From assembly GCF_038632915.1 (NCBI RefSeq), contig NZ_CP152050.1, forward strand, positions 1,891,001 through 1,955,000: a stretch of DNA of 64,000 nucleotides, given 5' to 3'. Below, piece after piece: positions 1-64,000 of the stretch. A program made the position numbers and the translations under genes. Each line of letters begins with the position of its first letter. The first letter of the stretch is position 1. The notes under the pieces are model-generated. The model saw nothing but the letters and a program-made list of their open reading frames with translations. It did not search any database and was not told the DNA's origin. The DNA comes from Paenisporosarcina sp. FSL H8-0542 (GTDB taxonomy: Bacteria > Bacillota > Bacilli > Bacillales_A > Planococcaceae).

Positions 1-99
<99 letters not shown>

Positions 100-341
100 C
101 TACATTATCGTTCGTTCTTTAATAGCACAGTTAAAAAAACATTTCGTTTTTATATATAACACTTTATATACGTTTTGCTATAATTCTGTAATACTTACTT
201 TAGATTAATAGCGGGAGAGTTAGATGTCAATAATAATTTCAGAAAATTCCAAATGGAATACTCCTTCATCTTTCATCGCAATTCCTAACCCCGTTCCAAG
301 AATAGGGTTAATAATAGAAAATATTAAAATGAAGCCAAAAT

Positions 342-368
342 AAAAAGCCCCGCCAAATTTGGCGAGGC
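342..368 (-). terminator. Rho-independent terminator downstream of the M3 peptidase gene
   Basis: On the minus strand an 8-bp GC-rich stem (GCCTCGCC / GGCGGGGC, one G-T pair) closes an AAATTT loop and is followed by TTTTT. It lies about 75 bp past the peptidase stop, with a family B repeat in between. Confidence 0.8.
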
Positions 369-382
369 CTTGTCTCTTTTCT

Positions 383-427
383 AGCTTTGTTAATCGATGT
401 TGTTGGTTGCTTATCGTACATTTGCGC
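383..427 (-). repeat. Family B intergenic repeat, copy 1 (short form)
   Basis: Carries the core ATCGTACATTTGCGC (413-427) and the AGCTTTGTTAA end that recur at seven other places in the window. It sits between the peptidase stop and its terminator. The rest of 88-444 shows only AT-rich sequence with this repeat and the terminator; a 69-codon frame through it is not credible. Confidence 0.7.
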
Positions 428-444
428 ACATCATTAAACAGCCC

Positions 445-2145
445 TTAAAGTGCTTTATCGTCAATTGAATTTAACCATTGTTCAATTGGGCCGATTACGG
501 ATTCAACGCAACCATCTTCGAATGGTGAAATCAAATTGGCTTCTTTTACAAGTCCTGTAAACGACAGACTTCCTCCAATTTTACATAAGTGTACATAATC
601 TGCCCAAGCTTGCTCACGGTCTTCTAACGTTCGTTTGAAGAACTGGAATGCACAGATTTGAGCCAATGTATAATCAATATAATAGAACGGACTTTGATAA
701 ATATGGCCTTGTCGTTGCCAGAACCCACCTCTGTTTAAGTAGTCATTACCGTCATAATCACGGTGTGGCAAATATTTTTCCTCAAGCTCACTCCAAGCCT
801 TTTTACGTTCAGCTGGCGATGCCTCCGGATTTTCATAAACAAAGTGTTGGAATTCATCCACAGCCACCCCATATGGCAAGAATTCAAGCGAACTGCTTAA
901 ATGGGAAAATTTGTATTTATCCGTATCCTCCTTAAAGAAGTTTTCCATCCATGGCCAAGTAAGAAATTCCATACTCATAGAATGAATTTCACACGCTTCG
1001 TATGTTGGCCAATTATATTCAGGGATTTCAAAATGACGACTTGAATACACTTGGAATGCGTGTCCCGCTTCATGTGTGAGAACATCTATATCTCCAGATG
1101 TACCGTTAAAGTTAGAAAAAATGAAAGGTGCTTTGTAATCTTCGATATACGAACAGTACCCACCGCTTGCTTTCCCTTTTTTCGCGACAAGATCCATCAA
1201 GTTATTGTCTATCATGAAATCAAAGAATTCACTTGTTTCCTTCGACAATTCATCATACATTTTTTTGCCACCATCTATGATCCACTCCGGTGAACCTTTT
1301 GGTGTGGCATTTCCGGTTTTGTAATTGATTGATTCATCGTAGTATTTGAAATCATCTACCCCGATGCGAGCCTGCTGACGTTCTTTTAACTTGGATGCCA
1401 ACGGAACAATGAAATCCTTGACCTGATCACGGAAGTTCATGACCATTTTCGCGTCATAATCTGTGCGAATCATACGATAATAGCCCAGTTCCACAAAGTT
1501 TTTGTATCCTAATGTACGGGCAATTTCCGTTCGAACTTTTACCAAATCATCAAAAATCCGATCGAGTTGCTGCTCGTTTTCTGCGAAAAAGCTAAAGTAG
1601 GCGTCTTTTGCCCGTTTCCTCATGTCACGGTCTGTAGATTCAGTGAATGGCTGCATCTGTGCCAAGGTACGCTCTTCATTTTCAAAATTGATTTTGGCAG
1701 ACGCAATCAATTGTTGATATTCTGATGAGAGTTTATTCTCTTTTTGCATCATTGGAATGACTTCAGAAGAAAAAGATTTAATCTGTGCTTCCGCAATGGC
1801 AAATAATTGAGTGCCCCACTTTTCTTCCAACTCGTTACGGAAAGATGAGCTCACCAGTGACTTATAATATTTTGTAATTAAATCATCTACTTTTGGACTT
1901 AGTTCATCGAAGTAGTCCCGTTCCGCTTTGTAAAACTCGTCATTCGTGTCAATTGAATTTCTGATGTAGACAATGTTCATCATCGTTCCCACATGGTTTC
2001 TGATATCATTGATTTGCTTCATTACTTCACTTTGTACTTCAACAGTTTCGGAGTCATTAAACTCAGTTAATGCTTCATTAAACTGCGTTTCAATCTGTTC
2101 GAATTCAGGTCGTGTATACGCAAATTCTTCAAATTTTGTTACCAT
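445..2145 (-). CDS. M3 family oligoendopeptidase (PepF-type)
   Basis: Zinc metallopeptidase of family M3 that cleaves short oligopeptides in the cytoplasm. The HExxH zinc motif is seen as LTHEAGHAF (about residues 353-361), followed about 30 residues later by the third-ligand region HSMSMEFLTWPW. The 566-residue length fits the shorter oligoendopeptidase F subfamily. Two ATGs lie 9 bp apart; the inner one (2145) is chosen because AGGGG lies 9 nt ahead of it, while the outer one (2154) overlaps that Shine-Dalgarno sequence. The gene is monocistronic with its own terminator. No signal peptide or membrane segment is seen. Confidence 0.9.
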   Translation of the reverse strand: MVTKFEEFAYTRPEFEQIETQFNEALTEFNDSETVEVQSEVMKQINDIRNHVGTMMNIVYIRNSIDTNDEFYKAERDYFDELSPKVDDLITKYYKSLVSSSFRNELEEKWGTQLFAIAEAQIKSFSSEVIPMMQKENKLSSEYQQLIASAKINFENEERTLAQMQPFTESTDRDMRKRAKDAYFSFFAENEQQLDRIFDDLVKVRTEIARTLGYKNFVELGYYRMIRTDYDAKMVMNFRDQVKDFIVPLASKLKERQQARIGVDDFKYYDESINYKTGNATPKGSPEWIIDGGKKMYDELSKETSEFFDFMIDNNLMDLVAKKGKASGGYCSYIEDYKAPFIFSNFNGTSGDIDVLTHEAGHAFQVYSSRHFEIPEYNWPTYEACEIHSMSMEFLTWPWMENFFKEDTDKYKFSHLSSSLEFLPYGVAVDEFQHFVYENPEASPAERKKAWSELEEKYLPHRDYDGNDYLNRGGFWQRQGHIYQSPFYYIDYTLAQICAFQFFKRTLEDREQAWADYVHLCKIGGSLSFTGLVKEANLISPFEDGCVESVIGPIEQWLNSIDDKAL

Positions 2146-2281
2146 CCTAAACATCCCCTATTATTTTCAAATCGCAATCTAAGAATTTTTAATCATTTGA
2201 TTACGTCTACTCATAAATAGTTTACTATTAATTCATTTATGACAACAAGAAAAATTATTTTATTTAGAATGTTAGGTATAT

Positions 2282-2842
2282 TTATTCTGACCACTGGTTT
2301 TGTTGTTCTTCTGTCGCTACTAACTGTAAGTCGTCAGCTGTTATTGTAATGATTTGATAGTCATGACGTTCTGCATATTTCATGGCCAGTTCTTTCATAA
2401 ACTTTGGTGAACCTTCATTTTCCTCATCATAAATGATCAGTAGACCGTCAGAATTTCGTATTATGAATTTATTCTTTTCGATAAATTGCCAAGGTCCTTC
2501 ATAAGGTTTTTTCGTCACACTTGTTTGAAAATCAGCATTTGAACAAATCGTTTGATACATTTCTTTTTTGCTGTCATTCCAGTTCTTTTCTTGCTCAAGA
2601 AAAGGCGTAATGACTGCGTATTTTAAATGCGGGAATGATTGCTTGAAATCAATAACCAATTGCGCTGCCCACGTTTCGACCCCTAACTGCCCGCTGACAA
2701 TAACCCATTCCAGTCCATCGTCAATTAGTTCAAGAAGACGATTTTCTAATGCCTTCTTTATAAAACCTACGCCTGGATGTTTATCGTCGAAAACACCAAT
2801 CTCGTGCTGTTTATAACCTGTAATCACTAATCTTTTAATCAT
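2282..2842 (-). CDS. ypsA: YpsA family protein (DUF1273, SLOG superfamily)
   Basis: A 186-residue protein with the YpsA hallmarks: MIKRLVITGYKQHEIGVF at the N-terminus, WVIVSGQLGVETWAAQ (about 46-61) forming the SLOG nucleotide-binding loop, and LLIIYDEENEGSPKF near residues 133-147. SLOG proteins bind nucleotide-derived ligands; B. subtilis YpsA is linked to cell division and oxidative-stress phenotypes, and its ligand is not established. The start has a GGAGG site. It appears to be a single-gene transcript between the peptidase and a transporter. Confidence 0.92.
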   Translation of the reverse strand: MIKRLVITGYKQHEIGVFDDKHPGVGFIKKALENRLLELIDDGLEWVIVSGQLGVETWAAQLVIDFKQSFPHLKYAVITPFLEQEKNWNDSKKEMYQTICSNADFQTSVTKKPYEGPWQFIEKNKFIIRNSDGLLIIYDEENEGSPKFMKELAMKYAERHDYQIITITADDLQLVATEEQQNQWSE

Positions 2843-2929
2843 TTTAAAACCTCCGTGTCACTAACGTATCTATATAGTATTTTAGCATTTAATAGAAACA
2901 ACAGTTTGGAGAACAACGTCCAGGTTATC

Positions 2930-2961
2930 AAAAAATAAAGACCCTCCAATTTCAGAGGGTC
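2930..2961 (-). terminator. Terminator of the multi-pass transporter gene
   Basis: Minus-strand hairpin GACCCTC / GAGGGTC with an 8-nt loop, followed by TTTATTTTTT, directly after the transporter stop. Confidence 0.8.
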
Positions 2962-2974
2962 CGGATATCATAGA

Positions 2975-4375
2975 TTATATTAAAAACATGGCTACGATTG
3001 TTGTAACAACCAACCCGATTGTCACTGGAAGAAGGTTTCTTCTCGCAAGTTCAAATGGATCGACACCACAGATAGCTGCCGCTGGAATAAGAGCCCATGG
3101 AACCAACGTCCCTCCACCAACCCATATGGCTGCAATTTGACCAAGAGCGGTCAAAGTAGCTGCACCGGCACCGATTGCATTAGCAAAGATAGTGGCAACA
3201 GAACCTACCAGAGAAATACCCGAGAACCCCGAGCCATCCAAGCCAGTTATTGCGCCAACAATCGTCAAAGTAACTGCTCCGACTTCTTTACTTAACGGAA
3301 CGAGTGATGCAAGAGCTACACCAAGGTCGTTGACGATGCCATGTGAAGTCTTCGGCAATAGTTCACCGATTATTTTATTGAACCCTGCATCTCCCAGATA
3401 AAAGAATGCAGCAATCGGAATGACTGCACCGAACACTTTAAAACCGAATTGGAAACCTTCGATAAAGTAACTTGTAGCTTTTTCAAGCCCTTTATTTTTA
3501 TGGCTGACCATTGTAATGAATAAGAGGATGAAAACAGATGTACCACCTATCAATGCGGTTGCATCGCCACCCTGTAAATCAAGAATGGACATCGCAATCA
3601 CGTCAAGTGCAAACAGGACAGGGATCAAGAGTGCAAAGAAGCGCTTTTGTCCTGCGGATAGCAACGTTAATTGATGTTCAGTCGGTTCCGTTGTTGGCAT
3701 GGCTGATATTCCTGTAGTTGCCATTAACAATCCGGATTTTAAGTCTCGTTTCAAGAAATAAAACGCGGTAATGGTGGTCACGAGCCCCATCACAATAACT
3801 AGGGGAATACTTGCACTGATGACATCACCAACTGGAAGCCCCGCAGCATCCGCGGTCAGTTTTGGTGCTCCTTGAATAATGAAATCTCCTGATAACGCAA
3901 TTCCGTGCCCGAATAAGTTCATTGCCATAGCAACCCCAAGTGCAGGCAAGCCTACTCGGAGTGCGATTGGAAGTAATACAGCGCCCATCAATGCTACCGC
4001 TGGAGACGGCCAGAAAAACCATGAAATGACCATCATTAAGATTCCGATTGTCCAATAAGCTAATGCAGGGGTCTTAATGAGTTTCGAAAACGGTGAAATC
4101 ATCACATCATTGATTCCGGTCGTTGTCAGAACTTTACTCATCGCGACAATGATTGAGATAACAAGTATCGTTGGCAATAATTCTGTAATCGCGAAAATGA
4201 AGCTGTTAAAAATACTACTGATTGAGCCACTCAATGATCCAGTGGCAGTAATGGCAATTAGAAAAATACCGACGATACTTACAATGGTTGTATCACGTCT
4301 CATCACCATAAAGCCGATGATTAAAAAGATAAAAACAACATAAATCCAATGCAACGCTGTTAATTCAACACCCAT
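2975..4375 (-). CDS. Multi-pass membrane transporter of unassigned substrate (YhfA-like)
   Basis: A very hydrophobic 466-residue protein with about 11-12 predicted membrane segments, starting MGVELTALHWIYVVFIF. It has glycine/alanine-rich re-entrant-looking stretches such as LFGHGIALSGDFIIQGAP and GAGAATLTALGQIAAIWVGGG, and a WPSPAVALMGAVLLP segment, a pattern seen in ion-transporter-superfamily permeases for organic acids. I recall a B. subtilis homologue (YhfA) without a known substrate. The ATG at 4375 is chosen because AAGGAGA lies 9 nt upstream; an open frame extends 43 codons further but has no ribosome binding site and is not membrane-like. Substrate: unknown. Confidence 0.7.
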   Translation of the reverse strand: MGVELTALHWIYVVFIFLIIGFMVMRRDTTIVSIVGIFLIAITATGSLSGSISSIFNSFIFAITELLPTILVISIIVAMSKVLTTTGINDVMISPFSKLIKTPALAYWTIGILMMVISWFFWPSPAVALMGAVLLPIALRVGLPALGVAMAMNLFGHGIALSGDFIIQGAPKLTADAAGLPVGDVISASIPLVIVMGLVTTITAFYFLKRDLKSGLLMATTGISAMPTTEPTEHQLTLLSAGQKRFFALLIPVLFALDVIAMSILDLQGGDATALIGGTSVFILLFITMVSHKNKGLEKATSYFIEGFQFGFKVFGAVIPIAAFFYLGDAGFNKIIGELLPKTSHGIVNDLGVALASLVPLSKEVGAVTLTIVGAITGLDGSGFSGISLVGSVATIFANAIGAGAATLTALGQIAAIWVGGGTLVPWALIPAAAICGVDPFELARRNLLPVTIGLVVTTIVAMFLI

Positions 4376-4495
4376 CAGATTTCTTCTCCTTTCTTGCATC
4401 CTTTTGTTTGAAGAGGGTATCCCTACTTCAAGATGTTCTATAGGATATGTGCAGCAAGAAAAGTGGTGTGAGGAATGCCCAAGAAATTGAGAGAC

Positions 4496-4525
4496 AAAAA
4501 ACACCGCTCAATCAAGTGAGCGGTG
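4496..4525 (-). terminator. Terminator of the aldo/keto reductase gene
   Basis: Minus-strand stem CACCGCTCA / TGAGCGGTG with a 6-nt loop followed by TTTTTT, 12 bp past the stop codon. Confidence 0.88.
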
Positions 4526-4537
4526 TGATAAGTACTA

Positions 4538-5380
4538 TTAAAAATCAAAGTTATCTGGATCTGGACCTACACGTTTGTTTTCATTGAGTGAAGAAATTTT
4601 CTCCATTTCTTCTGCCGAAAGCTCAAAGTCAAAAATAGCTGCATTTTCAACAATACGATGTTCATTGATTGATTTTGGAATGGTCACAACATCATTTTGA
4701 AGATCCCAGCGCAAGATGATTTGTGCCACGGATTTTCCATGTATCTCAGCAATTTCTTTAAGTTTCACATCATCAAGTAATTGCCCTTGCATAAGGGGTG
4801 ACCAAGCTTCAAGTTGAATATTGTTTTGTTGGCAAAAAGCACGCAGGTCTTCCTGAGTCAATTTAGGATGGAATTCAACTTGATTGACCATCGGAACGAT
4901 TGTTGCATCTTTCATTACATCTTTTAGGTGATGAATATGAAAATTACTTACTCCAATTGCTTTTACACGGTTTTCAGTATAAATAGTTTCAAGTGCTCGC
5001 CAAGTATCTTTATACTTTCCTTCTACTGGCCAGTGAATTAAGTATAAATCTAAGTAATCCAAGCCTAATTTTTTTAGGCTTGTTTCATAAGCGTCCAAAG
5101 TAGTTTCGTATCCGAAATCTGCATTCCACACTTTAGAAGTGATAAATAATTCTTCTCGTGAAATTCCGGTTTCTATCATTCCCTGACGGATTCCTTCACC
5201 CACTCCTTCTTCATTTTGATACACTGCAGCAGTATCAATGCTGCGGTATCCCTTTAAGATAGCAGTCTTCACAGCTTCTATTACCTCTGTTCCTTCTTCA
5301 ACTTTAAAAACGCCTAATCCGAACCAAGGCATTTTGATTCCATTATGTAAAGTTGTACATGCTTGCAAGTTATTTTTCAT
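4538..5380 (-). CDS. Aldo/keto reductase (YvgN-like)
   Basis: NADPH-dependent reductase of aldehydes and methylglyoxal, single TIM barrel, cytoplasmic. All family landmarks are present in 280 residues: LHNGIKMPWFGLGVFKV (11-27), GYRSIDTAAVYQNEEGVG (about 43-60, catalytic Asp and Tyr), the catalytic Lys in FITSKVWN (about 80), LYLIHWPVEG with the catalytic His (about 115), AIGVSNFH (about 141), and the NADP-binding IPKSINEHRI near the C-terminus. It is closest by recall to B. subtilis YvgN (glyoxal reductase). The start has a GGAGG site. Monocistronic, with its own terminator. Confidence 0.92.
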   Translation of the reverse strand: MKNNLQACTTLHNGIKMPWFGLGVFKVEEGTEVIEAVKTAILKGYRSIDTAAVYQNEEGVGEGIRQGMIETGISREELFITSKVWNADFGYETTLDAYETSLKKLGLDYLDLYLIHWPVEGKYKDTWRALETIYTENRVKAIGVSNFHIHHLKDVMKDATIVPMVNQVEFHPKLTQEDLRAFCQQNNIQLEAWSPLMQGQLLDDVKLKEIAEIHGKSVAQIILRWDLQNDVVTIPKSINEHRIVENAAIFDFELSAEEMEKISSLNENKRVGPDPDNFDF

Positions 5381-5644
5381 TTTTGTTATTCCTCCAGTGT
5401 CTACATATTTTACACTTTCCCATTCTCTCTTTTTTCATTTAACACTTCAATTAATTGACCTTACCAATATAATTTCCATGAATAATAAACGCTCTTTTCC
5501 TTGAAAACACTGATTTGTTATACACTTGCATTATGCAAATTAATATAATGTAATATACTTGCATTTTACAACAATAATACAATACTTGTTAAACTCAAGT
5601 AACTTACAATGAATATGTTTGTATTCCACAGCTATTACACATAA
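5381..5644. other. AT-rich intergenic region with spaced direct repeats
   Basis: No gene is seen between the aldo/keto reductase start and the terminator of the Spo0M-like gene. It holds two copies of a TAyACTTGCATT motif (5521-5532 and 5554-5565, 33 bp apart) and a weaker AATACTTGTT at 5580. Spacing near three helical turns could suit a regulator, but no factor can be named. Confidence 0.35.
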
Positions 5645-5674
5645 GAAAAACCATCCCCTGTTTGTTGGGAATGG
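5645..5674 (-). terminator. Terminator of the short Spo0M-like gene
   Basis: Minus-strand hairpin CCATTCCC / GGGGATGG with an 8-nt loop followed by TTTTTC, immediately after the stop codon. Confidence 0.82.
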
Positions 5675-5682
5675 CTTACTTC

Positions 5683-6099
5683 TTAACCTAAATCTTTACC
5701 GTAAACAATTTCATCTTCATCCTGCACATCCACCGCATTAATGATATGTACTGATGTGCGTAAATACATTTTTGCGGTTTCATCTGTTAACACCCAGCGT
5801 TCATCTGGCATCAATTCAAAAGGCACCATACGGGTTTCTTTTGATTTTACTGAGCCTACCATTTCAATGGTGTGTTTCGCCACACACTCTTCAGTTACAT
5901 CAAAATCACTGTCTTCCCGATGCCCTTCTTTTCTCAACAATACTTCTAGTTTAATGAACTCAATAACTTGTTCGCTTTGACCACCATTAATATAAATTTT
6001 ACCTGATAGTGATTCTCCGTGCGCAATTTCAGGTTTGTCTACAACAGTATCTACTTTCATTGAACCAATACCGATTGTAGACAAAAACTTTTTCAACAT
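5683..6099 (-). CDS. Half-length Spo0M-like protein (arrestin-like N-terminal domain only)
   Basis: A 138-residue protein that aligns by eye with the first half of Spo0M: MLKKFLSTIGIGSMKVDTVVDKPEI parallels the start of the full-length paralogue at 49.5-50.2 kb, and TSVHIINAVDVQDEDEIV matches its TGLDIKNAVDPGDKDMIE. Spo0M proteins are cytoplasmic arrestin-fold proteins affecting sporulation control and cell-shape processes. The second half is absent, and a good terminator follows at once, so this is an established short form rather than a fresh truncation. Two adjacent ATGs exist; 6099 has the better 7-nt spacing from GGGAGGA. Whether it binds the same partners as Spo0M is unknown. Confidence 0.75.
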   Translation of the reverse strand: MLKKFLSTIGIGSMKVDTVVDKPEIAHGESLSGKIYINGGQSEQVIEFIKLEVLLRKEGHREDSDFDVTEECVAKHTIEMVGSVKSKETRMVPFELMPDERWVLTDETAKMYLRTSVHIINAVDVQDEDEIVYGKDLG

Positions 6100-6168
6100 C
6101 ATGTCTTCCTCCCTGTCATAGAAACCATTCCATCCATTCCAATTGATTCACTTATCTCATGTCCATTA

Positions 6169-7338
6169 TCAATAATGATGATCAAGCTCTGTTTCATGTC
6201 GATTGTATCTACGCTTAAATAACTTATAAATATGCGTGACCAATACTTTAAGTAAAGCATACCCTGGAATCCCTAAAATTACGCCTGGAACTCCAAACAA
6301 TGAACCCGCAGTCAATAAAACAAAAATAATGGTAATTGGATGTATATGTAGTGATTTACCCATAATCTGGGGAGAAATAAACTTCCCTTCTACTAATTGT
6401 ACGACTGTCCATACAATAGCCAATTTAAACAGCATGAATGGGGATGTGACGATAGCAATTACAGCTGCTGGTGCGATTGCAATAATCGGTCCTAAATAGG
6501 GCACTACACTAGTAACCATGGCTAAAACCCCTAGAAGCAAAGCATAGTCCATACCAATAATAAGGAAACCGATGAACACCATAGATCCAATGCAGAACGC
6601 GATCAAAATTTGACCTTGAATATAGGCACTGATTTGTTTGTCTGCATCTTTCATTACCTGACGCGTATCTTCTCTCATGCGTGGAGGCAATAAATTCAGA
6701 ATATATTGCGGTAACTTTTCGCCGTCTTTCAACAAGTAAAACAAAATAAATGGTACGGTTACAATCGCCAATATTAAACCTGTCAAAGTGGAGATTACTT
6801 TCCCAATCCCACTAGCAACTCCACCCACAGCATCCTGGAGGGTATTTCCAATATCCTCAGGTAGTTGCTGAAGTATTATATTTACATCAAATTCAAGATT
6901 AGCATAGTAACTCGAAAAGATTGATGTTTTAAGAAAGGCATCAATAGATATGACAAGTTCCATGAAATATCCAGGGAAATCTTGAATCAAATTCGTTAAC
7001 TGCGTTTTTAGGAACGGAAACACAAGTAAGATTAATAAGGTGATGAGGCCGATTAACCCTAAGAAAATAATAAGAATGCCCCAGATTTTCGGTATTTTCA
7101 ACCGTATCAGAAGCCGAAGTAAAGGACGTAAAAGGTAATACCCAATGGTTGCTAAAATGACAGGCAATACGACATTAGCCAAAAACACTTGCATGGGATA
7201 AAAAACAAACGAAACGACATCAAAGATCCATATAATCAAACCCAATAATAAGATCAATAACATTAAATATAGTGTATTCCTCCCACCTAGAAACTGAATG
7301 AATCTAGTAGAAAAAAAGGATGTTTTTTCTGGTTGCAT
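6169..7338 (-). CDS. AI-2E family transporter (UPF0118 membrane protein)
   Basis: A 389-residue polytopic protein. It has a hydrophobic hairpin near the start (LYLMLLILLLGLIIWIFDV and the next segment), two more helices around residues 55-110, a large loop, and a C-terminal block of four or five helices containing IVTVPFILFYLLKDGEKLP and TSVVPYLGPIIAIAPA, which are signatures of the PF01594 family. Members include exporters of autoinducer-2 and Na+(Li+)/H+ antiporters, so the substrate is not fixed by family. The ATG at 7338 is preferred over the one at 7365 because GGGGA lies about 8 nt upstream. Confidence 0.85.
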   Translation of the reverse strand: MQPEKTSFFSTRFIQFLGGRNTLYLMLLILLLGLIIWIFDVVSFVFYPMQVFLANVVLPVILATIGYYLLRPLLRLLIRLKIPKIWGILIIFLGLIGLITLLILLVFPFLKTQLTNLIQDFPGYFMELVISIDAFLKTSIFSSYYANLEFDVNIILQQLPEDIGNTLQDAVGGVASGIGKVISTLTGLILAIVTVPFILFYLLKDGEKLPQYILNLLPPRMREDTRQVMKDADKQISAYIQGQILIAFCIGSMVFIGFLIIGMDYALLLGVLAMVTSVVPYLGPIIAIAPAAVIAIVTSPFMLFKLAIVWTVVQLVEGKFISPQIMGKSLHIHPITIIFVLLTAGSLFGVPGVILGIPGYALLKVLVTHIYKLFKRRYNRHETELDHHY

Positions 7339-7427
7339 ATCATGTCCCCACTTTCGAATTCTCATAATCTTAAGAATGATTACGATAAAACTAATTTTAC
7401 AGGAAAATTGCGCTGATAATCAATTTA

Positions 7428-8384
7428 TCAACGCAATCGCATTCCTAGGAATTCGCTTAAAGCCTGCTTATTTTCATCTAGATTTATTTCAATGACAGAT
7501 CCTACACCCGGATAAGACCCAAAATCATAACTATGTTCCACAGGGATGGTCATTTTATTAATGTCTACTCCCCCGCTGAACGCCAGGCTTAGTACTCGTT
7601 TGACTTCATCTGTAGATGAGTAATCAGACTGGACATAACCATGTATGGCCCCTGCAAATTTCGGGTAATGAGCAGCATTGGAAGGACTCATGATTTCATC
7701 TTTTAATGCTTCCATAACTTTTTGCTGTCTCTCAACTCGTCCGAAATCCCCTTCAGCATCTGCGCGGAACCGTGCATATCCTAAAAGTTCCTTCCCATTC
7801 AACTGTTGAACTCCAGGTTCAAGTGAAACCCCAATTTTCTCGGACATCGCTTTTTCGACATCTATTTCGACACCGTCTGGTGCAACAATATCAACCAACG
7901 ATTCAAAGCTTTTAAAATCTATCAGCGCATAATGGTGGATTGGCACGCCGAACATACTTGAAATCGTATCCTTGACAAGTTGTACGTCACCTAAGTAGTA
8001 TGCAGTATTCAGCTTATAGGATTTGTATCCTGGAATTTGAGCGTAAATATCTCGCATGAACGACACAACATTCACTTCGTCGGTTTCTTTATTCCACGAA
8101 ACCAGCATCATTGTATCAGAACGGGATTGTTCTTCTCCCCGAGTATCTACACCAAGAACCAAAACATTCTCAATGGATGGGTTTTTCACATCCATCGGAT
8201 CACCTGTGAACTCAATATCATTTTTCCCTTTATTGGAAGCCAGCTCTTGACCAGCTTTAAATTGAACGAATGAATATATAGCTACTCCTATTGCAGCCAA
8301 AAATAGAAGAGTCATAAAAAATCTACCGAAACGAAACTTTCTTTTCCTTCTCATGGAACGACGATTTGGAACTTGTTCTTCCAA
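7428..8384 (-). CDS. LytR-CpsA-Psr (LCP) family cell-wall glycopolymer ligase
   Basis: Membrane-anchored phosphotransferase that attaches wall teichoic acid or other anionic glycopolymers to peptidoglycan. A basic N-terminus (RRKRKFRFGRFF) precedes one transmembrane helix (MTLLFLAAIGVAIYSFV), then the extracytoplasmic LCP domain with VLVLGVDTRGEEQSRSDTMML (start of the catalytic fold), VSFMRDIYAQIPG (essential Arg/Asp) and LLGYARFRADAEGDFGRVERQ (the two-Arg lipid-phosphate site). A TTG start at 8384 is chosen because a strong AAAGGGGGG site sits 7 nt ahead; a longer frame to 8459 lacks such a site. Transcribed divergently from msrA. Confidence 0.88.
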   Translation of the reverse strand: MEEQVPNRRSMRRKRKFRFGRFFMTLLFLAAIGVAIYSFVQFKAGQELASNKGKNDIEFTGDPMDVKNPSIENVLVLGVDTRGEEQSRSDTMMLVSWNKETDEVNVVSFMRDIYAQIPGYKSYKLNTAYYLGDVQLVKDTISSMFGVPIHHYALIDFKSFESLVDIVAPDGVEIDVEKAMSEKIGVSLEPGVQQLNGKELLGYARFRADAEGDFGRVERQQKVMEALKDEIMSPSNAAHYPKFAGAIHGYVQSDYSSTDEVKRVLSLAFSGGVDINKMTIPVEHSYDFGSYPGVGSVIEINLDENKQALSEFLGMRLR

Positions 8385-8468
8385 AACGCTCCCCCCTTTC
8401 ATATCTTTCATATAATAGAACGAAATAAGTCCAAAAAAGTTGCTTTTTTTCCTCTTCAATCATAGTTG

Positions 8469-8497
8469 TTGAGCACAGAGGATGCAAGTGCTACAAT
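8469..8497 (+). promoter_or_regulatory. Sigma-A promoter for msrA
   Basis: TTGAGC (8469-8474), 17-bp spacer, TACAAT (8492-8497), 34 bp ahead of the msrA start codon. GAGAGGAG precedes the ATG. Confidence 0.6.
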
Positions 8498-8530
8498 ACG
8501 GTCTATGCAGGTTTGAGAGGAGTTTTATAA

Positions 8531-9049
8531 ATGGAAATAGCTACATTTGCAGGCGGTTGTTTTTGGTGTATGGTCAAGCCCTTTGATCAATGGGATGGAA
8601 TAGAGTCCGTCATTTCAGGTTATATGGGTGGACATGTTGAGAATCCTACATATGAAGACGTGAAAAAGGGAGATTCAGGGCATCTTGAGGTCGTACAAAT
8701 TCAGTTTGACCCATCTGTTTTTACATATAAACAATTACTTGAAATTTTTTGGCAGCAAATTGATCCAACGGATGACGGAGGTCAATTCCAGGACCGCGGA
8801 GAATCTTATAAAACAGCGATTTTCACACATTCCGATGAACAAGTGGAAATAGCGAACGAATCAAAACAAGCACTCGCTGAGAGCGGACGTTTCTCCAAAC
8901 CAATCGTCACACCAATCCATCCTGCGGAAACATTTTATATCGCAGAAGACTATCATCAAGATTACTATAAAAAAGAACCGGATCATTACGCAGAAGATCG
9001 CGCTATGTCCGGCCGTGATGAATTCATCCAAGAGAATTGGAAGAAGTAA
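8531..9049 (+). CDS. msrA: Peptide methionine sulfoxide reductase A (first copy, stand-alone)
   Basis: Reduces the S-epimer of methionine sulfoxide in proteins and free amino acid. The catalytic motif is [16 protein letters not shown] (residues 4-19, nucleophilic Cys in GCFWC), followed by ISGYMGGHVENPTY and the conserved HQDYY (about 148). The 172-residue length fits the one-domain enzyme. Unlike the second copy at 51 kb, it has no msrB partner and lies under its own promoter. The two proteins share the unusual CMVKPFD context, so they are likely paralogues of one lineage. Confidence 0.95.
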   Translation: MEIATFAGGCFWCMVKPFDQWDGIESVISGYMGGHVENPTYEDVKKGDSGHLEVVQIQFDPSVFTYKQLLEIFWQQIDPTDDGGQFQDRGESYKTAIFTHSDEQVEIANESKQALAESGRFSKPIVTPIHPAETFYIAEDYHQDYYKKEPDHYAEDRAMSGRDEFIQENWKK

Positions 9050-9059
9050 TTCGATTTCT

Positions 9060-9086
9060 AGCCTTGCGATTGCAAGGCTTTTTTAT
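9060..9086 (+). terminator. Terminator of msrA (8.5 kb copy)
   Basis: AGCCTTGC / GCAAGGCT stem with a 4-nt loop, then TTTTTTATTT. Confidence 0.88.
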
Positions 9087-9089
9087 TTA

Positions 9090-9126
9090 GGCACGCTTAT
9101 CGCACATTTGCGCTAGTCGCATGTTC
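9090..9126 (-). repeat. Family B intergenic repeat, copy 2 (short form)
   Basis: Core ATCGCACATTTGCGC (9099-9113, one change from the consensus), followed by TAGTCGCATGTTCCGC, directly after the msrA terminator. Confidence 0.65.
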
Positions 9127-9144
9127 CGCAAGAACTCACAAATA

Positions 9145-10335
9145 TCAAATGCTTTCTTTAACATGACCTTTATTTAAAAGGACCGTGACTATAAACATTC
9201 CTATAATTAAAGCGAGCAAGACAAAGAACGTCATTTGATGTGTTCCGCTCCAATCGTATAAAATACCGATTGCCAAAGGAACAAGCCCTCCCATGATAAA
9301 ACCGCCTGTCTGAACCATTGCCGTCCATGCGTTCGCTTCTATTGCATCTGTCGTTTCATCGAGTGGTAGCAGTAATGCAAGCGGGAACAATACACCAAGT
9401 GTAAATCCAAGGAGAATCGCTGCCGGCCAAATCAGTGTCATATTCCCTGTCAATAACAAAACAATTCCAATGGTCCCGATAATGAGCGCGGAATAAATCC
9501 AAAATGATCGGATCGGAAATTTCTCAAGTAGTAAAGGGATGAAAATGTTTGTTACTATTTGTGCGACTGTCAAAACACTGATAACTGAACCAGCTTCAAC
9601 CACATTAAATCCTAGTTCACTCGCTGCAGATGCAAGCCATGTCGTCAATGAGAAAAACAATGAAGCTTGAAAACCAAAAAACAATAAAATAAGCCATGCT
9701 CTCGTATTTGTCCACGGCGAACGGAATGATGCTGTCACATTTTCTCGTTCAATCGGAACAGCGATTTCTTTTTCTGGCTTCATGGCAACGACCCAAACCA
9801 AGTATGCCAACAATGCTAACGAAGACCAGAAAGCTAGGGCATACTCCCATTCTTCACCGATCTTGACATATAATATACCGGTTAAACCAGCACTCAATGT
9901 TGCACCAGCACCCATACCTAGTGAATAGATTCCTATAGCTGAAGCAGTACGAGTAGGGAATTTTTCTTTAATTAATGATGATAAAATAGGTCCGATAATT
10001 GCAATGGCAACACCTATTACAAAAGCAGTCACCAATAGTGATACATAGTCATTTAACCATGCACGTAATAAAGTAAGCACACCTATTAAGACGATTAATA
10101 AAGAAATGCCTCTTCTTTGTCCGAACTTATTCAGCCAGTGAACAGCCAATGGAGCGAATAATCCCATACAGATTACGGGAACCGCCGTTAACAAACTTAC
10201 TTCACTGTTCGTCAAATTTAAATCATTACGGATTGTGTCCAGTAATGGCCCGATTGATGTAATAGCAGGTCGTAAATTTAAGGCAATCAAAAAGATGGCA
10301 ATTAATAATGATGTCATTGATTTTTGGGAATTCAT
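9145..10335 (-). CDS. MFS transporter of the CynX/NimT type
   Basis: A 396-residue major facilitator with about 12 hydrophobic segments. It starts SLLIAIFLIALNLRPAITSIGPLL, a hallmark of the CynX/NimT (cyanate permease-like) subfamily, and has LAVHWLNKFGQRRGI as the loop 2-3 motif and GYRSIDT-free, short cytoplasmic loops. Members export small drugs such as 2-nitroimidazole or import cyanate; no cyanase gene is near, so an efflux role is as likely as cyanate uptake. A GAGGGCGGAG stretch precedes the ATG. Divergent from the small hypothetical gene to its right. Confidence 0.85.
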   Translation of the reverse strand: MNSQKSMTSLLIAIFLIALNLRPAITSIGPLLDTIRNDLNLTNSEVSLLTAVPVICMGLFAPLAVHWLNKFGQRRGISLLIVLIGVLTLLRAWLNDYVSLLVTAFVIGVAIAIIGPILSSLIKEKFPTRTASAIGIYSLGMGAGATLSAGLTGILYVKIGEEWEYALAFWSSLALLAYLVWVVAMKPEKEIAVPIERENVTASFRSPWTNTRAWLILLFFGFQASLFFSLTTWLASAASELGFNVVEAGSVISVLTVAQIVTNIFIPLLLEKFPIRSFWIYSALIIGTIGIVLLLTGNMTLIWPAAILLGFTLGVLFPLALLLPLDETTDAIEANAWTAMVQTGGFIMGGLVPLAIGILYDWSGTHQMTFFVLLALIIGMFIVTVLLNKGHVKESI

Positions 10336-10481
10336 AATCTCCGCCCTCTATAATTAAAATAGTTCTCCACCAAGTAAATCATATCAGACGTCCGACCACA
10401 ACTATGAAACTTTGTATCTAGCATGCAAACTTGTGTTCCCTTTTGATAATTTGTACAATAAATGATGAAAGGGTGAATAAA

Positions 10482-10796
10482 TTGAAACTCATTCAATGGA
10501 GTTACACGAAAAGATACCAAGTGAAAGCTATTTTTGATGAATTTCCAAATATGATTCTCGTATTCAGGACGATAGGGTCCTATTATTTTATATTTACTAC
10601 AAAAGGATCGATAGACAATCGATATCCAACTAGAAAAGATTATGTTGAAATGGAACTGTTGGTAAATGAGCAGCTGCAAACGCTGCAATCCTACATAAAT
10701 CGCAAGTCACCACTCGAAATGAAGTGGGTTGACGAATGGTTGCAAAAAAAAGAACTTCCACTTACACAATTGGAAGTCCTTTCTCATAAAGAATAA
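10482..10796 (+). CDS. Small hypothetical protein (104 aa)
   Basis: Not recognised. The most credible start is TTG at 10482, because AAAGGGTGA lies 6 nt upstream; an open frame extends 17 codons further without such a site. The peptide (KLIQWSYTKRYQVKAIFDEF ...) is soluble, with a beta-rich first half (NMILVFRTIGSYYFIFTTKG) and a charged helical second half ending in QLEVLSHKE. Its last 35 bp overlap the 3' end of the convergent GGDEF gene remnant. It may be a real small gene or an overlapping artefact of the region. Confidence 0.45.
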   Translation: MKLIQWSYTKRYQVKAIFDEFPNMILVFRTIGSYYFIFTTKGSIDNRYPTRKDYVEMELLVNEQLQTLQSYINRKSPLEMKWVDEWLQKKELPLTQLEVLSHKE

Positions 10797-11598
10797 TTTG
10801 CTTGCGTCCAAGCGATTTTGCGATGTAAAGCGCTTGGTCTGCACGTTTCAATAAATCTTCCAGTGATTGCTGGATATCATATTCATGCACACCAGCCGAA
10901 AATGATAACGGTACTGGATCCATTCGGTATTTCAACAATTCTTCATTGCAGCAATCTTGTATTGAAAGTAATTGACGGTGAATTTCCTGCGTGTTGCTGT
11001 TTTGAAAAAGAATAATAAATTCTTCTCCCCCCCACCTCGCAACGACATTCAGATCATGAATTTCCCGTCTTAATAGGCTGGCAAAAGTTTGGAGGGCAAT
11101 ATCCCCAAATGTATGCCCGTATTGATCGTTGATGTTCTTGAAATGATCCAGATCCAATATCGCCAAAGTAAAAGACTGTCCGCTCACTTCAAAACGATTT
11201 TGAGCCTTACGGATTTCCTCCACCATTTTCCGTCGATTAAATAGTGACGTTAAGTGATCGGTAATGGAAAGCTCCTTTACTTGTTCGACCAAACGTTCCA
11301 ACTCCTCATGGCTCCTATGAAGCAAAATCTCAATTTCTTTTCGCTCGGTAATATCGATATGTGTCCAATCATGCGCTTTGCGAATCCTCGATTGTCACGC
11401 TCCACCGATTTTCCACGACCCAAAACCCAACGATTTTGGAGATATATGTTCTACTTCTTGTTTTCCGTTATCCAATACCCGGTGCATAAAAATTATTGGT
11501 CCATTCCAAGTCATTTCATGAAAAAGCGTTTCAAACACTTTTTCCATATTACCCATAATACACCAACTATCTAATACACTTATTATAACTGAAAGCAA
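10762..11598 (-). pseudogene. Decayed PAS-GGDEF diguanylate cyclase gene (two frameshifts, truncated N-terminus)
   Basis: The downstream part (about 10762-11370) encodes THIDITERK, a helical linker, and a complete GGDEF domain: SITDHLTSLFNRRK, LDLDHFKNINDQYGH and the active-site form RWGGEEF (GGEEF). The upstream part encodes a PAS-like MEKVFETLFHEMTWNGPIIFMHRVLDNGKQEVEH. Between them the PAS strand YLQNRWVLGRGKSVERD...GFAKRMIG is open only in a second frame, and the first frame meets TGA at 11395-11397. Two nearly compensating indels (about 11445 and 11365) would restore one PAS-GGDEF protein. The N-terminus is also short for a sensor. Sequencing error is the alternative. Confidence 0.7.
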
Positions 11599-11607
11599 AA
11601 ATTAAGG

Positions 11608-12222
11608 CTACCTAATTAAGGTATACCAATCACGTGCATCCTGTATTTCCTTCATTGTCAATTGGTGTCCGTTGTTATACCATTTTTCCTGAACTTTAGC
11701 TCCTTGAACACGTAATACATCAATTAACTCCTGCGTTTCTTTTTGAGGAATAATGGGATCGTTCGTTCCTGCCCCAATAAAAATATGTGCATTCTGTATT
11801 TCTTTAACTGTGTTGTTTCGATATGGCACCATTGCATGGAATAAAATCGCTCGATCGACAATTTTCTCATGTTTCATCAGCAATGTTGCTGCAATATTTG
11901 CTCCATTGGAATAGCCAATAACTGTGACTAGGTCAGTGTTCGGTGCATAATGAGATAAAGCTTCCTTTAGGAACGTATGGAGTTCTTCTGCACGGTCAAA
12001 CAAATCTTTCTCGTCAAAAATACCTTCTGCTAGACGTCGGAAGTATCGTGGCATGCCCCCCTCCAAAACATTTCCACGAACTCCAAGTAAGGATGCTGTC
12101 GGATCGATATGTTTTCCCACATTAATCAAATCATGTTCATTTCCACCTGTACCGTGTAGCAATATCAAGACGTTTTTTTTATTTGTTCCTTCAATAAATA
12201 TGTGTTGATGTGTTTCATTCAT
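11608..12222 (-). CDS. Alpha/beta hydrolase, phospholipase/carboxylesterase type (MhqD-like)
   Basis: A 204-residue serine esterase. The oxyanion-hole strand is VLILLHGTGGNEHDL (about 19-33), the nucleophile elbow is GYSNGA (about 124), the acid is in GAGTNDPIIP (about 165), and the His is in YNNGHQLT (about 186), so the triad is complete. LHGTGGNEHDL is the form seen in B. subtilis MhqD, a hydrolase induced by methyl-hydroquinone stress; that assignment is by resemblance, and no MhqR-type regulator or dioxygenase gene is adjacent. GGAGGGG precedes the ATG. Confidence 0.85.
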   Translation of the reverse strand: MNETHQHIFIEGTNKKNVLILLHGTGGNEHDLINVGKHIDPTASLLGVRGNVLEGGMPRYFRRLAEGIFDEKDLFDRAEELHTFLKEALSHYAPNTDLVTVIGYSNGANIAATLLMKHEKIVDRAILFHAMVPYRNNTVKEIQNAHIFIGAGTNDPIIPQKETQELIDVLRVQGAKVQEKWYNNGHQLTMKEIQDARDWYTLIR

Positions 12223-12346
12223 CGTTATCCCCTCCTTCTTTTTATTTTATCTTGAATTCAAGATATATTCCACTCTTAAAGTTTGAGCATTCTTATACCC
12301 TTTCATGATATAATAGAAGCATTGTGAAAAATAAGGAGGTTCAAAC

Positions 12347-13954
12347 ATGATTGCTGTAAGTAATGTAAGTTTACGCTTCGGAGATCGTAAGCTTTTCGAA
12401 GACGTCAATATAAAATTCAACCCAGGTAACTGTTACGGATTAATTGGTGCTAACGGTGCGGGGAAATCAACTTTTATTAAAATCTTATCAGGTGACATTG
12501 ATACACAAGAAGGTAATGTCATCATGAACCCGAACGAACGTATGGCTGTCCTAAAACAAAATCACTTCGAATATGAAGAGTATCCTGTTTTGGAAACAGT
12601 TATGATGGGTCATAAACGTTTGTATGAAGTCATGAATGAAAAGAATGCCATCTATATGAAAGAAGATTTCTCTGATGAAGATGGCATGCGTGCTGCTGAA
12701 CTTGAAGGTGAGTTTGCTGACATGAACGGATGGGAAGCTGAATCTGAAGCGGCTATCCTTCTTCAAGGTTTGGGAATTGGTGAAGAATTCCACACGAAAA
12801 AAATGGCAGATTTAACTGGTTCTGAAAAAGTGAAAGTGCTATTGGCACAAGCTCTATTCGGCAAACCTGATGTACTTTTACTCGATGAGCCTACTAACCA
12901 TCTGGACTTAAAAGCGATTCAATGGTTGGAAGAATTCCTAATCAACTTTGAAAACACTGTTATCGTCGTTTCCCATGACCGTCACTTCCTTAATAAAGTT
13001 TGTACACATATTGCCGATCTTGATTTCGGTAAAATTCAAGTGTATGTCGGAAACTATGATTTCTGGTATGAGTCAAGCCAATTGGCATTAAAAATGTCTC
13101 AAGATCAGAACAGTAAAAAAGAAGAGAAAATCAAAGAACTTCAAGCGTTCATTGCACGATTTAGTGCCAATGCCTCGAAGTCTAAGCAAGCTACTTCTCG
13201 TAAAAAAATGTTGGATAAAATCGAATTGGACGATATCCGACCTTCATCACGTAAGTATCCATATGTAAACTTCCAAATGGGCCGTGACATCGGAAATGAT
13301 GTATTGTCCGTTCAAGATATTACAATGGAACATGAAGGCCAAACATTATTTAAAAACATTCATTTCTCCGTAAATAAAGATGACAAAATCATCTTGATCG
13401 GTGATCCAATTGCAAAATCTTCTTTACTACGTGTATTGGCTGAAGAAGTGCAACCTGTTGAAGGTTCAATTCGTTGGGGTGTCACAACTACTCGTTCATA
13501 CTTCCCTATCGACTACAGTGAATACTTCACTGGAAAAGAAAATTCTTTAGTTGATTGGTTACGCCAATATTCTCCAGATGACGAAAGCGAAACTTTCTTA
13601 CGAGGGTTCCTTGGACGCATGTTGTTCTCTGGCGAAGAAGTAAAGAAAAAACCTGCTGTACTATCAGGTGGAGAAAAAGTTCGTTGTATGCTTTCTAAAA
13701 TGATGTTAGCCAACGCTAACGTTTTACTGTTGGATGAACCGACTAACCACTTAGACTTGGAATCAATTCAAGCACTGAACAATGGATTAATTGCTTTCAA
13801 AGGCGCAATGATTTTCACTTCTCATGACCATCAGTTCATTCAAACAATTGCTAATCGTGTAATTGAAATCATGCCTGATGGATCAATTTTGGATAAACAA
13901 TTATCATTTGATGAATTTTTAGAGTGGAAAGAAGCACAAGGAATTAAATCATAA
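12347..13954 (+). CDS. ykpA: ABC-F family ATPase (YkpA/YbiT subfamily)
   Basis: A ribosome-associated ABC-F ATPase of 535 residues with two nucleotide-binding domains and no membrane segment. First domain: Walker A GANGAGKST (34-42), a subfamily-typical degenerate signature LTGSEKVKVLL (about 159), Walker B VLLLDEPTNHLD, and SHDRHFLNKV. Second domain: signature LSGGEKVRCM and Walker B VLLLDEPTNHLDLES are intact, but the P-loop reads IGDPIAKSS (about 351-359), one residue shorter than GxxxxGK[ST] and lacking the Gly before Lys. ABC-F proteins act on stalled ribosomes or the E site. GGAGG precedes the ATG. Monocistronic with a shared terminator. Confidence 0.9.
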   Translation: MIAVSNVSLRFGDRKLFEDVNIKFNPGNCYGLIGANGAGKSTFIKILSGDIDTQEGNVIMNPNERMAVLKQNHFEYEEYPVLETVMMGHKRLYEVMNEKNAIYMKEDFSDEDGMRAAELEGEFADMNGWEAESEAAILLQGLGIGEEFHTKKMADLTGSEKVKVLLAQALFGKPDVLLLDEPTNHLDLKAIQWLEEFLINFENTVIVVSHDRHFLNKVCTHIADLDFGKIQVYVGNYDFWYESSQLALKMSQDQNSKKEEKIKELQAFIARFSANASKSKQATSRKKMLDKIELDDIRPSSRKYPYVNFQMGRDIGNDVLSVQDITMEHEGQTLFKNIHFSVNKDDKIILIGDPIAKSSLLRVLAEEVQPVEGSIRWGVTTTRSYFPIDYSEYFTGKENSLVDWLRQYSPDDESETFLRGFLGRMLFSGEEVKKKPAVLSGGEKVRCMLSKMMLANANVLLLDEPTNHLDLESIQALNNGLIAFKGAMIFTSHDHQFIQTIANRVIEIMPDGSILDKQLSFDEFLEWKEAQGIKS

Positions 13955-13961
13955 TACAGAT

Positions 13962-13995
13962 AAAAGTGCGAAGGAATTTCTCCTTCGCACTTTTT
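13962..13995. terminator. Bidirectional terminator between the ABC-F gene and the DUF1232 gene
   Basis: AAAAGTGCGAAGGA / TCCTTCGCACTTTTT, a 14-bp stem with a 5-nt loop and A/T runs on both sides, serving both convergent genes. Confidence 0.9.
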
Positions 13996-14479
13996 AATTT
14001 GATTTTTTTATAAATCGACCAAGTAATGATCGTGCAGGTAATTTACCGAGCAGTCCATCGCTGGTTTCGGAAATTTTTTTCAAGGCATCCAGTAACTTTT
14101 GATCACCAACCCAGTGCTCTTCCAGTATTTCAGGAGAAAATTTATTCAATAGTAAATTTACAACGAACGTGGCCACTATGATGTCATCAATAAATCCACC
14201 TGGCCCAATCAAACCTTCAGGTATTACATCAATTGGTGCAATAAAATACAAAATCCCACTTCCGATTAAAGCTTTGCTTTTCCCGTCAATGCGTTGATCC
14301 AGCATGGATTTTGTGAGCAAATGAAACAAATCAGGTGCAAATAATAAATACGGCGCAAATTTACTCGCACCACCTGAGCGTGTTGCTAAAAATGTGGTAA
14401 TTTTTTCGCGTAATTTTTCATAAAAGTCCTGTTGTTTTCTTGGTGTAGGCAGTTCATGTTTCAGTTCATATTGTGTCAT
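13994..14479 (-). CDS. YkvA family protein (DUF1232)
   Basis: A 161-residue protein with the DUF1232 core ALIGSGILYFIAPIDVIPEGL (split here as ILYFIAPIDVIPEG and GPGGFIDDIIVATFVVNLLL), a short membrane-associated helical hairpin of unknown function found across bacteria. The start at 14479 is chosen because AAGGAGA lies 6 nt upstream. The C-terminus (GLLGKLPARSLLGRFIKKSN) is basic and amphipathic. Divergent from the lipoprotein gene at 14587. No specific role can be assigned. Confidence 0.82.
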   Translation of the reverse strand: MTQYELKHELPTPRKQQDFYEKLREKITTFLATRSGGASKFAPYLLFAPDLFHLLTKSMLDQRIDGKSKALIGSGILYFIAPIDVIPEGLIGPGGFIDDIIVATFVVNLLLNKFSPEILEEHWVGDQKLLDALKKISETSDGLLGKLPARSLLGRFIKKSN

Positions 14480-14526
14480 GATCATTCTCCTTCCATACCA
14501 GTTACTATACCAAAAAAACAGAAGGT

Positions 14527-14553
14527 TGAAACGTTTCGACCCTTTCAAACGTC
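14527..14553 (+). promoter_or_regulatory. Candidate ECF sigma promoter (TGAAAC-N17-CGTC) for the lipoprotein gene
   Basis: TGAAAC at 14527-14532, 17-bp spacer, CGTC at 14550-14553, 34 bp ahead of the lipoprotein start. This matches the sigma-M/W/X-type consensus used for envelope-stress genes in Bacillus. No good sigma-A pair was seen at a better spacing. Confidence 0.45.
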
Positions 14554-14586
14554 TACTGTATAAATTACTTAGAGGAGGTCCATGAT

Positions 14587-15252
14587 ATGTCAGCATTCAA
14601 ATTTCCCATAGTTTTGGTGTTAATGCTCCTATTAAGTGCTTGTAGTGAAAAATCTACAGATGACTCCCCTATTGTCACCGGTACTCCATCAGACGAAATT
14701 CGAGAAGAAGTTCCTCAGACCGAAGATTCTGCTGAAGAAAAAATCGATCTAAAACGATTTTTCATGAAGGATGGATCTGTTGCAAAATATTTAGGTGACG
14801 GCAACGAATATGCCAGTTATCAGGCACGCACTCAATGGCACAATGATAATACAGTATCAATATATGAGGATAACGGTGGCACAGTCGTAATCCGCACTTA
14901 TCGAATTACAGAGGATTCGATTCATTTAATTAAAGAGCAGGCTGAGTATTATGAAACATACTCTCCTACCGATGAAGAACTGCAGTCGTTACCAATCATT
15001 TCCACAATTCTTCAAACACCAATTGAACCAGGAACAACGTTTGATGAATGGACAGTCGTAAGTATTGACCAAACACTTGAGACGCCATACACAACGTTTG
15101 ACGATGTCATTGTGTTAGAGAAAACGGACGAAAGTGGTGCGGTCCAACGTAAATATTTTGTTCAAGATTTCGGTGAAATCAAACGGGAATTTATCATGCA
15201 GGACAACGATACAGAATTCAGCGTGACTTCTACGCTTGAGTCTATAGACTGA
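14587..15252 (+). CDS. Lipoprotein of unknown function
   Basis: A 221-residue secreted lipoprotein: a hydrophobic signal (FPIVLVLMLLLSAC) ends in the lipobox LLSAC with the modified Cys at about residue 19, followed by a Ser/Thr/Asp/Glu-rich linker. The mature part alternates beta-strand-like segments (GTVVIRTYRITEDSIHL, YTTFDDVIVLEKTDE, RKYFVQDFGEIKREFI), resembling DUF-type lipoproteins with a repeated beta-sheet fold; I do not recognise the family firmly. AGAGGAGG precedes the ATG. An ECF-type promoter lies upstream, consistent with envelope stress. Confidence 0.72.
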   Translation: MSAFKFPIVLVLMLLLSACSEKSTDDSPIVTGTPSDEIREEVPQTEDSAEEKIDLKRFFMKDGSVAKYLGDGNEYASYQARTQWHNDNTVSIYEDNGGTVVIRTYRITEDSIHLIKEQAEYYETYSPTDEELQSLPIISTILQTPIEPGTTFDEWTVVSIDQTLETPYTTFDDVIVLEKTDESGAVQRKYFVQDFGEIKREFIMQDNDTEFSVTSTLESID

Positions 15253-15272
15253 TTCATGCTGGATTTTATATA

Positions 15273-15361
15273 AGGCTTTGTTAAATGTTATGGTTGTTTA
15301 TCGTACATTTGCGCTTGCCGCATGAGCCAACAAGTATGAAAACCACATACTTGCAGTCTCA
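15273..15361 (-). repeat. Family B intergenic repeat, copy 3 (full form with hairpin)
   Basis: Read on the minus strand it has TGAGnCn...AAGTATG, a 7-nt loop, CATACTTG...GGCTCA (hairpin, 15323-15361), then GCGG and the core (15300-15314), ending in AAAGCCT. This is one of three near-complete copies of about 90-100 bp. Confidence 0.75.
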
Positions 15362-15483
15362 TTCTTCGAAAGATCTGATCCAGCGGTTACTCGTCGCAAA
15401 TGAAATCTTCGTTTTATTTTAATATCGACAACATTAATTAATATGGTGTTCGATAATCTGTTAATCATATTGTTAATAGTAAA

Positions 15484-15735
15484 GGAGTGCCACTACTGCG
15501 GTAAAACCCCGCAGTGAGTACAAAGGAACGAAGGCTAATAACGCCACCTCCCTGCTCCTGCGGTTACTCGTCGCAAAGAATAAGACTGCTCCTGCGGTTA
15601 CTCGTCGCAAAGAATAAGACTGCTCCTGCGGTTACTCGTCAGAAAATGCAATTTTGTGGCAACGCCTTCGCGACCAACATCCTGTTGGCCCGAGGAGGCT
15701 TGCTAGTTCGTCCGCGGAAAGGGCACAGATTCCAT
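15484..15735 (+). repeat. Composite of family A repeat halves flanking tandem 34-bp family C repeats
   Basis: The left part (from 15484, ACTGCGG...CCCCGCAGTGAG) and the right part (to 15735, GAGGAGGCTTGC...CCGCGGAAAGGGCACAG) match the two halves of the family A element at 21.64 kb. Between them lie two perfect 34-bp units (15552-15585, 15586-15619) and a partial third (15620-15644), each starting CTGCTCCTGCGGTTACTCGT. A related unit occurs at 15372-15390. No gene is credible here; the 80-codon frame from 15514 is made of these repeats. Confidence 0.75.
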
Positions 15736-15785
15736 TTTTTAAGAAATCAACCGTGAAAGTTATCAAAGACATAAACAAAAAAAGA

Positions 15786-15814
15786 AGAGGCAATCCGATT
15801 TCGGAAGCCTCTTT
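15786..15814 (-). terminator. Terminator of the cold-shock gene at 15.8 kb
   Basis: Minus-strand AGAGGCTTCC / GGATTGCCTCT hairpin with flanking T-rich sequence (CTTCTTTTTTTG), 12 bp past the stop. Confidence 0.78.
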
Positions 15815-15826
15815 TACATTGTTAAA

Positions 15827-16027
15827 TTAAACTTTAGTTACATTAGCAGCTTGTGGTCCGCGGTTGCCATCGACAACTTCGAACTCAACTTTTTGGCCTT
15901 CATCAAGTGTTTTGAAGCCATCTCCTTGGATTGCTGAGAAATGAACGAACACATCGTTTTCTCCCTCAATTTCAATGAAACCGAAACCTTTTTCTGAATT
16001 GAACCATTTTACTGTACCTTGTTTCAT
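15827..16027 (-). CDS. Cold-shock protein (CspA/CspB family)
   Basis: A 66-residue OB-fold RNA chaperone: [19 protein letters not shown] holds RNP1 (KGFGFIE), and DVFVHFSAI holds RNP2; it ends [13 protein letters not shown]. The start at 16027 has GGAGG 8 nt upstream; in-frame codons further up are leader. The mRNA leader from the promoter at 16179-16206 is about 145 nt, the long untranslated leader typical of cold-inducible csp genes. A second csp gene lies at 62.4 kb. Which B. subtilis csp it matches cannot be fixed by eye. Confidence 0.95.
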
Positions 16028-16170
16028 GAACAAAACCTCCAAAAAAATAAAGTTAACAATCGTGATTATTTGTTGTAAACCTAAAAAACCACACATTCAA
16101 CAGTACCAGCAAACGCCAATCACTACTGAAAATATGTGAGTTCAGGTCTCCGGTAAAACAATTTCAATTG
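16028..16170 (-). promoter_or_regulatory. Long 5' leader of the cold-shock gene
   Basis: About 145 nt lie between the inferred transcription start and the ATG, with no other gene. Long leaders of csp mRNAs refold with temperature in studied bacteria; that this one does so is inference. Confidence 0.45.
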
Positions 16171-16178
16171 TTAAGAAT

Positions 16179-16206
16179 ATTATATCATTTGCCCAACATC
16201 TGTCAA
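16179..16206 (-). promoter_or_regulatory. Strong sigma-A promoter of the cold-shock gene
   Basis: Minus strand TTGACA (16206-16201), 16-bp spacer, TATAAT (16184-16179): both hexamers are perfect. Confidence 0.85.
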
Positions 16207-16242
16207 TTTTATTCTTTGTATTTTCATAGCTTTTTATGTCAT

Positions 16243-16536
16243 TTACATTTGTTTAGGAATCCCATTAATGAGCCACAAAACGCCATGATACACTTGTAAA
16301 TCATCATCACACGCTTCGCAAAATTCCTGTTCGTCTTCTGTCCAGAAAGCCCAACAAGCTCCTTTTTGACTCGCTTCATTTGGATAAGATTTCCTGAGTT
16401 TTTCAAGCAGGGAAATCAAAAAAATACTCGCTTCCGCTTCATTCACAAACACCTTTTTTTCAATGATGGTTGCTTCCCAGCCTGAGAACATCCACCATGG
16501 TTCGTAGCCAGCTTTCATATAGATGATTTCATTCAT
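16243..16536 (-). CDS. DUF1033 family protein
   Basis: A 97-residue soluble protein with the DUF1033 signature IIYMKAGYEPWWMFSGWE (4-21) and CWAFWTEDEQEFCEACDDDLQ (split by the conserved WTEDE). It is a small acidic protein of Firmicutes with no known function. The start at 16536 has GGATGG 7 nt upstream; the longer frame to 16560 lacks a site. Cysteines at three positions in the C-terminal half may be of note but do not form a clear metal motif. Confidence 0.8.
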   Translation of the reverse strand: MNEIIYMKAGYEPWWMFSGWEATIIEKKVFVNEAEASIFLISLLEKLRKSYPNEASQKGACWAFWTEDEQEFCEACDDDLQVYHGVLWLINGIPKQM

Positions 16537-16708
16537 GATTAATCCATCCTTTTCTTTCAATCCTTAATCTCATTTTAGCAAACGATTTTCTAACGTCTAG
16601 TCATTCGCTCGTTTCTCTTTTCACCCTTTCATTTTTCAATAAACCTTATAACAATTCGAAATGATTGATAACTGGATAAAATTAATATAAGTTTAGTCAT
16701 AACAAGGA

Positions 16709-16734
16709 TGAAACCTTTTGTTGCGCCAACCGTA
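16709..16734 (+). promoter_or_regulatory. Sigma-W-type ECF promoter upstream of xpaC-telA
   Basis: TGAAAC (16709-16714), exactly 16 bp, then CGTA (16731-16734). This is a perfect match to the Bacillus sigma-W consensus, 35 bp before the xpaC start. In B. subtilis, telA-type gene yceH belongs to an ECF-regulated operon. Confidence 0.8.
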
Positions 16735-16769
16735 TGTAATAGATAAGAACTCTTAAGGAGGGTCTCAAC

Positions 16770-17444
16770 ATGAACGATATAAAATATTTTATAACTCGAC
16801 AATTTATCGGTTTCCCTATATTTATAGGTAGCTGGATCGCATTTCAGTCAGGACTAAATTTAAACTTCATGCTTTCTGGCTTATTGGCGATTGGAACATA
16901 TGCTGTCTCCAATCAAATAATCAAAGTCGTTCAATCAAGGTTGATTGTTTCCAAATATGGTTTAACCTTTGCTGAATATCGACATATCAGAATGCAATTA
17001 AAGGAAGCGAAATTTAAACTTAATCAATTAAATGGATACTTCCTGAAAGTTCGCTCCATAAGAGCATTTAAGCAACTTTTTGAAATGAATCGTTTGGCGA
17101 AGCGTATTTTTCAAATTGTCAAAACCAATCCAAAAAAGTTTTATCAAGCAGAGCCATTTTTCTATGCACATCTGGACACTGCAGTGGAACTCACTTCTAA
17201 ATATACTTTACTTGTTTCACAACCAGTTAAAGCAGCAGATGTTCAAATAGCCCTTCAGGACACACGGGCAACTTTGCTGGAACTTAATCAGGTAATGGAA
17301 CAAGACCTTCGACAAGTGTTGTCTTCCGATATTGAACAATTAAAAATGGAACTAGATTTCGCCAAAATCTCACTGAAGAATCATGCATCACCTTTACTAT
17401 TGAAAGGAGAATCACCAGATGACTCAAAATCCATCGACTTCTAA
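16770..17444 (+). CDS. xpaC: XpaC family protein (5-bromo-4-chloroindolyl phosphate hydrolysis protein)
   Basis: A 224-residue protein with two N-terminal membrane helices (FIGFPIFIGSWIAFQSG and FMLSGLLAIGTYAVSNQII), then a long helical cytoplasmic part (EYRHIRMQLKEAKFKLNQLN ...). XpaC proteins are named after a phosphatase-like phenotype, but no hydrolase motif is visible, and the name likely reflects an indirect effect. It overlaps the start of telA by 26 bp, a coupling conserved among Bacillales. AGGAGG precedes the ATG, and the sigma-W-type promoter lies just upstream. Confidence 0.85.
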   Translation: MNDIKYFITRQFIGFPIFIGSWIAFQSGLNLNFMLSGLLAIGTYAVSNQIIKVVQSRLIVSKYGLTFAEYRHIRMQLKEAKFKLNQLNGYFLKVRSIRAFKQLFEMNRLAKRIFQIVKTNPKKFYQAEPFFYAHLDTAVELTSKYTLLVSQPVKAADVQIALQDTRATLLELNQVMEQDLRQVLSSDIEQLKMELDFAKISLKNHASPLLLKGESPDDSKSIDF

Positions 17445-18603
17445 CCAAACGAAAACTATAGATGATTTACTTCATTCACCTTTTGATATGCAACCTCAAA
17501 AGATGGCACAAGATCCTATTAACGAAAAGCTTCCAGTAAAGATTTTGGATCGATTGTCCGAAGAAGAAAAGCAAAAAGCATTGGCTCTTGCTACTCAAAT
17601 ACCTGCAGGAAATTATGAAGCCATTCTCACATATGGAGCGAATGCACAAACGGAATTGTCTTCGTTTTCTCACCAGATGCTGGATCATGTGCAAAAGAAA
17701 GATATCGGTCCTGTAGGCGATATTTTGAAAGATTTGATGGACAAGCTAGGGCAATTAAATCCTGAAGAATTATCTAACCAAAAAAAGTCTGGAATTAAAC
17801 GGTTATTCGGCAAAGTCTCCCGTTCTGTTCAAGAATTAATGACAAAATATCAAAAACTGAGCACTCAAATCGATCGAATCGGCATCCAACTCGAACACTC
17901 CAAACGTGGACTGATTGAAGATGTTCAAATGCTTGATAAATTGTATGACCAAAATAAAGCGTATTTTCAAGCATTGAATATTTATATTGCAGCGGCTGAA
18001 ATCAAACGGGATGAAATTCTAAATGAAACAATCCCTGCCCTGCGTCAAAAAGCGGAAGCCTCTTCTGACCAAATGGCATATCAAGAAGTCAATGATATGG
18101 CTCAATTTTTAGATCGTCTAGAAAAGCGCCTATATGATTTGCAACTTTCTCGTCAAATCACGATTCAAAGCGCTCCGCAGATCCGAATGATCCAACAAAC
18201 AAATCAGACGTTAGCTGAGAAAATTCAATCATCTGTTATGACGTCCATTCCATTATGGAAAAATCAGATTGCCATTGCTTTGACACTTAACCGTCAAATG
18301 AAGGCTGTAGAAGCTCAAAAACAAGTAACCAAAACAACAAATGATTTATTACTGAAAAACTCCGAAATGTTGAAAATCAACAGTATTGAAACCGCTAAAG
18401 AAAACGAACGCGGTATCGTAGAAATTGAGACGTTGAAACAAACGCAGGAAAACTTGCTGCAAACGATTGAAGAAACACTGCGTATTCAAGCTGATGGTCG
18501 TGTGAAACGTAAAGCGGCTGAAGTAGAAATTGCACGTATGGAAGAACAATTGAAACAGAGATTGTTAATCGTCCATCAAGAACAAGAAAACCGTCCTCGC
18601 TAA
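17419..18603 (+). CDS. telA: Toxic anion resistance protein, TelA/KlaA family (YceH-like)
   Basis: A 394-residue, almost wholly helical cytoplasmic protein with the TelA family core: IKRLFGKVSRSVQELMTKYQ, LEHSKRGLIEDVQMLDKLYDQNKAYF, and SAPQIRMIQQTNQTLAEKIQ followed by SIPLWKNQIAIALTLNRQ. Coiled-coil segments dominate. The family is linked to tellurite and antimicrobial tolerance and recurs near TerD, MoxR and VWA genes. Here it is translationally coupled to xpaC, and a MoxR/VWA pair faces it on the other strand. The biochemical activity is not known. Confidence 0.9.
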   Translation: MTQNPSTSNQTKTIDDLLHSPFDMQPQKMAQDPINEKLPVKILDRLSEEEKQKALALATQIPAGNYEAILTYGANAQTELSSFSHQMLDHVQKKDIGPVGDILKDLMDKLGQLNPEELSNQKKSGIKRLFGKVSRSVQELMTKYQKLSTQIDRIGIQLEHSKRGLIEDVQMLDKLYDQNKAYFQALNIYIAAAEIKRDEILNETIPALRQKAEASSDQMAYQEVNDMAQFLDRLEKRLYDLQLSRQITIQSAPQIRMIQQTNQTLAEKIQSSVMTSIPLWKNQIAIALTLNRQMKAVEAQKQVTKTTNDLLLKNSEMLKINSIETAKENERGIVEIETLKQTQENLLQTIEETLRIQADGRVKRKAAEVEIARMEEQLKQRLLIVHQEQENRPR

Positions 18604-18618
18604 TGAGGACGGTTTTTT
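18589..18618. terminator. Terminator between telA and the convergent VWA gene
   Basis: AACCGTCCTC / GAGGACGGTT with a short loop, followed by TTTTTTATT on the plus strand. The left arm lies inside the last codons of telA. Confidence 0.88.
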
Positions 18619-18624
18619 ATTGTG

Positions 18625-20517
18625 TCACTTTACTACGAGATATAACATTCGTCGTAACAGTCTTAATGTCTGTGTTGTGAACTCATCGACATTTCTGGCA
18701 GTTGCAGTTCTTGGCCCGAACATCATTTGAAATAATTGCATTTGTTCTTCCACAGGTTGCTCTGCACTTAAATACAAATGAAGCATATGAATCCCTTTTT
18801 TCTCGATTTCAATGACTGCTTCTGCTGTATCGATAATACCATTTGCGGCATATCCATAAGCCGAAGGTTCTCCATCGGAAAAAAGCAAAAGAAATTTATG
18901 CTTCTCAGAGCGTTTCTGAAGTCTTTCCGCCATCCAGCGAATAGCCAAGCCATCCCGATTATCTTCGTGCGCTTCAAGCGATAGAACTTCAGCTGCATGA
19001 TCCTTCAAACCGTCCTCCACTTGATGACAAAACAAAAATGTATTAGGTTGATTTAGTTCTGAGGCTTCATAAGCATCTTCATAGTAGGAAACTATATCAT
19101 GCCGAATACCTAAATCCCGCAATACATCATGAAATAAAAGTACGGCTTTTTTCGTATCTTCCATTTTATCAATCATTGAAGCTGAGCTATCTACCAATAG
19201 GCCAAAAACCGCATCCAAAGGTAACGATGGATTATTTTTTTTATAGAATGGTTTTGGACGCTGTTCAGTTAACAATGAGGTTAGGTTCGGCATTAACCTA
19301 CCTTTTGATAAATTTGTCCGTTTACTCTCTAGCTTTTGATCAATCCGTTTTCGCATTTCTTTTGTAAAAGCTTTCACAAACGGCTTTTGTTCTGCACGAA
19401 TGGTTGAAATTTTGCTTTTCATCGAAGAAACTTCTTGAAGATCTATTCTTTTTTCCTCAATTGTCACGAATTGATGCTCATCACCGAATCGCTTGCCTGA
19501 TTGTTTCGAGTATTTCTTTTCAGCACTACCATCTATTGTGGCATCTTGTTTCGATTTTTTATTGGAATTGGAAAAACCGACCCCTTCGCTTTGAATTTCA
19601 TTGGAATCTTCCCCTTCTTCAAATCGGCCATTGTCTGTCTTCCCTTTATTTCCTTTTGATAAATCAAATTCTAAATGCGGCCCAGCCTGTTTCTCACTTT
19701 CACGATGCCACGACCTGAACATTTCTTCAATGGATTCCTTTGCAGTTTGATTGTCCGAATTTTGCTGATCGATTTCATGCTGACCTTTGGTTTCAAAAGC
19801 AGGTTCCATTAAGTTTTCATGTAGTGTCATGAACGTATGAGTCAAGTCCTTAGTCGACTCTTCTTCCAAGACATAGAGAATCTCCAGACAGATTTTGCAG
19901 CAGTCAGCTGTTGATTTTGCATCGTAAATAAATTCCCATTTTGCAAGGACTCTTTGGTAGTAGTCAGGATAATCTCCCGTTAACGCTGTGGCTTGCGAAC
20001 CTTTACGAAGTGCTATATACAAATAATTAAATAGACTATCACTGATAAACCCTTTGTTGAAATTGACACTCATTTGCTGTTCATGGTAGGTCGTATAGAC
20101 ATCTTCCCTTACAGTAAATGCCTTGTCGGTACCGGGACGTTCTTGTCGGATCAAGTTGGAAAGTCTGAATTCTTCAGCACTCAAAGCGAGCTGCAAAGCA
20201 AATTCTTTTAGTGGAAAGTGCTCGACTTCTTTCTTGTACCGATCCCATGAAGGAAGATCAAAATGGCTCCAAAAACCAGCAGTCAGTAAATACAAATCGG
20301 ACAGTTGTCCATTCTGCACAATATCAGGTTCCCGATGTTGCCAAAAATAGCTCATTGAAATCGCGCCTTCTTTCGGACGAAATTCCATCAATTTACGAAC
20401 GGTCAATGTTAAATACGGTGCACGGCTTAATGCTCTCGCTAAATGTTCCAATTGAATCATTCGTCTTGCATTTACCGTTTCATTGTTAAATTGAATAAAT
20501 CGATTGACTGATGACAA
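18625..20517 (-). CDS. VWA-domain protein paired with a MoxR ATPase (YojO-like, CobT-like)
   Basis: A 630-residue soluble protein. The first ~230 residues are helical. A low-complexity acidic/charged linker (about 260-350: DNGRFEEGEDSNEIQSEG and similar) follows. The C-terminal VWA domain holds a MIDAS motif VFGLLVDSSASMIDKM (DxSxS, about 436-451) and LLLFSDGEPSAYGY (the distal Asp). TTG at 20517 is the start: GAGGG lies 7 nt upstream. It sits 10 bp after the MoxR gene and is surely co-transcribed. By analogy with MoxR/VWA pairs it should present targets to the AAA+ partner as a metal-dependent adaptor. Confidence 0.85.
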   Translation of the reverse strand: MSSVNRFIQFNNETVNARRMIQLEHLARALSRAPYLTLTVRKLMEFRPKEGAISMSYFWQHREPDIVQNGQLSDLYLLTAGFWSHFDLPSWDRYKKEVEHFPLKEFALQLALSAEEFRLSNLIRQERPGTDKAFTVREDVYTTYHEQQMSVNFNKGFISDSLFNYLYIALRKGSQATALTGDYPDYYQRVLAKWEFIYDAKSTADCCKICLEILYVLEEESTKDLTHTFMTLHENLMEPAFETKGQHEIDQQNSDNQTAKESIEEMFRSWHRESEKQAGPHLEFDLSKGNKGKTDNGRFEEGEDSNEIQSEGVGFSNSNKKSKQDATIDGSAEKKYSKQSGKRFGDEHQFVTIEEKRIDLQEVSSMKSKISTIRAEQKPFVKAFTKEMRKRIDQKLESKRTNLSKGRLMPNLTSLLTEQRPKPFYKKNNPSLPLDAVFGLLVDSSASMIDKMEDTKKAVLLFHDVLRDLGIRHDIVSYYEDAYEASELNQPNTFLFCHQVEDGLKDHAAEVLSLEAHEDNRDGLAIRWMAERLQKRSEKHKFLLLFSDGEPSAYGYAANGIIDTAEAVIEIEKKGIHMLHLYLSAEQPVEEQMQLFQMMFGPRTATARNVDEFTTQTLRLLRRMLYLVVK

Positions 20518-20527
20518 TTAATATCCC

Positions 20528-21397
20528 TCATTTCACCCAAGTATTCGCGAGTTCCATGACTAATTCTTTTTCACTATCATCATCTAACTTCTCCGCAATG
20601 GCATAACGGATTGCACGAAGTGGATCGATGTGTTGAGCAAGCTCTGTCGCATCAAGTAAACTGCGAATGGAAGCAGCTTCTTCACTTAATAAACCATTCT
20701 GAACTTGAATGAACATATCTTCAGAGAGATGAAGCATTGTTTTTATCAGGTTATGTGATGCTAGAGGATATTCACGAACGAATAATTCTCGAAGGGGTTC
20801 ACCGGTTAAATATGGGATGGCAAAAGAAATAAAACGATTTTTCAATGCTTCATTTAAAGGTGAAGTTCCGATATATCCCTCATTTATTGCGGCTATTACG
20901 GTAAAGTCTTTGTGTGCTTTCAACACTTCACCAGTATAAGGATTTGTCAGCATACGTCGGTGATCAAGGACACTATGCAGAATTGGCAAAGTTTCAGGTT
21001 TCGCCATATTAATTTCATCTATATATAAAATATGTCCATATCTCATCGCCTGAATTACGGGACCTTCTACAAAATCAATATTAGTTTGTCCATTAGCCTG
21101 CACCAACGTTTTAAAGCCAAGAAGTGCTTCTGCATCCAAGTCAACAGAACAGTTGATACTGTGCATCGGTTGAGCGAAATACGATGAAATTGACTCAGCT
21201 AATTTCGTTTTCCCAGATCCTGAAGGTCCTTTCAGTAAAACGTTTTTTTGTAGTACAACACTCAGTAAAAGATCCTCCCATAAATGCGGTAAAGGTGACA
21301 TATATCCTCCTTGACCGATCAATGTTGAATGATCTTCTGAATGTGTTCTCTGCTTCCGAGAAGTTTGTGATTGTAAAATCAGTGATTGTGCATCCAA
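20528..21397 (-). CDS. MoxR-type AAA+ ATPase (YojN-like)
   Basis: A 289-residue AAA+ chaperone of the MoxR/CobS group. Walker A is LLKGPSGSGKTKLAES (about 53-68), Walker B HILYIDEINMAKPETL (about 119-134), sensor 1 FTVIAAINEGYIGTSPLNEAL (split: AAINEGY, SPLNEALKNRF with the arginine finger). The start is TTG at 21397 with AGGAGG 8 nt ahead; the ATG four bases away is in another frame and stops after four codons. Operon with the downstream VWA gene, convergent with xpaC-telA. The pair matches B. subtilis yojN-yojO by recall. Confidence 0.88.
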   Translation of the reverse strand: MDAQSLILQSQTSRKQRTHSEDHSTLIGQGGYMSPLPHLWEDLLLSVVLQKNVLLKGPSGSGKTKLAESISSYFAQPMHSINCSVDLDAEALLGFKTLVQANGQTNIDFVEGPVIQAMRYGHILYIDEINMAKPETLPILHSVLDHRRMLTNPYTGEVLKAHKDFTVIAAINEGYIGTSPLNEALKNRFISFAIPYLTGEPLRELFVREYPLASHNLIKTMLHLSEDMFIQVQNGLLSEEAASIRSLLDATELAQHIDPLRAIRYAIAEKLDDDSEKELVMELANTWVK

Positions 21398-21445
21398 TTA
21401 TTATTCCTCCTAAAGAAAAGCGTACGGCTCCCCTCTTCATAAACT

Positions 21446-21497
21446 AAGCTCTGTCCTACTTTTTCTATTGGTTATCGTACATTTGCGGTAGCCGCAT
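21446..21497 (-). repeat. Family B intergenic repeat, copy 4
   Basis: Core ATCGTACATTTGCG (21474-21487) with the AGCTCTG end on the left and GCCGCATG on the right, upstream of the MoxR gene. Confidence 0.68.
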
Positions 21498-21643
21498 GTT
21501 CCTCAGTGGCCCAAATGAATTGTTGTTGCGTGGTGTTTTTAACCTTCGTTCCTTTGCATGCTAGGCGCAAATGCACTCATATTATTGTTATTTATTATGA
21601 ACATTGTTTTACAGATGTTTAATGTCATTAACATAATGGGAAT

Positions 21644-21740
21644 AAGCGCCACTCCTGCGGAAAAACGGGCATGCGAGACCCCACAGTGAGGCACGAGTGA
21701 GGAGGCTCGTCAGTTCGTCCGCGGAAAGGGCGCAGATTCC
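21644..21740 (+). repeat. Family A intergenic repeat, complete copy
   Basis: About 97 bp bounded by inverted GCGCC / GGCGC ends, with CTCCTGCGG ... GAGACCCCACAGTGAG ... GAGGAGGCTCGTC ... TCCGCGGAAAGG. This architecture is the widespread Bacillales intergenic hairpin repeat. The interval 21398-21812 otherwise holds only the family B copy and the DUF6501 terminator. Confidence 0.78.
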
Positions 21741-21791
21741 GAATTTTTTATATAAATCAATTGAAAAAGTTAGCATAGCTAAAAACAAAAA

Positions 21792-21814
21792 AACCGATGA
21801 AAGACTCATCGGTT
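21792..21814 (-). terminator. Terminator of the DUF6501 gene
   Basis: Minus-strand AACCGATGA / TCATCGGTT hairpin with a 5-nt loop followed by TTTTTTGTTTTT; it overlaps the last codons and stop. Confidence 0.82.
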
Positions 21815-22010
21815 ATTCAAAATATTCTTTATAAAAGCCACCGATGTGACCACTATTATCTACAACGAAAATGAACTCTTCTGTTTCATTTTTTACTTCA
21901 TATGATTTTCCGACAGTCAGTACATTCGATACAGAGAATTTTGCTGCGTTTGTATGAACGCAAGTGACTGTTTTAAGTGTAGGTGTCTCTTTCCAAACAT
22001 TATGTAACAT
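21813..22010 (-). CDS. Small conserved protein, DUF6501-like
   Basis: A 65-residue protein: HNVWKETPTLKTVTCVHTNA, then VLTVGKSYEVKNETEEFIF, ending VDNSGHIGGFYKEYFE. It looks like a small SH3-like beta barrel; the sequence matches the Bacillales family I recall as DUF6501, of unknown function. GAGG precedes the ATG. Single-gene transcript with its own terminator. Confidence 0.72.
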   Translation of the reverse strand: MLHNVWKETPTLKTVTCVHTNAAKFSVSNVLTVGKSYEVKNETEEFIFVVDNSGHIGGFYKEYFE

Positions 22011-22197
22011 AATTCATCTCCTCAATTCTTACTCTCTCTAGTATAAGCATGCACTTAAAGATTATCAACAATCCATCATTCATAATTCGTTCAGTAGCTG
22101 TGAAAAGAATTGGCCAGGTAGACAGAATCGCTTTCCAGGTTGCACAAAATCATATATATGATTGAATCTCCTCCAGTTTGCACAAATCGAATCAAAA

Positions 22198-22229
22198 AAG
22201 CAGCTTCGCATAAGTATGCGAAGCTGCTT
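22198..22229 (-). terminator. Terminator of the odhAB operon
   Basis: A 14-bp perfect stem AAGCAGCTTCGCAT / ATGCGAAGCTGCTT with AAGT loop, followed on the minus strand by TTTTGATTCG; 8 bp past the odhB stop. Confidence 0.85.
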
Positions 22230-22237
22230 CCTATTTC

Positions 22238-23494
22238 TTAAGACTCCAACAACAAGTCTTCTGGGTTTTCGATTAATTCTTTAACAGTTTTAAGGAATCC
22301 AACTGAGTCTTTTCCATCGATTACACGGTGGTCATAAGATAGAGCCACGTACATCATCGGACGGATTTGAACTTCGTCACCGATAGCTACTGGGCGTTTT
22401 TGGATTGTATGCATTCCAAGAATACCTACTTGAGTACCGTTCAAAATTGGCGTAGACATTAGAGAACCGAATACTCCACCATTTGTGATAGTGAATGATC
22501 CACCTGTCATATCAGAAATTTGAAGCTTCTTGTCACGAGCTTTTTTAGCTAACTCGCCGATTGTCGCTTCGATTTCCGCGAAGTTTTTACGGTCTGTATC
22601 GCGAACGATTGGCACAACTAATCCTTCTTCAGTTGATACCGCAATACCTACATCATAGAACTGTTTCAATAGGATTTCGTCCCCATCAAGCTCTGCGTTG
22701 ACATACGGGTATTTCTTAAGCGCAGAAGTAACAGCTTTCGTGAAGAATGACATGAATCCTAAACGGACATCATGATCTTCAAAGAATTTATCTTTCTTGC
22801 GAGAACGTAAAGCCATAACATTTGTCATATCGATTTCGTTGAAAGTAGTTAACATAGCAGTTGATTGCTTAACTTCCAACAAACGGTTAGCGATTGTTTG
22901 ACGGCGACGAGACATTTTCTCGCGTTTCACACGGCTATCGTCTGCTTTTGGTGCAGCAGCTGCTTTTGGAGCCGCTGGTGCTGCTGGTGCTTGTTTAGGA
23001 GCATTTGAGTGTGCTTCCACATCTTGTACGCGAACGCGACCCATTGGATCTACAGTTGAAACTGCTTGTAAATCAATTCCTTTTTCACGAGCAAGTTTAC
23101 GTGCAGCTGGACTTGCAATTGTGCGGTCTGTTGAAGAAGATTCTTCTTTAGCAACTGGTGCCGCTTGTTGTTTAGGAGCTGCTTCAACATCTTTTACTGG
23201 TGCGTCAGCTTCTGCAGGATCAGCTTCAACCGGGCTCTTAGTCGTGCTACCAGAACCTGAACCTTCACCAACAACAGCAATCACTTGGCCAACTTCGACT
23301 GTATCGCCTTCAGCAAAAAGTAGTTCTTGGACTACTCCTGCTTCTTCTGAAATGACTTCAACGTTTACTTTATCTGTTTCAAGCTCAACGATGAATTCAC
23401 CTTTTTCAACTGTATCGCCTGGTTGTTTCAACCATTGTGCGATTGTTCCTTCTGTAATTGACTCTGCTAATTCGGGTACTTTAATTTCTGCCAC
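22238..23494 (-). CDS. odhB: Dihydrolipoyllysine succinyltransferase, E2 of 2-oxoglutarate dehydrogenase
   Basis: Core of the TCA-cycle 2-oxoglutarate dehydrogenase complex. The lipoyl domain (1-80) holds the lipoyl Lys in [11 protein letters not shown] (about 42). An Ala/Pro/Glu-rich linker follows. The peripheral subunit-binding domain is [17 protein letters not shown] (about 127). A second Ala/Pro linker leads to the catalytic domain, with the active-site HxxxD in [16 protein letters not shown] (about 388). The start is GTG at 23494 with GGAGG 9 nt ahead. It follows odhA by 28 bp, so the two are co-transcribed. E3 (lpd) is not in the window. Confidence 0.96.
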
Positions 23495-23522
23495 TATATA
23501 TTCCTCCTCTAATCAATACGTT

Positions 23523-26330
23523 CTAAAGTGAAACCGCTTCTTCAATAATGCGGGATTGTTCTGTTTTATGTGTTTCACCATCGCCCTCAGCTGGACTTGA
23601 ACGTTTAACACGTCCAATATATCTAACACTCTTCGTTCCAGCTAAATCACGTAAGTATGGATCTGCAAATGTCCAAGAGCCCATGTTTTGTGGTTCTTCT
23701 TGTACCCAAGCGATTTCTTTCGCATTTGGATAACGTTCAACAATTGCTTGAATTTTTTCAGAAGGGAATGGATATAATTGTTCAACTTTAATCAAGTGAA
23801 GATGGTCGAAATCCTTGCCATCTTTTACTTTATCAGCTAAATCAATCGCCATTTTCCCACTTGCCAATAAAATTCTTTCCACTTTATCTGTTTGCTCACC
23901 AAGACCTCGTTGTTCCAGAACAGTGTCAAACTGGCCAGTTGTAAGGTCTGCTACTTCAGCACCCACAAGTGGATGACGAAGCAATGATTTAGGCGAAACA
24001 ATAATTAAAGGTCTCATCGTTTCTTCTCCAAGCATTTTCGCTTGTCGACGTAAAATATGGAAATAGTTCGCAGCACTTGATAGATTTGCAATTGTCCAGT
24101 TATTTTCTCCGGCCATTTGTAAATAACGCTCTAAACGAGCACTTGAATGCTCTGGGCCTTGACCTTCATACGCATGTGGAAGTAACATGACCAATCCGGA
24201 TTTTTGACCCCATTTTGAACGGCTAGCAGAGATAAATTGATCAAACATAACTTGCGCCATGTTTGCGAAATCCCCGTATTGTGCTTCCCAAATGACTAAT
24301 GCTTTTTCGTTTTCTAAGTTATATCCAAATTCATAACCGACAACCGCTGCTTCAGTCAATGGACTGTTGTATACCACAAATGATGCTTTTGCATCTGAAA
24401 TATGGTGTAAAGGAACAAGTTCTGCTCCAGTTTTTTCATCGTGTAAAACAAGATGTCTGTGTGCAAAAGTTCCACGCTGAGCATCTTGACCAGTCAATCG
24501 AATCGGATTACCTTCTTGGATAATCGAACCAAATGCTAATGTTTCTGCATGCGCCCAATCGATTTTTCCTTTTCCTTTAAAAGGTTCTTCACGACGTTTA
24601 AGAATTTTTTCAAGTTTCTTAAATGCCGAGAATTCTGAAGGCCATGATAATAATTCAGCATTCATTTTTACAAGTGTTTCTTCTTTCACACCTGTAGGAA
24701 CTTCCGGATATCCATTCAATACAACTTCAGGGATGACAATATCCTGATGTACTGCTTCAGGCACTTCTCTTACACGATCATAAGCAGCTTGCATTGTTTT
24801 TTGAACGTCAGTAGCAAGTTTTTTCACATCTGTATCTGCCACAACTTTATCAGCAACCAATTGCTTGCCGTATAGTTCACGTACAGTTGGATGTTTGTGA
24901 ATAGCATGATACATTGTTGGGTTTGTTACCAACGGCTCATCCATTTCATTGTGACCGAAACGACGGTAACCGATTAAATCGATTAGGATGTCTTTACCGA
25001 ACTGTTCACGATATTCAAATGCCAGACGTGCGACTGCAATTACTGCTTCAACATCGTCAGCATTAACATGGACAACCGGTACTTCATATCCCTTGGCAGG
25101 GTCAGAAGAATAATGAGTTGAACGTGAATCGTAATATTCTGTTGTGAAACCAATCATGTTGTTGGCAATGATATGAATTGATCCACCAGTTTGGAATCCA
25201 CGAATACGGCTATAGTTTAACGTTTCCGTTACGATACCTTGACCTGGGAATGCTGCATCTCCATGAATCAACACGGAATAAGCTGCTTTTGGATTTTGAA
25301 CAGGTACACCTGTTTTTGTCGTTTTTTCTTGCGCTGCGCGAGTTTGTCCAGTAACGATTGGACTAACTACTTCCAAGTGAGAAGGATTATAAGCAAGTTT
25401 TACTTTTAGACCAGATTTAGCAGTATGCGTTGCACCCATGTGGTATTTCACGTCGCCAAACCAGCCAGTCGTAATTTTCAATGAATCATCTTTTGGCAAG
25501 AACGATTCATTTGGAACATGTGCAAAATCTGCAAACATCATGTCGTATGGCTTGTTAATAATGTGTGTTAAGACATTTAAGCGTCCACGGTGAGCCATAC
25601 CGATTAGAATTTGTTCCGTTTGATATTTTTCGGATTGTCGAACTAATTCATCAAGCAAGACGACTAAGGTATCCAACCCTTCAATCGAGAATCGTTTAGC
25701 ACCGACAAAAGTACGATGGATGAATTTTTCAAATCCTTCAATTTCCGAAAGACGTTTAAGCAACGCTTGACGTTCTTCAGTCGATAAAGTTAATTTCATA
25801 GAAGAAGATTCGATTTTTGATTGAATCCACTGACGTTCTTGTGGATTGATAATATGAGCGAATTCATAAGCAATCTTATCCGTATAGAAAGATTTCAAAT
25901 GCTCAATTACTTGCAAGCCATTTTGAATATCTTTTGGAGCATTTTTCATTAATAAAGAAGCTGGAATCTCGATAAGATCAGCATCTGTCAATCCATATGA
26001 AGAAGGATCCAATCTTGTTGAATCTTTTGGTCGATCATTTAACGGATAAATATCCGCAGCTAAATGACCATGTGCGCGAATAGCGTCAGCTAATTGTACA
26101 GCTGCCAATACTTTGCCTACATGGTTCGGATCAACTTGCCCAGCTGCAGAGAAATCGACAAGATTTTCATCTGTAGATGGAGCCCCATACTGTTTAAAAA
26201 GTTCACCTAGTTCTGCGTCAACAGATTCTGGTGATTGCATGAACGTATCGTACATTTCCAATACATAACCTAAATTCGGACCAGAAAGTTTAGTCCATGG
26301 TGACCCGTTCGGTGACCCGTTTTTTGACAT
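23523..26330 (-). CDS. odhA: 2-oxoglutarate dehydrogenase E1 component
   Basis: Thiamine-diphosphate decarboxylase of the TCA cycle, 935 residues, near the family's usual length. Seen: the N-terminal E2-contact helix (GYVLEMYDTFMQSPESVD), GMAHRGRLNVLTHIINKP (about 244), the TPP/Mg site LIHGDAAFPGQGIVTET (about 352), GFTTEYYDSRSTHYSSDPA and GYRRFGHNEMDEP (about 455), and the C-terminal QEEPQNMGSWTF (about 883). The N-terminus has a short duplicated GSPNGSP stretch. GGAGGG precedes the ATG. First gene of the odhAB operon. Confidence 0.97.
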   Translation of the reverse strand: MSKNGSPNGSPWTKLSGPNLGYVLEMYDTFMQSPESVDAELGELFKQYGAPSTDENLVDFSAAGQVDPNHVGKVLAAVQLADAIRAHGHLAADIYPLNDRPKDSTRLDPSSYGLTDADLIEIPASLLMKNAPKDIQNGLQVIEHLKSFYTDKIAYEFAHIINPQERQWIQSKIESSSMKLTLSTEERQALLKRLSEIEGFEKFIHRTFVGAKRFSIEGLDTLVVLLDELVRQSEKYQTEQILIGMAHRGRLNVLTHIINKPYDMMFADFAHVPNESFLPKDDSLKITTGWFGDVKYHMGATHTAKSGLKVKLAYNPSHLEVVSPIVTGQTRAAQEKTTKTGVPVQNPKAAYSVLIHGDAAFPGQGIVTETLNYSRIRGFQTGGSIHIIANNMIGFTTEYYDSRSTHYSSDPAKGYEVPVVHVNADDVEAVIAVARLAFEYREQFGKDILIDLIGYRRFGHNEMDEPLVTNPTMYHAIHKHPTVRELYGKQLVADKVVADTDVKKLATDVQKTMQAAYDRVREVPEAVHQDIVIPEVVLNGYPEVPTGVKEETLVKMNAELLSWPSEFSAFKKLEKILKRREEPFKGKGKIDWAHAETLAFGSIIQEGNPIRLTGQDAQRGTFAHRHLVLHDEKTGAELVPLHHISDAKASFVVYNSPLTEAAVVGYEFGYNLENEKALVIWEAQYGDFANMAQVMFDQFISASRSKWGQKSGLVMLLPHAYEGQGPEHSSARLERYLQMAGENNWTIANLSSAANYFHILRRQAKMLGEETMRPLIIVSPKSLLRHPLVGAEVADLTTGQFDTVLEQRGLGEQTDKVERILLASGKMAIDLADKVKDGKDFDHLHLIKVEQLYPFPSEKIQAIVERYPNAKEIAWVQEEPQNMGSWTFADPYLRDLAGTKSVRYIGRVKRSSPAEGDGETHKTEQSRIIEEAVSL

Positions 26331-26391
26331 TTAGAAAACCCTCCAACTTTTGCCAAGCGGCATTTCCTATTTCTATTTAATAATCTACATT

Positions 26392-26419
26392 ATTTTATCA
26401 CGTTAGTTCTTGATATCAA
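26392..26419 (-). promoter_or_regulatory. Sigma-A promoter of odhAB
   Basis: Minus strand TTGATA (26419-26414), 16-bp spacer, TAAAAT (26397-26392), 62 bp before the odhA ATG. The rest of 26331-26560 shows no gene. Confidence 0.55.
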
Positions 26420-26560
26420 AGGAATCGAACGCAATGCAAATGGCAGAACATTTTTTCCATTTCAATCTTACTACTCTCATAGGAAAATACAATGCTTTTT
26501 AGTAAATTAAGCAAACTTTTTCGTTAAGTCGAAATAACCCGTCATTTAGACAAGGATTCA

Positions 26561-27967
26561 TCATTCTATTAGAGGAAGAACGAGTGAAAAAGTTGAGCCT
26601 TTTCCTAGTTCGCTTTTTACGGTTATAGATCCTCTCGCATTTTCCACAAGCATCTTTACAATACTTAATCCTAAACCGCTTCCGCCTAAATCGCGGGAAC
26701 GGGCCATATCGACCCGATAAAATCGGTCGAATATTTTTGTCTCATGCTGTGGATCTATACCAATCCCCTGATCTTGTACATGGACAATAATATATTTTGT
26801 CTTGCGTTCATATGAGATATGAACTCGAGCAGGCTCTGTACTATACCGGATTGCATTGATTAACAGGTTTCGCATAATTTGTTGGTAAGCATTTGAGGAA
26901 ATGAGTACATGCAATGACCGATCTATGGGAATTTTATGTTCAATGTATGCCGTTGGATAAACTTGAACTAGTTCTTCTATCACTTCTTCGGTTTGCTCGA
27001 GAATATTTGTTGGTGGTTGAGCTTTCATTTGTTCCCCACGCGCAAGTTCCAACATTTCATCAATCAACGTTTTCATTTGATGTACTTCTCGTAAAGATAT
27101 TCCTAGTGACTCTTCCAAAATTTCCGGGTCATCTTTTCCCCACCGGTTCAATAAGGATAAATGCCCTTCCACTACTTGTATGGGAGTGCGTAATTCATGA
27201 GAAGCATCTGCCATGAACTGCTGCTGCTGTTCAAATGAATACTTCAATTTGGCCATCATGCTTTCATATACAATGATTAACTCGCCAATTTCATCTTTTG
27301 CGTCGTAGGAAATCGTTAATTCTTTTTCAAAACCATGAGCAACTACGTCATCCATAGTCATTTTCAAATCCTTGAGTGGCTTTAATAAGTAAGAAGCCAG
27401 AATGTACCCGATCCACCCAGACAACAGCAAAGCGCATACACTGAATAACAGCATCGCTGTCAAAATGTACGTCTTAGTGGATTGAAATGACTTTAACGGG
27501 TGCTCGAGTTGTATATACCCTTTAAATCGGCCGAGTCTAACGTTCCCGATTGCAGAAATGGATGAATTATCATAATCATTGAGAGCATAACCTTCTTCAG
27601 GAACATCGATATCTTTAAATGCTTTGAAAGTAGAAGTGTTATTGATTTGAAGCACTTCAATTCCATCAGCATTCAACAATCTCACGGTCTGGTCTTTATC
27701 GACAATTGATTTCATTAACCCTGTATTGGACTGAATGTCCTGAACGGTCAAAAAAGGACCTTGAGATTCAAAAAATGCCGTTAAATCCTGCATCGTTCGA
27801 TTCACTTCTTGTTCTTCCTGTTGATACAACCAACCTTTTAATGCCACATATAAGATTATGCTCATAGTAGCGAAACTTAAAAAGATTACGGCTGCAGAAC
27901 TGATTGCCCATTTTTTCTTCAACGATTGAGAAGCGATTTTCTGATTCAACTTTTTCCACTCATTCAT
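26561..27967 (-). CDS. Sensor histidine kinase, ArlS-like
   Basis: A 468-residue membrane kinase: TM1 at about 22-45 (WAISSAAVIFLSFATMSIILYV), an extracytoplasmic sensor of about 120 residues, TM2 at about 166-190, a HAMP linker, the phospho-acceptor motif ADASHELRTPIQVVEGHLSL (about 249-268), the N box NLLINAIRYS, and the G boxes GIGID and GGSGLGLSIV. The stretch HLSLLNRWGKDDPEILEESLGIS closely parallels S. aureus ArlS. The first codon overlaps the regulator stop by 4 bp (ATGA). The signal sensed is not evident. Confidence 0.88.
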   Translation of the reverse strand: MNEWKKLNQKIASQSLKKKWAISSAAVIFLSFATMSIILYVALKGWLYQQEEQEVNRTMQDLTAFFESQGPFLTVQDIQSNTGLMKSIVDKDQTVRLLNADGIEVLQINNTSTFKAFKDIDVPEEGYALNDYDNSSISAIGNVRLGRFKGYIQLEHPLKSFQSTKTYILTAMLLFSVCALLLSGWIGYILASYLLKPLKDLKMTMDDVVAHGFEKELTISYDAKDEIGELIIVYESMMAKLKYSFEQQQQFMADASHELRTPIQVVEGHLSLLNRWGKDDPEILEESLGISLREVHQMKTLIDEMLELARGEQMKAQPPTNILEQTEEVIEELVQVYPTAYIEHKIPIDRSLHVLISSNAYQQIMRNLLINAIRYSTEPARVHISYERKTKYIIVHVQDQGIGIDPQHETKIFDRFYRVDMARSRDLGGSGLGLSIVKMLVENARGSITVKSELGKGSTFSLVLPLIE

Positions 27968-28638
27968 TCACGCATCACATATCCGACCCCTCTGACCGTT
28001 TCGATATAGCTGGTTGCATGCTGGGGTAACTTTGAGCGTAAATGACGAATATAAACATCCACAACATTCGTTTCGATATCGGCTAAATATCCCCATACAT
28101 TTTCTAGAATCAAATCTCTTGTTACCACACGATTTTTTTGTTGCATCAAATAAACCAATAAATCATATTCAGTTTTGGTCAGTTCAATATTTTGTTCGGC
28201 GACTTTTACAGTATGGGCATCCGTGTCGACTATAATATCTTTTATTTGCAGGCGCGCGGTCTCATGATTTAACTTGCTGGCTCTTCTTAAAACCGAGCGT
28301 ATTCGAGCGAGTAATTCTTCAATCGCAAACGGTTTAACAATATAATCATCCGCACCCGCATCTAGCCCAGCTACACGGTCAATTACAGCATCCCGAGCTG
28401 TAATTAACAATATAGGTATTTGAGAAAATGAACGGATGCGCCGGCACACTTCAATTCCGTTCAGTTCAGGTAGCATTACATCCAGCAGGACAACGTCAAA
28501 ATCATGAGTTTTGGCTGCCTCCAAACCTTCTCTTCCAGATATAACATGGACAACATCAAAATTCTCATGTCGCAACTCGAGCTCGATAAACCGAGCAATG
28601 TTTTTTTCATCTTCAACTAGTAGGACGCGGCTGTTCAT
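27964..28638 (-). CDS. OmpR-family response regulator, ArlR-like
   Basis: A 224-residue two-domain regulator. The receiver domain starts SRVLLVEDEKNIARFIELEL, with the phospho-acceptor Asp in VVLLDVMLPELNG (about 52), Thr in LLITARDA and Lys in DYIVKPF. The C-terminal winged helix (about 128-224) has LTKTEYDLLVYLM and YIRHLRSKL, ending TVRGVGYVMRE. Two adjacent ATGs are possible; 28638 sits 7 nt from GAGGG. It is translationally coupled to the downstream kinase. In staphylococci ArlRS controls adhesion, autolysis and metal responses; its regulon here is unknown. Confidence 0.9.
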   Translation of the reverse strand: MNSRVLLVEDEKNIARFIELELRHENFDVVHVISGREGLEAAKTHDFDVVLLDVMLPELNGIEVCRRIRSFSQIPILLITARDAVIDRVAGLDAGADDYIVKPFAIEELLARIRSVLRRASKLNHETARLQIKDIIVDTDAHTVKVAEQNIELTKTEYDLLVYLMQQKNRVVTRDLILENVWGYLADIETNVVDVYIRHLRSKLPQHATSYIETVRGVGYVMRE

Positions 28639-28663
28639 CATCTTACCCTCTTCCATATTTTCA

Positions 28664-28693
28664 AAAGAACCGCTCCAATTATCGGACCGGTTC
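28664..28693 (-). terminator. Terminator of the dapF-diguanylate cyclase transcript
   Basis: Minus-strand GGAACCGGTCC / GGAGCGGTTC hairpin with a 7-nt loop then TTTTG. It separates this unit from the two-component operon downstream. Confidence 0.8.
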
Positions 28694-28701
28694 CCTAAGA
28701 T

Positions 28702-30732
28702 TCATTCTGAATAATAAAGGTATTGATTTTTCCCCATACCTTTCACCTCGTATAAAGCTTTATCCGCTTTTTTCAACAATTCATCAATAGTGTTTCCACA
28801 TTCAGGGAAGTAGACAATACCGATTGAAGTTGTAGGATGAAACGCCTGTTGTTTTATTAACCATCCTTTTTTCAAGGACGACTTGATGTTATGTATAATC
28901 TGATTGGTTAGTTCTATACGTTTATCCATGTCCATACACAAATCTGTTAATACAATAACGAACTCATCACCACCAATTCGTGCAACCAAGTCCTGTTGAC
29001 GTACATTCTTTAATAAAGCTTCTCCAAACTTCCGAATGAATTCATCACCAACATCATGCCCGTAAGAGTCATTGATTGATTTGAAATCATCTCCATCCAA
29101 ATAAAGGACGGCAATCGAAGTTTTCTTACATTCAGCACTATGGACTAATTTAGGAAATGCTTTCATTAAAAAACTACGATTGGGTAATTGCGTTAGGCTA
29201 TCATGATAGGCCATAAACGTTAGATGTTCTTCAAGATTTTTACGTTCCGTAATATCTCTGGATACTATGACGTGTTGTAGTTTATCTTGATGTTCACGAT
29301 TTTTCACCGCAACGATCGAGGTTTCAGTCCAAAGTTTAGATTCGTCTTTTCGGACGAACTGCAATTCCAAACGAATTTCATCATCCTCATTTACTCGTTT
29401 TGTAATGTCATCATCCCAAGTATCTTGAAATGGGTACGGCAACATATCACTGAACTTCTTGTTTGCCATGTCTTCTTTGGAAAAACCCAAAATACGACAG
29501 TGAGAAGGCGAAGTATATAAAATGTAGCCATTTTCATCCGTAATCGCGATTAAGTCATTTGTATTTTCAGTAATCAGATTAAACGTTTTTTCAATTGATT
29601 GAAGTTCAATCATCACATTCTTTTTTTCAGTAATATCAAATTGAATGATTAATACATTTTCTATGTTTTGCTGTTTATTATATAGCGGAATAACCGTTGT
29701 ATCTCCCCAGTAAAACGTACCATCTACTGCTCGGTGCCGAAGTTCGCCGCGCCAAATTTTATCTTTAAAAACATCTCGCCACATGCGTTTCAATTGGAAG
29801 TCATTGTACTGATCTACCTGTAAAACCGTGATATGTTTACCTTTGATGTCTTTTCTCGCATTACCTGAAATATCTTCGAACAATTCATTAACATATTCAA
29901 TGTAACCCTTTCGATTGGTCATTAATACCATGGCTGCCTTACTGATGGCACGTTTATAGCTCTCCAAAACATGTCTAGTATTACGCAGGCTTTCTTTTAA
30001 GACCACTTCGTCTGTAACTTCCTGAAGCAAAATATACATCGCTACATTTTCTCCGTTTTTCATAATCGGAGAGTAACTGACTAAGAATGTCCCTTTGTCT
30101 CCTGTCGATTTCATTCGTTTTACAAGAACTGAAGATTTTCCTTCGCCACGTAAATTGGAATAAAAGTGATGTTCCACTGAACTGCGTTCTTTGATAGGAA
30201 CGAAAGGCAAGTTAAGGAAATGTTTACCTCGCCATTCCTTGAGTCGATAGCCAAACACTTCTTCGAATTTAGGGTTCATATCGAAAATCTTGCCTTCATT
30301 CGTTACGACAATGGTCGGATCTACATTCATATTCAGGAGTGATTGCATAAATAAATATTTTTCTTCAATTTCTTTCTGAAACGATACTTCCTTTGTAATC
30401 GCCAGTATATATGTACCTGAATCTGTGATTATTGGCTTTACAATTGTCTCATTAACCAACTCTAAATCTGAAAACAAAAAGAAATCTTGATAAGTTATGA
30501 CTTTATTTTCATTAATCGCTTGCATGTAGTGCGTCTGAATTGATTCACAATGGGAAGCGGACACCATTTCGTGCAACTTTGATTGAATTGGGTTTTCTTT
30601 GAAAATGAGTCTAGCACTATGATTGACAAATAAGTATTCAAACGAGTGTTCCTTTTGAATTAAAAAGAACACTAAATCTGTAGAATCTCCATATAATAAA
30701 TCAAACTGTGCTTGAGTGAAAAAATATTCCAT
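28702..30732 (-). CDS. Multi-PAS diguanylate cyclase (GGDEF), no EAL
   Basis: A 676-residue cytoplasmic c-di-GMP synthase candidate. An N-terminal PAS-like region (1-125) is followed by three clearer PAS/PAC units (about 125-245 with ILLQEVTDE, 255-375 ending IIQFDITEKK, 385-500 ending VIVSRDITERKNLEEHL) and a GGDEF domain: TFMAYHDSLTQLPNRSFL, YLDGDDFKSINDSYGHDVGD, and the intact active site ARIGGDEFVIVL (about 585). No transmembrane segment is seen, so it senses a cytoplasmic cue. It starts 13 bp after dapF and must share its transcript. An RxxD inhibitory site is not evident before GGDEF. Confidence 0.9.
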   Translation of the reverse strand: MEYFFTQAQFDLLYGDSTDLVFFLIQKEHSFEYLFVNHSARLIFKENPIQSKLHEMVSASHCESIQTHYMQAINENKVITYQDFFLFSDLELVNETIVKPIITDSGTYILAITKEVSFQKEIEEKYLFMQSLLNMNVDPTIVVTNEGKIFDMNPKFEEVFGYRLKEWRGKHFLNLPFVPIKERSSVEHHFYSNLRGEGKSSVLVKRMKSTGDKGTFLVSYSPIMKNGENVAMYILLQEVTDEVVLKESLRNTRHVLESYKRAISKAAMVLMTNRKGYIEYVNELFEDISGNARKDIKGKHITVLQVDQYNDFQLKRMWRDVFKDKIWRGELRHRAVDGTFYWGDTTVIPLYNKQQNIENVLIIQFDITEKKNVMIELQSIEKTFNLITENTNDLIAITDENGYILYTSPSHCRILGFSKEDMANKKFSDMLPYPFQDTWDDDITKRVNEDDEIRLELQFVRKDESKLWTETSIVAVKNREHQDKLQHVIVSRDITERKNLEEHLTFMAYHDSLTQLPNRSFLMKAFPKLVHSAECKKTSIAVLYLDGDDFKSINDSYGHDVGDEFIRKFGEALLKNVRQQDLVARIGGDEFVIVLTDLCMDMDKRIELTNQIIHNIKSSLKKGWLIKQQAFHPTTSIGIVYFPECGNTIDELLKKADKALYEVKGMGKNQYLYYSE

Positions 30733-30745
30733 TACATTTCATCTC

Positions 30746-31732
30746 CTACATGTCCGATTCGCTAGACCATCCATCTTTTACTTTTTGTTTTGCCAGTTGT
30801 TCTAATTCTTTATATTCCTCTATTTCATCATCATGAAGGATCTTGGAGTTCCAGTTGAACTCCCCATCGTCAGATAGTATTCCGGTATAGGTAGCAAAAA
30901 ACGTTGCATTTCCTATCAGTGAAAGCTGCGAAGAAGTATCGCTTTGTTCAATCGCACACTTAACAAATCCTCCTGGATTATAGACCGTTGTTTCCCCATA
31001 AGGAACGAGTTTAATTGTGGCAGCTACTAAAGCAGAAGCTGTCATGGCTGTTCCACAAGCATTTGTAAATCCTACACCACGTTCATAAGTCCGCACAAAA
31101 ATACTAGTATCATCTACTGGGTGAACAAAGCTTACATTTACACCATCAGGGAAAAAGATATTTTCTCTATTAAATGATGCAGCAAGTTGTTCTTGAAAAT
31201 GGGTATCTTCAATATACTGAATAGGAACTATACCTATTAAGTGAGGATTCGGAACCGACACTGCGGTAAAGTGAATATCGGAAGAAAACTCGGGCATTAT
31301 CTCATTGATGATTTGATGGCTATTTTTATAGATCATTGGTAGTGAAGACAGCTCAAATGATACCGGTGAAATTTCTACTGAATATGTATCTATACTGTTG
31401 AAAATAGAATCTACTTTTCGTACAGTCAAGTCTGCTTTCATTGTTTCTATTGTTGCAGTCTGTTTACCAGTCTTGTTTAATACAAATCTCGCCACACATC
31501 TTAATCCATTGCCACACATGGATGCTTCTGAACCATCCGCATTATAGACGCGCATTCTCGCATCCACACGGGTCGATGGCGAAATAATCAATAAACCGTC
31601 CGCTCCATTTTCTTTTGAAGGATCGCACATCTTCTGTGCAGTTAAGGTCCAATTGTATGTTGTGTTTTCTACTTCTTCATGTAAATAGAACGTATTGCCT
31701 GAACCGTGGACTTTATGAAATATTAAGGTCAT
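30746..31732 (-). CDS. dapF: Diaminopimelate epimerase
   Basis: Converts LL- to meso-diaminopimelate for lysine and peptidoglycan synthesis, PLP-independent with two catalytic Cys. Seen: FHKVHGSGNTF (5-15), NADGSEASMCGNGLRCVARF (first Cys, about 73), and RGVGFTNACGTAMTASAL (second Cys, about 226). At 328 residues it is longer than the usual 270-285, with an acidic C-terminal extension (DEIEEYKELEQLAKQ). CTGGAGGG precedes the ATG. Unusually, the next gene on the transcript is a diguanylate cyclase. Confidence 0.95.
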   Translation of the reverse strand: MTLIFHKVHGSGNTFYLHEEVENTTYNWTLTAQKMCDPSKENGADGLLIISPSTRVDARMRVYNADGSEASMCGNGLRCVARFVLNKTGKQTATIETMKADLTVRKVDSIFNSIDTYSVEISPVSFELSSLPMIYKNSHQIINEIMPEFSSDIHFTAVSVPNPHLIGIVPIQYIEDTHFQEQLAASFNRENIFFPDGVNVSFVHPVDDTSIFVRTYERGVGFTNACGTAMTASALVAATIKLVPYGETTVYNPGGFVKCAIEQSDTSSQLSLIGNATFFATYTGILSDDGEFNWNSKILHDDEIEEYKELEQLAKQKVKDGWSSESDM

Positions 31733-31761
31733 GATAATCCCTCCAGATACTCTATCTTTTC

Positions 31762-31790
31762 ATCATAAATCTAAACGAAAACGGTTACAA
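31762..31790 (-). promoter_or_regulatory. Sigma-A promoter of dapF
   Basis: Minus strand TTGTAA (31790-31785), 17-bp spacer, TATGAT (31767-31762), about 30 bp before the ATG. Confidence 0.55.
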
Positions 31791-31856
31791 CTATTCGTTC
31801 AAATTAAAGGCATAATCTTGTAACAAAACTTACACATTTTTAACGTATTTTTTTCT

Positions 31857-31884
31857 TTGCATTTTGAAAAAAAATTAGTATAGT
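31857..31884 (+). promoter_or_regulatory. Sigma-A promoter of the structured leader / GNAT gene
   Basis: TTGCAT (31857-31862), 16-bp spacer, TATAGT (31879-31884). It implies transcription from about 31891, leaving a leader of about 200 nt. Confidence 0.5.
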
Positions 31885-31890
31885 AAGAAT

Positions 31891-32089
31891 GCAAACAAAC
31901 AATTTCATAAAGCGATTTTATTCACCATAAATCGTGAGGGAAGGCAAATGGTGCGCCACCAGCAAATATGACTGGTTCTAGTGGGTTCGATTCCCACCCC
32001 GAAATTTTTTATGCAACACAAAATGAAAAATTTCGAGGGGTTAGAACCAGACATCTGTCTTGATCTACCCTGGTACGGAGGCGTTAATT
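31891..32089 (+). ncRNA. Structured 5' leader RNA of unknown class (riboswitch candidate)
   Basis: A 199-nt leader before the GNAT gene. Elements in order: hairpin CGATTT/AAATCG (31913-31934); GGTG-CGC-CACC (31950-31960); closing stem CTGGTTCTA (31972-31980) with TAGAACCAG (32042-32050), 9 bp perfect and extended by TAT/ATA-like pairs past an A-A mismatch; inside it a hairpin GTGGG-TTCGATT-CCCAC (31981-31997) whose loop follows the tRNA T-loop consensus, and an arm CCCGAAATTTTT / AAAAATTTC...GGG (31998-32040) with a GAG bulge. ACCAG at 31958-31962 can instead pair with CTGGT at 31972-31976, so two folds exclude each other. I recognise no known riboswitch or T-box motif, and no terminator is seen. 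Confidence 0.6.
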
Positions 32090-32644
32090 ATGATTAAACG
32101 ACGAGAATTACACGAATGCACTACTTTATTCGAGTATTTATCACACCCATCTGTCTTCCCTTTTGTTCGTCACAAAGCGACTTCTGCTGATGAATTTATG
32201 TTCATGACGAAACAGATAATGGAAGAAGAAGAGCGTGGAGAAGTAATTTCACGCACAATTACTGACGATTACGGAATGCCAATTGGGACCATTAATTTAT
32301 ATGATATTCAAGATCATGCAGGTTTTCTTGGGACATGGATTGGTCACCCTTTCCAAGGAAAAGGTTTTAATCAAAAAGCAAAAAACTTATTTTTGGAAGA
32401 GCTGTTTTATCAGCACAATATCAATACCGTATTCCTACGGATTAAAAAGCATAACGAAAAATCCATTCGTGCTGCTGAAAAATTGCCTTACACGATGAAT
32501 GCAAAAGAAAGTCACCCTGCTTTATTGGAAGAAATCAATGCAGGTGCACATCAATATGAGTTATATCAAATCCCTAAAGATTTATTCTACATGGCAACGG
32601 CTGCTTCTAGGTTCACTGGAGAAGAAGAAGAACAAGCGATGTAA
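32090..32644 (+). CDS. GNAT family N-acetyltransferase (RimJ/RimL-like)
   Basis: A 184-residue acetyl-CoA-dependent acyltransferase. The fold is marked by TITDDYGMPIGTINLYDI (strands 2-4), the acetyl-CoA loop GTWIGHPFQGKGFNQKAKNLF (Q/R-x-x-G-x-G form is HPFQGKGFNQ, about 86-95), and VFLRIKKHNEKSIRAAEKL (about 119-137, the N-x-x-S-x-x-x-x-E-K helix). The substrate is not predictable. GGAGG lies 8 nt ahead of the ATG at 32090; the longer frame upstream overlaps the structured leader and is not a gene. Single-gene transcript behind that leader. Confidence 0.85.
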   Translation: MIKRRELHECTTLFEYLSHPSVFPFVRHKATSADEFMFMTKQIMEEEERGEVISRTITDDYGMPIGTINLYDIQDHAGFLGTWIGHPFQGKGFNQKAKNLFLEELFYQHNINTVFLRIKKHNEKSIRAAEKLPYTMNAKESHPALLEEINAGAHQYELYQIPKDLFYMATAASRFTGEEEEQAM

Positions 32645-32748
32645 GAATAAAAGCGGAAAGCGTCTCTCTAGCCTGGTGCTGGAAGCAGACATAGAATTCC
32701 TCTAAAAAATGAATATATCTGTTAATGCCTTTGCTTGATTAAATAAAA
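32645..32748 (+). other. Short intergenic stretch with a possible family A remnant
   Basis: AGCGGAAAGCGTCT at 32651-32664 resembles the right end of family A elements; nothing else is seen before the terminator. Confidence 0.3.
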
Positions 32749-32790
32749 AAATACCGTCCACACACGTTTATGGTGTATGGACGGTATTTT
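32749..32790. terminator. Bidirectional terminator between the GNAT gene and murG
   Basis: AAATACCGTCCACAC / GTGTATGGACGGTATTTT, a long near-perfect stem with a 7-10 nt loop and A/T flanks on both sides. Confidence 0.9.
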
Positions 32791-33865
32791 ATTTTGCGTA
32801 TGAAGTAATAAGACTGACCATTTCATTCGGCGTTTTTGGAAATTCTGAACTTTCCATTACTTGTTGGATATGTTCTGTGCGTTCTTTAACATCTTCCAAC
32901 GCAGCCATAAATGATGCTGGGGTTACTTCTTCTTCTTCAATTACAGATGCCCACCCATGTTTCTTAAATATCTGGGCATTTAAAAGTTGATCTCCACGAC
33001 TTTGTAGTTTTGTTAATGGGATTAACAACATCGGTTTGCGCAAGGCTAAAAATTCAAAAATGGAATTTGACCCTGCTCGGGAGATAATAATATTAGCGGC
33101 ATGCAACAAATCAGGCAATTCGTGTGTCACATATTCAAATTGTTTATACCCTCTTATGTTGTTTAATGATTCATCCAATTTGCCTTTTCCACACAAGTGA
33201 ATGACATCATATTTTTTAAGCAACTTAGGAAGATTACTTCGAATGGCATCATTCACTACTGCTGAGCCTTGACTCCCACCCATAATGAGGAGAACGGGTT
33301 TAAAGCCTTCAAAACCACACAGACGCATTCCCGTTTCTTTTCTCCCTTCAAACAATTCCGAGCGAATAATGGAGCCAGAACAACTGGACTTTTCTGATGG
33401 TAAGTGCTTTAACGTTTCCTGGAAGACTGTAAAAATATGATGGGCAAATGGCATCGCGATTTTATTTGCCAGTCCTGGAGTTACGTCAGATTCGTGAATT
33501 ACAACTGGAATGTTAGCTATTTTACCTGCCATTACGACAGGAACGGATACAAATCCACCTTTTGAGAAAATTACGGAAGGTTTTACTTTTTTTAATATGA
33601 ATAAAGCTTCCAGTAATCCTTTCATGACTCTTAGTGGATCCGTGAAGTTTTTGACGGAGGCATAACGTCTTAATTTGCCACTTGAAATGGCATGATACGT
33701 AATATGAGGAAAAGCATCGCGAATCAATTCCAATTCAATGCCATCTTTGGAACCGATGTAATGTATTTCAAATGATTGCTCTTCTAATGTCGGGATAATT
33801 GCCTGGTTCAATGAAACATGACCAGCAGTTCCCCCTCCTGTTAATACAATGGTTTTTTTCTTCAT
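32789..33865 (-). CDS. murG: UDP-N-acetylglucosamine--lipid I GlcNAc transferase
   Basis: Peripheral membrane GT28 glycosyltransferase that makes lipid II for peptidoglycan. At 358 residues it is full length: VLTGGGTAGHVSLNQAIIP (8-26, lipid I site), IFSKGGFVSVPVVMAGKI and VIHESDVTPGLANKIA (about 123-138), GGSQGSAVVNDAIR (about 191), and the UDP-GlcNAc site SRAGSNSIFEFLALRKPMLLIP (split: SRAGSNSIFEF and RKPMLLIP, about 263-285). It stands alone, away from any mur/division cluster, as in staphylococci. TAGGAGC precedes the ATG. Confidence 0.94.
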   Translation of the reverse strand: MKKKTIVLTGGGTAGHVSLNQAIIPTLEEQSFEIHYIGSKDGIELELIRDAFPHITYHAISSGKLRRYASVKNFTDPLRVMKGLLEALFILKKVKPSVIFSKGGFVSVPVVMAGKIANIPVVIHESDVTPGLANKIAMPFAHHIFTVFQETLKHLPSEKSSCSGSIIRSELFEGRKETGMRLCGFEGFKPVLLIMGGSQGSAVVNDAIRSNLPKLLKKYDVIHLCGKGKLDESLNNIRGYKQFEYVTHELPDLLHAANIIISRAGSNSIFEFLALRKPMLLIPLTKLQSRGDQLLNAQIFKKHGWASVIEEEEVTPASFMAALEDVKERTEHIQQVMESSEFPKTPNEMVSLITSYAK

Positions 33866-34121
33866 GTGTAAAGCTCCTATCTAATAAGCCACTCGATCGT
33901 TATAAAAATCATGAGGCAATTTGGCAAAATCAAGCTGCTCTTATAATCTACCCTTTACATAATATACACCATTTAAAGCTTTAACATGAACGTTATCTTC
34001 AAAACGATGGAATCCATTCACATAATGTAAAAGTGAATAATACGACTATTTCCATATCCACGAACCCTTAGAAAAATATGATATACTGGGGAAAATTTGT
34101 AGAAATTCAAGGTGATCACAT

Positions 34122-35477
34122 ATGTATGAAACTTCAAATCTAAAAGAAAAATGGTCACGGATGCTTAAAATTATTTTTCCGATTTTAGTGACTCAAGTGG
34201 CATTATACTTAATTACTTTTTTTGATATTTTAATGTCAAGCAGGTATGGGAGTGAGGACTTGGCTGGAGTAGCGGTAGGCTCCTCATTATGGATACCTGT
34301 TTATACCGGACTGGCAGGTATATTATTGGCAATTACCCCTATTGTCGCTCAACTAGTTGGAGCGAAAAAAAAGGAAGAAGTCCGACTGGTTGTCCAACAA
34401 GGTTTATTTCTGTCTCTTGGGTTGTCCGTCCTTACCTTAATTGTCTTATTTTTTGTTTTAGAACCGATCTTGCAATCTATGACATTGGAGAACCGTGTAG
34501 AAGAAGTTGCCAGTTCGTTTATAAAAGCGATTAGCATCGGCATTATCCCATTATTTGCTTACAATGTTTTGCGTTCGTACATGGACGCGCTTGGAAAAAC
34601 AAGAGTTTCCATGATTATCACCTTATTATCTGCACCTATAAACGTGTTTTTTAATTATTTATTGATTTTCGGAAATTTTGGCTTTCCGGAACTGGGAGGG
34701 GCCGGAGCTGGTTATGCTTCTGCCATTACCTACTGGCTCATTTTTCTTATAGCAGTTGGAGTGGTACATAAACAAAAACCTTTTCAGCAATATGAGCTTT
34801 TCAGAAATTGGCAACGTGTACAGTATTCAAAATGGCGCGATATCAGTAAAATTGGTGTTCCTATTGGTTTGTCAATCTTTGCGGAAACAAGTATCTTTTC
34901 TGCAGTTACGTTGATGATGAGTACGTATAGTACGGCAGTTATATCCGCCCATCAGATTGCTTTGAACTTTACCTCATTAATGTATATGGTTCCATTAAGC
35001 ATTTCTATTGGTACTACTGTCCTGGTTGGATATGAAGTTGGAGCGAAGCGCTTTAAAGATGCAAAAATTTATAGCTGGTTAAGTGTTAGTACTGCAGTAA
35101 TGTTCAGTTTCCTCTCAGCATGTATTTTGTTCTTTTTCAAGGAACAAATTGCCGAATTGTATACTACAGACGAAACGGTCATCCAATTAACCATACAATT
35201 CTTTATTTTTGCAGCACTATTTCAATTATCCGATGCGATACAAGCACCAGTGCAAGGAGCTTTGCGAGGTTATAAGGATGTAAATGTTACATTCATCATG
35301 GCCATTATTTCCTATTGGATCATTGGTTTGCCAGTAGGCTATCTCCTATCGAAGTTCACTGAATTGGGACCGTTTGGATATTGGATTGGTTTAATTGTTG
35401 GTTTATCTGCCGGTGCCATCACTTTATCCTTAAGACTCATCCGTATTCAGCGCAAAAAAGATGTCGCGTCCCTTTAG
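34122..35477 (+). CDS. MATE family multidrug efflux transporter
   Basis: A 451-residue cation-coupled exporter with about 12 hydrophobic segments in two homologous halves. Half 1: FPILVTQVALYLITFFDILMSSRYG and GLAGILLAITPIVAQLVGAKKKEEV; half 2: FAETSIFSAVTLMMSTYST and GTTVLVGYEVGAKRFKDAK. These paired GA(K/R) loops are the MATE signature. NorM/YojI-like by recall; the drug range is not predictable. AAGGTGA precedes the ATG. The stop codon lies inside the terminator loop. The upstream interval 33866-34121 shows no gene or clear structure. Confidence 0.92.
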   Translation: MYETSNLKEKWSRMLKIIFPILVTQVALYLITFFDILMSSRYGSEDLAGVAVGSSLWIPVYTGLAGILLAITPIVAQLVGAKKKEEVRLVVQQGLFLSLGLSVLTLIVLFFVLEPILQSMTLENRVEEVASSFIKAISIGIIPLFAYNVLRSYMDALGKTRVSMIITLLSAPINVFFNYLLIFGNFGFPELGGAGAGYASAITYWLIFLIAVGVVHKQKPFQQYELFRNWQRVQYSKWRDISKIGVPIGLSIFAETSIFSAVTLMMSTYSTAVISAHQIALNFTSLMYMVPLSISIGTTVLVGYEVGAKRFKDAKIYSWLSVSTAVMFSFLSACILFFFKEQIAELYTTDETVIQLTIQFFIFAALFQLSDAIQAPVQGALRGYKDVNVTFIMAIISYWIIGLPVGYLLSKFTELGPFGYWIGLIVGLSAGAITLSLRLIRIQRKKDVASL

Positions 35478-35497
35478 GACTGCGTCATCTTTTTTTT
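35457..35497 (+). terminator. Terminator of the MATE gene
   Basis: GATGtCGCGTCC / GGACtGCGtCATC hairpin around CTTTA, then TTTTTTTTT; the stop codon is in the loop. Confidence 0.88.
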
Positions 35498-35527
35498 CGT
35501 ATGAATAACCTTTATTATGGGTTGCAC

Positions 35528-35568
35528 AAAAAGAACGGTTTTCAGAAATTCGAAAACGGTTCTTTTTT
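35528..35568. terminator. Second terminator-like hairpin
   Basis: AAAAAGAACGGTTTTC / GAAAACGGTTCTTTTTTT with an 8-nt loop, a 16-bp stem with T-runs in both directions; probably a backup or a terminator for the glg transcript from the other side. Confidence 0.7.
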
Positions 35569-35612
35569 TGTCTCTGTTAAGTTTTATGGTTGATTTTTTT
35601 AAAAAGATTAAA

Positions 35613-35665
35613 GGGAATCTGCTTGCTTTCCGCGGACGAACAGGATGTTGGTCACGAAGGCGTTG
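35613..35665 (-). repeat. Family A repeat, half copy
   Basis: GGGAATCTGCTTGCTTTCCGCGGACGAAC... reads as the right half of family A on the opposite strand, abutting a full family B copy. Confidence 0.6.
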
Positions 35666-35673
35666 TCGAAAAA

Positions 35674-35772
35674 TGAGACCCACAAGTATGTGATTTTCAT
35701 ACTCGTTGGCTCATGCGGAACTTTCGGCTAGCGCAAATGTACGATTAACTACCATATCGTTTAACAGAGCCT
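35674..35772 (+). repeat. Family B intergenic repeat, copy 5 (full form)
   Basis: Hairpin TGAGACCCACAAGTATG (35674-35690), TGATTTT loop, CATACTCGTTGGCTCA (35698-35713), then GCGG, the core GCGCAAATGTACGAT (35731-35745) and the AGAGCCT end. Ends 7 bp from the glgA stop codon. Confidence 0.82.
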
Positions 35773-35778
35773 ATATTT

Positions 35779-37209
35779 TTAAGATTTCAGGAGTTCCCGA
35801 TAGATTTTGAGATATTGCTGCGAAGATGATGACCAGCTAAAATCAAGATCCATTGCGTGCCCTACTAAGTTTCTCCATTTGTTAGGCTGGAAGCGGAAAA
35901 GTGCAACCGCTCGCTCAATCGTATATAGCAATTCGTGGGCATTATAATTAGCAAAGCTGAATCCATTTCCTTCTTCGGTTATTTCATTATAAGGAATAAC
36001 GGTATCCTTCAGCCCACCTGTTTCTCGGACGAGCGGCAAGGTTCCATAGCGAAGTGCGAGCAACTGTCCTATGCCGCACGGCTCAAATTGGGATGGCATC
36101 AGAAAAAGATCGGAACCGGCATAAATTTTTCGTGCCAATGCTTCATCAAAATATAGGTTTGCTGAAACTTTATCGGGATAAACTTCTTCAAAATACCTGA
36201 ATGACTCTTCATACTGCTGATCGCCAGTACCTAATAACACAATCTGGACATTCAAACCGATGATTTCATGGAAGACATGTAGAATCAGATCTATGCCTTT
36301 TTGATCAACTAGTCTGGTAACCATAGAAATTACTGGTATATCAGCGTTTATAGGAAGCCCGAGTGATTCCTGAAGGTGCTTTTTATTTACAGACTTCCCC
36401 TTATAATCGTCGAATGGAAGGAATAAATTTTCATCACGTTTAGGATCATAGGAGTCATTGTCAATTCCGTTCACGATTCCACGAATATCGGCGCCTCTCT
36501 TTCGTAAAAACCCATCAAGTCTTTCTCCATAAAAGGGAGACTGTATTTCGTATGCATAGGTTGAACTTACAGTAGTCAAGCGATCAGCAAAGGCCAGTCC
36601 TCCTTTAAGGTAACTGACATCCCCATAAAACTCTAAGCCATCCATGTGAAAATAAAGTTCGCTTAAATCCAGTAAATCGGAAAGCACTGATTTAGCATAT
36701 ACACCTTGGTAACGTAAATTATGAATGGTAAACACGGTTTTGATTTCCTGATAATATGGATTATTTTCATAATGGGCCTTTAAAAGAACAGGAATCAAGC
36801 CTGTTTGCCAATCATGGCAATGGATGATATCTGGTCGTTCCTCTAAGAATGGCAAAGCCTCCAGCACGGCTCGAGAAAAGAAGGCGAAACGCTCACCATC
36901 ATCCCCAAAGCCATAACTGCCATGCCTTTTAAAATAATATTCGTTATCGAGAAAGTATACTGTTATCCCCTGATAATGCAGTTTTTCAATACCACAAAAT
37001 TGACGTCTCCACCCTAAAGGCACTTCAATGCTTTTGATCCATTGCATTTGTTCTTGAAAATGTAACGGAAGATCGCCATACTTCGGTAATATAACACTGA
37101 CGTTGGTTCCCTTTTCATGTAAAGATAGAGGCAAGGCGCCTATGACATCACCAAGTCCCCCGGTCTTAATAAATGGGACGCACTCTGAGGCTGCAAATAA
37201 AACATTCAT
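35779..37209 (-). CDS. glgA: Glycogen synthase (GT5)
   Basis: Transfers glucose from ADP-glucose to glycogen. The N-terminus MNVLFAASECVPFIKTGGLGDVIGALP holds the ADP-glucose KTGGL motif (15-19; given here split from position 1). Also seen: HCHDWQTGLIPVLLK (about 125), FTIHNLRYQGVY, ITMVTRL-like PVISMVTRLVDQKG (about 300), LMPSQFEPCGIGQLLALRYGTLP (about 374-396, split: PSQFEPCGIGQL) with catalytic Glu, and ETGGLKDTV. 476 residues, the usual length. Last gene of the glg operon, 16 bp after glgD. Confidence 0.95.
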   Translation of the reverse strand: MNVLFAASECVPFIKTGGLGDVIGALPLSLHEKGTNVSVILPKYGDLPLHFQEQMQWIKSIEVPLGWRRQFCGIEKLHYQGITVYFLDNEYYFKRHGSYGFGDDGERFAFFSRAVLEALPFLEERPDIIHCHDWQTGLIPVLLKAHYENNPYYQEIKTVFTIHNLRYQGVYAKSVLSDLLDLSELYFHMDGLEFYGDVSYLKGGLAFADRLTTVSSTYAYEIQSPFYGERLDGFLRKRGADIRGIVNGIDNDSYDPKRDENLFLPFDDYKGKSVNKKHLQESLGLPINADIPVISMVTRLVDQKGIDLILHVFHEIIGLNVQIVLLGTGDQQYEESFRYFEEVYPDKVSANLYFDEALARKIYAGSDLFLMPSQFEPCGIGQLLALRYGTLPLVRETGGLKDTVIPYNEITEEGNGFSFANYNAHELLYTIERAVALFRFQPNKWRNLVGHAMDLDFSWSSSSQQYLKIYRELLKS

Positions 37210-37225
37210 GCTGGGTCCCTCCAGT

Positions 37226-38332
37226 TTAAACTACTTCTTCTTTTTTGATTACCGTCGGCTTATTTCTCGCTGTAATGATTTGATTCCTTGTTATGATTAC
37301 TTGTTTATCAGTAATAACATTTTCGATATGGGCTCCGTCTTCAATCTCACCTCTTTGCATAATGATACTGTTTTTAACGACAGCACCTTTCCTTACTTTT
37401 ACGCCACGGAAAATAATACTATTTTCGACGGTTCCTTCAATAATACATCCATTGGCAATTAAGGAATTAGAAACCTTTGAGGAATTTGCATATTCGGCAG
37501 GTGCTTCATGTTTAATTTTAGTGAAAACTTCCCATGAATCATAAAAATAGTTACGAAGAATTTCTGGGTTAAGAAATTCCATACTACTAGCATGGTATGT
37601 TTCTAAGGAGTGAATAAACGGCATATTACCAGTGAATTCATATCCTTGCACTTTAAGATTTATCAAATTTGCTTTTACAATATCTTTCAAAAAATCATAT
37701 TCATCATACTCAATACAATTCTTAATTAAATCTATTAATAATTGCTTTTTAATCACATATGTTTCCAAACATATATGGTCACCTTTCTTAGGTGACGTAT
37801 AAAGGTTTATATCACGGACTTCGCCGTTTGAATCTAGTGAACATTGATGATAAAGAGGTCTTTTCACTGACTCCCCATCATAATCCTTATACAGAACTGT
37901 AATATCAGCTTCATTACTTTCGTGTTCTTTAATCACTTCGTTAAAGTCTATTTTACAAATATGATGACCAGGAGCAATAATTACTGTATCTGCAGTTGCC
38001 CGTTGGAAAAATTCTAAATGATCGTAGAACTGCTGTAAATCTCCTTTAATTTTTTCATCGGGATGAATTGAAGGAAGAATGAATAAACCTTGTGAACGGT
38101 GATCAAGATCCCATTCCTTTCCAGAACCTAGATGATCCATCAACGATCGATATTTATCTTTTGTGAATATCGCAACCTTGCTGACGCTAACATTCATAAA
38201 GTTAGACATTGTGAAATCTATCATACGATAGCGTCCTCCAAATGGTACGGAAGCCAGACAACGATGCTGGGTCAGTTCTTTTAAAATAGGCCTTTCATTT
38301 ACGAGATTAATTACACCTAATACATTCCTCAT
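37226..38332 (-). CDS. glgD: GlgD, ADP-glucose pyrophosphorylase-like regulatory subunit
   Basis: A 368-residue nucleotidyltransferase-fold protein with a left-handed beta-helix tail, parallel to GlgC but lacking its N-terminal GGxGxRL pyrophosphorylase motif: it reads MRNVLGVINLVNERPILKEL instead. It keeps VPFGGRYRMIDFTMSN and IIAPGHHICKIDF in place of GDHIYKMDY. In bacilli GlgC and GlgD form a heterotetramer in which GlgD tunes GlgC. Located 16 bp after glgC and 16 bp before glgA. Confidence 0.93.
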   Translation of the reverse strand: MRNVLGVINLVNERPILKELTQHRCLASVPFGGRYRMIDFTMSNFMNVSVSKVAIFTKDKYRSLMDHLGSGKEWDLDHRSQGLFILPSIHPDEKIKGDLQQFYDHLEFFQRATADTVIIAPGHHICKIDFNEVIKEHESNEADITVLYKDYDGESVKRPLYHQCSLDSNGEVRDINLYTSPKKGDHICLETYVIKKQLLIDLIKNCIEYDEYDFLKDIVKANLINLKVQGYEFTGNMPFIHSLETYHASSMEFLNPEILRNYFYDSWEVFTKIKHEAPAEYANSSKVSNSLIANGCIIEGTVENSIIFRGVKVRKGAVVKNSIIMQRGEIEDGAHIENVITDKQVIITRNQIITARNKPTVIKKEEVV

Positions 38333-38348
38333 TTAAGGCTACCTCCTA

Positions 38349-39506
38349 TTATAAAGATTGCAGCAAAGCACTTTCCGAAGAAATCCGCTGATTTTCACCA
38401 ATTAAGGTAAGCCCTTGTTTAGAGTCAAAGACTATTGCTCCATCTTCGATAGTTGTACCGCTACCGATTATAGCCCTTTCGATTATTACATTTTTCCCGA
38501 TTTTCACATTTGGCATTATTACGGAATCCTTTACGATAGAGCCGCTTCCAACTTGGACATTATAGGAAAGAACAGAATGATCGACCTTCCCAAATACCAA
38601 ACACCCTTCATTGACTAATGATTGTGTCACATCAGCATCCTCAGATATATATTGTGGAGGGTGGTTGGCATTCCCTGCATATATTTGCCAATTCGGGTCT
38701 CCTAGCTTGAATACAGATGGTTCTTCCAATAAATCCATATGCGCTTCCCACAGGCTTTCAATCGTACCGACATCTTTCCAATAGCCTTCAAATCGATACG
38801 CTTGTAAATTTGCTTCATCATTCAGCATCTTTGGAATAATGTCTTTTCCAAAGTCATTAGTCGAACTGCTATCCTGTTCGTCTTCTGTTAAATACTTTTT
38901 GAGATGATTCCAGTTAAAGAGATACACACCCATCGAAGCCAAATTACTTTTTGGATGTTTAGGTTTTTCATCAAATTCAATAATTTTATCAGTTTCGTTT
39001 GTATTCATTATGCCAAAGCGATTTGCTTCTTCCCAAGGTACCTCTATGACAGCAATGGTCGCATGTGCACCCTTATTAATATGATCTTCAAGCATTTTAT
39101 TATAATCCATCTTGTAAATATGATCTCCTGAGATAACAAGTACATATTCCGGGTCATTATGATCAATAAAATGGAAATTTTGATATACAGCATTTGCAGT
39201 TCCTTTGTACCATACACCACCGTCTTTCCCCTGATAAGGTGGAAGTATAGAAACCCCGCCGTTATTACGGTCAAGATCCCACGGGCGGCCGTTACCAATA
39301 TATGAATTCAAAATATGCGGACGATATTGGGTAAGTATGCCGACTGTATCAATACCTGAATGTGTACAGTTGCTTAAGGTAAAATCGATAATCCGGTATT
39401 TGCCTCCAAAGGGTACTGCGGGTTTAGCTAAGTCACTCGTCAATTCCCCGAGTCTTGAACCCTGACCACCTGCTAAAAGCATTGCAACCCATTTTTTAGA
39501 TGCCAT
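38349..39506 (-). CDS. glgC: Glucose-1-phosphate adenylyltransferase
   Basis: Makes ADP-glucose from ATP and glucose-1-phosphate, the committed step of glycogen synthesis. [15 protein letters not shown] (9-23) is the nucleotide-binding loop, followed by [32 protein letters not shown] (about 122, catalytic Asp), [10 protein letters not shown] (about 187) and [14 protein letters not shown] (about 245). The beta-helix tail has repeated hexapeptides ([20 protein letters not shown]). Its start overlaps the 3' end of glgB by 11 bp. Confidence 0.95.
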
Positions 39507-41445
39507 TTGTATTGAATCCCCTTTGCCTTGTTTTTGTTTCTTTCATGAATATAGCAATCCCTAGCGGCGGTACGGTTATTTCCAGGCTGCAGGGCTGATT
39601 ATGAAGCGGGATCTTACTGGCATGCATCGGGGTGGAGTTCAGCTGTCCCGATCCGCCAAATGATGCGGCATCACTATTAAATGCTTCAAAATATTTCCCA
39701 TTGGACGGAACCCCAATTTGATAGTTATAGTAAACATCGGCTGAAAAATTACAAACAACAATGCAATAATCCCCCTTCCGTTTTCCTTTTCTCATAAAAG
39801 TAATCACGCTTTGTTCTGCATTGTCTGCATCAATCCATTGAAAGCCAGCTTGCTCATGATCCAGACGCCATAGGGAATTGGTTTCCTGATAAAATTTATT
39901 TAATTCTTTATAGTATCGATAAAAAGTGGAGTGAGCGTCAAAATCTAAAAGCTTCCAATCCATTTCTTGTCGGTATTTCCATTCGTCAAACTGCCCAAAT
40001 TCACTACCCATAAATAAAAGTTTTTTTCCTGGATGCGCGAATAAATAGCCAAATAAGAGGCGTAAATTTGCGAATTTTTGCCAATAGTCGCCTGGCATTT
40101 TATTTACTAATGACCTTTTTCCATGAACCATTTCATCATGTGAAAATGGAAGGACAAAATTTTCCGAAAATGCATAGAAAAATGAAAACGTTAAAAGGTG
40201 ATGATGCTTTGGTCGTTCGTTTATATCAAGCTTCATATATTTAAGTAAGTCATTTGACCAGCCCATATTCCATTTATAATTGAATCCAAGACCGCCTGTA
40301 CTAGTGGGACTCGTAACCAGCGGCCATTCGGTAGCTTCCTCTGCCATCATAAGGGCACCAGGATACTTCTGGAAAATAGTTTCATTTAACTTTTTCAAGA
40401 ATTCGATTGCTTCAAGATTTTCTCCGCCACCATACTGATTCTTCAATTTTACAGGAAGTGGATTATCATGATTAAGATAAATCATTGACGAAACGGCATC
40501 AATCCGAAATCCATCAACATGATAGATATCCATCCAAAACATTGCGTTTGAGATTAGGAAGCTGATGACTTCGGGCTTGCTATAGTCAAAGCTATACGTT
40601 CCCCAGATTGGCCTCTCGGCGCGCATGGGATCTGCTGATTCGAAGAGAGGCGTTCCGTCGAACCTCCCAAGACCATGGCCATCTTTGCAAAAATGGGCAG
40701 GCACCCAATCAAGAATTACACCAAGGCCCTTCTGATGGCATTTGTCTATAAAATACATTAATTGCTCAGGTGTACCGTATCTGCTAGTTACTGAATAATA
40801 TCCAGTTATCTGGTAACCCCATGAACCATCGTACGGATGCTCCATGACAGGCATCAACTCAATATGTGTAAAGCCATTATCAATTGCATAATCGACTAAT
40901 TCGTCTGCAAGTTCTTGATAACTATAAAACTCACCATTTTCTTTTTGTTTCCATGAAGCCAAGTGAACTTCGTAAATCATCATCGGTTTGTTGTAAATAT
41001 CTTTCTTTATTCGCTGTGTCATCCATTTTTGATCTTGCCATTCAAATGTAGTTAAATTGTAGATGATAGATGCTGTAGCAGGTCGCTGCTCCGAATAAAA
41101 GGCATACGGGTCTGCTTTTAATTCCTTCCGCCCATCCGGTCCTGTAACCTCATATTTATAAATGTCTCCATGTGCAAGCTCGGGAATAAATAGTACCCAT
41201 ATTCCAGAATTAGATAAACGGTCCATTCGGTTCTGGGTACCATTCCAATTATTAAAATTACCCACGACGGATACCTGCTTTGCATGTGGAGCCCAAACCG
41301 CAAAACGCACACCTTGAAAATCGTTCTCATGAATGATATGAGCGCCGAGCATTTTATAGCTTTCAAACAGTGTTCCTTCATGGAAAAGATATACATCAAA
41401 ATCACTTGGGTATGGCCGGTTATTCAACTCAATAATTCCTTCCAT
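39496..41445 (-). CDS. glgB: 1,4-alpha-glucan branching enzyme (GH13)
   Basis: Introduces alpha-1,6 branches in glycogen. CBM48-type N-terminal domain ([20 protein letters not shown], about 47-66), then the GH13 barrel: [17 protein letters not shown] (about 195), [12 protein letters not shown] with the nucleophile Asp (about 313), [10 protein letters not shown] with the acid Glu (about 366), and [15 protein letters not shown] with the third Asp (about 435). 649 residues, the usual length. First gene of the operon, with AAAGAGGTG before the ATG. Confidence 0.96.
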
Positions 41446-41784
41446 TTCAACACCTCTTTCATCCTATGATTATTTCTATTTATTTACCATTTCTTCTCTT
41501 TAATTATTCGCCATCTATCAAAAAACACCTTTAAATTGTTTAGATTTTTGTAATAATTAAGAATTTTAGACAAAATAAAAAATCCTTCATGGATTGGAGG
41601 ATTTTTTATAACATTCTATTTTCGTGAACTCTTCTTATATTCGGGTAGCTGTACATTAGTTATTAGCTGAGTTCCCACACACCATACTTTTTCAAATTTT
41701 GAGAATGACTGATGTCAAAAGTGGATAAAAAATATATTATTTCTGTTCCAAAAGAAACTTTAAGTTTAAACCTGTATGTTAATC
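41446..41784. other. Intergenic region between glgB and the GH15-type gene
   Basis: It must hold the glgB promoter (minus strand); AT-rich candidates are present but no pair is convincing. The only clear element is the terminator at 41577-41606. Confidence 0.4.
41577..41606 (-). terminator. Terminator of the GH15-type gene
   Basis: Minus-strand AAAAAATCCT / AGGATTTTTT hairpin with a 10-nt loop. It makes the GH15-type gene a transcript separate from glgBCDA. Confidence 0.7.
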
Positions 41785-42807
41785 TCAATCATTTCCTGTC
41801 AATTGTGAAGTAGGCATACTTATCATACGGTTTAAAAACAGATAGGAGAGGGAGACGGACCAAGCTAGTGGTGTGTTGCCATTTGGCACATTTTTCCCGC
41901 CAATATATAATTCAGGAACTGCCCAATTATTTGGTACGATTCGTTCCGTTTTATTTACATATTCATAAGCCTTATCATACATGCCCAGTTCAAAATAGCA
42001 CAATCCTAGCCAAGGTAGTCCGAAGCACCATTCAGCTTCGCTTCCTTCGTTGTAATACTGATCGTTCTGATATCGAATACAGCCATATGTCCGCTCAAGG
42101 CGTTCGGAGACCAACTCGACTATCTTAAGCGCCGTTTTCCTTTCAACTATCCGATACGGATAGATAAGTGAAAGCAGCGATAAGTCTGTTTCTTTCGTTT
42201 CACTTTCCCGTGGTAAAAGAAACCGCAGCGTCTCCTCACCTTTTTGAATCAGTTCATCCTTAACATTAACGAGCATTTTCACCGCACGCAGGCCTGCCAC
42301 GCATGCACCTACACTTGAAGCATGCAGTTCCATATTCTCTTCCCACATTCCATTATCCTTTGCCTGCCAGTATTGAAGACACTCTAGATAGTCAACAAGT
42401 TTCTGGACAATAGCGAGATCTTTGTCATCACGGATAACCTTTTGCCCGTGGCTCACACCCACCCCTACTCCCCATAAGAACGCTCCAATTGCATCATTCT
42501 GAGCATGCCCCCATTCTTGGCTCATTTCCTTTAATTCTGTGGAATACCGTGAGTGAATATATTCAAAAAGATAAACCGGTTTTTGTTCACGGTGAATGTC
42601 GATTTTCCATTCATAGGTTTTAAATAGATCAAATAATGCATGATATGCTTTTTCATACCGCTCAGATTGGCTTTGCAAAAAAGGCAACACCGTATATACG
42701 ACATCACGTATCCAAACAAAATTGTAGTCCTTTGAAATACTGGCAGTGTAAGCACCGTTCGATAAGCGCATCCGATCTAAAACCTCAATTGCATTGTTGA
42801 TTTTCAT
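41785..42807 (-). CDS. GH15-type (glucoamylase-like) glycoside hydrolase
   Basis: A 340-residue protein of the alpha/alpha six-barrel type. It starts SNGAYTASISKDYNFVWIRDVVYTVL (split: YNFVWIRDVVYT, the GH15 WxRD site, about 28-39). GMWEENMELHASSVGACVAGL (about 157-177; EENMELHASSVGA) fits the catalytic Glu region of GH15/phosphorylase-kinase-like enzymes, and VPELYIGGKNVPNGNTPLAWSVS (about 299-321; NTPLAWSVSLSYLF) fits the distal catalytic segment. No signal peptide, so it acts on intracellular polymer, plausibly glycogen. AGGAGG precedes the ATG. Confidence 0.75.
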   Translation of the reverse strand: MKINNAIEVLDRMRLSNGAYTASISKDYNFVWIRDVVYTVLPFLQSQSERYEKAYHALFDLFKTYEWKIDIHREQKPVYLFEYIHSRYSTELKEMSQEWGHAQNDAIGAFLWGVGVGVSHGQKVIRDDKDLAIVQKLVDYLECLQYWQAKDNGMWEENMELHASSVGACVAGLRAVKMLVNVKDELIQKGEETLRFLLPRESETKETDLSLLSLIYPYRIVERKTALKIVELVSERLERTYGCIRYQNDQYYNEGSEAEWCFGLPWLGLCYFELGMYDKAYEYVNKTERIVPNNWAVPELYIGGKNVPNGNTPLAWSVSLSYLFLNRMISMPTSQLTGND

Positions 42808-43103
42808 ATATTAAAACCTCCTATTAAATTCTACCTTTATGGTGATTGTTCACCATTTGCGTTTATTCTAGACAAACTTTTCCACCCAATATATAAAAGC
42901 GTTTCCATTATGCATTTAATAAGCCCACAAAAGAAGTTTAAATATTTATATTTTATGTAGTAGAATGTTAATTGGATAAGCAAGCAGACCAAATTCATCG
43001 AATAAACCGACTCAAATTTAACGTGCTCCTCCGGAATTTGGGACATGCGCAAATGTACGATAAACATCTAGAACGTTAAAGAAGACCAATTCAAAAAAGA
43101 GCA
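42808..43103. other. Intergenic region with a family B core (copy 6)
   Basis: AT-rich promoter region of the GH15-type gene, followed by a family B core GCGCAAATGTACGAT at 43047-43061. No gene is seen. Confidence 0.5.
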
Positions 43104-43205
43104 GAATCTGCTCCCTTTCCGTGGACGAACTGGCAATCCTTCTCGCTCGTCCCTCACTGTGGGGTCTTGCCTGCCCGTGATTCTGCCGGAGTGTCGCAGA
43201 TTCCC
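43104..43205 (-). repeat. Family A intergenic repeat, complete copy
   Basis: Read on the minus strand it parallels the 21.64-kb copy: GACCCCACAGTGAG, GAGCGAGAAGG, CGTCCACGGAAAGGGAGCAG, with matching AATCTGC ends. Confidence 0.72.
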
Positions 43206-43290
43206 TTTCAAGTTCCAAGAAACTTGTTTCATAAGCTATAGAAAAGCCCTGTTAAAGATTGCTTCTATTGATTAACGAGAGAGTGGATTT

Positions 43291-43337
43291 GCGCCTAGCG
43301 TAAATGTACGATAATCGGAAAGTAAGATTAGAGCCTA
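43291..43337 (+). repeat. Family B intergenic repeat, copy 7 (short form)
   Basis: Core GCGTAAATGTACGAT (43298-43312) and the AGAGCCT end (43331-43337), just beyond the terminator of the first CAP gene. Confidence 0.68.
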
Positions 43338-43350
43338 AAAAAATAGAACA

Positions 43351-43386
43351 AAAAAAGCCATCTCAACGTATTGAGATGGCTTTTTG
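43351..43386 (-). terminator. Terminator of the first CAP gene
   Basis: AAAAAGCCATCTCAA / TTGAGATGGCTTTTT with a 4-nt loop, a 15-bp perfect stem with T-run. Confidence 0.92.
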
Positions 43387-43388
43387 TA

Positions 43389-44165
43389 TTATTTTTGAAT
43401 GAATTGTTGTGTCCAGTAATTACCGTTTGCATCGTATCCAATACCAATATGAGTATAAGTACCGTTCATGATATTTGCGCGATGTCCTGGTGATTCCATC
43501 CATCCTTTAACGACTTCAGCTGCCGTTTTTTGACCCATTGCGATATTTTCAGCAGCAGCCTTGTATTGAATGCCTTTAGCTTTCATTTGATCGAATGGGG
43601 ATCCCATTGTTGGACTTGTATGTGAGAAATAGTTATTCTTGCTCATATCTGCTGATTTTGCACGAGCAGAGTCCATCAAAGCAGCATCAGTTGCTAGTGG
43701 TTTCAATCCTTCTTTTGCACGTTCTTGATTCGTCAATGTAAGAACTTGTTGTTCAATTGAAGAAACATTACCTGATGCTTGTGCTGCAGGAGCTGCCGGA
43801 GCTGCCGGTTTTTCAGCAGTTTGTGTATTTGTTGCTGGCTTTTGAGCCACCGGTTTTGCAGCAGGTGCTGCAGGTGTTGCTTTTTGTGCAGCAGGCTTAG
43901 CTGTTTCAGCTGGTTTCTGTGCAACTGGGTTTTCTTGAGTAGTTTTAAACCCTGCAGCATATAGCTGCGTATAAAGTTGATCTAACAACTGTTTTTCTAT
44001 ATTTGAAGACTCCACCGGTTTTGCTAGAGTACGTGCTGACCAGTTATTAGTATTCTGAGTCTGACACGTGGGGTTATTTGATGAAAATGAAGCTTCTGCG
44101 GTCGTACCTTGACTGAATGAGAACACCATAGCTCCCATTGTTAAACCTAGTAACATTTTTTTCAT
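43389..44165 (-). CDS. Secreted CAP/SCP-domain protein (YkwD-like), copy 1
   Basis: A 258-residue exported protein: signal peptide MKKMLLGLTMGAMVFSFSQG with likely cleavage after AEA (about 25), a short conserved region, an Ala/Pro/Lys/Gln-rich linker (about 85-130: KPAAQKATPAAPAAKPVAQK), and a CAP domain (about 138-258) with SSIEQQVLTLTNQERAKEGL, NNYFSHTSPTMGSPFDQM, AAENIAMGQ and GHRANIMNGTYTHIGIGY, keeping the conserved His/Glu/His set. Bacterial CAP proteins are often wall-associated; the biochemical role is unknown. It is a paralogue of the gene at 44.9-45.7 kb. Confidence 0.9.
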   Translation of the reverse strand: MKKMLLGLTMGAMVFSFSQGTTAEASFSSNNPTCQTQNTNNWSARTLAKPVESSNIEKQLLDQLYTQLYAAGFKTTQENPVAQKPAETAKPAAQKATPAAPAAKPVAQKPATNTQTAEKPAAPAAPAAQASGNVSSIEQQVLTLTNQERAKEGLKPLATDAALMDSARAKSADMSKNNYFSHTSPTMGSPFDQMKAKGIQYKAAAENIAMGQKTAAEVVKGWMESPGHRANIMNGTYTHIGIGYDANGNYWTQQFIQK

Positions 44166-44192
44166 TTGTTATTCCCTCCTCTGCCACCTAGT

Positions 44193-44200
44193 CTATCGGC
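44193..44200 (-). promoter_or_regulatory. Sigma-D-like -10 element upstream of CAP copy 1
   Basis: Minus strand GCCGATAG matches the sigma-D -10 consensus (GCCGATAT) at seven of eight; 27 nt separate it from the ATG. The -35 position reads TATT rather than TAAA, so the call is tentative. Confidence 0.35.
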
Positions 44201-44327
44201 TAAAACTATGAAAAAAATACCCATTCATTTCCACTGTTGCCAGAAGAAATGAAAAGGTACTCTTCAAGCGGTTTACACGACATCAATATTGAGTGGTTTT
44301 AGGGAAATTACCATATCTTTCATTGAA

Positions 44328-44547
44328 TTAACTATTGACGGACTGATAAACAGCCTCATAAACCTTCTTTAACCCCTCTTTTTCTACAGAAATGAGGCTA
44401 CTTCTATCGATTCTATCAAAAGTAATATGTAATTATACAACTGTGCTTGGGTGAGTGAGCTCTTCTGATAATTGATTCATTTTCAATCAACTTAGTTCCT
44501 TGACGATATGGGAACAATGATTGAAAAGCTTGTATCATTTCATTCAT
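44328..44547 (-). pseudogene. Decayed copy of the 85-aa gene at 45.8-46.1 kb
   Basis: The start (MNEMIQAFQSLFPYRQGTK) and the last ~95 bp match the intact gene, but about 38 bp are missing from the middle, a length that is not a multiple of three. The frame is lost after about 22 codons. It came with the segmental duplication. Confidence 0.8.
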
Positions 44548-44597
44548 GGCCGATCACACACTTCCTGGAACTTGCCATTGCACAATTTGTTCTCCAA

Positions 44598-44723
44598 TTT
44601 GCTCTTTACATGCCGCAAGAAAGAGTAGGGTCAAAGGTAGTTTGACCCTATTCTTTGCGACGAGTAACCACAGGAGCAACCTTTTAGGCGACGAGTAACC
44701 GCAGGAGAAGCACTTTGGAAGTG
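44598..44723 (-). repeat. Junction region with family C repeat units
   Basis: Holds two inverted units of the motif found at 15.55 kb (GCGACGAGTAACCRCAGGAG at 44655-44674 and 44688-44707), next to a full family B element as at 15.3 kb. No gene is seen between 44166 and 44868 apart from the decayed copy. Confidence 0.65.
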
Positions 44724-44821
44724 TGAGATCCACAACTATATGATTTTCAAACTTGTTGGCTCATGAGGAATGTGATGCTAGCGCAAATGTACGATATAAG
44801 CAGTAAAGTTTAATAGAGCCT
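44724..44821 (+). repeat. Family B intergenic repeat, copy 8 (full form)
   Basis: Hairpin arms TGAGATCCACAACTATA and AAACTTGTTGGCTCA, then the core GCGCAAATGTACGAT (44781-44795) and the AGAGCCT end. Confidence 0.8.
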
Positions 44822-44828
44822 TTAAGCA

Positions 44829-44864
44829 CAAAAAAAGCCATCTCAACGAATTGAGATGGCTTTG
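44829..44864 (-). terminator. Terminator of the second CAP gene
   Basis: AAAGCCATCTCAA / TTGAGATGGCTTT hairpin, near-identical to that of the first CAP gene, followed by TTTTGTG. Confidence 0.9.
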
Positions 44865-44868
44865 TGTA

Positions 44869-45681
44869 TTATTTTTGAATGAATTGTTGTGTCCAGTAAT
44901 TACCGTTTGCATTGTATCCAATACCAATATGAGTATAAGAACCATTCATGATATTTGCGCGATGTCCTGGTGATTCCATCCATCCTTTAACGACTTCAGC
45001 AGCCGTTCTTTGACCCATTGCGATATTTTCAGCAGCAGCCTTGTATTGAATGCCTTTAGCTTTCATTTGATCGAATGGAGATCCCATTGTTGGACTTGTA
45101 TGAGAGAAATAGTTATTCTTGCTCATATCTGCTGATTTTGCACGAGCAGTGTCCATCAAAGCAGCATCAGTAGCAAGGGGTTTTAATCCGCCTTTAGCAC
45201 GCTCTTGATTCGTCAATGTAAGAACTTGTTGTTCAATTGACGAAATATTACCTGTTGAAGGTGGTGTTATTGGGGCAGCTGGTTTTGCTGGGACTGCCGG
45301 TTTTGCTGGGACAGCCGGTTTTGCTGGGACAGCTGGTTTTGCTGGGACAGCTGGTTTTGCTGGGACAGCTGGTTTTGCTGGGACAGCTGGTTTTACTGGG
45401 ACAGCTGGTTTTGCTGGGACAGCTGGTTTTGCTGGGACAGCTGGTTTTTGTGTTGGAACTTTAAATCCTGCAGCAAATAGCTGTGCATAAAGTTGATCTA
45501 TCAATTGTTTTTCCATGGCTGAGTTCGCCACCGGTTTTACTAGAGTACGTGTTGACCAGTCATAACTTGTATTAGTTAGACACGTGGGTTGATTTGATGA
45601 AAATGAAGCTTCTGCGGTCGTACCTTGACTGAATGAGAACACCATAGCTCCCATTGTTAAACCTAGTAACATTTTTTTCAT
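44869..45681 (-). CDS. Secreted CAP/SCP-domain protein with KPAVPA repeats, copy 2
   Basis: A 270-residue paralogue of the 43.4-kb gene. The signal peptide is identical, and the CAP domain (about 150-270) differs by only a few residues. The linker differs: ten tandem six-residue units, mostly KPAVPA (about 76-136), encoded by 18-bp repeats. Such Lys/Pro/Ala stretches resemble wall-spanning linkers of Gram-positive surface proteins. The CAP motifs FSHTSPTMGSPFDQM, AAENIAMGQ and GHRANIMNGSYTHIGIGY are intact. Function unknown; likely extracellular or wall-associated. Confidence 0.9.
   Translation of the reverse strand: MKKMLLGLTMGAMVFSFSQGTTAEASFSSNQPTCLTNTSYDWSTRTLVKPVANSAMEKQLIDQLYAQLFAAGFKVPTQKPAVPAKPAVPAKPAVPVKPAVPAKPAVPAKPAVPAKPAVPAKPAVPAKPAVPAKPAAPITPPSTGNISSIEQQVLTLTNQERAKGGLKPLATDAALMDTARAKSADMSKNNYFSHTSPTMGSPFDQMKAKGIQYKAAAENIAMGQRTAAEVVKGWMESPGHRANIMNGSYTHIGIGYNANGNYWTQQFIQK
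45272..45451 (-). repeat. Ten 18-bp tandem coding repeats (KPAVPA)
   Basis: Ten units spaced exactly 18 bp, with consensus (plus strand) ACAGCTGGTTTTGCTGGG. Several neighbouring units are identical, so the array is prone to slippage. Confidence 0.92.
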
Positions 45682-45708
45682 TTGTTATTCCCTCCTCTGC
45701 CACCTAGT

Positions 45709-45716
45709 CTATCGGC
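45709..45716 (-). promoter_or_regulatory. Sigma-D-like -10 element upstream of CAP copy 2
   Basis: The same GCCGATAG in the same position as for copy 1, with the same weak -35. Confidence 0.35.
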
Positions 45717-45843
45717 TAAAACTATGAAAAAAATACCCATTCATTTCCACTGTTGCCAGAAGAAATGAAAAGGTACTCTTCAAGCGGTTTACACGACATC
45801 AATATTGAGTGGTTTTAGGGAAATTACCATATCTTTCATTGAA

Positions 45844-46101
45844 TTAACTATTGACGGACTGATAAACAGCCTCATAAACCTTCTTTAACCCCTCTTTTTC
45901 TACAGAAATGAGGCTACTTCTATCGATTCTATCAAAAGCAATTTGTAATTTTTCATCAGCGCTTTTCCTAACACGTGGGTGGGTGAGCTCATCTAATAAT
46001 TCGATTCTTATGCTGTCTGATAATTGATCCATCGTTTCAATCAACTTAGTTCCTTGACGATATGGGAACAATGATTGATAAGCTAGTATCGTTTCATTCA
46101 T
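45844..46101 (-). CDS. Hypothetical 85-aa protein coupled to the COG0523 GTPase gene
   Basis: Not recognised. A charged, helical, cytoplasmic protein (MNETILAYQSLFPYRQGTKL ... EKEGLKKVYEAVYQSVNS), no Cys and one His. It starts 7 bp after the GTPase stop, so the two are co-transcribed. A second copy 1.55 kb away has decayed, which suggests that one dose is enough. Its place next to a metal-chaperone-type GTPase hints at a shared task, but nothing in the sequence proves this. Confidence 0.65.
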   Translation of the reverse strand: MNETILAYQSLFPYRQGTKLIETMDQLSDSIRIELLDELTHPRVRKSADEKLQIAFDRIDRSSLISVEKEGLKKVYEAVYQSVNS

Positions 46102-46108
46102 GACTTAA

Positions 46109-47005
46109 TCACTCGCTTCCTGGAACTTGCAGTTGTGCAATTTGTTCACCAATGACTATAATTGATGGCTCCATTTTCACATACTCAGGCAACCACTGCA
46201 CCATTCCATACGAATATTGGAAAAGCATAGGGTTTTTCATGCCAATGATAGGAACGTAACCTTTCATGCGATATACGGAAGACGGCAATGTACGTAACCA
46301 TTCTTCAAACTCTTCTTTATCAATCGATTGTTTAAATGTAACTAGTCTTGTGGACAAGGCAAGTTCTTCACCGATACGGGCTTGATTAACATCTGTCTTT
46401 TGCACAGTGCCTTTCATTCTTTCTAACATGGCAAACGGACATTTTCCGTGAGATGTTTGAATAATTGTCGCAGAAGGATTGAAACTTTGTAATTCATATG
46501 TAATTTTCGCCTGTTGTGCATCAGACAGCAAATCCATTTTATTGGCTAACAATAAGTGCGCATGACGAATTTGTTCCAAAAAGAGAGCACGAATTTGTGG
46601 ACGTAATGCTTGACGATCTAACCAAAGCAAGCTGTCAACCACTGTCACGATTCCTTTGACATTTAATTGTTTCGCAAATAATGGTGAATAGACAGCATCC
46701 AGCGCTTCAACAGGATGTGCTGCACCGGTTGTTTCAATAATCAGTACATCGAATGCTTCGCCTGCCAACAATGTTTGTAATTGAGCCTCTGTCTGTTCAG
46801 AGCCTGTACAGCAGATGCATCCTTCCAACATTTCCTTCAATGGAATGTCTTCATCTACTGCCTGAGAATCAAATGGAAGTTTTCCTAGTTCATTCATCAA
46901 TATCGCGGGTTTTAATCCTTTTTCTTTCAACTGTCGAATCGTATCTGTTAATAATGAGGTTTTTCCGCTTCCCAAAAAACCGCTGAATAAATAAACGTCT
47001 TTCAT
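46109..47005 (-). CDS. COG0523 (CobW/YjiA/P47K) family GTPase
   Basis: A 298-residue G3E P-loop GTPase that inserts or traffics metal ions. Walker A is FSGFLGSGKTSLL (7-19), the metal-binding CxCC motif is EGCICCTGSEQ (about 61-71), Walker B is LIIETTGAAHP (about 88-98), and the base-specificity motif is ANKMDLL (about 155). The C-terminal CobW_C-like region (about 220-298) has YRMKGYVPIIG. No His-rich tail is present, so it is unlike the classic YciC/ZigA zinc type. The start has a weak GGGCG site. Confidence 0.88.
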   Translation of the reverse strand: MKDVYLFSGFLGSGKTSLLTDTIRQLKEKGLKPAILMNELGKLPFDSQAVDEDIPLKEMLEGCICCTGSEQTEAQLQTLLAGEAFDVLIIETTGAAHPVEALDAVYSPLFAKQLNVKGIVTVVDSLLWLDRQALRPQIRALFLEQIRHAHLLLANKMDLLSDAQQAKITYELQSFNPSATIIQTSHGKCPFAMLERMKGTVQKTDVNQARIGEELALSTRLVTFKQSIDKEEFEEWLRTLPSSVYRMKGYVPIIGMKNPMLFQYSYGMVQWLPEYVKMEPSIIVIGEQIAQLQVPGSE

Positions 47006-47025
47006 CGTGTACGCCCTTTCTGGTG

Positions 47026-47059
47026 AAAAAAGCTGGCCTCAAGTTGCAGGCCAGCTTTT
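47026..47059 (-). terminator. Terminator of ctpA
   Basis: AAAAGCTGGCCT / AGGCCAGCTTTT hairpin with an 8-nt loop and T-run on the minus strand. Confidence 0.88.
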
Positions 47060-47061
47060 GT

Positions 47062-48558
47062 TTATTTTGCTAGTTCTTCTAATACCAAATCTTTTGCTTT
47101 CAAAAGTTGTGGATCATCCTTTTTGATTTTCACACGTAAACGGTCCATTAAGGCAAACGTAGAATCACCCGTCAAGACGCCCGTTTCTTCAAGTTTTGCT
47201 TCTTTTTGAACTTGTTTTACAGCAGCTTCCGTTTGATCATCAAACAGTCCATCCACTTTTCCTGTATCAATGCCAATTGCAGTAAGCATTTCTTCTGCAG
47301 CTTTCACTTGATCAGATAAAACGCCATTTTTCATTTCGATAGACGCATCCAAAAACGCAAGCTGCGTATAAGCTGGATATTCTACTTTCACGTCAGGGGC
47401 AATCCCTTTTTCGTGAATCCAATTGCCTTCAGGAGTTAACCATTTCGCAGTTGTGAATTTCATATTAGATCCATCTTTTAATTCATTTGCTGTTTGTACC
47501 GTTCCTTTACCGAATGAATTTAAGCCTACCAATTTTGTACCGGCCGATTCACTCATTGCAGCTGCAAGAATTTCTGAAGCAGAAGCACTACCTTCATCTA
47601 TTAATAAAGAAACAGGTACTTTAACTTTCGTTCCATTCGTTGCATAGTAAATTTCTGCTTCCTTCCCTTTTTCCTGGGTCTGGAATAAAGGTTTGCCATC
47701 ATCAACAAACAAATTGGAGATATCAATAGCTGAAGTCAACAAGCCACCTGGATTTTGGCGTACGTCCAGCACTAATGCTTTCATTCCCGCTTCCTCCATA
47801 TCAGTTATGGCTGCAAGCAGTTCATCATACGTATTGGTTGAGAAACTTGTAATTTGAATGTGTGCAACTTTACCTTCCAATAGCTCTGCATAAACAGTTT
47901 CAATCGGAATTTCGTCACGCACAATTTCAATTTCAAGCGGTTCTTTCATTTCACCACGTTGAATAGTCAACGAAACGGATGTGCCTTTTTCTCCACGAAT
48001 CAGCAATACGGCTTCTGAAGCACTCATACCATGAATGTTTTTCCCATCAACAGCAATGATTTTGTCATTTGGCAAAATCCCTGCTTTTTCAGCTGGTGAA
48101 TTTTTTATGGGCGACACTACAGAGATAACTCCATTGCGTTCTTGTATTTCAGCACCGATACCCTGGAAACTTGAAGAAATACTTTCTTCGAATTGAGCAG
48201 CCTCTTCTTGGTTCATATAATCGGAGTAAGGATCCCCCAGGGCTTCAATCATTCCATTGATTGCTCCGTTGACAATAGCGTCTTGGTCAATATCAGCGTA
48301 GTAGCCAGCCTTCAATTCATCATACGCCTGGTATAACTTTGTAAACTCTCTTCTTTCAGGAGCTCCGACTTCGACTACCTTCTCATCGCCAAATGTTAAA
48401 GCAAAAATCGTTAATCCTGCTGTACTCAAAATTAATGTGAAAATCAGCATGATGAAAAAGAAAGGTTTCAAGCGTATATACTTTCCTGCTGGTCCATCAT
48501 GTTGTACATGTTCCGGTTGTTCAGGTTGTCCTGCTGTTTGTTCCGTATTGTTTTTCAT
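47062..48558 (-). CDS. ctpA: S41 family C-terminal processing peptidase
   Basis: Membrane-anchored serine protease facing outward. One TM helix (FFFIMLIFTLILSTAGLTIF) follows a Gln/Glu/Pro-rich N-terminus. A PDZ domain (about 130-210) has VSPIKNSPAEKAGILPNDKI. The peptidase core has LDVRQNPGGLLTSAIDIS, the catalytic Ser in LLIDEGSASASEIL and the general-base Lys in NSFGKGTVQTA. A C-terminal peptidoglycan-binding domain (about 420-480) has VDGLFDDQTEAAVKQVQKE. The order matches B. subtilis CtpA. The start is uncertain: ATG at 48558 has a weak GGATG; an ATG at 48606 and GTG/TTG codons between are possible. Confidence 0.9.
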   Translation of the reverse strand: MKNNTEQTAGQPEQPEHVQHDGPAGKYIRLKPFFFIMLIFTLILSTAGLTIFALTFGDEKVVEVGAPERREFTKLYQAYDELKAGYYADIDQDAIVNGAINGMIEALGDPYSDYMNQEEAAQFEESISSSFQGIGAEIQERNGVISVVSPIKNSPAEKAGILPNDKIIAVDGKNIHGMSASEAVLLIRGEKGTSVSLTIQRGEMKEPLEIEIVRDEIPIETVYAELLEGKVAHIQITSFSTNTYDELLAAITDMEEAGMKALVLDVRQNPGGLLTSAIDISNLFVDDGKPLFQTQEKGKEAEIYYATNGTKVKVPVSLLIDEGSASASEILAAAMSESAGTKLVGLNSFGKGTVQTANELKDGSNMKFTTAKWLTPEGNWIHEKGIAPDVKVEYPAYTQLAFLDASIEMKNGVLSDQVKAAEEMLTAIGIDTGKVDGLFDDQTEAAVKQVQKEAKLEETGVLTGDSTFALMDRLRVKIKKDDPQLLKAKDLVLEELAK

Positions 48559-48655
48559 TTCATCCAAGTCATTCACCACTTTCAAATCGAAACCATTAAA
48601 ATACATGCTTCAATAGTTATGTATAGTTTATCAGTTACTTCAAGTAAACGGAAAG

Positions 48656-48690
48656 AAAAAGGCTGCCAAAAAATGATATGACAGCCTTTT
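48656..48690 (-). terminator. Terminator of deoD
   Basis: Minus-strand AAAAGGCTGtC / GcCAGCCTTTTT hairpin with a T-run, 12 bp past the stop. Confidence 0.85.
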
Positions 48691-48702
48691 AAAATATTCT
48701 AA

Positions 48703-49407
48703 TTAATCTTGAATTGCAGCATCCAATGCTACTTCAATCATGTCGTTAAATGTCAATTGACGTTCTTCAGAAGATGTTACTTCCCCTGTTAACAAGTGAT
48801 CACTTACTGTTAGGATTGAAAGAGCTTGACGGCCAAATTTAGCTGCTAATGTATACAGGGCAGCTGACTCCATTTCAAGTGCCAAAATTCCATATTGAGC
48901 CCATTTTTCATGCTCAGCATGCTCGTTGTAGAATACATCCTCAGTGAATACATTACCTACTTTTAGATTCAAGCCTTTTTCTTTACCAGCATTGTAAGCT
49001 TTTAATAGTAAATCGAAATCTGCTGTCGGTGCAAAGGTAACGCCGTTGAAAATGATATCGTTCATTTTGGAATCCGTTGAAGCACTTTGTGCAATGATTA
49101 CATCACGGAGTTTAACGTCTTGGTGAATTGAACCACAAGTCCCTACACGAATTAATTTTTGAACATCATATTCAGCCATTAATTCTGTAACGTAAATCGA
49201 AATTGAAGGTACGCCCATTCCTGTTCCTTGTACAGAAATACGTTTCCCTTTGTAAGTTCCAGTGTATCCGAACATATTGCGTACTTCATTGTACTGAACA
49301 ACGTCTTCCAAAAACGTTTCTGCAATGTATTTAGCACGTAGTGGATCTCCCGGTAATAAAATCGTATCAGCGATATCGCCTTTTTTAGCATTAATATGAA
49401 CACTCAT
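48703..49407 (-). CDS. deoD: Purine nucleoside phosphorylase, DeoD type
   Basis: Cleaves purine (deoxy)nucleosides phosphorolytically in salvage, a hexameric enzyme. 234 residues: [18 protein letters not shown] (12-29, phosphate site), [17 protein letters not shown] (about 60-76), RVGTCGSIH (about 87), [13 protein letters not shown] (about 179-191, ribose and base contacts) and [13 protein letters not shown] (catalytic Asp in SDH). GAGG precedes the ATG. It appears monocistronic. Confidence 0.96.
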
Positions 49408-49476
49408 CTTTGTAACCTCACTTTATAAACATTTCCGTACTATCATACTGTTTTTTGTGTCGATATGCAAACTGTG

Positions 49477-50247
49477 TTAAACGTAACGAGCAATTTCCTG
49501 ATTTAATCGGGACTCAAGAGATGATAAATCAGTTTTTGACAAAGTCATGCGGATATATGACTCATCCATATTCAGTGCTTCCGAGAACAAGCTACCCAAG
49601 CCTCGCACTTTACGATCGACTTGGATAAGTAATTCAACCTGATCCAGTCCTTTTGGAATAAACGTAAGTTCAATTTCATCAAATTTCCCTCTAAATGGTC
49701 CAGATGCTGCAAAAAACTCGAATTCCTGAACGAAAGGAGTAATACCTCTGTATGCACGCGGTGCTTCTTCACAATCCACTTTACGTAATTTAAGACCTAA
49801 ATTTTGAGCAGCAGTCAACCCAGCCTGTACAAAAGCATTCGGTCGGATTTCAATCATATCTTTATCTCCAGGATCCACTGCATTTTTAATGTCAAGACCG
49901 GTTTGTAACCAAACTCTCGTTCTTCCCATGGTGACTGGAGTAATGAGCGGAAGATTGAATGAAAATGGAAATGCCTTTTTCTCTCCTTTTTCAATCGTGA
50001 ATGGTTCGTTTAATTTGTGAGAATAAATTGCGACTGAATCTGTGTATTTATTGTCGTTCGATTCGCGTTCGTACGTGGTATAAACTTTAATATAAATACT
50101 ATCCACGTTTTGAGATATGTTTCCCCCAACCACTTCAGTGACTCCTGAGATCAATTCACCTGCAACAAAAGCAGAATCGTTCAGTTTTGTATCTACTCTT
50201 GCATTACCCACACCTACAGATGCTAGTACTTTATTGAAAATCGACAT
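49477..50247 (-). CDS. spo0M: Sporulation-control protein Spo0M
   Basis: A full-length 256-residue Spo0M: MSIFNKVLASVGVGNARVDTKL at the start, the arrestin-like N-domain to about 130 (VWLQTGLDIKNAVDPGDKDMIE), and the C-domain with FVQEFEFFAASGPFRGKFDEIEL (split: EFEFFAASGPFRGKFDE) and FSEALNMDESYIRMTLS. In B. subtilis Spo0M acts at an early sporulation stage and interacts with cytoskeletal proteins. ATG at 50247 is chosen because GGAGGA lies 6 nt upstream. It is the full counterpart of the half-length gene at 5.7-6.1 kb. Confidence 0.92.
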   Translation of the reverse strand: MSIFNKVLASVGVGNARVDTKLNDSAFVAGELISGVTEVVGGNISQNVDSIYIKVYTTYERESNDNKYTDSVAIYSHKLNEPFTIEKGEKKAFPFSFNLPLITPVTMGRTRVWLQTGLDIKNAVDPGDKDMIEIRPNAFVQAGLTAAQNLGLKLRKVDCEEAPRAYRGITPFVQEFEFFAASGPFRGKFDEIELTFIPKGLDQVELLIQVDRKVRGLGSLFSEALNMDESYIRMTLSKTDLSSLESRLNQEIARYV

Positions 50248-50279
50248 ATACATTCCTCCTAATTAGTTTCTATACATAT

Positions 50280-50510
50280 TTACGATTGAGAAAGGACATT
50301 TGTTTCATATAACGACCAAATTTCATCAAAAATACTTGCGCTCATATCGGGGTGCGCCAATTCTTCAATGTAACGGGAAATTTCTTCAAAATCGGAAGAT
50401 TGCTTTGGGAAAGGCAAATCCTGAAACATAACTTCCGCAAACATAGCCTTAAGATCCGATTTTGGTCCTCCTCTGAAAGTCAGGGTGTATTTATAGAATG
50501 TATGATTCAT
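50280..50510 (-). CDS. yozE: YozE family protein (SAM-like fold)
   Basis: A 76-residue cytoplasmic protein: NHTFYKYTLTFRGGPKSDLK, then FAEVMFQDLPFPKQSSDFEEI and SRYIEELAHPDMSASIFDEIW, the YozE pattern of a five-helix SAM-like fold that may bind nucleic acid. Start at 50510 with GGAGG 5 nt upstream; the longer frame overlaps that site. It lies between spo0M and msrBA. Confidence 0.85.
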   Translation of the reverse strand: MNHTFYKYTLTFRGGPKSDLKAMFAEVMFQDLPFPKQSSDFEEISRYIEELAHPDMSASIFDEIWSLYETNVLSQS

Positions 50511-50586
50511 ATTAACCTCCAAAGAAAGTGTTCTTATATTCTATATATACAGGTTTTCCAACATAAAGTAAAAGTCTAAGCAGAGG

Positions 50587-50624
50587 AAAAAGCTAAACTC
50601 TTAGTTATTCGAGTTTAGCTTTTT
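50587..50624 (-). terminator. Terminator of msrAB
   Basis: AAAAAGCTAAACTC / GAGTTTAGCTTTTT, a 14-bp perfect stem with a 10-nt loop and T-run, right at the msrB stop. Confidence 0.92.
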
Positions 50625-50626
50625 CT

Positions 50627-51049
50627 TTAAAAGTAACTTAAATATTCACTGTATCCTTCTTCTTGCAACTTCTCTTTCGGAATGAATTTCAATGCCGCTG
50701 AATTAATGCAATAACGTAAACCTTCAGGACCTGGCCCATCCGGAAAAACGTGCCCTAAATGCGAATTGGCTGTTTTACTTCTTACTTCAGTCCTGGTCAT
50801 GCCGTGAGAAACATCTGTATGTTCTGTTACTTCCGGACCATCGATAGGCTTAGTGAAACTTGGCCATCCGCAGCCAGCATCATATTTATCTTTTGAACTG
50901 AACAAGGGTATTCCGGAAACAATATCAACATAAATACCTTCATTAAAATGTTGATCAAATTCATTGCGATGTGGCGGCTCTGTTCCATTTTCTTGAGTTA
51001 CGTGATATTGCATAGGTGTCAGTTTATTTTTTAAATCTTCTTTAGTCAT
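50627..51049 (-). CDS. msrB: Peptide methionine-R-sulfoxide reductase
   Basis: Reduces the R-epimer of methionine sulfoxide. 140 residues: [22 protein letters not shown] (split: [14 protein letters not shown]), [30 protein letters not shown] (about 62), [21 protein letters not shown], and the catalytic Cys in [12 protein letters not shown] (about 118). It lacks the two CxxC zinc pairs, as many Bacillus MsrB do. Its ATG overlaps the msrA stop by 4 bp. Confidence 0.95.
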
Positions 51050-51576
51050 TTTTGATCACCCCACATTTTTTGTTTAAATCCTGCTCTTCCGGATCCTACC
51101 TGATAACGTTCGTAGTGTGTTGGATTTTTTTTATAGTAGTCCTGATGATACTGTTCTGCTGGATAAAATGCTTTCACTTCCACAATTGGGGTGACAATTG
51201 GATGCGAGAATTTTCCGCTGTCTTGTAATTCTTGTTTGGTTTTTTCAGCAATCTGTCTTTGTTCTTCACTATGGTAAAAAATTGCGGTCTCATAAGAAGA
51301 TCCGCGATCAAAAAATTGACCCCCAGGATCTGTCGGATCAATTTGCATCCAAAACAGTTCAACAAGTTGTTCGTAAGGAAACACATTTGAATCAAAGGTA
51401 ATCTGTACAGCTTCTTTATGTCCAGTAGAATTCGTGCATACTTGTTCGTACGTCGGATTCTCTACATCTCCACCTGTATATCCTGAAATAACTGAATGGA
51501 TGCCTTCATACGAGTCAAATGGCTTCACCATGCACCAGAAACATCCACCTGCAAATGTTGCTTTTTCAATGGTCAT
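51046..51576 (-). CDS. msrA: Peptide methionine sulfoxide reductase A (second copy, with msrB)
   Basis: A 176-residue MsrA with [16 protein letters not shown] (6-21), [36 protein letters not shown] and [15 protein letters not shown]. Start at 51576 with AGGAGG 7 nt upstream; the frame extends further but overlaps the ypmS end. Translationally coupled to msrB. With the 8.5-kb copy the organism has two MsrA of the same subtype, one alone and one with MsrB. Confidence 0.95.
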
Positions 51577-51589
51577 GAGTAGACCTCCT

Positions 51590-52162
51590 TTAGTTACTCG
51601 GAACAAGTATCTCGAGAGTGATTTCATCTTTTTGTAGATTAAATTCTTTTGCTTTAACTTTCACATTGGATTTCATCGGAATACGGGATAGATCGATATA
51701 CACATCTTCTTCATCCGGTCGTACAATCATCCATTCAGGCAAAGTTACGGAATCCTTCAGTAAGTTTAACACGTATTTTGGATCAAGCTCTAATGGACCG
51801 ACTTCTACTCCTGTTTGAACCAGTCTCAAGTTGCCATTCGGCTCGACCAGCGGATCAAATTTCATGATGACGGGAAGTTTGGTTGAAAAAATAGTAAGTT
51901 CAGTAGACAGGAGTATTTGATCCTCCACACTTAGAACGACTGGCATCGGCTTTATATTTATCGCTTCACTTATGTACGAATTAGCAATGCCTTCAAAATC
52001 TTCTTTGGTGGTCTTTAGCGTCAACACGTTTCCATCGGAAGTTGCCTGTGGTTCAGGAATAATCGTTTTTTCAGAAGGTGAAGTCATCCAAATAACAAAA
52101 ACAACTACAGAAGTAATTATTAGTGCAATTAATAGTAAAAAAGCAACTTTCCATCCATTCAT
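51590..52162 (-). CDS. ypmS: YpmS family protein (DUF2140), membrane-anchored
   Basis: A 190-residue protein with one N-terminal membrane helix (WKVAFLLLIALIITSVVVFVIW; split at residue 4) and an extracytoplasmic part rich in beta strands: LTLKTTKEDFEGIANSYI, VVLSVEDQILLSTELTIF, PVIMKFDPLVEPNGNL and VRPDEEDVYIDLSRIPM. These fit DUF2140/YpmS. Function unknown. The ypmR-ypmS order is conserved with B. subtilis; ypmR stops 15 bp upstream. Confidence 0.85.
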   Translation of the reverse strand: MNGWKVAFLLLIALIITSVVVFVIWMTSPSEKTIIPEPQATSDGNVLTLKTTKEDFEGIANSYISEAINIKPMPVVLSVEDQILLSTELTIFSTKLPVIMKFDPLVEPNGNLRLVQTGVEVGPLELDPKYVLNLLKDSVTLPEWMIVRPDEEDVYIDLSRIPMKSNVKVKAKEFNLQKDEITLEILVPSN

Positions 52163-52177
52163 TAATATGTCAACTCC

Positions 52178-52993
52178 TTAAAAATCCTTTTCCCCTTTTG
52201 CTAAGTGTTTTAAACCGCAAGATTCAAGGGATTCCAGTATGCGGTCTTTCATTTGTTCATAGCCTTTACTATTTGGATGAAAAAAATCCGTATGATAAAC
52301 CATGTTTTCGTTCGAGTTGAATAAATCGCTTACAGGTACAAAACAAGCATTTACGTCGGTGTAAGAAGTGTTAAGAATTGCTTCGTTCCAATTCATCATG
52401 ATTTGATCAAACTCATTTTTTTCATTTGTCACAACCGTAAACGGATTGTATAAGCCAACCATGAGAATGGGTGAATTCGGGTTGGTTTTTCTGATTTCCA
52501 TGAGAATTTCCGAATAGCGCTCAGAGAATTTCACTAACTCTTTCTGAAAAGCAGCAATTCGCAATTGAAATAAATCTTGCTTGACGATGCGCATGATGTC
52601 GTTTCCACCGATTGTCACAATAATTAAATCAGCTTCCTGAATGGGTTCGTTAATGTCACCAGATTTCAGTTGCTTCAATAATTGGTCACTTCGCTTTCCC
52701 CTCTTCGCTTCGTTCCTTAAGTCAACTTCACGGATTCCTTGAAAATTTTCCATTTCAGACGCCAGGCGTCCCAAATACCCTCCCATTTTCCGTTCATCCC
52801 CTACTCCTTGTGTTAAAGAATCACCTAAACCAACTAGCATGATATCATCTGGAAAAAACGTTTCACTTATAAAGAAATCTTTCATTGCAAATGGTTGTCT
52901 TGATGAAAAATCAGGGCTGCTTATTTGGCCAAATTGACATCCTGTCAAGATGAATACGCTCACCAAGATGACAAGTATCAATCGTTTTATCAT
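52178..52993 (-). CDS. ypmR: SGNH/GDSL-type lipase-like lipoprotein (YpmR)
   Basis: A 271-residue esterase-fold protein with a lipoprotein signal: RLILVILVSVFILTGC (lipobox LTGC, Cys about 19). Block I is LVGLGDSLTQGVGDERKMGG (about 64-83), block III IIVTIGGNDIMRI (about 136) and block V TDFFHPNSKGYEQM (about 243) with the catalytic His, so the triad is intact. Start at 52993 with GAGGGAGAGG upstream; an open frame of 37 more codons overlaps degV and lacks a signal. Outer-face location is expected. Confidence 0.9.
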   Translation of the reverse strand: MIKRLILVILVSVFILTGCQFGQISSPDFSSRQPFAMKDFFISETFFPDDIMLVGLGDSLTQGVGDERKMGGYLGRLASEMENFQGIREVDLRNEAKRGKRSDQLLKQLKSGDINEPIQEADLIIVTIGGNDIMRIVKQDLFQLRIAAFQKELVKFSERYSEILMEIRKTNPNSPILMVGLYNPFTVVTNEKNEFDQIMMNWNEAILNTSYTDVNACFVPVSDLFNSNENMVYHTDFFHPNSKGYEQMKDRILESLESCGLKHLAKGEKDF

Positions 52994-53012
52994 TTTCCCT
53001 CTCCCTCTCATT

Positions 53013-53038
53013 AGAAAAGCAGGGATCTCTCCCTGCTC
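53013..53038 (-). terminator. Terminator of degV
   Basis: AGCAGGGA / TCCCTGCT stem with a 3-4 nt loop then TTTTC on the minus strand; the T-run is short, so partial read-through into ypmR is possible. Confidence 0.65.
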
Positions 53039-53048
53039 GTTTCCTTCT

Positions 53049-53888
53049 TTATTCGACGGTGTACATAAAACCAATAGCTCCAATACCAGTATGGGTACTA
53101 ACAATTGGCGTCGTAAATCCTATTGAAACATCATGAAAACTGGATTCCTCAATTAATTTTTTCAATGGATCTGCCATCGCAAAGCCGTTAGCTTGGGAGA
53201 TGCCCACAGCTTTCACTTTTTTACCTTTAGTGTCTTCTAAAAACTGCTTATATAAATATTGAACCACTTGTTTATGGCTTCTTGCTTTATGGACGGGAGT
53301 GTATTCTCCTCCTTCTAGCGAGGCAATTGGTTTAATTGACAACAATGAGCCTACTAATGCTTTCCCTTTGCCAATACGGCCACCTTTAACCAAATTTTCC
53401 AACGTATCAACAACAACAAAAAGATTTGTGTTCTCACGTATGATGTCAAGCTTCTTTACAATTTCCTCAACTGTCGCACCTTGTTGTGCCAATTGTGCTG
53501 CTTCTAAAACTTGAAATGATAAAGCATATGAAATAAATCGTGAGTCAATCACTGTTACGTCAGAATTGGTCATTTCAGCAGCTGCTTGTGCAGATTTAAC
53601 CGTTCCACTCATACCACCAGTCATGTGTATGGAAATGATTTGATCCCCATTCTTCCCTAACTCATCGTAGAGTTCCTGGAATACGCCAACTGCCGGCTGT
53701 GAACTTTTTGGCAGTTCCTTTGATGTCTTCATCATTTCCAAAAACGAATCTCCCTGGATGTCCACTCTATCAATGTATGTCTTTCCATCGATGTGTATCG
53801 TTAAGGGTACAACATGGATTGAATGCTGAGTAATTTGTTCAGTCGTTAAATCTGCTGTTGAATCGGTTACGATATGTATTTTCGCCAA
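53049..53888 (-). CDS. DegV family fatty-acid-binding protein
   Basis: A 279-residue two-domain protein that presents fatty acids to fatty acid kinase FakA. Start AKIHIVTDSTADLTTEQI, the lipid-site ISIHMTGGMSGTVKSAQ (about 91-107, Thr/Ser contacting the carboxylate), IDSRFISYALSFQVLEA, and VVDTLENLVKGGRIGKGKAL (about 154-173), all DegV/FakB hallmarks. TTG at 53888 is chosen because AAAGG lies about 9-10 nt ahead and it gives the family-typical (M)AKI start; GTG at 53897 abuts that site. FakA is not in the window. Confidence 0.9.
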   Translation of the reverse strand: MAKIHIVTDSTADLTTEQITQHSIHVVPLTIHIDGKTYIDRVDIQGDSFLEMMKTSKELPKSSQPAVGVFQELYDELGKNGDQIISIHMTGGMSGTVKSAQAAAEMTNSDVTVIDSRFISYALSFQVLEAAQLAQQGATVEEIVKKLDIIRENTNLFVVVDTLENLVKGGRIGKGKALVGSLLSIKPIASLEGGEYTPVHKARSHKQVVQYLYKQFLEDTKGKKVKAVGISQANGFAMADPLKKLIEESSFHDVSIGFTTPIVSTHTGIGAIGFMYTVE

Positions 53889-54006
53889 TCCGGTCACACC
53901 TTTCTCTTCATATAGTTATTATAAAAAAGATTTGAAGGAAATGTAAACTATTAGAGCTGTCCAATATGAGCCATGTACTAACAAAGCAGATGATTAGGTA
54001 TTAGCA

Positions 54007-54741
54007 TCAAATTTTTAAGTGTTGTAACAGCTCTACTTCATTTGAAATTTTTTGTTGAACAAGATCAATCAATTCTTTTAATGACAGAGTTTGAATTGTT
54101 TCAATCGAAATAGGTGCTATAACGCGAATGTTTACATGGGCCGGTTTTATTTTATTATTGTTCTTTTCCATAATTTCTGACGTACCTGTAATGGCAATCG
54201 GTACAATCGTGACATGAGCTTCTTTTGCGATTCTGGCAAAACCAGACTTGAATTCCCGAACTGGTTTTCCTTTACTACGGGTACCTTCAGGGAAAATAAT
54301 CATGGAATGCCCATTTTTCAATGTTTCGATCATATCCGTAATTGACTGCATGGCACTTCTTCGATTAGAACGGTCAATGAACACGCAATTCATTGCTTCC
54401 ATCCAGTCTTTAATAATAGGTAGTTTCTTCACTTCTATTTTTGACATAAAAGCAAATGGCTTAGGAATATGGGCAATGAGCGATGGAATATCGAAATTGC
54501 CTTCATGATTACTGACAAAGAGGACCGGACCTTCTGGTATGAGCTCCAACCCTTTTACATCGAAGGTGCTTTTCGTCCGCTTTAAAATACCGTCAGCCCA
54601 TTTCTTAGGCTGACGGTGTACAAGTACATCATAATCTTCTGTTGACAAAAGATGGCGTTGATTTTGCACTTTACGTAAATCTTTCAAACTAAAGGGTAAA
54701 TAACCAAATAAAAATGAAAAAGTCCGTACAGAATTAAACAA
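54007..54741 (-). CDS. plsC: 1-acyl-sn-glycerol-3-phosphate acyltransferase
   Basis: Adds the second acyl chain to make phosphatidic acid at the membrane inner face. 244 residues: the HX4D motif is in VSNHEGNFDIPSL (about 75-87; one of the X positions as in YpkP-like enzymes), NCVFIDRSNRRSA (about 117), IIFPEGTRSKGKP (about 148) and IVPIAITGTSEIM (about 177). The N-terminus is hydrophobic. The likely start is TTG at 54741 inside the dfrA end, but its GGAG is only 1 nt away, so the start is uncertain. The thyA-dfrA-acyltransferase order recalls B. subtilis thyB-dfrA-ypkP. Confidence 0.87.
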   Translation of the reverse strand: MFNSVRTFSFLFGYLPFSLKDLRKVQNQRHLLSTEDYDVLVHRQPKKWADGILKRTKSTFDVKGLELIPEGPVLFVSNHEGNFDIPSLIAHIPKPFAFMSKIEVKKLPIIKDWMEAMNCVFIDRSNRRSAMQSITDMIETLKNGHSMIIFPEGTRSKGKPVREFKSGFARIAKEAHVTIVPIAITGTSEIMEKNNNKIKPAHVNIRVIAPISIETIQTLSLKELIDLVQQKISNEVELLQHLKI

Positions 54742-55234
54742 GCTCCTGCACCCTGTTATTCTTTTTATAAATCATGTATTGGTATTGTAACCCGCTATCT
54801 GTTGTAATGGTTTCTGAAGTAGATGCAACATCCCAGCCGTCTTCATAAGGTGGGAAAAACGTATCTCCTTCAAACTCATTCTGAATAAGCGTGACATAAA
54901 TCAAGTCTGTATATGGTAGGACTTCCTTAAAAATTTGCTCCCCACCAATGACCATGACTTCTTCATGATGCTTTCTTGCAATCTCAATCGCTTCTTCAAT
55001 CGAATGGACAACGGTTACTCCTTCAGGATTATAAGAAGTATTCCGTGTAATCACTATGTTCAAACGGCCAGGCAAAGGACGTCCAATGGATTCAAACGTA
55101 TTGCGTCCCATCACAATGGCCTTCCCCATCGTTTTTTCCTTAAAATAAGCCAGTTCATTTGGAATATGCCATGGCATTTTATTATCCTTGCCAATTACGC
55201 GATTCATATCATGTGCAACGATTAATGAAATCAT
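54734..55234 (-). CDS. dfrA: Dihydrofolate reductase
   Basis: Reduces dihydrofolate to tetrahydrofolate. 166 residues with ISLIVAHDMNRVIGKDNKMPWHIPNEL (2-28; PWHIPNE holds the catalytic Glu region), GRNTFESIGRPLPGRLNIV (about 43-61), and VIGGEQIFKEVLPYTDLIYVT (about 95-115, NADPH site). GAAGGAG precedes the ATG. It lies 14 bp after thyA, giving the usual thymidylate-folate pair, and overlaps the acyltransferase gene by 8 bp. Confidence 0.96.
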   Translation of the reverse strand: MISLIVAHDMNRVIGKDNKMPWHIPNELAYFKEKTMGKAIVMGRNTFESIGRPLPGRLNIVITRNTSYNPEGVTVVHSIEEAIEIARKHHEEVMVIGGEQIFKEVLPYTDLIYVTLIQNEFEGDTFFPPYEDGWDVASTSETITTDSGLQYQYMIYKKNNRVQELV

Positions 55235-55248
55235 AAAACTCCTTCTCT

Positions 55249-56193
55249 CTACACCGCAATCGGTGCTTTAATTCGTGGATGTGGATTGTATCCTTCTACT
55301 GAAATATCCGAGGTTTCCAAATCTAATATGGACTTCTTATCACTTGAAATCGACAATGTGGGCAAATCACGAGGCTCCCTCGCAAGTTGTTCATTCACTT
55401 GATCCATATGATTTGAATAAATGTGCGCGTCGCCTAGTGTATGGACAAATTCGCCGACTTCCAGATTGCATTCCCTTGCAATCAAATGGGTCAATAAAGC
55501 GTAAGAAGCAATGTTAAAAGGTACACCCAAGAACACATCAGCACTGCGCTGATACAATTGACATGACAGCTTGTTGTCGGCAACATAAAACTGGAAAAAT
55601 GTATGACACGGAGGCAAGGCCATTTGATCGACTTCAGATGGATTCCATGCAGTGACAATATGTCGTCTAGAATCTGGATTGTTTTTTAGTGACGTGATGA
55701 GATTCTTCAACTGATCAATTGATGTCCCATCAGCCGATGGCCATGAACGCCATTGACGGCCATACACAGGACCTAGGTCCCCATAGTTTTTCGCAAACTC
55801 ATCATCGGACAGAATTTTCTCTCTGAAAACGGTCATTTGTTCATCCACAATTTGCTGAAATGCTTCATCTTGGGCTGCACGCAAACCAAAGTCCGTCATA
55901 TCCGGACCATTATAGTCTTCGCTATTTACCCATTTTTCAAAAGCCCATTCATCCCAAATATGGTTGTTTTCAGCGATTAACGTTTTTACATTGGTATCCC
56001 CTTTTAAAAACCAAAGCAATTCAGAAACAATCAATCTCATTGCTGTCCTTTTTGTTGTCATTAAAGGAAATCCTTTCGTTAAATCGAAACGCATTTGATA
56101 GCCAAAAATACTTTTTGTACCGGTTCCCGTACGGTCATCTTTTACTGCACCATTAGCCAGAATTGTTTTACAAAGTTGCAAATACTGATCCAT
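55249..56193 (-). CDS. thyA: Thymidylate synthase, ThyA type
   Basis: Makes dTMP from dUMP with methylene-tetrahydrofolate. 314 residues, the long ThyA form with an insert near residues 90-140. Seen: [18 protein letters not shown] (19-36), [25 protein letters not shown] (about 147), [14 protein letters not shown] with the catalytic Cys (about 193), [20 protein letters not shown] and [13 protein letters not shown] at 56193 has GGAGG 8 nt upstream; the longer frame overlaps the ypjP terminator. Confidence 0.96.
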
Positions 56194-56221
56194 ATATATA
56201 ACCTCCAGAAATTTAGATGTG

Positions 56222-56260
56222 AAAAAACCTTTTTCAGCGACATGCATTGAAAAAGGTCTT
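56222..56260 (-). terminator. Terminator of the ypjP gene
   Basis: AGACCTTTTTCA / TGAAAAAGGTTTTTTC on the minus strand, an 11-12 bp stem with an 11-nt loop and T-run. Confidence 0.78.
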
Positions 56261-56265
56261 ATGCA

Positions 56266-56844
56266 TTATGATAACCACTTTGGTGGCATGTTTTTCGACC
56301 AATAAATATCACCTAACATGTAGTGTTTGGCGAATTCATCTGACGATGTATGGTAATGAAAATTAAAATAATAACCGTCTTGAGGTCGGTTCTCCGTTCT
56401 TACATGAAAACGGATTACATCGGATTTCGTTGTTGTATCAAAAATGTGGAAAATCTTTTCACTGTGATCCCCGGATGGGTTTTCACTAATTGCCAATGAG
56501 TTGAGTGTTTTGTTGTCCATTTCAAATAAAGTCATTTCAATCGCTTCTTGAATTTTCGGGAAGATGACTTCGTCAAATTCATTGGTGATAACGGGACCAA
56601 TACGTGAGCCGAACTTAACTAATGATTGCTCTTTTGCTTGAACAATGGCATCTTCAAGAAAAGTAGATGGTGCTTCTTCAGACCATTCCACAGCATATGT
56701 AGGTTGCGTATTGTGGGAAGAAATCGATTTTTGGTTCGCTTTTTCATCCAGTAAGTTTTCCCAAATTACATGGTTAGGCGATATTACACCAAATGTCAGA
56801 AGTGCAACTGCAATTACTAACGTTTTCTGAATCCAATTTTTCAT
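56266..56844 (-). CDS. ypjP: YpjP family protein, predicted secreted or membrane-anchored
   Basis: A 192-residue protein with an N-terminal signal or anchor (TLVIAVALLTFGVISPN), an Asn/Ser/Gln-rich stretch, and a conserved C-terminal part: EVIFPKIQEAIEMTLFEM, IFDTTTKSDVIRFHVRTEN and YFNFHYHTSSDEFAKHYM, ending NMPPKWLS. YpjP is a Bacillales family of unknown function, next to a thymidylate synthase gene in B. subtilis as here. AAGGTGAT precedes the ATG. Confidence 0.85.
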   Translation of the reverse strand: MKNWIQKTLVIAVALLTFGVISPNHVIWENLLDEKANQKSISSHNTQPTYAVEWSEEAPSTFLEDAIVQAKEQSLVKFGSRIGPVITNEFDEVIFPKIQEAIEMTLFEMDNKTLNSLAISENPSGDHSEKIFHIFDTTTKSDVIRFHVRTENRPQDGYYFNFHYHTSSDEFAKHYMLGDIYWSKNMPPKWLS

Positions 56845-56989
56845 CCATTATCACCTTCAAGTTTGTACAATTTTTAACAAGATTCTATAAGTTATACGAA
56901 TTGAATCACGAAAAGGTTTCATCTTTCTATAATTCATTGTACAATAAAAATGTAGAAATCGCTTCGTTTTTTAAGTAGGAGGAATTATT

Positions 56990-57067
56990 ATGGACATGCA
57001 TACAGTGATTGGAATTGGAATGTTACTTTTGCTCGCGTACTTGACTTCTTTAAACTTTACAGACTGA
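56990..57067 (+). CDS. 25-residue single-span membrane peptide (small ORF)
   Basis: ATG at 56990 is preceded by an ideal TAGGAGG 8 nt upstream. The peptide is short and hydrophobic: MDMHTVIGIGMLLLLAYLTS, then LNFTD and TGA. It would span the membrane once. A terminator with a long stem follows 6 bp after the stop, so the unit has ribosome binding site, frame and terminator of its own. It lies divergently from ypjP. No homologue is recognised. Confidence 0.6.
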   Translation: MDMHTVIGIGMLLLLAYLTSLNFTD

Positions 57068-57072
57068 ACATG

Positions 57073-57108
57073 AAAAGCTGCAACTCATTCATTGAGTTGC
57101 AGCTTTTT
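57073..57108. terminator. Bidirectional terminator after the small membrane peptide gene
   Basis: AAAAGCTGCAACTCA / TGAGTTGCAGCTTTT stem with a 4-6 nt loop and T-runs both ways; it also ends the methyltransferase transcript on the minus strand. Confidence 0.92.
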
Positions 57109-57880
57109 CTATGAATCCATAATGAAATTTTGTATTTGGCCGTTTGATTTGTTCAAAACCAAACTGTTCGAACCAAGGTGAGCCAAAATGCGCCTTTAAC
57201 ACTACTCGCTTTTTAGCAACGCGTTTTGCTTCCTCTACCCATTCTTCGTTTAAAGCATCCTGAATCCCCAATGCCCGCAACGGACTTATATTTACTGACT
57301 CCGTAATCGAAGTTTCAAACATAGGGTCCATATAAATGACATCAACAGATTTGTCTGCTAGCTGCTTCAAATAAGTAACAGCATCAGAAGAAATCACTTG
57401 AATACGATTCATGAGGCTTTGATATTCCGTATGATCAGTTCGCCCTCTATGAAAAGCTTCTTTTAAAATAAACGCAAGCACAGGATTAGCTTCGCAGCCA
57501 TGAATGGTGCCAGTCTCCCCTACTGCATACGCGGCCAACAAACTATCTGATGCATAACCAAGTGTACAATCCAAGAAAGAATCCCCGGTTTGCAGTTGAC
57601 ATACATCCAGCAAAGGATCATGTTCTCCTCTTGACACTCGTTTCAATCGGAACATTGCGGAGCTTGGATGATAAAAGAACGGTTCTTTTGAGTTTAACGC
57701 ATGATACTCCCAGCGACTTTTAGCCGCCACGAGCACATTACTTTGATAATGTTGCTGTAATTGTGTGACGGTTCTTTTCTGACGATCAACATAAGACAAT
57801 CCCAACTTCGCTGATGCATTTTTCGCGAACTGTATCGTCAAATCGGTTGGCCTGCCAGCAGTAGTTACAATCGCTTTCAC
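57089..57880 (-). CDS. Class I SAM-dependent methyltransferase, RsmJ-like (PF04445-type)
   Basis: A 263-residue protein: KAIVTTAGRPTDLTIQFAKN at the start, YHPSSAMFRLKRVSRGEHDPLLD (about 70-92; SSAMFRLKR), the SAM loop FLDCTLGYASDSLLAAYAVG (about 103-122), IHGCEANPVLAFIL (about 127), and VDVIYMDPMFETSITES (about 185, DPMF in place of DPPY). This is the RsmJ-like family; B. subtilis YpiP is the likely counterpart. The start is GTG at 57880, sharing GTGA with the bacilliredoxin stop, so the two are coupled. Substrate (rRNA or other) not shown. Confidence 0.78.
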   Translation of the reverse strand: MKAIVTTAGRPTDLTIQFAKNASAKLGLSYVDRQKRTVTQLQQHYQSNVLVAAKSRWEYHALNSKEPFFYHPSSAMFRLKRVSRGEHDPLLDVCQLQTGDSFLDCTLGYASDSLLAAYAVGETGTIHGCEANPVLAFILKEAFHRGRTDHTEYQSLMNRIQVISSDAVTYLKQLADKSVDVIYMDPMFETSITESVNISPLRALGIQDALNEEWVEEAKRVAKKRVVLKAHFGSPWFEQFGFEQIKRPNTKFHYGFIEKAATQ

Positions 57881-58314
57881 GCAGATGTAACTTGGTTCAA
57901 TACTTGAACTAAATGATCTTTGATTTGTTCCATCGGAAACCCTTCAATTTGTTCACGCGGAATGAAGTAAGCTAGTTGACCATCTTTCACAACTGCAATT
58001 GAAGGTGAACTTGGTGGCACTTCTTCAAAGTAAGCGCGCATTTGATAAGTCGCTTCCTGGTCCTGTCCTGCAAAAACAGTTACCAAATGTTCAGGCTTAT
58101 TTTCCACTTCTGTTAATGCCTCAGAGACTGCCGGACGTGCCAAACCAGCTGCACAACCACAAACGGAATTAATTACGACTAAAGATGTTCCTTTAGCCTC
58201 CGCCATATGTTCATTCACCATATCGGCAGTCGTCAATTCCTTGAAGCCAACATTCACTAGTTCTGCTCTCATGGGTTTAACTACTTCTTTCATGTATTCA
58301 TCGTATGCATTCAT
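57877..58314 (-). CDS. brxA: Bacilliredoxin, BrxA/BrxB family (YphP-like)
   Basis: Removes bacillithiol from protein mixed disulfides. 145 residues with the CGC redox motif in VVINSVCGCAAGLARPAV (about 47-64), KPEHLVTVFAGQDQEATYQM (about 72), and PPSSPSIAVVKDGQLAYFIP (about 101). Start at 58314 with GAGGCG upstream; eight more in-frame codons lack a site. It implies that the organism makes bacillithiol. The gene context (next to ypgR) fits yphP/brxA rather than yqiW/brxB. Confidence 0.9.
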   Translation of the reverse strand: MNAYDEYMKEVVKPMRAELVNVGFKELTTADMVNEHMAEAKGTSLVVINSVCGCAAGLARPAVSEALTEVENKPEHLVTVFAGQDQEATYQMRAYFEEVPPSSPSIAVVKDGQLAYFIPREQIEGFPMEQIKDHLVQVLNQVTSA

Positions 58315-58442
58315 ATATTTCGCCTCTTTCGTTTTCAATTGCTATATTTGGCGTAATCTTTTTCAATCTTTATCATAACGTGTATTTCGAATGATTTCAC
58401 TTATTCTAGATGTTTTAATAGAAATGGTAATGAGAATTGCAA

Positions 58443-58486
58443 AAATGTTAGCAAATGTGATACGAATCACTTATGCTAACATTTTT
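58443..58486 (-). terminator. Terminator of the ypgR gene
   Basis: AAATGTTAGCA / TGCTAACATTT outer stem with an inner GTGAT/ATCAC stem, followed by TTTTTG on the minus strand. The intergenic space 58315-58507 holds nothing else clear. Confidence 0.82.
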
Positions 58487-58507
58487 CCAAAAAATTTCAC
58501 TTAAAAA

Positions 58508-59626
58508 CTACTGATTTCTCGCTTCAGTCATCTGTTTCCAAACAGAGCCTTTTGCTTCTTCGCCTTGCTCGATGCGGGCAATGGCCATATTGACTTGGAG
58601 CTTCACTTCAAATTCAGTATCCTCTTTCGCCTGATGAAGGGCAGGTAAAGAATTTTCAGTTCCTGTCTCATATAAGTACATTGCCGCGCGCCAGCGTACG
58701 AGTTTATTTTTATCAGCTAAAGCATGTTGCATCGCTTTTTCAAATTGTGGGAACCCAAGATCGCTCATGCAATCTCCTGCTGTCCGTCTAACTGATGGAC
58801 TTTTATCCTGTAAAGCCTTTTCCATATAAGGAATGACTTCTTCGTTATCAATCATACCTAGATAAACGGTAGCCAGTCGGCGAATTGACATTTGTTCATC
58901 TTCCAATGCTTTGGCCAGTAGTGGCAAGTCTTCGACTGATGGGTCTGCCATTTGATCAAGCAATTGGAATCGTTCTTCCCATGCATCTACTTGGAATTCT
59001 TCGAGACTTACTTTGTGACCACGAACAATCGTTTCATTTTTCGGACTCTTCGCTGCTTCAACCAACATACTCAGACGAGAATCAGGATAGGTGGCTTCGA
59101 TTTCTTCTTTGATCTGTTCGGCAATTTCTTTTATCTCACCGTAACGGACTCCGAAATCTGTCCATTTGCGCTGCAATATATAGTTTTCATCCTGATCTTG
59201 CATGCTTGCATTCATGGCTTCAACAAACCGAGGAGACAGGCCGATACGTTCTTCAGATGTTTGGTCAAATATTTTCACTTGAAGAGGAATTCCTTTGATT
59301 TGTTGTACATGTACATAAACTTCCCCGAAGTGTTCGTCCACTTGTACTTCACTTGCAATGGCTTGGTCATTTTCGCCAAATACGTTTCGTACTTCAGCTA
59401 ATATTTGTTCCCAGTCATTTTTAGCCAACCGTTCAATCGCTAAAAAATCCGCTACATGATAAATCCCTTTAACGCCAGGTATATTTAAAATGGAGACGAT
59501 TTCCTGAGGTGCGTCTGACGTTTCATCCTTTTTATAATTAAAACTTTTTCCAAAAGGAAGTTCATGGTCAACAATTACTTTCATGGTATTCGGACTTGGT
59601 GTCGGTTCAATTGTGAGTATTTTCAT
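58508..59626 (-). CDS. ypgR: YpgR/CvfC-like protein: NifU-type N-domain plus HEAT repeats
   Basis: A 372-residue cytoplasmic protein. The N-terminal domain (1-85) starts ILTIEPTPSPNTMKVIVD and has GVKGIYHVADFLAIERL, the Scaffold-Nfu/NifU N-terminal type without Cys. A middle region (100-200) is followed by tandem HEAT-like repeats (about 215-360): EDEQMSIRRLATVYLG, DKSPSVRRTAGDCMSD, DKNKLVRWRAAMYLYE and EDTEFEVKLQVNMAIA. The staphylococcal counterpart is conserved virulence factor C. The molecular role is unknown. AGGAGG precedes the ATG. Confidence 0.87.
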   Translation of the reverse strand: MKILTIEPTPSPNTMKVIVDHELPFGKSFNYKKDETSDAPQEIVSILNIPGVKGIYHVADFLAIERLAKNDWEQILAEVRNVFGENDQAIASEVQVDEHFGEVYVHVQQIKGIPLQVKIFDQTSEERIGLSPRFVEAMNASMQDQDENYILQRKWTDFGVRYGEIKEIAEQIKEEIEATYPDSRLSMLVEAAKSPKNETIVRGHKVSLEEFQVDAWEERFQLLDQMADPSVEDLPLLAKALEDEQMSIRRLATVYLGMIDNEEVIPYMEKALQDKSPSVRRTAGDCMSDLGFPQFEKAMQHALADKNKLVRWRAAMYLYETGTENSLPALHQAKEDTEFEVKLQVNMAIARIEQGEEAKGSVWKQMTEARNQ

Positions 59627-59652
59627 GCAAAACGCCTCCTACTTGGATATTA

Positions 59653-61533
59653 TCATGACCCAATAATTTCTTGCAGATAACCCCATCGCTCAATTAAGTG
59701 GTTATATTGCTCATTTAAAGCCTCGAGTTGATTCGTTGCTTTTTGTAATTTTTCGAAGTCTGCACCCGCAGATTCCACTTCTTTTTCGGCAACGATAATC
59801 GCCTCTTCTATTTTTTCGATATCTGATTCAATGGTTTCCCATTCTTTTTGTTCTTTGAATGACAATTTTTTCTTTTGTTCTTTCGGCTTTACAGGTTCGG
59901 TTTTTTCGATAACAACCGTATCTTCCACAATCACTTCAGGAGATTGCAGTAAAAAGTCAGAATAAATTTCCTGTACTTCTCGAGTATTCCCTTTGCCGTC
60001 TAGTACCCATAATTTTTTCGCAATACGATCCAAGAAGAAACGATCATGCGAAATTGTGATGACAACACCTGGGAATTGTTCGATGAAATCTTCCAACACC
60101 GACAATGTTTGAATGTCCAGGTCATTTGTTGGCTCATCCAATAGCAAGACATTTGGTTGTTCCATAAGAAGTTTTAGCAAATGAAGTCTTTTGCGTTCTC
60201 CACCAGACAATTTCCCAATTGGCGTTCCATGAACTTTTAGTGGGAACAAGAATCGTTCAAGCATTTGGGCAGCTGAATGTCTTACTCCATCCGATCCTTC
60301 AATATCATTTGAAGACTCTCGAACATATTCAATCATACGAGTGTTCGGATTCATTGGTGGGATGGTTTGCTCGAAATGAGCGATTTTGACCGTTTGCCCA
60401 ATACTCAATTCACCACTGTCTGGCTCTATTTTTTCTGCCAGCATATTGATTAATGTACTTTTCCCGGCACCATTTGGTCCAACAATACCAATTCGATCTC
60501 CTGGTTGCAGTAAAAACGAAAAATCTTTGATGATTTGTTTTCCTGCATATGCTTTTGATAAATCAATGCCTTCAAGCACTTTTTTACCTAATCGCGTCGT
60601 TGCCAGTTTCATGTCTAGAGATGTGTTGTCATTGTTACGGTCCATTTGGTCGTCCAATTGCTCAAATCGCTGAATACGCGCTTTTTGTTTAGTTGTTCTC
60701 GCTTTGGCACCGCGTCGGATCCATTTCAGTTCAGAACGGAATCGGTTCTGCAATTTCAATTGAGAAGATGCTGCCATTTCTTCACGAATGGCTTTCGCTT
60801 CCAAATAATCTCCATAATTTCCACGGTGAGTGTACATGGTTTGGTCTGCAATTTCATAGATATGAGTAGATACGCCATCCAGGAAATATCTATCATGGGT
60901 TACGAATATAATAGCACTGGACAAACGTGCCAAGCTTTCTTGTAACCATTCTGATGATTGAACATCCAAATGGTTGGTAGGCTCGTCCAATAATATTAAG
61001 TCTGCAGGTTCTATTAATACTTTAGCTAACGCCACACGTTTCAATTGTCCACCCGAAAGTTCATTTACTTTTCGGTCGAACATATCAATTCCAAGTTTCG
61101 ATAAGGCTGTTTTAGCGATTGCATTGATATCCCAAGCATTATATTGGTCCATTTCCTGCTGTATTTTCATGTAGGCGTCCTGATTTTCGACAGATGACGA
61201 ATCTTCAGTTAATTTTTCAAGAGCATCTTCGTACTTTCTATTAATCTGTAATACAGGTGCATCTCCACTGAACACCGCTTGTAATACCGTTAGATCCTCT
61301 GCGAATTGAGGGTCCTGTTCTAAAAACGATATGCGGTATTGGTTCGGATGGTCCATTGAGAGTTGATCTGCCTCTATCTGATTGGCAAGAATGGAAAGAA
61401 ACGTTGATTTACCTGTTCCATTAACACCAATCAGTCCAGCACGTTCGCCAGCGTATATTGTAAAATCGATGTTTTCAAATAACGTTTTTTCTCCAACTGT
61501 TTTTGTTAAGTTTGATACGATTAAATGGCTCAT
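59653..61533 (-). CDS. ABC-F family ATPase with C-terminal coiled coil (Uup/YfmR-like)
   Basis: A 626-residue cytoplasmic ABC-F ATPase. Domain 1: Walker A GVNGTGKST (about 36), LSGGQLKRVALA (about 160), LILLDEPTNHLD, THDRYFLDGV. A linker follows (EMAASSQLKLQNRFRSELKW). Domain 2: GPNGAGKST (about 351), LSGGERKRLHLL, VLLLDEPTNDLD, SHDRFFLDRI. The Lys/Glu-rich C-terminus (about 545-626: KPKEQKKKLSFKEQKEWETI) is the Uup-type coiled coil that binds nucleic acid. Uup/YfmR proteins ease ribosome stalls, including at prolines. Its ATG overlaps the stop of the HD-hydrolase gene by 4 bp. Confidence 0.92.
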   Translation of the reverse strand: MSHLIVSNLTKTVGEKTLFENIDFTIYAGERAGLIGVNGTGKSTFLSILANQIEADQLSMDHPNQYRISFLEQDPQFAEDLTVLQAVFSGDAPVLQINRKYEDALEKLTEDSSSVENQDAYMKIQQEMDQYNAWDINAIAKTALSKLGIDMFDRKVNELSGGQLKRVALAKVLIEPADLILLDEPTNHLDVQSSEWLQESLARLSSAIIFVTHDRYFLDGVSTHIYEIADQTMYTHRGNYGDYLEAKAIREEMAASSQLKLQNRFRSELKWIRRGAKARTTKQKARIQRFEQLDDQMDRNNDNTSLDMKLATTRLGKKVLEGIDLSKAYAGKQIIKDFSFLLQPGDRIGIVGPNGAGKSTLINMLAEKIEPDSGELSIGQTVKIAHFEQTIPPMNPNTRMIEYVRESSNDIEGSDGVRHSAAQMLERFLFPLKVHGTPIGKLSGGERKRLHLLKLLMEQPNVLLLDEPTNDLDIQTLSVLEDFIEQFPGVVITISHDRFFLDRIAKKLWVLDGKGNTREVQEIYSDFLLQSPEVIVEDTVVIEKTEPVKPKEQKKKLSFKEQKEWETIESDIEKIEEAIIVAEKEVESAGADFEKLQKATNQLEALNEQYNHLIERWGYLQEIIGS

Positions 61534-62165
61534 TTTTCTTCACTCGTTTCTATTTTCAGTTGGTCGATAAATGCCAACATAAATTCATGACGCTGCAACG
61601 CTAATTTTTTTCCTGTTTCGGTTACCATTAAATCTTTCAGTAAAAGCAATTTCTCGTAAAAATGTGTGACGGATGCTGTTTCTTTATTGCGATATTCCGA
61701 TTCAGACATGTTCATTCTTGCCGTTTCAGACCAATCGTACAACTTTCTACCCTTAGCTCCGCCATATGCAAACGTTCTGGCGATTCCTACCGCACCGATT
61801 GCATCCAGACGATCTGCATCACGGACAATCTTGGCTTCAATTGTTTTGGCTTCTTTTTCGTGTCCACCACTGAAGGAAACAGATTCAATAATCTCAACTA
61901 TTTGTTGTCGATCACTCAATGGCAAGTCTAGTTCGTCCAAAATGGCATTTTCTTTCGCCTTGCCTTCTATGCCACTATATTTAACATCACTGACATCATG
62001 AAGAAGTGCAGCTAGTTCTATTAAATCTGTACGAACGGTCCCTTCTTCCTGACTGATGATTCGGGCGTTTTTTCTCACACGTTCAATATGTTGAAAATCA
62101 TGACTTGCGTCAAATTGATTGTATATATCTTTTACTAGTCGTTCACATTTTTCAATCGCATTCAA
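61530..62165 (-). CDS. ypgQ: HD-domain phosphohydrolase (YpgQ-like)
   Basis: A 211-residue HD protein: DASHDFQHIERVRKNA (about 18-33, first His), ELAALLHDVSDVKYSG (about 46-61, HD pair), AKIVRDADRLDAIGAVGIAR (about 107-126, distal Asp), and YGGAKGRKLYDW. B. subtilis YpgQ is a Mn-dependent pyrophosphohydrolase of nucleoside triphosphates; the same may hold here. The start is TTG at 62165 with GGAAGG upstream. First gene of a two-gene unit with the ABC-F gene. Confidence 0.87.
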   Translation of the reverse strand: MNAIEKCERLVKDIYNQFDASHDFQHIERVRKNARIISQEEGTVRTDLIELAALLHDVSDVKYSGIEGKAKENAILDELDLPLSDRQQIVEIIESVSFSGGHEKEAKTIEAKIVRDADRLDAIGAVGIARTFAYGGAKGRKLYDWSETARMNMSESEYRNKETASVTHFYEKLLLLKDLMVTETGKKLALQRHEFMLAFIDQLKIETSEEK

Positions 62166-62256
62166 TTTGATCTTCCTTCCTTAACAGACAATACTTCACT
62201 ATTAGTATCATTGCATAAATCAAGCTCAAACCGCAACACACTGAATCGACAGAAAA

Positions 62257-62285
62257 TTGACTAGTTTCGACAATTCATGTATAGT
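62257..62285 (+). promoter_or_regulatory. Sigma-A promoter of the cold-shock gene at 62.4 kb
   Basis: TTGACT (62257-62262), 17-bp spacer, TATAGT (62280-62285), about 83 bp before the ATG, giving a leader of about 77 nt. Confidence 0.65.
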
Positions 62286-62368
62286 ATATCCATCCATTCA
62301 CGGAATATTTTGTAATCTGTGGTTGTGGAAATTGACATTTCACTCGAATAGTATGAGGAGGAACGTTC

Positions 62369-62572
62369 ATGCACCAAGGCAAGGTAAAATGGTTCAACAA
62401 TGAAAAAGGTTACGGATTTATTGAATACAATGATGGTGAAGATGTGTTCGTCCATTTTACTGGAATCCAAGGTGATGGATTCCGAACGTTAGATGAAGGT
62501 CAAGTTGTCTCCTTCGAAATTATCGATGGCAATCGAGGTCCACAAGCCGCAAACGTTCTATTGATTACATAA
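62369..62572 (+). CDS. Cold-shock protein (CspD-like)
   Basis: A 67-residue OB-fold RNA chaperone: [20 protein letters not shown] holds RNP1 as KGYGFIE, and [20 protein letters not shown] holds RNP2; it ends [12 protein letters not shown]. Position near ypgQ and ypeQ matches B. subtilis cspD. TGAGGAGG precedes the ATG, and a good terminator follows. It is a paralogue of the 15.8-kb csp gene. Confidence 0.94.
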
Positions 62573-62580
62573 TAAAGTCG

Positions 62581-62609
62581 ACCCACCAATCAGATGATTG
62601 GTGGGTTTT
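62581..62609 (+). terminator. Terminator of the cold-shock gene at 62.4 kb
   Basis: ACCCACCAATC / GATTGGTGGGT perfect 11-bp stem, AGAT loop, TTTTA. Confidence 0.9.
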
Positions 62610-62619
62610 ATATGGTAGA

Positions 62620-62811
62620 CTATTTGGTTTTTACTTTATTGAGTTCTTGCCCTAGAAACTGCAATTGGTCACCAACGGTACAGCTATTTATACAAAAACG
62701 GTGAGCCAATGTTTTTCCACCGTTTATCTTGAGTTCTCTTTTAATGAAGCAACCATCGCAATAAGTCTCAAGCAAATCGTCAATTTCACTGATTACTGTT
62801 AGTTTGTTCAA
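62620..62811 (-). CDS. ypeQ: Small zinc-finger protein YpeQ
   Basis: A 63-residue protein with four Cys in a likely zinc site: YCDGCFIKRELKI (about 17-29) and HRFCINSCTVGDQLQFLG (about 37-54), i.e. CxxC...CxxxC. This matches the YpeQ zinc-finger family. The start is TTG at 62811 with GGATG upstream. Function unknown. In B. subtilis it is also near a queuosine precursor transporter and an RNase H-like gene. Confidence 0.85.
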   Translation of the reverse strand: MNKLTVISEIDDLLETYCDGCFIKRELKINGGKTLAHRFCINSCTVGDQLQFLGQELNKVKTK

Positions 62812-62898
62812 AATTGCTTCATCCTTTCATAGAAGTCACACACTTCTTAATTTTACACTCTATTCACTAAGAAAGTGCTACTTTATCTTACACCCTCA

Positions 62899-62927
62899 TT
62901 GCTTTTGCTTGCAACTGACATTATAAT
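62899..62927 (+). promoter_or_regulatory. Sigma-A promoter of the preQ1 riboswitch / transporter transcript
   Basis: TTGCTT (62899-62904), 17-bp spacer, TATAAT (62922-62927). Confidence 0.6.
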
Positions 62928-62955
62928 AGTCAAGTTGGAAATCAACACGTTTTTT

Positions 62956-62996
62956 CGCGGTTCGTAACCTTCTCGCGTTATCAAAACTTCAGGAGG
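62956..62996 (+). promoter_or_regulatory. PreQ1 class I riboswitch
   Basis: CGCGG (62956-62960) pairs with TCGCG (62973-62977); the loop TTCGTAACCTTC fits the preQ1-I aptamer loop, and the A-rich tail TTATCAAAACTTC runs into AGGAGG, the ribosome binding site. In class I aptamers the tail forms an H-type pseudoknot with the loop, here placed to hide the ribosome binding site when ligand is bound (translation control). The downstream gene is a queuosine-precursor transporter, as expected. Confidence 0.82.
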
Positions 62997-63002
62997 ATAT
63001 CT

Positions 63003-63686
63003 ATGTTTAATGAAGTACTTGGATTAGGATTTGCAATAGTCAATATGATATTCGTGTTAATCATGTATAAATTTTTTGGAAGAACGGGATTATTTGTCTG
63101 GGTTGGATTCGCCACTGTTTTGGCAAATATACAAGTAACAAAGCTTATTGAAATTTTTGGCTTGACCGCAACTCTCGGCAATGCCGTTTATGGAAGCATT
63201 TTTTTAGTCACTGACATTTTAAATGAAAAATACGGCAAGAAAGAAGCCAAAAAAGCAGTATGGTTAGGTTTCACTTCTTTATTAATGATGACTGCCATCA
63301 TGCAATTCGTCATCCAGTTCCAGCCAGCCCCTGATGATATTGCACAGGAATCCCTATCGACGATTTTCGGATTGATTCCGCGTATTGCACTTGGAAGTAT
63401 GATTGCCTATCTTGTCAGTCAATACACCGATGTTCTCATTTTCAATTTCATACGCAAACTGTTTCCATCTGACGGTGCATTCTGGATTCGCAATAATGGA
63501 TCGACTATGCTCAGTCAATTACTGGATACACTAATTTTCACCTCTATTGCTTTCTTAGGTGTTTACCCAACTGAAGTTTGGTTAAGTGTATTTGTATCAA
63601 CTTATGTCTTGAAGTTCTTGGTGTCTATACTCGGAACGCCTTTTGGTTACATGGCCAAACGAATGACACCGCTGGATGAAAAATAA
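63003..63686 (+). CDS. Queuosine precursor transporter (YhhQ/VUT family, YpdP-like)
   Basis: A 227-residue protein with about six membrane helices: GFAIVNMIFVLIMYKFFG, LFVWVGFATVLANIQVTKLI, the conserved AVYGSIFLVTDILNEKYGKK (about 60-79), IALGSMIAYLVSQYTDVLIF and FLGVYPTEVW. The FLVTDILNEKYG motif is the family hallmark. It imports preQ0/preQ1 for queuosine tRNA modification. AGGAGG at 62991 is part of the preQ1 riboswitch, which supports the assignment. It lies 12 bp before the RNase H-like gene. Confidence 0.92.
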   Translation: MFNEVLGLGFAIVNMIFVLIMYKFFGRTGLFVWVGFATVLANIQVTKLIEIFGLTATLGNAVYGSIFLVTDILNEKYGKKEAKKAVWLGFTSLLMMTAIMQFVIQFQPAPDDIAQESLSTIFGLIPRIALGSMIAYLVSQYTDVLIFNFIRKLFPSDGAFWIRNNGSTMLSQLLDTLIFTSIAFLGVYPTEVWLSVFVSTYVLKFLVSILGTPFGYMAKRMTPLDEK

Positions 63687-63698
63687 GGAGTTGTTTTC

Positions 63699-64000
63699 AT
63701 GCTTGAAGTGTATATTGATGGAGCAAGTGCAGGAAACCCAGGTCCGAGCGGTATTGGTATATTCATCAAAGGCGAAGGTCATCAACTTCGCTTTTCAGAA
63801 TATATAGGAATTTATGATAATCATACGACAGAATTCATTGCCTTATTACGAGGTCTTGAAGAAGCACAGAAGCTGTCAAAAGAATTGATATCCGTCAGAT
63901 CAGATTCACAGATTGTTGTTGCTGCCGTTGAAAAACGATACGCTAAAAACCCAGTGTTTAAGGAATTGCTCGATAAGGCACTTGAAATTGCCGATACTTT
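63699..64000 (+). CDS. RNase HI-like protein (partial, runs off the window)
   Basis: The first 100 residues are seen: MLEVYIDGASAGNPGPSGIG (catalytic Asp in YIDGAS, followed by the GNPG loop), HTTEFIALLRGLEEAQ with the catalytic Glu, and ISVRSDSQIVVAAVEKR with the third Asp. The DED set of the RNase HI fold is intact. In B. subtilis YpdQ/YpeP are the related proteins in this neighbourhood. TAAGGAG precedes the ATG. Co-transcribed with the transporter; the 3' end is outside the window. Confidence 0.88.
   Translation, partial: MLEVYIDGASAGNPGPSGIGIFIKGEGHQLRFSEYIGIYDNHTTEFIALLRGLEEAQKLSKELISVRSDSQIVVAAVEKRYAKNPVFKELLDKALEIADT

Follow-up and report, generated by a model that had tools for sequence, protein, structure and literature searches.

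A conserved leader RNA with a predicted tRNA-like fold before an acetyltransferase gene of Paenisporosarcina and its relatives

The window analysed here, a 64-kb stretch of the chromosome of Paenisporosarcina sp. FSL H8-0542, carries a gene for a GNAT acetyltransferase of 184 amino acids (32090 to 32644, with its start ATG at 32090; PF13302, Pfam 59.2 bits). An earlier note, made from the letters of the window, had described the nucleotides before this gene as a structured RNA with competing folds. This locus raises the question of whether the leader is a genuine RNA element, which of its folds has been conserved, and how it might act on the gene that follows. All leader features are given in window coordinates and lie on the plus strand.

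A conserved leader before one acetyltransferase gene

The 201-nt leader is predicted to fold better than 200 of 200 shuffled versions (z -2.98), and its sense strand contains no intrinsic terminator. A consensus scan placed a promoter-like site at 31856 to 31884 (TTTGCA-17-TATAGT, 9 of 12 consensus matches). The region is not enriched in sites of this kind relative to shuffles (11 versus 9.7). The -10 region of this one is conserved in an alignment of nine leaders, which does not in itself speak for function. Read from the sequence, an upstream hairpin termed P0 (CGATTTTA..TAAATCG, 31913 to 31934) is visible in some relatives only and was left out of the pair counts. Every element that the earlier note had listed is present at, or a few bases from, the place where it had been put. 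The D-arm, a short upstream reading frame (uORF), a hairpin before the Shine-Dalgarno sequence and a possible Shine-Dalgarno switch come in addition to these.

The leader occurs as one copy in its own genome and was matched in 9 of 9 genomes of the genus, the named relatives being Paenisporosarcina. Since its core is also nearly invariant in nine aligned leaders from two genera, it is more than a chance arrangement. The same leader stands before the same GNAT gene in Mesobacillus zeae and, again before that gene, on a Cytobacillus spongiae plasmid record, the single plasmid match. A covariance model built from nine sequences (R1) matched 49 of 261 genomes of the host family and 35 of 398 sampled genomes of the class. 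Both counts include one genome (G254) in which the match was a tRNA-Gly gene only, which leaves leaders in at least 48 and 34 genomes, respectively; these are lower bounds, as searches over more than 40 genomes ran under stricter filters. Of the five matches in 329 genomes sampled from the phylum, one was a tRNA-His gene and four were leaders that the class sample had already yielded. When 76 matches were examined, two proved to be tRNA-Gly genes and 74 were followed by an orthologous GNAT gene (45-100% identity), so that all 74 leader copies agree with the earlier description of a structured cis-acting leader of this gene. The part common to all genera spans approximately 31938 to 32039.

Several sets are used below. 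The leader of L023, from the same species as the window, was excluded from the counts. L095 is the one of 75 leaders that is absent from the 74-row tables, its D-loop falling outside the parsing pattern. Sets of 72 loci lack L065 and L075, which are identical to others, and the set of 69 loci lacks L085-L087 as well. Alignment A5 holds 66 of the 74 rows, near-duplicates having been removed by hand, and a second covariance model (R2) was built from 66 leaders without tRNAs.

Searches of Rfam 15 at gathering scores gave no match in the window and, in eight relatives, only S414 in L085, far from the leader. At E<=10 the window gave six matches far below their cut-offs, including one at 15.5 bits to YrlA, a tRNA-like RNA. 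At the same threshold all matches in L017 and L064 likewise stayed below their cut-offs; they included tmRNA over the L017 T-arm (12.8 bits) and tRNA-Sec in L064 (18.9 bits, cut-off 47). The Rfam check thus upholds the earlier statement that the leader fits no known family. A search of open-licence papers found no description of it, and the portions available of two surveys of new bacterial RNAs (PMC8632094, PMC11109978) contain nothing resembling it. The leader is a genuine conserved RNA element, uncatalogued in Rfam. Phage sequences gave no match, and viral spread was discarded as an idea: the one pattern match on a viral contig (L094) falls across a long ORF, with none of the element's other parts present.

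A GNAT orthologue was found at E<=1e-20 in 138 of the 261 family genomes, of which 48 have the leader and 90 gave no leader match. Orthologues without the cloverleaf carry another leader ('class II'; L105-L108, L110, L113, L114, L116, L119, L125-L129, L132, L133, L138, L140 and L143-L145) that shares a block around AACGTCTAGTTCTTTTAGG, which looks complementary to AAAAGGAGGCGTT at the Shine-Dalgarno. Class II leaders from 13 loci had no Rfam match at E<=0.5, and 14 such leaders, roughly aligned, have almost no fold in common (consensus -1.2 kcal/mol). We rejected class II leaders as homologues, since R2, run at E<=5 on 19 GNAT loci that lack a class I leader, matched none of them. The L142 locus (G032) keeps GAAGGCAAATTGGTACACC with no R1 or R2 match; its leader looks decayed, and L142 and L085-L087 are decayed-looking leaders of one genus.

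The gene neighbours examined differ between clades. In the window, a gene for a DapF-type epimerase (30746 to 31732) precedes the leader, and a gene for a MurG-like glycosyltransferase (GT28; 32789 to 33865, opposite strand) follows the GNAT gene; the former was found in 32 loci, and homologues of the latter in 51 fetched loci, some without this leader. Known RNAs also occur near some GNAT loci: S414, a Staphylococcus sRNA family, in L085 (2676-2849, plus strand, 48.9 bits, cut-off 45) and, below that cut-off, in L125 (920-1094, minus strand, 40.8 bits), and Bacillaceae-1 RNA (RF01690) directly after the GNAT gene in L114 (2165-2227, minus strand, 38 bits, cut-off 35).

Cloverleaf fold and likeness to tRNA

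Comparison of the aligned leaders indicates that the conserved fold is a tRNA-like cloverleaf. The three-way junction that the earlier note had taken for the core did not hold as such and appears to be a competing state of this genus. In the cloverleaf, GGG at 31938 to 31940 (segment 1) and CCC at 31998 to 32000 (segment 2b) form the 5' and 3' strands of a 3-bp 'acceptor' (A5 pairs 5-68, 6-67 and 7-66). They enclose a D-arm-like hairpin at 31943 to 31957 (GGC AAATGGTGC GCC, with GG in its loop), an anticodon-arm-like hairpin at 31958 to 31976 and a T-arm at 31981 to 31997 (GTGGG-TTCGATT-CCCAC, loop consensus TTCRATT). The anticodon-type helix pairs ACCAG (31958-31962) with CTGGT (31972-31976). 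This pairing had been noticed before as an alternative that would undo the closing stem; the pairing stands and its role as an alternative falls, since the helix belongs to the conserved cloverleaf itself. The linkers run as in tRNA (2/1/5/0: acceptor-2-D-arm-1-anticodon arm-5-T-arm-0-acceptor). Beyond the cloverleaf lies a long arm (GAAATTTTT..AAAAATTTC, 32001 to 32035), in which CGAAATTTTT (32000-32009) pairs with AAAAATTTCG (32026-32035), together with two outer C-G pairs past a bulged A.

Over the 66 rows of A5, 98.8% of the cells of the cloverleaf and long arm are paired (acceptor 97.0%, D-arm 99.5%, T-arm 100%, long arm 98.3%). Eight of 25 pairs have changed on both sides (38 cells), a number reached by 0 of 500 shuffles and by no slid version (at most three pairs), although with this statistic kinship among sequences alone can beat shuffles without structure. 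The two-sided changes are confined to the anticodon-type stem (two pairs), the T-stem (two) and the long arm (four); the acceptor and the D-arm have none. The loops were parsed with a pattern that required their letters: within it the T-loop reads TTCGATT in 73 and TTCAATT in one of 74 leaders, which bears out the canonical T-loop that had been recognised at the outset, and the D-loop has GG in 74 of 74. The D-loop of L095 (AAAGGTG) lies outside the pattern yet keeps the GG. The acceptor/D-arm junction consists of AA only in all 74 parsed leaders, and the anticodon-type loop varies from 3 to 10 bases between 4-bp stems. A rival hairpin, TGGTG/CACCA, spanning the D-loop and anticodon arm, fits 66 of 66 A5 rows and is a possible alternative there.

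The Rfam tRNA model (RF00005) has 70 matches in the host's own genome, none of them at the leader, and no tRNA match was seen in the window at E<=10. Models built from leaders only do find tRNA genes. When R2 was run on nine stretches of the same genome chosen as tRNA-bearing, 23 of 23 matches at E<=0.1 fell on tRNA genes, on the sense strand, and all five of its weak matches in the class sample were tRNA-Gly genes. This result and the cloverleaf itself support the tRNA-related theme of the earlier note. In plain alignment, the best tRNA of the genome was tRNA-Cys (score 31, reached by 3 of 300 shuffles). Mimicry of tRNA-Gly in particular, suggested by the weak R1 and R2 matches, was dropped, since tRNA-Asn of the same genome scores higher (26.5 versus 22.3 bits) and plain alignment favours tRNA-Cys. 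The leader shares with tRNA (RF00005) its cloverleaf connections, the T-loop and the GG of the D-loop. Unlike tRNA, it has an acceptor of 3 bp rather than 7, an A at position 8, no CCA, and an anticodon loop that varies in length instead of keeping to seven bases. tRNA-like operators are known before synthetase genes such as thrS, and few bacterial mRNA leaders contain tRNA-like control elements. An mRNA leader so like a tRNA that leader-only models recover tRNA genes would offer a second, independent case for testing whether tRNA folds act as cis sensors.

Predicted strand exchange before the gene

The fold that competes with the cloverleaf is built on a strand downstream of it. As had been read from the window before, CTGGTTCTA at 31972 to 31980 is perfectly complementary to TAGAACCAG at 32042 to 32050. 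The first of these (segment 2a) comprises the 3' half of the anticodon arm and the variable loop and is the anti-cloverleaf target in this genus; the second belongs to segment 3, the putative anti-cloverleaf strand (GAGGGGTTAGAACCAG, 32035 to 32050), which is complementary to segment 2 and has segment 4 (TCTACCC, 32064 to 32070) as its alternative partner. This 9-bp stem is preserved within the genus alone: seven genus rows keep 8-9 of its nine pairs, while G002 retains 4 and Mesobacillus 3. The covariation that the earlier note proposed as a check is present in the cloverleaf and long arm, whereas the stem itself shows a single two-sided change, in the row of a metagenome-assembled genome (MAG).

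We compared segment 3 with its possible targets across 72 loci, which are related and so not independent. Its complementarity to the anticodon-arm 3' half plus variable loop lay beyond that of 95% of its shuffles in 22 of 72 loci, and to the T-arm 3' strand plus CCC (GGGTGGG with CCCACCC) in 25 of 72, compared with 5 and 4 of 72 for control parts of the cloverleaf. Because both targets stand out against the controls, the anti-cloverleaf role of segment 3 seems to be kept while its target differs between clades. These exclusive complementarities are in keeping with the two mutually exclusive folds postulated earlier, here as a model.

The alternative hairpin, predicted between segments 3 and 4, stops just short of segment 5, the Shine-Dalgarno sequence of the GNAT gene (GGAGG, 32077 to 32081). 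With segment 3 present, the mean predicted probability that the Shine-Dalgarno is unpaired was 0.72 versus 0.37 in shuffles (higher in 66 of 72 loci). With segment 3 absent it fell to 0.26 (lower in 71 of 72), which is hardly more hidden than the 0.30 of shuffles (below their own shuffles in 51 of 72). The window's own leader hides its Shine-Dalgarno poorly without segment 3 (0.58 versus 0.28 in shuffles). We also forced both folds on 69 loci. Mean energies were -48.7 kcal/mol for the ON fold and -55.9 kcal/mol for the OFF fold, so that by secondary structure alone ON is 7.2 kcal/mol less stable; 3.1 of 5 Shine-Dalgarno bases were free in ON versus 1.3 of 5 in OFF, and the sequence was freer in the ON fold in 53 loci, equally free in 13 and less free in 3. 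Secondary structure thus favours OFF at rest, and ON requires the assumption that an effector, or tertiary contacts, hold the cloverleaf; this is the logic of an ON switch.

Conservation, covariation, tRNA-like architecture, exclusive complementarities and a predicted difference in Shine-Dalgarno exposure were obtained by computation. On the model that we build on them, the ribosome-binding site of the gene is probably shown or hidden according to which fold forms. Five alternating segments would take part: GGG (1), the cloverleaf 3' strands plus CCC (2), GAGGGG.. (3), ..TCTACCC or CTGCCCTC (4) and the Shine-Dalgarno (5). As long as the cloverleaf is held, segment 3 would pair with segment 4 before the Shine-Dalgarno, leaving it open, and the acetyltransferase would be made. 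Once the cloverleaf opens, segment 3 would invade its 3' strands, and segment 4, thus freed, could fold onto the Shine-Dalgarno (OFF). We infer that both folds are used in cells, and that the cloverleaf is held by an effector in the way that the yjdF riboswitch is held by its ligands. The likeliest effector would be a small molecule or drug in whose handling the acetyltransferase takes part. That the leader acts in cis as a translational ON switch, with a tRNA-like cloverleaf as its basis and yjdF as its analogue, is a proposal for which we put the chances at even. It would point to an unrecognised response around an uncharacterised acetyltransferase.

The micro-ORF, other explanations and known systems

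The cloverleaf also contains a short reading frame (31948 to 31971; ATG GTG CGC CAC CAG CAA ATA TGA, MVRHQQI). Among the 74 parsed leaders, for which the pattern required [AT]TG GTG, the start in the D-loop is ATG in 71 and TTG in 3, followed by GTG in 74, CGC or CGT in 73 (AGC in 1) and CAC in 74. M/L-V-R-H is thus found in 73 of 74. In L095, outside the pattern, AAG replaces the ATG; the GTG, itself a possible start, is kept. Of 51 distinct arms, 19 have an in-frame stop within the variable loop, compared with 5 for each of the other two frames (shuffles 8.5 +- 2.1; 0 of 2000 reach 19). Weighted by 27 genera, of which Mesobacillus may coincide with another counted genus, the stop fractions are 0.349 versus 0.031 and 0.071 (shuffles 0.116 +- 0.047; 0 of 2000). 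In three of 74 leaders (L039, L063 and L083) the frame runs into the GNAT gene without a stop, and an N-terminally extended protein is possible.

The same data bear on a different explanation, a leader-peptide attenuator in which the ribosome that translates MVRHQ is the only sensor and the cloverleaf a mere resting shape of the competing strands. A stall in the first codons, under drug or translation stress, would cover segment 2a, segment 3 would pair with segment 4, and the acetyltransferase would be made. A conserved short reading frame, as a uORF attenuator would have, was found: its start codon in the D-loop, its shared first codons and its frame-specific stops, unmatched by shuffles also after genus weighting, all speak for this explanation, as does the precedent of toiL in the accessible part of PMC12121999. 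However, pairing with the anti-Shine-Dalgarno upstream of the uORF shows no excess over shuffles (-7.2 versus -7.6; -10.8 for the GNAT gene), the T-loop is conserved though the frame beyond codon 5 is not, the frame extends past the start of the T-arm in 19 of 74 leaders, and L095 has AAG at the place of the ATG. We consider this explanation doubtful, if the strongest of the alternatives.

In the proposed ON switch, the uORF may add a second input or do all the sensing itself, with toiL as described in the excerpts of PMC12121999 as the model; a ribosome that pauses within the cloverleaf, on the micro-ORF, would cover segment 2 and thereby also open the gene. The D-loop holds the start of the micro-ORF and the anticodon loop often holds its stop codon. 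One short sequence could then serve as both cloverleaf and micro-ORF; ribosome entry and the folded cloverleaf would exclude each other, and together they would open the acetyltransferase gene on sensing a drug or the state of translation. That this is a new class of tRNA-mimicking mRNA switch we suggest only tentatively, though a little less doubtfully than the attenuator.

The fixed association with one gene, and the ability of some GNAT enzymes to act on aminoacyl-tRNAs (as given in published extracts), would also fit autoregulation, in which translation would change once the acetyltransferase itself, or some other tRNA-binding protein, is bound to the tRNA-like leader. This we think improbable, because in our searches the protein is far from the GNAT toxins that act on aminoacyl-tRNAs, and because the predicted logic is ON when the cloverleaf is held. 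The protein falls below the cut-offs of the five NCBIfam models it touches, and its single-sequence structure matches are weak, the best being RimJ, MccE and SpeG types. A model from 8 sequences had a mean pLDDT of 61.7, a 20-sequence profile gave no match to solved chains at E<=1e-8, and PADLOC gave no match. Marginally less probable still is a structured 5' end that sets only mRNA stability or basal translation without switching. The greater stability of OFF-type folds would agree with it, as would L085-L087, in which the cloverleaf arms persist although the switch and the GGG of segment 1 are gone, but a segment 3 whose role is kept while its target differs between clades argues against it. 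A relic of a tRNA gene or mobile element, for which the tRNA-like arms and single genomic copy might be cited, is very improbable given the near-invariant core, the compensatory changes over many genera, the one gene partner, the lack of any phage match and a single plasmid match that itself stands before a GNAT gene.

Among known systems, Guanidine-IV variant leaders also occur before GNAT genes, and we set them aside as a different element, which the sections available of PMC9788692 describe as two hairpins with a pseudoknot plus a terminator.

T-boxes are likewise tRNA-related leaders with exclusive folds, and AGGGTGG, a heptamer that we take to resemble a T-box sequence, stands in segment 3 of 26 of 74 leaders (for example L017 and L064), where pairing with CCCACCC accounts for it. 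In 26 of 26 cases, however, it is not followed by ACCGCG, and the leader imitates a tRNA rather than presenting a specifier for one. At E<=10 the Rfam T-box model matched neither the window nor L017 or L064, and at gathering scores it matched none of eight relatives.

The toiL uORF lies, like the micro-ORF, in a leader, that of E. coli topAI-yjhQ, where a structure hides the ribosome-binding site and stalled ribosomes relieve it (PMC12121999, in part). Sequence and host are unrelated, and the portion of that paper available describes no tRNA-like fold.

The closest analogue found is the yjdF (azaaromatic) riboswitch (RF01764), of which the leader is not a member: up to E 10 that model finds nothing in the window, in L017 or in L064, and in the host's own genome it matched only another place (E 4.7). 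The yjdF ligand pocket is an extended purine-rich junction, J1/2 (PMC9142559, available sections), unlike the AA at the acceptor/D-arm junction here. The leader further differs in its canonical T-arm, in an anti-element that would reach the Shine-Dalgarno through a relay hairpin, and in its micro-ORF. According to the parts available of the two yjdF papers, SAXS and mutants point to a tRNA-like fold (PMC9142559), the crystal structure supports a relay to the ribosome-binding site, with two loops that make no direct contact, the natural ligand is not known (PMC10987639), and acetyltransferases are mentioned among the controlled genes (PMC9142559, PMC10987639). Both RNAs, as far as these excerpts allow a comparison, are leaders before a gene with a cloverleaf-like four-way arrangement, a GG loop and a T-loop-type fold. 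yjdF is described there as a translational ON switch that exchanges a tRNA-like arm with pairing at the ribosome-binding site (PMC9142559, PMC10987639), and the folds predicted for the present leader agree with it in kind.
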